Part shown: in pieces, positions 1-8,824 of the stretch
Layout of the letters: each line of letters opens with the position of its first letter
Numbering within the stretch: position 1 is the stretch's first letter
From: an uncultured Bacteroidales bacterium
Lineage (GTDB): Bacteria; Bacteroidota; Bacteroidia; Bacteroidales; UBA932
Direction: 5' to 3'
Assembly: GCA_946617545.1 (NCBI GenBank)
Contig: CAMOKK010000048.1
Location: 1 to 8,824 of the forward strand
DNA: 8,824 nt
Notes under the pieces: generated by a model
What the model was told of the DNA's origin: nothing
Databases searched by the model: none
The model's input: only the letters and a program-made list of their open reading frames with translations
Made by a program: the position numbers and the translations under genes

Positions 1-82
1 TATGCTGGCCGACGGCCTGGATAAATTCCTTTGCCGCCCTCTGCAAATCCGGGAGTCCGGCAATTTGAATCTGATGCTTCAT
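1..82 (-). CDS. tsaE: Probable TsaE, N-terminus only (tRNA t6A synthesis ATPase), cut by window edge
   Basis: Seen: an open frame on the minus strand starts with ATG at 82-80 and runs off the window after 27 full codons; it begins MKHQIQIAGLPDLQRAAKEF. Known: TsaE is a small P-loop ATPase that works with TsaB and TsaD to make the threonylcarbamoyl group on A37 of ANN-decoding tRNAs. Bacteroidota TsaE proteins, as I recall them, start with the same kind of segment (M-K-x-x-I, a short 'L..aA+.F' helix, then a glycine), followed by the Walker A motif. That motif would lie outside the window, so the call rests only on N-terminal resemblance. The gene follows the YifB gene by 12 bases in the same direction, so it may be read with it, but it also has its own TAnnTTTG element at 94-87. 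Another small protein with a similar N-terminus cannot be excluded. Confidence 0.5.
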   Translation of the reverse strand, partial: MKHQIQIAGLPDLQRAAKEFIQAVGQH

Positions 83-86
83 AATG

Positions 87-94
87 CAAAGATA
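87..94 (-). promoter_or_regulatory. Candidate -7 element (TATCTTTG) 4 nt before the tsaE start
   Basis: Read on the minus strand, 94-87 is TATCTTTG, a full match to the Bacteroidota -7 consensus TAnnTTTG. It begins immediately after the YifB stop codon (TAG, 97-95) and ends four bases before the ATG at 82-80. No TTTG or TTG is seen at the expected -33 spacing, so the promoter may be weak. If used, the transcript would start at or beside the start codon. Confidence 0.4.
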
Positions 95-1654
95 CTACAA
101 ATCCAGGATATTCCGGCGGTCCAGAAAGCGGTAGCTGGCGGCTTCGGAAAGGTGTTCCGGTGCAATGTGCTCGCTGCCTGCGAGGTCTGCGATGGTGCGG
201 GCAATCTTGACGATGCGGGTATAGGCCCGGGCGCTCAGGCCCAGTTTGTCTATCAGCCTCTCCAACAGTTGTTTACAGTCCTCGTTCAGGGGGCAGAAAC
301 GCTCCATCTGCTTGGAAGACATCTCCGCGTTGGTGAAGATGCCGCTGCCTTCCAGCCGTTTCCGCTGGATTTCCCGGGCCGCCAGCACCCGCCGGGCAAT
401 ATCGGCCGATGGTTCCGCCTTTCCCCCTCTCACCAGCGCCGTGGTCTGTACCGGATGCACCCAAATCTGGATGTCTATCCGGTCCATGATGGGGCCGGAG
501 AGCTTGGAGAGATAGGCCAGGCGCTGGCCGGGGGTGCAGGTGCAGCGGTCGCCTTCCCCGTAGTAGCCGCAGGGGCAGGGGTTGGAGGCCGCCACCAGCA
601 TGAAGGAGGCCGGGTATTCTATCTTGGCCTTGAGCCGGGAGATGGTCACGCGCCGGTCTTCCATCGGCCCCCGAAGGGCCTCCAGCGTGCTTTTGGGCGC
701 CTCGCAGAACTCATCGGCAAAAAGAACCCCGCCCGTGGCCAGGGACACCTCCCCGGGCAGGATGTTCTCTCCGCTGCCCCCTCCCAGCATGGCCGCCTTG
801 GAGGCCGATATATGCGGAGCCCGGAAGGGCCGCGTGCGCATGAGCCCCACTCCGCCGCCGGAGCGCCCGGCCACGGAATACACCTTGGAGGTGATGGCGC
901 TCTCTTCCCGCGTCATGGGCGGCAGGATGCCGGCGATGGCCTTGGCTATGGAGCTCTTCCCGCTGCCCGGGGCTCCCACCATGAGCACGTTGTGCCCGCC
1001 GGCGCAGGCAATTTCCACCCCTCTTTTGGCCCCCTCCTGGCCGATGATATCGGCAAAATCCATGTAGGAGGCCGGACGGGTGTCCTGCTCCCGCAGCGCC
1101 CTCCCGTAGGCTTCGCTGTTCCAAATCAGCAGGTCGGAGACGTCCTCGCTGCCGCTCAGGATGCGGAGCACGTCGTCCAGGGTGTTCACCCCAAACAGCA
1201 ACTGCTCCGTGTAATCCACGGCTTCCAGGGCGCTCACCAGCGGCAGGATGCAGCCCTTCAGTCCCTGCCGGGCAGCCAGTTCCACCATGGGCAGGGCTCC
1301 GCTCACCGCCCGCACGCTGCCGTCCAGCCCCAGTTCGCCCATGATAAGATAGTTCTCCAGTTCCGGAAGATGATGCTGGCCGGAGGCCGCGATAATCCCT
1401 AGCGCGATAGGGATGTCGTAGCCGCTTCCCTGCTTGTGCATATCGGCCGGGGCCAGGTTAATCACAATCTTCTTCCCGGGCACGTGGAAGCCCTTGGCCT
1501 GCAGGGCGGTTACCGTTCGCAGGAGGCTTTCCTTTACGGCGGCATCGGCCAAGCCTCCCAGGTGGATGCCCACCCCCAGGGTAATGTCAATCTCTATGGT
1601 TACGGGCACGGCTTCAATGCCCACGCACTTGGCGCCATGAATGTTTACCATCAT
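95..1654 (-). CDS. yifB: YifB/ComM-family Mg-chelatase-like AAA+ ATPase
   Basis: 519 aa, the usual length for the family. Seen: an N-terminal ChlI/Lon-like domain (about 20-140) with the family pattern 'INLAPAD...GSGYDIPIALGI' (65-87); then the AAA+ Mg-chelatase domain (about 195-395) with Walker A GAPGSGKS at 227-234, a Walker B-like VLFADE at 310-315, the four-cysteine motif NPCPCG (358-363) plus C371/C373, and 'GPIMDRID' (387-394) carrying the likely arginine finger; then a C-terminal helical domain (about 410-505) with the sensor-2-like 'SARAYTRIVKIARTIADL'. Known: ComM of Vibrio is a hexameric helicase that drives branch migration during integration of incoming DNA; the role in bacteria not known to be naturally transformable is unclear. 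Two ATGs are adjacent (1654-1652 and 1651-1649). The first overlaps the stop of the upstream lipoprotein gene by one base (TAATG), suggesting translational coupling. Oddity: the Walker B core is F-A-D-E where most relatives I recall have F-L/M-D-E. Confidence 0.93.
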   Translation of the reverse strand: MMVNIHGAKCVGIEAVPVTIEIDITLGVGIHLGGLADAAVKESLLRTVTALQAKGFHVPGKKIVINLAPADMHKQGSGYDIPIALGIIAASGQHHLPELENYLIMGELGLDGSVRAVSGALPMVELAARQGLKGCILPLVSALEAVDYTEQLLFGVNTLDDVLRILSGSEDVSDLLIWNSEAYGRALREQDTRPASYMDFADIIGQEGAKRGVEIACAGGHNVLMVGAPGSGKSSIAKAIAGILPPMTREESAITSKVYSVAGRSGGGVGLMRTRPFRAPHISASKAAMLGGGSGENILPGEVSLATGGVLFADEFCEAPKSTLEALRGPMEDRRVTISRLKAKIEYPASFMLVAASNPCPCGYYGEGDRCTCTPGQRLAYLSKLSGPIMDRIDIQIWVHPVQTTALVRGGKAEPSADIARRVLAAREIQRKRLEGSGIFTNAEMSSKQMERFCPLNEDCKQLLERLIDKLGLSARAYTRIVKIARTIADLAGSEHIAPEHLSEAASYRFLDRRNILDL

Positions 1655-2892
1655 TATTTCAGTTTTACAGAGGTAAAATAACCGTTGAAAGAGTAGGCCA
1701 GGGCCTTCCCGTCATAGACCACCGTGTGCTTGCTTCCGCCACGGCCGCTTAGGGCGGCGGCGTAATGCCCGTCCTTGTAAAAAAGGCACTGGGGCGTAGC
1801 CAGGTAATACGTTCCCTCCGGCAAGTCCAGCTTTTCCCCGGAGAGCCGGAGGCTGCCGATGCTGCCGTCGGCCGCGGTGTCGGCAAACAGCCAGCCGTCT
1901 TCCTGCAGCACCATCCCGCTTCGGGCCGATTTTCCCGAAATCCGGTTCCGGATACCCGGTATGGAAGTGTCGAAATACCAGAACAGAAAGTCTGTGGAGG
2001 AAGTCCGGCTGATGCCCCGAAGAACCACATCGGCCCCGAAGGGAACCAGTTTGCAGGATATCACCAGGTTGCCGGCGGCGTTGAGGGCTTGCTCCTTTTC
2101 TCCTGTTTTCAGGTAGTAGACATCGCCTTTGCGGTAGGCCTGGAGCACCTCGCCTTCTTTCACGCGGAAATCGTAGAAGGCATCGGCATCGCGTTCGAAG
2201 ACCACCTTGTGGTATTTGGAGTCCTGCATGACGTAGTAGTTTCCGTCGGCCTTGTAGGTGTAATACACCCAGTCCCCGTCCGGGGTGAGGGCGCCGCTTT
2301 CCCATTCCGGGTCTGAAGGGCTGCCCAGCACGGTGCCTGTGGTGGAGGAAAACACCTCACGGCCGTTTATCCTGTAGCACAGGCCCTCCCGGCCGGGGCG
2401 CTGGCCCAGCGTATGCACTTCGCCATTCTTGATCAGGAAGCCCCTCAACTGCTCCTGCCCGTCGTAGCAGAACACTTCCTCTCCGTCCCTGGACACCCGC
2501 GTCACGAAGCCGTCCGTGGCATCCGTCCACAGCTGTCCGTCCCAAATCCGGTGCCTCTCCGGGTCCGGCGGCGTTTCCACCGGAAGGCGCAGCAGGAGTT
2601 CATCATCCTTGAAAAAGAGCAGCTCGGCCGCTCCGAGCGAGTCTGTCTCCCAGTTTTCCGTATCCGTATAATGGAAGGCCGTCACATAGACGGAAGGGTC
2701 TGGCGGGGCTGGCGGCTCCTCTGGCGAGGACGACTGCGAAGAATCCTTCGGCGAGGTCCCGCCCGAAGTCGCGCCATAAGAAGGCAAGGTACGTCCATGC
2801 TCCCTCATATAACGGGGCAGGGAATCAAAAAGAGGATCCCGGCAACTGATGACGGCCGCAAGCAGCAGGCCGATGGCAAGTAATCTTTTCAT
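1654..2892 (-). CDS. Predicted lipoprotein of unknown function
   Basis: 412 aa from the ATG at 2892-2890. I do not recognise the family. Seen: a lipoprotein signal, MKRLLAIGLLLAAVISC, with C17 as the predicted lipidated residue (V-I-S-C lipobox) followed by R-D; then a low-complexity Ser/Pro/Glu tether (about 42-68); then about 340 residues rich in Tyr, Asp and Gly, with many short beta-like stretches broken by D-G or N-G turns ('TPDGDWVYYTYKADGNYYVM', 'YRKGDVYYLKTGEKE', 'LFYKDGHYAAAL'). That pattern resembles WD/PQQ-type beta-propeller or beta-sandwich surface proteins, but no catalytic motif is visible. The frame stays open up to a TTG at 2916, but starting at 2892 puts the basic-hydrophobic signal at the very N-terminus. 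Its TAA stop overlaps the ATG of yifB (TAATG), so the two are probably co-transcribed, although the functions have no obvious link. It is divergent from ispE across a 125-base AT-rich region. Confidence 0.8.
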   Translation of the reverse strand: MKRLLAIGLLLAAVISCRDPLFDSLPRYMREHGRTLPSYGATSGGTSPKDSSQSSSPEEPPAPPDPSVYVTAFHYTDTENWETDSLGAAELLFFKDDELLLRLPVETPPDPERHRIWDGQLWTDATDGFVTRVSRDGEEVFCYDGQEQLRGFLIKNGEVHTLGQRPGREGLCYRINGREVFSSTTGTVLGSPSDPEWESGALTPDGDWVYYTYKADGNYYVMQDSKYHKVVFERDADAFYDFRVKEGEVLQAYRKGDVYYLKTGEKEQALNAAGNLVISCKLVPFGADVVLRGISRTSSTDFLFWYFDTSIPGIRNRISGKSARSGMVLQEDGWLFADTAADGSIGSLRLSGEKLDLPEGTYYLATPQCLFYKDGHYAAALSGRGGSKHTVVYDGKALAYSFNGYFTSVKLK

Positions 2893-2978
2893 AGCACACA
2901 CTTTTTGCTCCGGCAAGGTGGGAAAAGACTCCGGGAATTCCTACAATCGTAAAAAAAGTTGTGTTGTTTTACATGCTT

Positions 2979-3012
2979 TTTGTGTGTTTTAACCGATTTT
3001 TGATTAAGTTTG
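2979..3012 (+). promoter_or_regulatory. Probable ispE promoter (TTTG / TAAGTTTG)
   Basis: The sequence TAAGTTTG at 3005-3012 matches the Bacteroidota -7 consensus TAnnTTTG. A possible -33 TTTG lies at 2979-2982, with a spacer of 22 bases, slightly long. Only five bases (TGACC) separate the element from the ATG of ispE at 3018, so the mRNA would be leaderless or nearly so. The element lies in the AT-rich part of the divergent region shared with the lipoprotein gene, whose own promoter I could not identify with confidence. Confidence 0.55.
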
Positions 3013-3017
3013 TGACC

Positions 3018-3851
3018 ATGATTTGCATGCCCAACGTCAAAATCAACCTGGGACTCAACGTCCTGGAAAAACGGCCCGACGGCTTCCACAATCTGGAAAC
3101 CCTCTTTGTCCCGTACCCCGGAATCGCAGACCGCCTGGAGATTGTCACCGGAGAAGACTTCAGCCGCACCCTATCCTCCCTGCAGGAGCGTTATGCCTCC
3201 CTCACCCAGGCCATATCGGCCGACGGGAAGCTCATGATTACCCTGGCCCGGAAGGAGGGGGTGGACTGGGACCCGCTGAAAGACCTTACGGCCAAGGCCT
3301 ATTTCCTGCTCTCGGAAGATTTTGACCTCCCGCCCATGAAGATTTACCTGGAAAAGCTGTCTCCGGTGGGGGCGGGCCTGGGAGGAGGCTCCTCGGACGC
3401 CGCCTTCGCCCTTCGCGCCATGGCGGAGCTCTCCGGCCTGAACCTTTCCGATGAAACCCTGGCGGCCTATGCCGCCCGCCTGGGCAGCGACTGCGCCTTC
3501 TTCGTGTACAACCGCCCCATGTTCGGAAGCGGCCGCGGAGAGGTGCTGGAGCCTTATGAACTGAATTTGGAGGCGTATCGGATAGAAGTGGTGATTCCGG
3601 AGGGCATAGCCGTCTCCACGGCCGACGCCTACCGCGGCATAGAGCCGCACCGCCCGGAAAAACCGCTCCGGGAAGTGCTCTCGCAGCCGGTTTCCACCTG
3701 GGAAGAAGAGCTGAAGAACGATTTTGAAAAGACCGTTTTCGCCCGTTATCCGGCCTTGGCGCAGGTGAAGGAGAGTTTGTATGAGCGCGGTGCCGTGTAT
3801 GCCGCCATGTCCGGCAGCGGCAGCGCCTGCTTCGGGATATTTCCCCGTTAG
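3018..3851 (+). CDS. ispE: 4-diphosphocytidyl-2-C-methyl-D-erythritol kinase
   Basis: 277 aa, normal for IspE. It is the cytosolic GHMP kinase of the MEP (non-mevalonate) isoprenoid pathway, phosphorylating CDP-methylerythritol with ATP. Seen: 'PNVKINLGLNVLEKRPDGFHNLETLF' at 5-30 with the conserved Lys8 and the substrate-site 'RPDG(F/Y)H'; the glycine/serine-rich ATP loop PVGAGLGGGSSDAAFAL at 116-132; 'GSDCAFF' at 156-162 with the expected catalytic Asp157; and the third GHMP motif 'AAMSGSGSACFGIF' at 262-275. The frame is open back to a GTG at 2961, but those extra residues are hydrophobic and come from the AT-rich promoter region. The ATG at 3018 gives the family N-terminus (M-I-x-x-P-N-x-K-I-N-L-G) and follows a TAnnTTTG element. 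A second ATG at 3027 is less likely. The stop TAG (3849-3851) overlaps the convergent envC stop. Confidence 0.96.
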   Translation: MICMPNVKINLGLNVLEKRPDGFHNLETLFVPYPGIADRLEIVTGEDFSRTLSSLQERYASLTQAISADGKLMITLARKEGVDWDPLKDLTAKAYFLLSEDFDLPPMKIYLEKLSPVGAGLGGGSSDAAFALRAMAELSGLNLSDETLAAYAARLGSDCAFFVYNRPMFGSGRGEVLEPYELNLEAYRIEVVIPEGIAVSTADAYRGIEPHRPEKPLREVLSQPVSTWEEELKNDFEKTVFARYPALAQVKESLYERGAVYAAMSGSGSACFGIFPR

Positions 3852-5059
3852 TTCTTCAACCAGTTTTCGGGGTTCTGGGGCGTAGAGCCCTTCCAGAGCT
3901 CGAAGTGGAAGAGGTCTTCTCCGCCAATGGTGTCCACCGTGCCCACCACCTGGCCCACGGTAATCTTCTGGCCGGCTTTCACGGAAACGGATTTGAGCTT
4001 ACTGTACAGGGTGAAATACTCCCCGTGGTTCACCAGTACGCACTGGTTGTAGCCGGGCAGCACCACAACCTGCGATACGGTGCCGTTAAAGACGGCTTTG
4101 GCCTGGGCGCCGTGCTTTACCACCAGCGTGACGCCGTTGTTCTGGGGCAGCTGGACATTTTTATAGACGGGGTGGCTGTGTTTGCCGAAGCGTTCCATTA
4201 TGGTGCCCTCCACCGGCCAGGGGAGTCGGCCCTTGTTGGCGGCAAACTCGTTGGAAAGTTTGGTGTCCACGGCGGTCGAGGTGGTCTTGGAGCCGCCTCC
4301 CGTGGTCTTTTTGCCGGAGCCGCCCTGCTGTTTCCTGGTCTGCTGGCGGATGAGCTCCGCAATCTTGCGGTTCAGCTCTTCCTTCTGCCGGTTCTTCTCC
4401 TTGAGCTGTTTCTCGTAGGTGCGGCGGTCTTTCTTGAGCTGCGTCACCAGCTTGGAGGCGTCTCCTTCCTCGCTCTGGAGCTGCGAACGCTCGCTCACCA
4501 CCTTCTTTCGGGTTTCGTTCACCTGCGCCTTGAGCTTGTTCAAGCGTTGTTTTTGCGCTTCCAGCTGGGCCGATGCCTCCCGCAGTTTGAGCGCCTCCGC
4601 GCTCATCTGCGTGGAAAGGTTGCGGAAGTAGTCAAAACGGTTGAAGGCCTGCCCCATGGAGTCACTGGACAGGATATACATATACCACAGGCGGGTGTCC
4701 CGGTTCTTGTAGGCGCCCCTCACCAGGCGGGAATAATAGAGGGAAAGGGTATCGTGCCGGGCCTGCAGGCGGCCCAGTTCCTTCTGGCACAGGTACAGCG
4801 AGTCGTTCAGCTCTTTGAGCTGCTTGTCATAAGTGGCGATGAGCTGCTCCCGGGCATTGATTTTCCGTCTTACCAGGGTAAGGCTGCTCAGGACTTTGTT
4901 GCTGTTTTTGATGTTCTGGTCCAGCTGGCGGTTCAGGATTTTGATGTCGTTCTCCAACTGGGCACGCAGAGACTCCAGGCGTTTGACCGAAGAGCTTTGT
5001 GCTCCGGCGCTCAGGGCCGTGAGGACGGCTACCAGCACTATGCAGAGGACTTTCTTCAC
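3848..5059 (-). CDS. envC: EnvC-like murein hydrolase activator (coiled coil plus degenerate LytM/M23 domain)
   Basis: 403 aa. Seen: a signal peptide (about 1-20, cleavage likely at SAGA-Q); long Lys/Glu/Gln/Leu-rich coiled coil (about 22-120 and 150-243) around a short 'RGAYKNRDTRLWYMYILSS' segment typical of EnvC relatives; a Gly/Ser/Lys/Thr linker (246-263); and a C-terminal LytM domain (about 278-400) with 'GTIMERFGKHSHPVYKN' and 'GYNQCVLVNHGEYFTLYSKL'. The zinc-site residues of active M23 peptidases look replaced: the HxxxD position reads N307...T311, the Y-x-H position reads Y352-S-K354, and the HxH position reads L383-F-H385. Known: E. coli EnvC has a non-catalytic LytM domain that activates cell-wall amidases during division. 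Inference: this protein is likewise an activator or scaffold in the periplasm. The start is GTG at 5059-5057, overlapping the TGA of the upstream TPR gene (GTGA), which suggests coupled translation. Confidence 0.88.
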   Translation of the reverse strand: MKKVLCIVLVAVLTALSAGAQSSSVKRLESLRAQLENDIKILNRQLDQNIKNSNKVLSSLTLVRRKINAREQLIATYDKQLKELNDSLYLCQKELGRLQARHDTLSLYYSRLVRGAYKNRDTRLWYMYILSSDSMGQAFNRFDYFRNLSTQMSAEALKLREASAQLEAQKQRLNKLKAQVNETRKKVVSERSQLQSEEGDASKLVTQLKKDRRTYEKQLKEKNRQKEELNRKIAELIRQQTRKQQGGSGKKTTGGGSKTTSTAVDTKLSNEFAANKGRLPWPVEGTIMERFGKHSHPVYKNVQLPQNNGVTLVVKHGAQAKAVFNGTVSQVVVLPGYNQCVLVNHGEYFTLYSKLKSVSVKAGQKITVGQVVGTVDTIGGEDLFHFELWKGSTPQNPENWLKN

Positions 5060-6690
5060 TCGTTGTCGGGTTCCAGGCGGGCGGCCTGGTTTCTATAAAT
5101 CTTGGCGCTTTCGCTTTCTCCCAGGGCCTCCAGCACCGTGGCGTAGTGCCGCAGAATCACGGCGCTGTCCTTGCCGCCGTACAGCATGGCGTGCTTGAAG
5201 AAAGGCTTGGCTTCCAAGTCTTTCCCCATCAGGTGCAGAATCCAGGCGAAGGTGTCCAGGTAGGTGGCGTTGTCGGGTTCCTGTTCCACCGTCTTCTTGG
5301 ACATGTTGTAGGCCTTCTTGAGCTTTTTCCCTTCCAGGCTCAGGTAGTAGGCGTAGTTGTTGAGCACCGGGGCGTAGTCCGGATTCAGCTTGAGGGCCTT
5401 CTCGTAGGTCTTGAAGGCACTGCGGGAATCTCCCTTGGAGTGGTAGGCGTCTCCCAGCTGGCTCAGGGCGTTCACCCGCAGGTCTTTGTCCTTGGGGTAG
5501 GCGGAGAGGATGTATTCGCTGTTCCGGATAATGCCGTCGTAGTCTTTCAGTTCGTAGCAGGCCAGGGAGGCATAGTCCAGGAAGGCCAGCTCTCCAAAAC
5601 GCTTGAAGGCATCCATGGACCGTTCCCGCAGGGGCTCCCACTGCTTCTGAAGCTGGAGATACTGCACGTAGGTGGCGGTCTGGCTCAGGCTTTCGGGGTA
5701 CAAATCGGCATTCTTTTGGAACCATTTTTCGGCTTCCTCCGTCCTTCCTGTCGTATAAAAATAAGAGCCGACGGTGGAGAGCATGGTGCTGTCCGTAGGG
5801 TGGGCGTTTGCAGCCATGACGGCCAGGGAGTCGAAGCCGGAGCGGTGAATCTGGAGAATCTTGGGGTCCAGGGAGCGGGTAAGGTTGCCGATATACATGC
5901 TCTTGGTAGAGGCCGGAATGTCTTCCGAATGGAAGAAGGGCTCCAGCGTCCGGAAATACTCCTTGTAGCGGCGTCCCCGGCGGAACACCTCCGACTTGCC
6001 CAGCACGGCGGGCATGTAGGCGCTGTCTATCTCCAGGGCCTCCTCATAGCGCACCAGGGCCAGGGAATCCCTGAAATCGGCCAGATAATAATCTCCCAGC
6101 ATGGACAGGACGGAGGGGACGGAGTACTGCTCGTTGAATTTTTCCAGCAGGGCGGCACCCTCGTCCTGGCGGCCCATGGCGGTATAGACGTCGTAGCGGG
6201 TGCGCACCACCTCTTCCGAGAGCCCGCGGAGCTTTTCAATCTCGTCCAGGGCCTTCAGGGCCTTTTCGTATTTCTGGTTCTTGAGGTACAGGTCCAGCAC
6301 TTCGTAAAGGGCCCCGTCGTTGTCAGGGAAGTCCTTCACCATGCTCTCATACAGCGCAATGCCCTGTTCCGGAAGGTTCTGCAGCACCCTGAGCCGGGCC
6401 TGGGTGCGGCGGTACCAATAATTGGTGCTGTCTATGGCCACGGCCTTCGAATTGGCCTCGACGGCCTCTTCCAGCTTTCTTTCTTTCAAGGCCGACAAAG
6501 CCAGGTAGTACCATACGGCGTCGTTCTCCGGCTGGGCCACGGAAAGGGTTTTGAGCAGTTCGCGGGCCTGTTTGTTCTGCCCGTTGCTGTACAGGGTGAC
6601 GGCATCGATGAGGTTGGCCTCCACCTCCTGCGCGGAGGCGCAGAAGACGGGAAGGCAGCAAAGGCATATAAAGATGAGAAGTTTTCTCAT
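5056..6690 (-). CDS. Secreted tetratricopeptide-repeat (TPR) protein
   Basis: 544 aa. Seen: a Sec signal peptide, MRKLLIFICLCCLPVFCASA, with cleavage likely before Q21, so a periplasmic protein; a lipobox is not convincing because the cysteines lack a proper L-x-G/A-C context. The rest is alpha-helical TPR-like repeats. The clearest lies at 411-440 ('LGDAYHSKGDSRSAFKTYEKALKLNPDYA'), followed by 441-474, 475-508 and a final one to 544; weaker ones lie at about 24-57, 58-91, 92-125, 126-155, 196-229 and 303-336. TPRs bind partner proteins; no catalytic motif is visible. It is the first gene of a two-gene unit with the EnvC-like protein (GTGA overlap), so a shared role in cell-wall remodelling or envelope assembly is a reasonable inference. 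It has a good Bacteroidota promoter with its -7 element seven bases before the ATG, and it is divergent from the sigma-factor gene. Confidence 0.87.
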   Translation of the reverse strand: MRKLLIFICLCCLPVFCASAQEVEANLIDAVTLYSNGQNKQARELLKTLSVAQPENDAVWYYLALSALKERKLEEAVEANSKAVAIDSTNYWYRRTQARLRVLQNLPEQGIALYESMVKDFPDNDGALYEVLDLYLKNQKYEKALKALDEIEKLRGLSEEVVRTRYDVYTAMGRQDEGAALLEKFNEQYSVPSVLSMLGDYYLADFRDSLALVRYEEALEIDSAYMPAVLGKSEVFRRGRRYKEYFRTLEPFFHSEDIPASTKSMYIGNLTRSLDPKILQIHRSGFDSLAVMAANAHPTDSTMLSTVGSYFYTTGRTEEAEKWFQKNADLYPESLSQTATYVQYLQLQKQWEPLRERSMDAFKRFGELAFLDYASLACYELKDYDGIIRNSEYILSAYPKDKDLRVNALSQLGDAYHSKGDSRSAFKTYEKALKLNPDYAPVLNNYAYYLSLEGKKLKKAYNMSKKTVEQEPDNATYLDTFAWILHLMGKDLEAKPFFKHAMLYGGKDSAVILRHYATVLEALGESESAKIYRNQAARLEPDNE

Positions 6691-6697
6691 AAGGTTA

Positions 6698-6729
6698 CAA
6701 AATTACTCGTTTTGGCCAAAACATCCAAC
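6698..6729 (-). promoter_or_regulatory. Promoter of the TPR-envC unit (GTTG / TAATTTTG)
   Basis: Read on the minus strand, TAATTTTG at 6705-6698 matches the TAnnTTTG -7 consensus. GTTG at 6729-6726 serves as the -33 element with a 20-base spacer, close to the expected distance. Seven bases (TAACCTT) then separate the -7 element from the ATG at 6690, so transcription would begin at or next to the start codon. The spacer contains a perfect 14-base palindrome. Confidence 0.6.
6709..6722. repeat. Perfect 14-bp palindrome, candidate operator (GTTTTGGCCAAAAC)
   Basis: The sequence GTTTTGGCCAAAAC is its own reverse complement over all 14 bases. It sits exactly between the -33 and -7 elements of the minus-strand promoter for the TPR-envC unit and 77 bases upstream of the sigma-factor start. 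A dimeric regulator bound here would be expected to block or modulate that promoter. No regulator is identified. Confidence 0.5.
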
Positions 6730-6758
6730 AACCCTCTTTGGGGTTTATGAATTTTTTA

Positions 6759-6792
6759 CGAAATTTGTCTTTGCCACTAAAAACAAATTTCG
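6759..6792. repeat. 10-bp perfect inverted repeat upstream of the sigma factor
   Basis: CGAAATTTGT (6759-6768) and ACAAATTTCG (6783-6792) are perfect reverse complements separated by 14 bases. Each arm also has the symmetric core AAATTT, so each could itself be a half-palindromic site; the cores are 24 bases apart. The right arm ends six bases before the TTG start of the sigma factor. It could be a regulator-binding site or, if transcribed, a hairpin covering the translation start region. It is not followed by a T-run and does not look like a terminator. Confidence 0.5.
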
Positions 6793-6798
6793 GACCCA

Positions 6799-7395
6799 TT
6801 GAAACGTTTTTGGTCAAAACTGCATCTTATACAGTGGACTTCGGATGAAGATTCACCTTCCGGAGCGTCATCCTTAGAGCGCCTGGCTGCCGCCTGTCTT
6901 GAAGGAGACAGGGCGGGGCAAAGACGCCTCTTCGAGGCCCTGGCACCCAAAATGATGGCAGTTTGCCTGCGTTATATGGGAAAGCGGGAAGACGCGGAGG
7001 ACGTGCTCCAGGAGGGTTTCATCACCCTGTTCACCAAACTTTCCAGCTATGAAGGAAGCGGTTCCTTCGAAGGCTGGGCCAGAAGGATCTTTGTCAACAC
7101 TGCGCTGATGCATCTCAGAAAGACGGATGCCCTGGGCCTGAGCGAAGACATCTCGGAGGCCCGCGGCCTCTTTACACAGGAGGCCACCCCGCTCCAGAAG
7201 ATGGGTTATAAAGAGCTGATGCGGCTTATAGAGGCCCTCCCTCCGGACGCCCGTACCGTCTTCAATATGTATGTAGTGGAAGGGTATTCACACAAGGAAA
7301 TTGCCGATGAACTGGGATGTACGGAAGCCACCTCGCGCTCCAAGCTGCAAAGGGCCAGGCTTCGCCTGCAGGAAATGATAAAAGAAGGAAAATGA
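6799..7395 (+). CDS. ECF-type RNA polymerase sigma factor
   Basis: 198 aa. Seen: sigma-70 region 2 at about 42-108, with 'APKMMAVCLRYMGKREDAEDVLQEGF' (49-74) and 'FEGWARRIFVNTALMHLRK' (90-108, region 2.3/2.4); then a short linker and region 4 at about 139-193, with 'LPPDARTVFNMYVVEGYSHKEIADELG' (147-173) and the recognition helix 'EATSRSKLQRARLRL' (176-190). Domains for regions 1 and 3 are absent, as in ECF factors. The start is TTG at 6799: a stop codon lies in frame at 6778-6780 and the next ATG is inside region 2, so no better start exists; about 28 residues precede the first region 2 helix. Its stop overlaps the start of the next gene (ATGA, 7392-7395), the usual layout of a sigma/anti-sigma pair. 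Inference: it is held inactive by that partner and directs an envelope-related regulon, possibly including its own operon. Confidence 0.92.
   Translation: MKRFWSKLHLIQWTSDEDSPSGASSLERLAAACLEGDRAGQRRLFEALAPKMMAVCLRYMGKREDAEDVLQEGFITLFTKLSSYEGSGSFEGWARRIFVNTALMHLRKTDALGLSEDISEARGLFTQEATPLQKMGYKELMRLIEALPPDARTVFNMYVVEGYSHKEIADELGCTEATSRSKLQRARLRLQEMIKEGK
6806..6820. repeat. Imperfect second copy of the GTTTTGGCCAAAAC palindrome
   Basis: GTTTTTGGTCAAAAC, at codons 3-8 of the sigma-factor gene, resembles the perfect palindrome at 6709-6722, with one inserted T and one C-to-T change. The outer arms GTTTT and AAAAC still pair. The two copies are 97 bases apart, start to start, in the same orientation. 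Because this copy also encodes protein, chance similarity is possible. Confidence 0.25.
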
Positions 7396-8585
7396 CAGAA
7401 CGAGAATTTGACATACAGGTAAGAAATCTCTTACAGGACGCTCAGGAGCCCGTTTCTCCGGAGCTGTGGGAAGGTGTGGCCGCCGGCCTTGCCCGTCGGC
7501 GCCGGGCTGTCATCCTTCGCGTCTGGGGCTCCGTGGCCTCCGTGGCCGCCGCCGCGGCGGTGGCGCTCTTCGTGTTCCTGAGGCCCTCCGCCCCCGTCCT
7601 TGCACCCGAACATTCTAACTATTCTTCAATATTTATGTCTGAGGAATCCGGGGAACCCCTTCTTCCTCAGGAAGAACTTGTAGAGGTACAGGTTCCCCGG
7701 AACATTCCTCGTTTGGCCGCCGCGGCCCCTGTTTCCCAGCCGTCACTGGCATCGCCGCTTCCCGAACCGGAGGTAGACGAGGTTCCGGCCTCCGTACAGA
7801 AGGCTTCGGCCCCTGTTCCGGAAAAAGCGGCTCCGGCCCCCGAAAAGGCCGAATCGGCCCCGGAGGTCAAGGGGGAAGACGTTAATGCGGCGCTTAACCT
7901 GCTGGCCTTCGAGGCCGGAAAATCGGCCAAAAAGAAGGCTGCGGGCTTCTCCATGGCCGCCTTCGGCAATCTTCAAACCAGCCAGCGTGCCGGCATCCAG
8001 GGCGTGTACCGCCGCTATGGCGCTCCGCCCCTTGGCAATCAGGAAGGTATTTACAACGAAAGCCCGGAGGTGAGCTTCAGCCTGCCCTTCTCGGTAGGTG
8101 TGGGCTTCCAGTGGAACCTTTCGCCCAAATGGGCGCTGGGCACCGGCATCCGCTATACCAACCTGCAGCGCACCGTGGTGGGTAATTACAAAGGAGACGG
8201 CTTCTACTTGGAACAGACGGACATAGACAACCGCCAGCACTGGATAGGCGTTCCCGTCAATGTCTATTACAACTTTATCAATAAGGGCCGCTGGAATGTG
8301 CATGCCTTTGCGGGCGGCGGCGTGGAGTGGCTGCTGGACAACCACTACCTCATTCACAACAACCCCTCGGACATTCACTACCACCAGCCCAAGAACGGCA
8401 TTCCGCAATTCTCGGCCGGTGCCGGTCTGGGCGTGGAATTCAAGATTACCCCCGTTGTGGGCCTTTATCTGGACCCCAGCTTCCGTTACTTCTTCGCCAC
8501 GCAGAAGCAGCCGCGCTCCCTGCGCACCGTCCAGCCCCTCCGCTTCGACATAGAGGCCGGCGTGCGCTTCTCCTTCGGGAAGTAA
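7392..8585 (+). CDS. Anti-sigma-like membrane protein with C-terminal outer-membrane beta-barrel domain
   Basis: 397 aa from the ATG at 7392; the frame is open further upstream, but only inside the sigma gene. Seen, in order: a cytoplasmic N-terminus (1-38) with 'EPVSPELWEGVAAGLARRRR', the short acidic/helical pattern with a conserved Trp typical of Bacteroidota anti-sigma-like proteins; one transmembrane helix (about 39-63) preceded by four arginines, predicting N-in orientation; a Pro/Ala/Glu/Val-rich linker (about 64-165); and a C-terminal domain (about 186-397) of alternating amphipathic strands ('FSVGVGFQWNLSPKWALGTGIRYTN', 'NVHAFAGGGVEWLL', 'FSAGAGLGVEF', 'VVGLYLDPSFRYFF', 'FDIEAGVRFSFGK') like the 8-stranded OMP_b-brl/PorT-type barrels. 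The start overlaps the sigma stop by ATGA. Inference: it anchors and inhibits the sigma factor and reports on the outer membrane or periplasm. Oddity: the chain ends F-G-K rather than in an aromatic residue. Confidence 0.82.
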   Translation: MTEREFDIQVRNLLQDAQEPVSPELWEGVAAGLARRRRAVILRVWGSVASVAAAAAVALFVFLRPSAPVLAPEHSNYSSIFMSEESGEPLLPQEELVEVQVPRNIPRLAAAAPVSQPSLASPLPEPEVDEVPASVQKASAPVPEKAAPAPEKAESAPEVKGEDVNAALNLLAFEAGKSAKKKAAGFSMAAFGNLQTSQRAGIQGVYRRYGAPPLGNQEGIYNESPEVSFSLPFSVGVGFQWNLSPKWALGTGIRYTNLQRTVVGNYKGDGFYLEQTDIDNRQHWIGVPVNVYYNFINKGRWNVHAFAGGGVEWLLDNHYLIHNNPSDIHYHQPKNGIPQFSAGAGLGVEFKITPVVGLYLDPSFRYFFATQKQPRSLRTVQPLRFDIEAGVRFSFGK

Positions 8586-8629
8586 GCCATGCTTGCAAAG
8601 GTATTGCGTTTATTCACCGCCAGAATAGC

Positions 8630-8824
8630 CTACCTCAGCGGCTCCAGGGCCACGGTGCCGGGGATGATGTCCTCCGGCGGGGCGCCGTGGAGGTAGATGA
8701 TGCGCTGGTTGGGGCTGCCGCGGAACAGCAGGTCCGTGTCGCGCTGCTCCAGGATGAAAGGGCCGTCCACCAGCACGTCCAGATAGGGGAGGAGCTGCGA
8801 GAGTTTTTCATCGGCCTGAATCTC
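8630..8824 (-). CDS. nrdG: Anaerobic ribonucleotide reductase activating protein, C-terminal part
   Basis: The minus-strand frame is open from the window edge to a TAG at 8632-8630, giving the last 64 residues. Seen: 'LPYLDVLVDGPFILEQRDTDLLFRGSPNQRIIYL' pattern at 12-45 of the fragment, matching the conserved NrdG tail (D-V-L-V-D-G-x-F, then F-R-G-S-x-N-Q-R). Known: NrdG is a radical-SAM enzyme that uses a 4Fe-4S cluster and S-adenosylmethionine to install the glycyl radical on NrdD, allowing deoxyribonucleotide synthesis without oxygen. The CxxxCxxC cluster motif is in the part outside the window. After the NQR motif there is a short acidic/proline tail (HGAPPEDIIPGTVALEPLR), a little longer than I would expect. 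The gene converges on the anti-sigma/barrel gene with a 44-base gap and implies an organism that can grow anaerobically. Confidence 0.88.
   Translation of the reverse strand, partial: EIQADEKLSQLLPYLDVLVDGPFILEQRDTDLLFRGSPNQRIIYLHGAPPEDIIPGTVALEPLR

Follow-up and report, generated by a model that had tools for sequence, protein, structure and literature searches.

A Dma-like protein encoded behind an ECF sigma factor gene in an uncultured Bacteroidales bacterium as a candidate tether between two membranes

The window analysed here, a stretch of 8,824 nucleotides of DNA from an uncultured Bacteroidales bacterium, carries an ECF sigma factor ORF overlapped by a dma-like gene for a single chain composed of a putative anti-sigma domain, an inner-membrane helix, a linker and a predicted outer-membrane barrel. 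The occurrence of all four parts in one chain beside an ECF sigma gene, as described in an earlier sequence-only reading, is confirmed. The features are located as follows.

6799..7395, + strand: ECF sigma factor ORF, listed TTG start doubtful; sigma2 at ~6928-7128 and sigma4 at ~7210-7368 (ORF, Pfam, NCBIfam)
6800..6805, + strand: predicted -35-like element TGAAAC of a conserved ECF-type promoter (motif comparison)
6821..6826, + strand: predicted -10-like element TGCATC, 15 bases 3' of the -35-like element (motif comparison)
7392..7395, + strand: ATGA start/stop overlap of the sigma ORF and the dma-like gene (sequence)
7392..8585, + strand: dma-like gene, 397 aa, with anti-sigma domain, inner-membrane helix, linker and predicted barrel (ORF, Pfam, alignment, structure model)
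7392..7505, + strand: residues 1-38, predicted two-helix anti-sigma domain (model helices; coupling to sigma2 and sigma4)
7506..7580, + strand: residues 39-63, predicted inner-membrane helix with basic residues on its N-terminal side (hydrophobicity, model, relatives)
7581..7871, + strand: residues 64-160, Ala/Pro/Glu/Ser-rich linker, predicted disordered (composition, model, column information)
7872..7934, + strand: residues 161-181, predicted helix immediately before the barrel (structure model)
7944..8576, + strand: residues 185-395, predicted 8-strand outer-membrane barrel (Pfam, model, PDB matches)

The ATGA overlap at 7392-7395 supports the proposed translational coupling of the two genes. 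Although the longest possible version of the dma-like ORF begins at 7317, the Met at 7392 is invariant among 26 aligned sequences, the window sequence included. The TTG start of the sigma ORF is doubtful, because it abuts the promoter-like motif and lies upstream of the transcription start predicted from it; the frame contains no further ATG, GTG or TTG until 6952, a position within the sigma2 domain, and has CTG codons at 6820 and 6883. On the minus strand, positions 3848-6690 encode a TPR-repeat protein and an EnvC-like M23 peptidase protein, the start of the TPR gene being ~110 bases from the sigma ORF. The remaining genes include two ordinary housekeeping genes identified with Pfam and NCBIfam, a YifB-family Mg-chelatase-like ATPase (95-1654, - strand) and IspE (2961-3851, + strand), and, at 1657-2898 on the - strand, a gene whose ~414-residue product begins like a lipoprotein and exceeded the cut-off of no Pfam or NCBIfam family.

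Sequence, Pfam and a structure model together confirmed the layout that had been read from the letters. ELWEGV corresponds to residues 24-29 and the four arginines to residues 35-38; the top hydrophobic 19-residue stretch starts at residue 44 (mean Kyte-Doolittle value, 2.11), with five Lys/Arg residues at 25-43 and one at 64-82 on either side of the helix, and the linker is rich in Ala, Pro, Glu and Ser. The C-terminal domain matched Pfam OMP_b-brl_2 (4.2e-10) and OMP_b-brl (6.2e-9). Residues 1-38 gave no Pfam match at E <= 1 and no anti-sigma family, and no FecR domain was matched in the protein at E <= 1 in Pfam or NCBIfam. In the structure model, two helices (3-15 and 23-62) lie near the N-terminus, the second being continuous with the membrane helix, followed by a linker (~71-160) with pLDDT blocks of 43-50 and by a helix at 161-181, which is an addition to the earlier description. 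The predicted barrel is present at residues 185-395, with eight strands of at least 10 residues and two short ones; from residue 181, the mean pLDDT is >= 94 in 14 of 22 ten-residue blocks, with a minimum of 55 (201-210). Neither a single-sequence nor a profile search of the PDB with the window protein found a relative at E <= 0.001.

The window protein is likely a member of the Dma family, whose layout is already known from Bacteroides and for which the mechanistic idea is in print. Features ascribed to Dma proteins include spanning of both membranes and control of vesicle production. A 2024 paper reportedly described the family and named Dma1. A 2026 paper (PMC13088901) defines Dma proteins by an anti-sigma N-terminus, a transmembrane helix, a disordered tether and a C-terminal barrel, places genes for ECF21 sigma factors beside them, describes the Dma1 effect as running through nigD1 and proposes the sensing of surface glycan, with the Dma2 work favouring glycan control. 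The view that such a mechanism is poorly described is thus overtaken by these reports. The available parts of PMC8999054, PMC12596196, PMC13114119 and PMC12045153 contain nothing altering the Dma reading.

In Bacteroides sp. GM023, two strong matches (2e-95 and 2e-58) were obtained with a profile built from relatives of the window protein. One has a NigD-domain gene alongside (NigD_C, 2.2e-32) and would be the Dma1 orthologue, given the nigD1-dependent Dma1 effect in PMC13088901; behind the other lie genes for DUF4943 and DUF4858 proteins, a setting that would fit the Dma2 operon and its functionally uncharacterised neighbours. In pairwise comparison with these two putative orthologues only the barrel of the window protein aligns, with 26% identity to the probable Dma1 (E 3e-17), and the window sigma factor is 38% identical to the one encoded beside that protein. 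Elsewhere in GM023, loci L099-L104 have weak Dma-profile matches beside other ECF sigma genes (E 1.8e-5 to 4.9e-4). The anti-sigma N-terminus, transmembrane helix, disordered tether, barrel and adjacent ECF sigma gene are common to the window pair and to Dma1/Das1 and Dma2/Das2 of Bacteroides thetaiotaomicron. In contrast to the GM023 loci, NigD, DUF4943 and DUF4858 are absent among the matches listed for seven window proteins, and the genus-wide promoter motif of the window is not shown by the GM023 pairs.

The window protein has 312 relatives at E <= 0.001 among 7995 candidates scored, and the combination of helix, linker and barrel is found again in distant relatives, which argues that the layout is more than chance. 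A profile of 26 close sequences had matches in 112 of 393 genomes of the order. We examined 89 ORFs (29 loci from the order-wide profile search and 60 fetched; cut-off, E <= 2.5e-8) and found an ECF sigma gene upstream in 79, with the position of the sigma stop relative to the listed dma start ranging from -202 to +127 bases; in one of these (L062), only the later part of dma is in frame. In six further ORFs the sigma factor is fused to dma (two of the six checked with Pfam). Three of the remaining four have one small gene between sigma and dma, and the fourth (L052) has a split dma frame directly behind the sigma gene. The small intervening genes (L038, L042, and L045) are lipoprotein-like. 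A larger set of 209 loci, all selected as best matches, comprises the 89 ORFs, the window, the two GM023 loci, 29 class-level and 29 genus-level loci, and 59 from one other family; it resolves into 196 pairs, 7 flagged repeats and 6 fusions, and includes no locus lacking a same-strand sigma gene within 700 bases. The 196 pairs contain one unflagged repeat (L086 and L117, the same place with one shortened), and the dma of one genus-level locus (L176) is divided between two frames. Among 30 control loci of ordinary PF13568 barrels from the window's own genome and its relatives, a sigma ORF was found at one, which adjoins a Dma-like start of its own. The own genome, whose draft has an estimated completeness of 57%, yielded no further dma copies. 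N-terminal matches from a class-wide search (332 of 395 genomes at E <= 1e-5) were not counted as Dma, since they may reflect composition and the helix. By these surveys, the arrangement extends over the order and is present in a large genus represented by draft genomes.

The relatives also support the inner-membrane helix and the long linker, the latter having the pLDDT of a disordered segment in the model. A clear hydrophobic helix is found in 188 of 196 rows. In 182 rows its N-terminal flank has more basic residues than its C-terminal flank, in 13 the two are equal and in one the C-terminal flank has more; Trp26 is retained in 176. Where the helix is clear (188 rows), the linker measures 90-218 residues (median, 131); the eight rows left out include interrupted frames. 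Information per column over 149 close sequences is 2.72 bits for residues 1-38, 2.55 for the helix and 2.61 for the barrel, against 1.40-1.66 for parts of the linker. With ~0.36 nm per residue, a 90-residue linker reaches ~32 nm, sufficient to cross a periplasm of some 20-25 nm; because its length varies, the linker is no ruler.

Upstream of the sigma genes, the dyad TGCA-N19-CATC is present at 34 of 93 loci, whereas five shuffles reached maxima of 8-11. The motif TG(A/C)AAC-N15-TGCATC, of which the window has an exact copy at 6800-6826, is exact in the window's genus at 28 of 32 loci and found with at most one mismatch at all 32 (shuffled means, 0 and 0.2), compared with 16 and 25 of 157 other loci; these counts cover the 189 of 196 loci with enough upstream sequence. 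Exact sites number 55 over 14 genomes of the genus, one of which has none, whereas the reversed pattern occurs 6 times. When 31 sites were read, namely that of the window plus 30 of the 55, ten were found to precede a sigma gene; several others sit within extended open frames and are perhaps not promoters. Of 16 other ORFs listed downstream of the motif, ten were scanned, giving peptidase M6 (four), DUF4249 (one), DUF2807 (one) and no match (four); the M6 family genes (L212, L214, L220, and L231) belong to four other genomes of the genus, each lying behind the promoter-like motif. In the own genome the sigma site is the only exact motif, and we claim no regulon there because the eight one-mismatch sites do not exceed the 16 of the reversed-pattern control. 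A literature search for such a promoter motif listed one paper, which by its entry is unrelated.

Support for the proposed anti-sigma role of the N-terminus comes from its coevolution with sigma2 and sigma4. A mean-field coupling analysis of sigma against Dma (196 pairs; effective number, 152.7) placed the pairs sigma 183-Dma 7, 75-29 and 54-17 as the three strongest between the proteins. Residues 1-38, 37 of 330 columns, account for 10 of the top 20, 15 of the top 50 and 27 of the top 100 couplings, and their per-column maxima exceed those of the barrel (Mann-Whitney p 0.0015). When each sigma factor was paired with the Dma of a near sigma neighbour (two runs), these residues filled 0 and 5 of 20, 9 and 8 of 50, and 18 and 16 of 100. 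Over 19 random re-pairings the corresponding ranges were 0-5, 1-10 and 3-15. The top score was 1.21 for the true pairs and at most 1.014 for the random ones, but pair 75-29 is weak by itself, as one random run ranked it first among N-terminal pairs. In an earlier run with 133 pairs, residues 1-38 held 8 of 20 and 20 of 50 top couplings, against 2, 7 and 4 of 20 and 6, 12 and 10 of 50 in three neighbour controls and 1-4 of 20 in eight random controls, one of which had a top score of 0.833 versus 0.840 for the true pairs. A mutual-information test with 104 pairs, a first look only, placed these residues in 6 of the top 20. Shared ancestry explains part of the coupling signal. The coupled sigma positions are 50-54, 71 and 75 in sigma2, and 155 and 183 in sigma4. 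Nearly two hundred gene pairs thus suggest that the short N-terminal piece would grip the sigma factor.

According to an earlier coupling study (PMC7406223), four-helix class I anti-sigma domains contact sigma4 by helix 1 and sigma2 by helix 4. The study notes the same pattern for CnrY, which has two helices, and places class I domains next to only 6% of Bacteroidetes ECFs. The order found in class II CnrY and RseA-type class I domains, first helix on sigma4 and last on sigma2, is that of the Dma couplings, and by analogy Dma proteins may carry a CnrY-like two-helix clamp. Compared with the four-helix class I domain (ASDI), the Dma piece has ~38 residues and two model helices, the second running into the membrane helix, and matches no Pfam anti-sigma family; unlike both CnrY and class I proteins, Dma has its predicted outer-membrane part in the same chain.

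Two other readings of the protein's ends were weighed. A soluble periplasmic beta fold at the C-terminus is highly improbable: PDB matches of the barrel, which include OmpA/OprF domains, are all transmembrane barrels, natural or designed, at ranks 1-33, and three model strands extend over 21-28 residues, against which stand only the PsbO entry among the lower rows and the final Gly-Lys, in place of an aromatic residue, after the last strand. Just as improbable, in our estimate, is that helix 39-63 serves as a signal peptide and is cut off, which would leave an ordinary small outer-membrane barrel whose only tie to the sigma factor is a shared operon. A hydrophobic helix close to the N-terminus does look like a signal peptide, and the C-terminal Pfam families are generic barrel families. 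However, the 38 residues ahead of the helix are as well conserved as the barrel or better and coevolve with the sigma factor, the sigma factor itself is fused at this place in six relatives, and ordinary PF13568 barrels have a sigma ORF at only one of 30 loci. An ordinary barrel-only protein was also rated low.

We consider a two-membrane tether that holds the ECF sigma factor inactive until the surface changes to be the best explanation as a whole, and a highly probable one. Judging from the couplings, helix 1 (residues 7 and 10) would cover sigma4 near the recognition helix, and residues 14-18 with helix 2 (29 and 32) would cover sigma2 regions 2.1-2.2, so that promoter and core-polymerase contacts would both be blocked. 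Helix 39-63 is predicted to remain in the inner membrane with the N-terminus inside, and the ~120-residue linker to span the periplasm to the 8-strand barrel. A change in the barrel, by ligand or failed assembly, may then lead to cutting of the tether and RseP-type cleavage that frees the sigma factor, a step in which our confidence is evenly divided. The freed sigma factor is predicted from the conserved motif to transcribe its own operon and perhaps envelope genes.

The manner of release is informed by the Dma3-type fusions, which have the helix-linker-barrel body of the window protein but no visible separate anti-sigma domain. Sigma4 is joined straight to the membrane helix in the six fused relatives, and a search with one of them gave 1712 relatives, with sigma and barrel domains in all of 120 listed. 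As such chains have no separable anti-sigma domain, cutting of the tether is favoured over simple unbinding, at about an even chance. RseP homologues were found in all 14 genus genomes searched, 13 over the cut-off and the own genome included, and control genomes match too. The sequence-only reading had dispensed with an RseP-like cascade; this part is not supported, since the own genome has an RseP homologue and the sigma-fused relatives seem to need either cutting or a membrane-bound active state. Release without cutting, the N-terminal domain being drawn away from the sigma factor by tension or by a conformational change of the tether, is rather unlikely in our view. It draws on one chain that would connect both membranes, on the length of the linkers and on the surface glycan sensing proposed in PMC13088901, whereas the wide variation of linker length and sequence fits a slack tether better than a lever, the fused relatives have no separate anti-sigma domain to be pulled off, and RseP homologues are at hand throughout, though such proteases are common. 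We regard with similar doubt the proposal that the barrel senses its own assembly, failure of the assembly machinery leaving an unfolded C-terminus to be cut and the sigma factor freed, as a biogenesis alarm instead of a ligand receptor; the barrel is small and similar to OmpA/OprF domains, and some motif sites of the genus precede genes that we read as lipoprotein-like and peptidase M6 genes, but the published Dma2 work (PMC13088901) favours glycan control.

Taken together, the predicted architecture and the sigma coupling of the initial interpretation are supported, and its claims of poor description and RseP independence are not. Added here are the linkage across the family, couplings that point to the site at which the sigma factor would be held, and the conserved promoter motif. 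Tentatively, a minimal grip of ~38 residues and two helices on an inner-membrane helix might clamp sigma2 and sigma4, the family switch being release from a two-membrane tether, the barrel acting as an alarm that reports on its own assembly or surface condition, and the sigma-barrel fusions being the same device minus the clamp. Signals from the outer membrane to RNA polymerase are normally relayed by several proteins. FecR/TonB-receptor signalling likewise conveys them to an ECF sigma factor, through separate proteins that meet in the periplasm, whereas the window protein would do both jobs in one chain; RseA of the RseA/RseP envelope stress pathway is likewise a membrane anti-sigma factor of an ECF sigma factor, but is not known to have an outer-membrane domain such as that predicted here. 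In the Dma family, one chain would carry an outer-membrane signal to RNA polymerase, and its grip, output and release can be tested directly through the residue pairs, the conserved promoter motif and the fused relatives, respectively.
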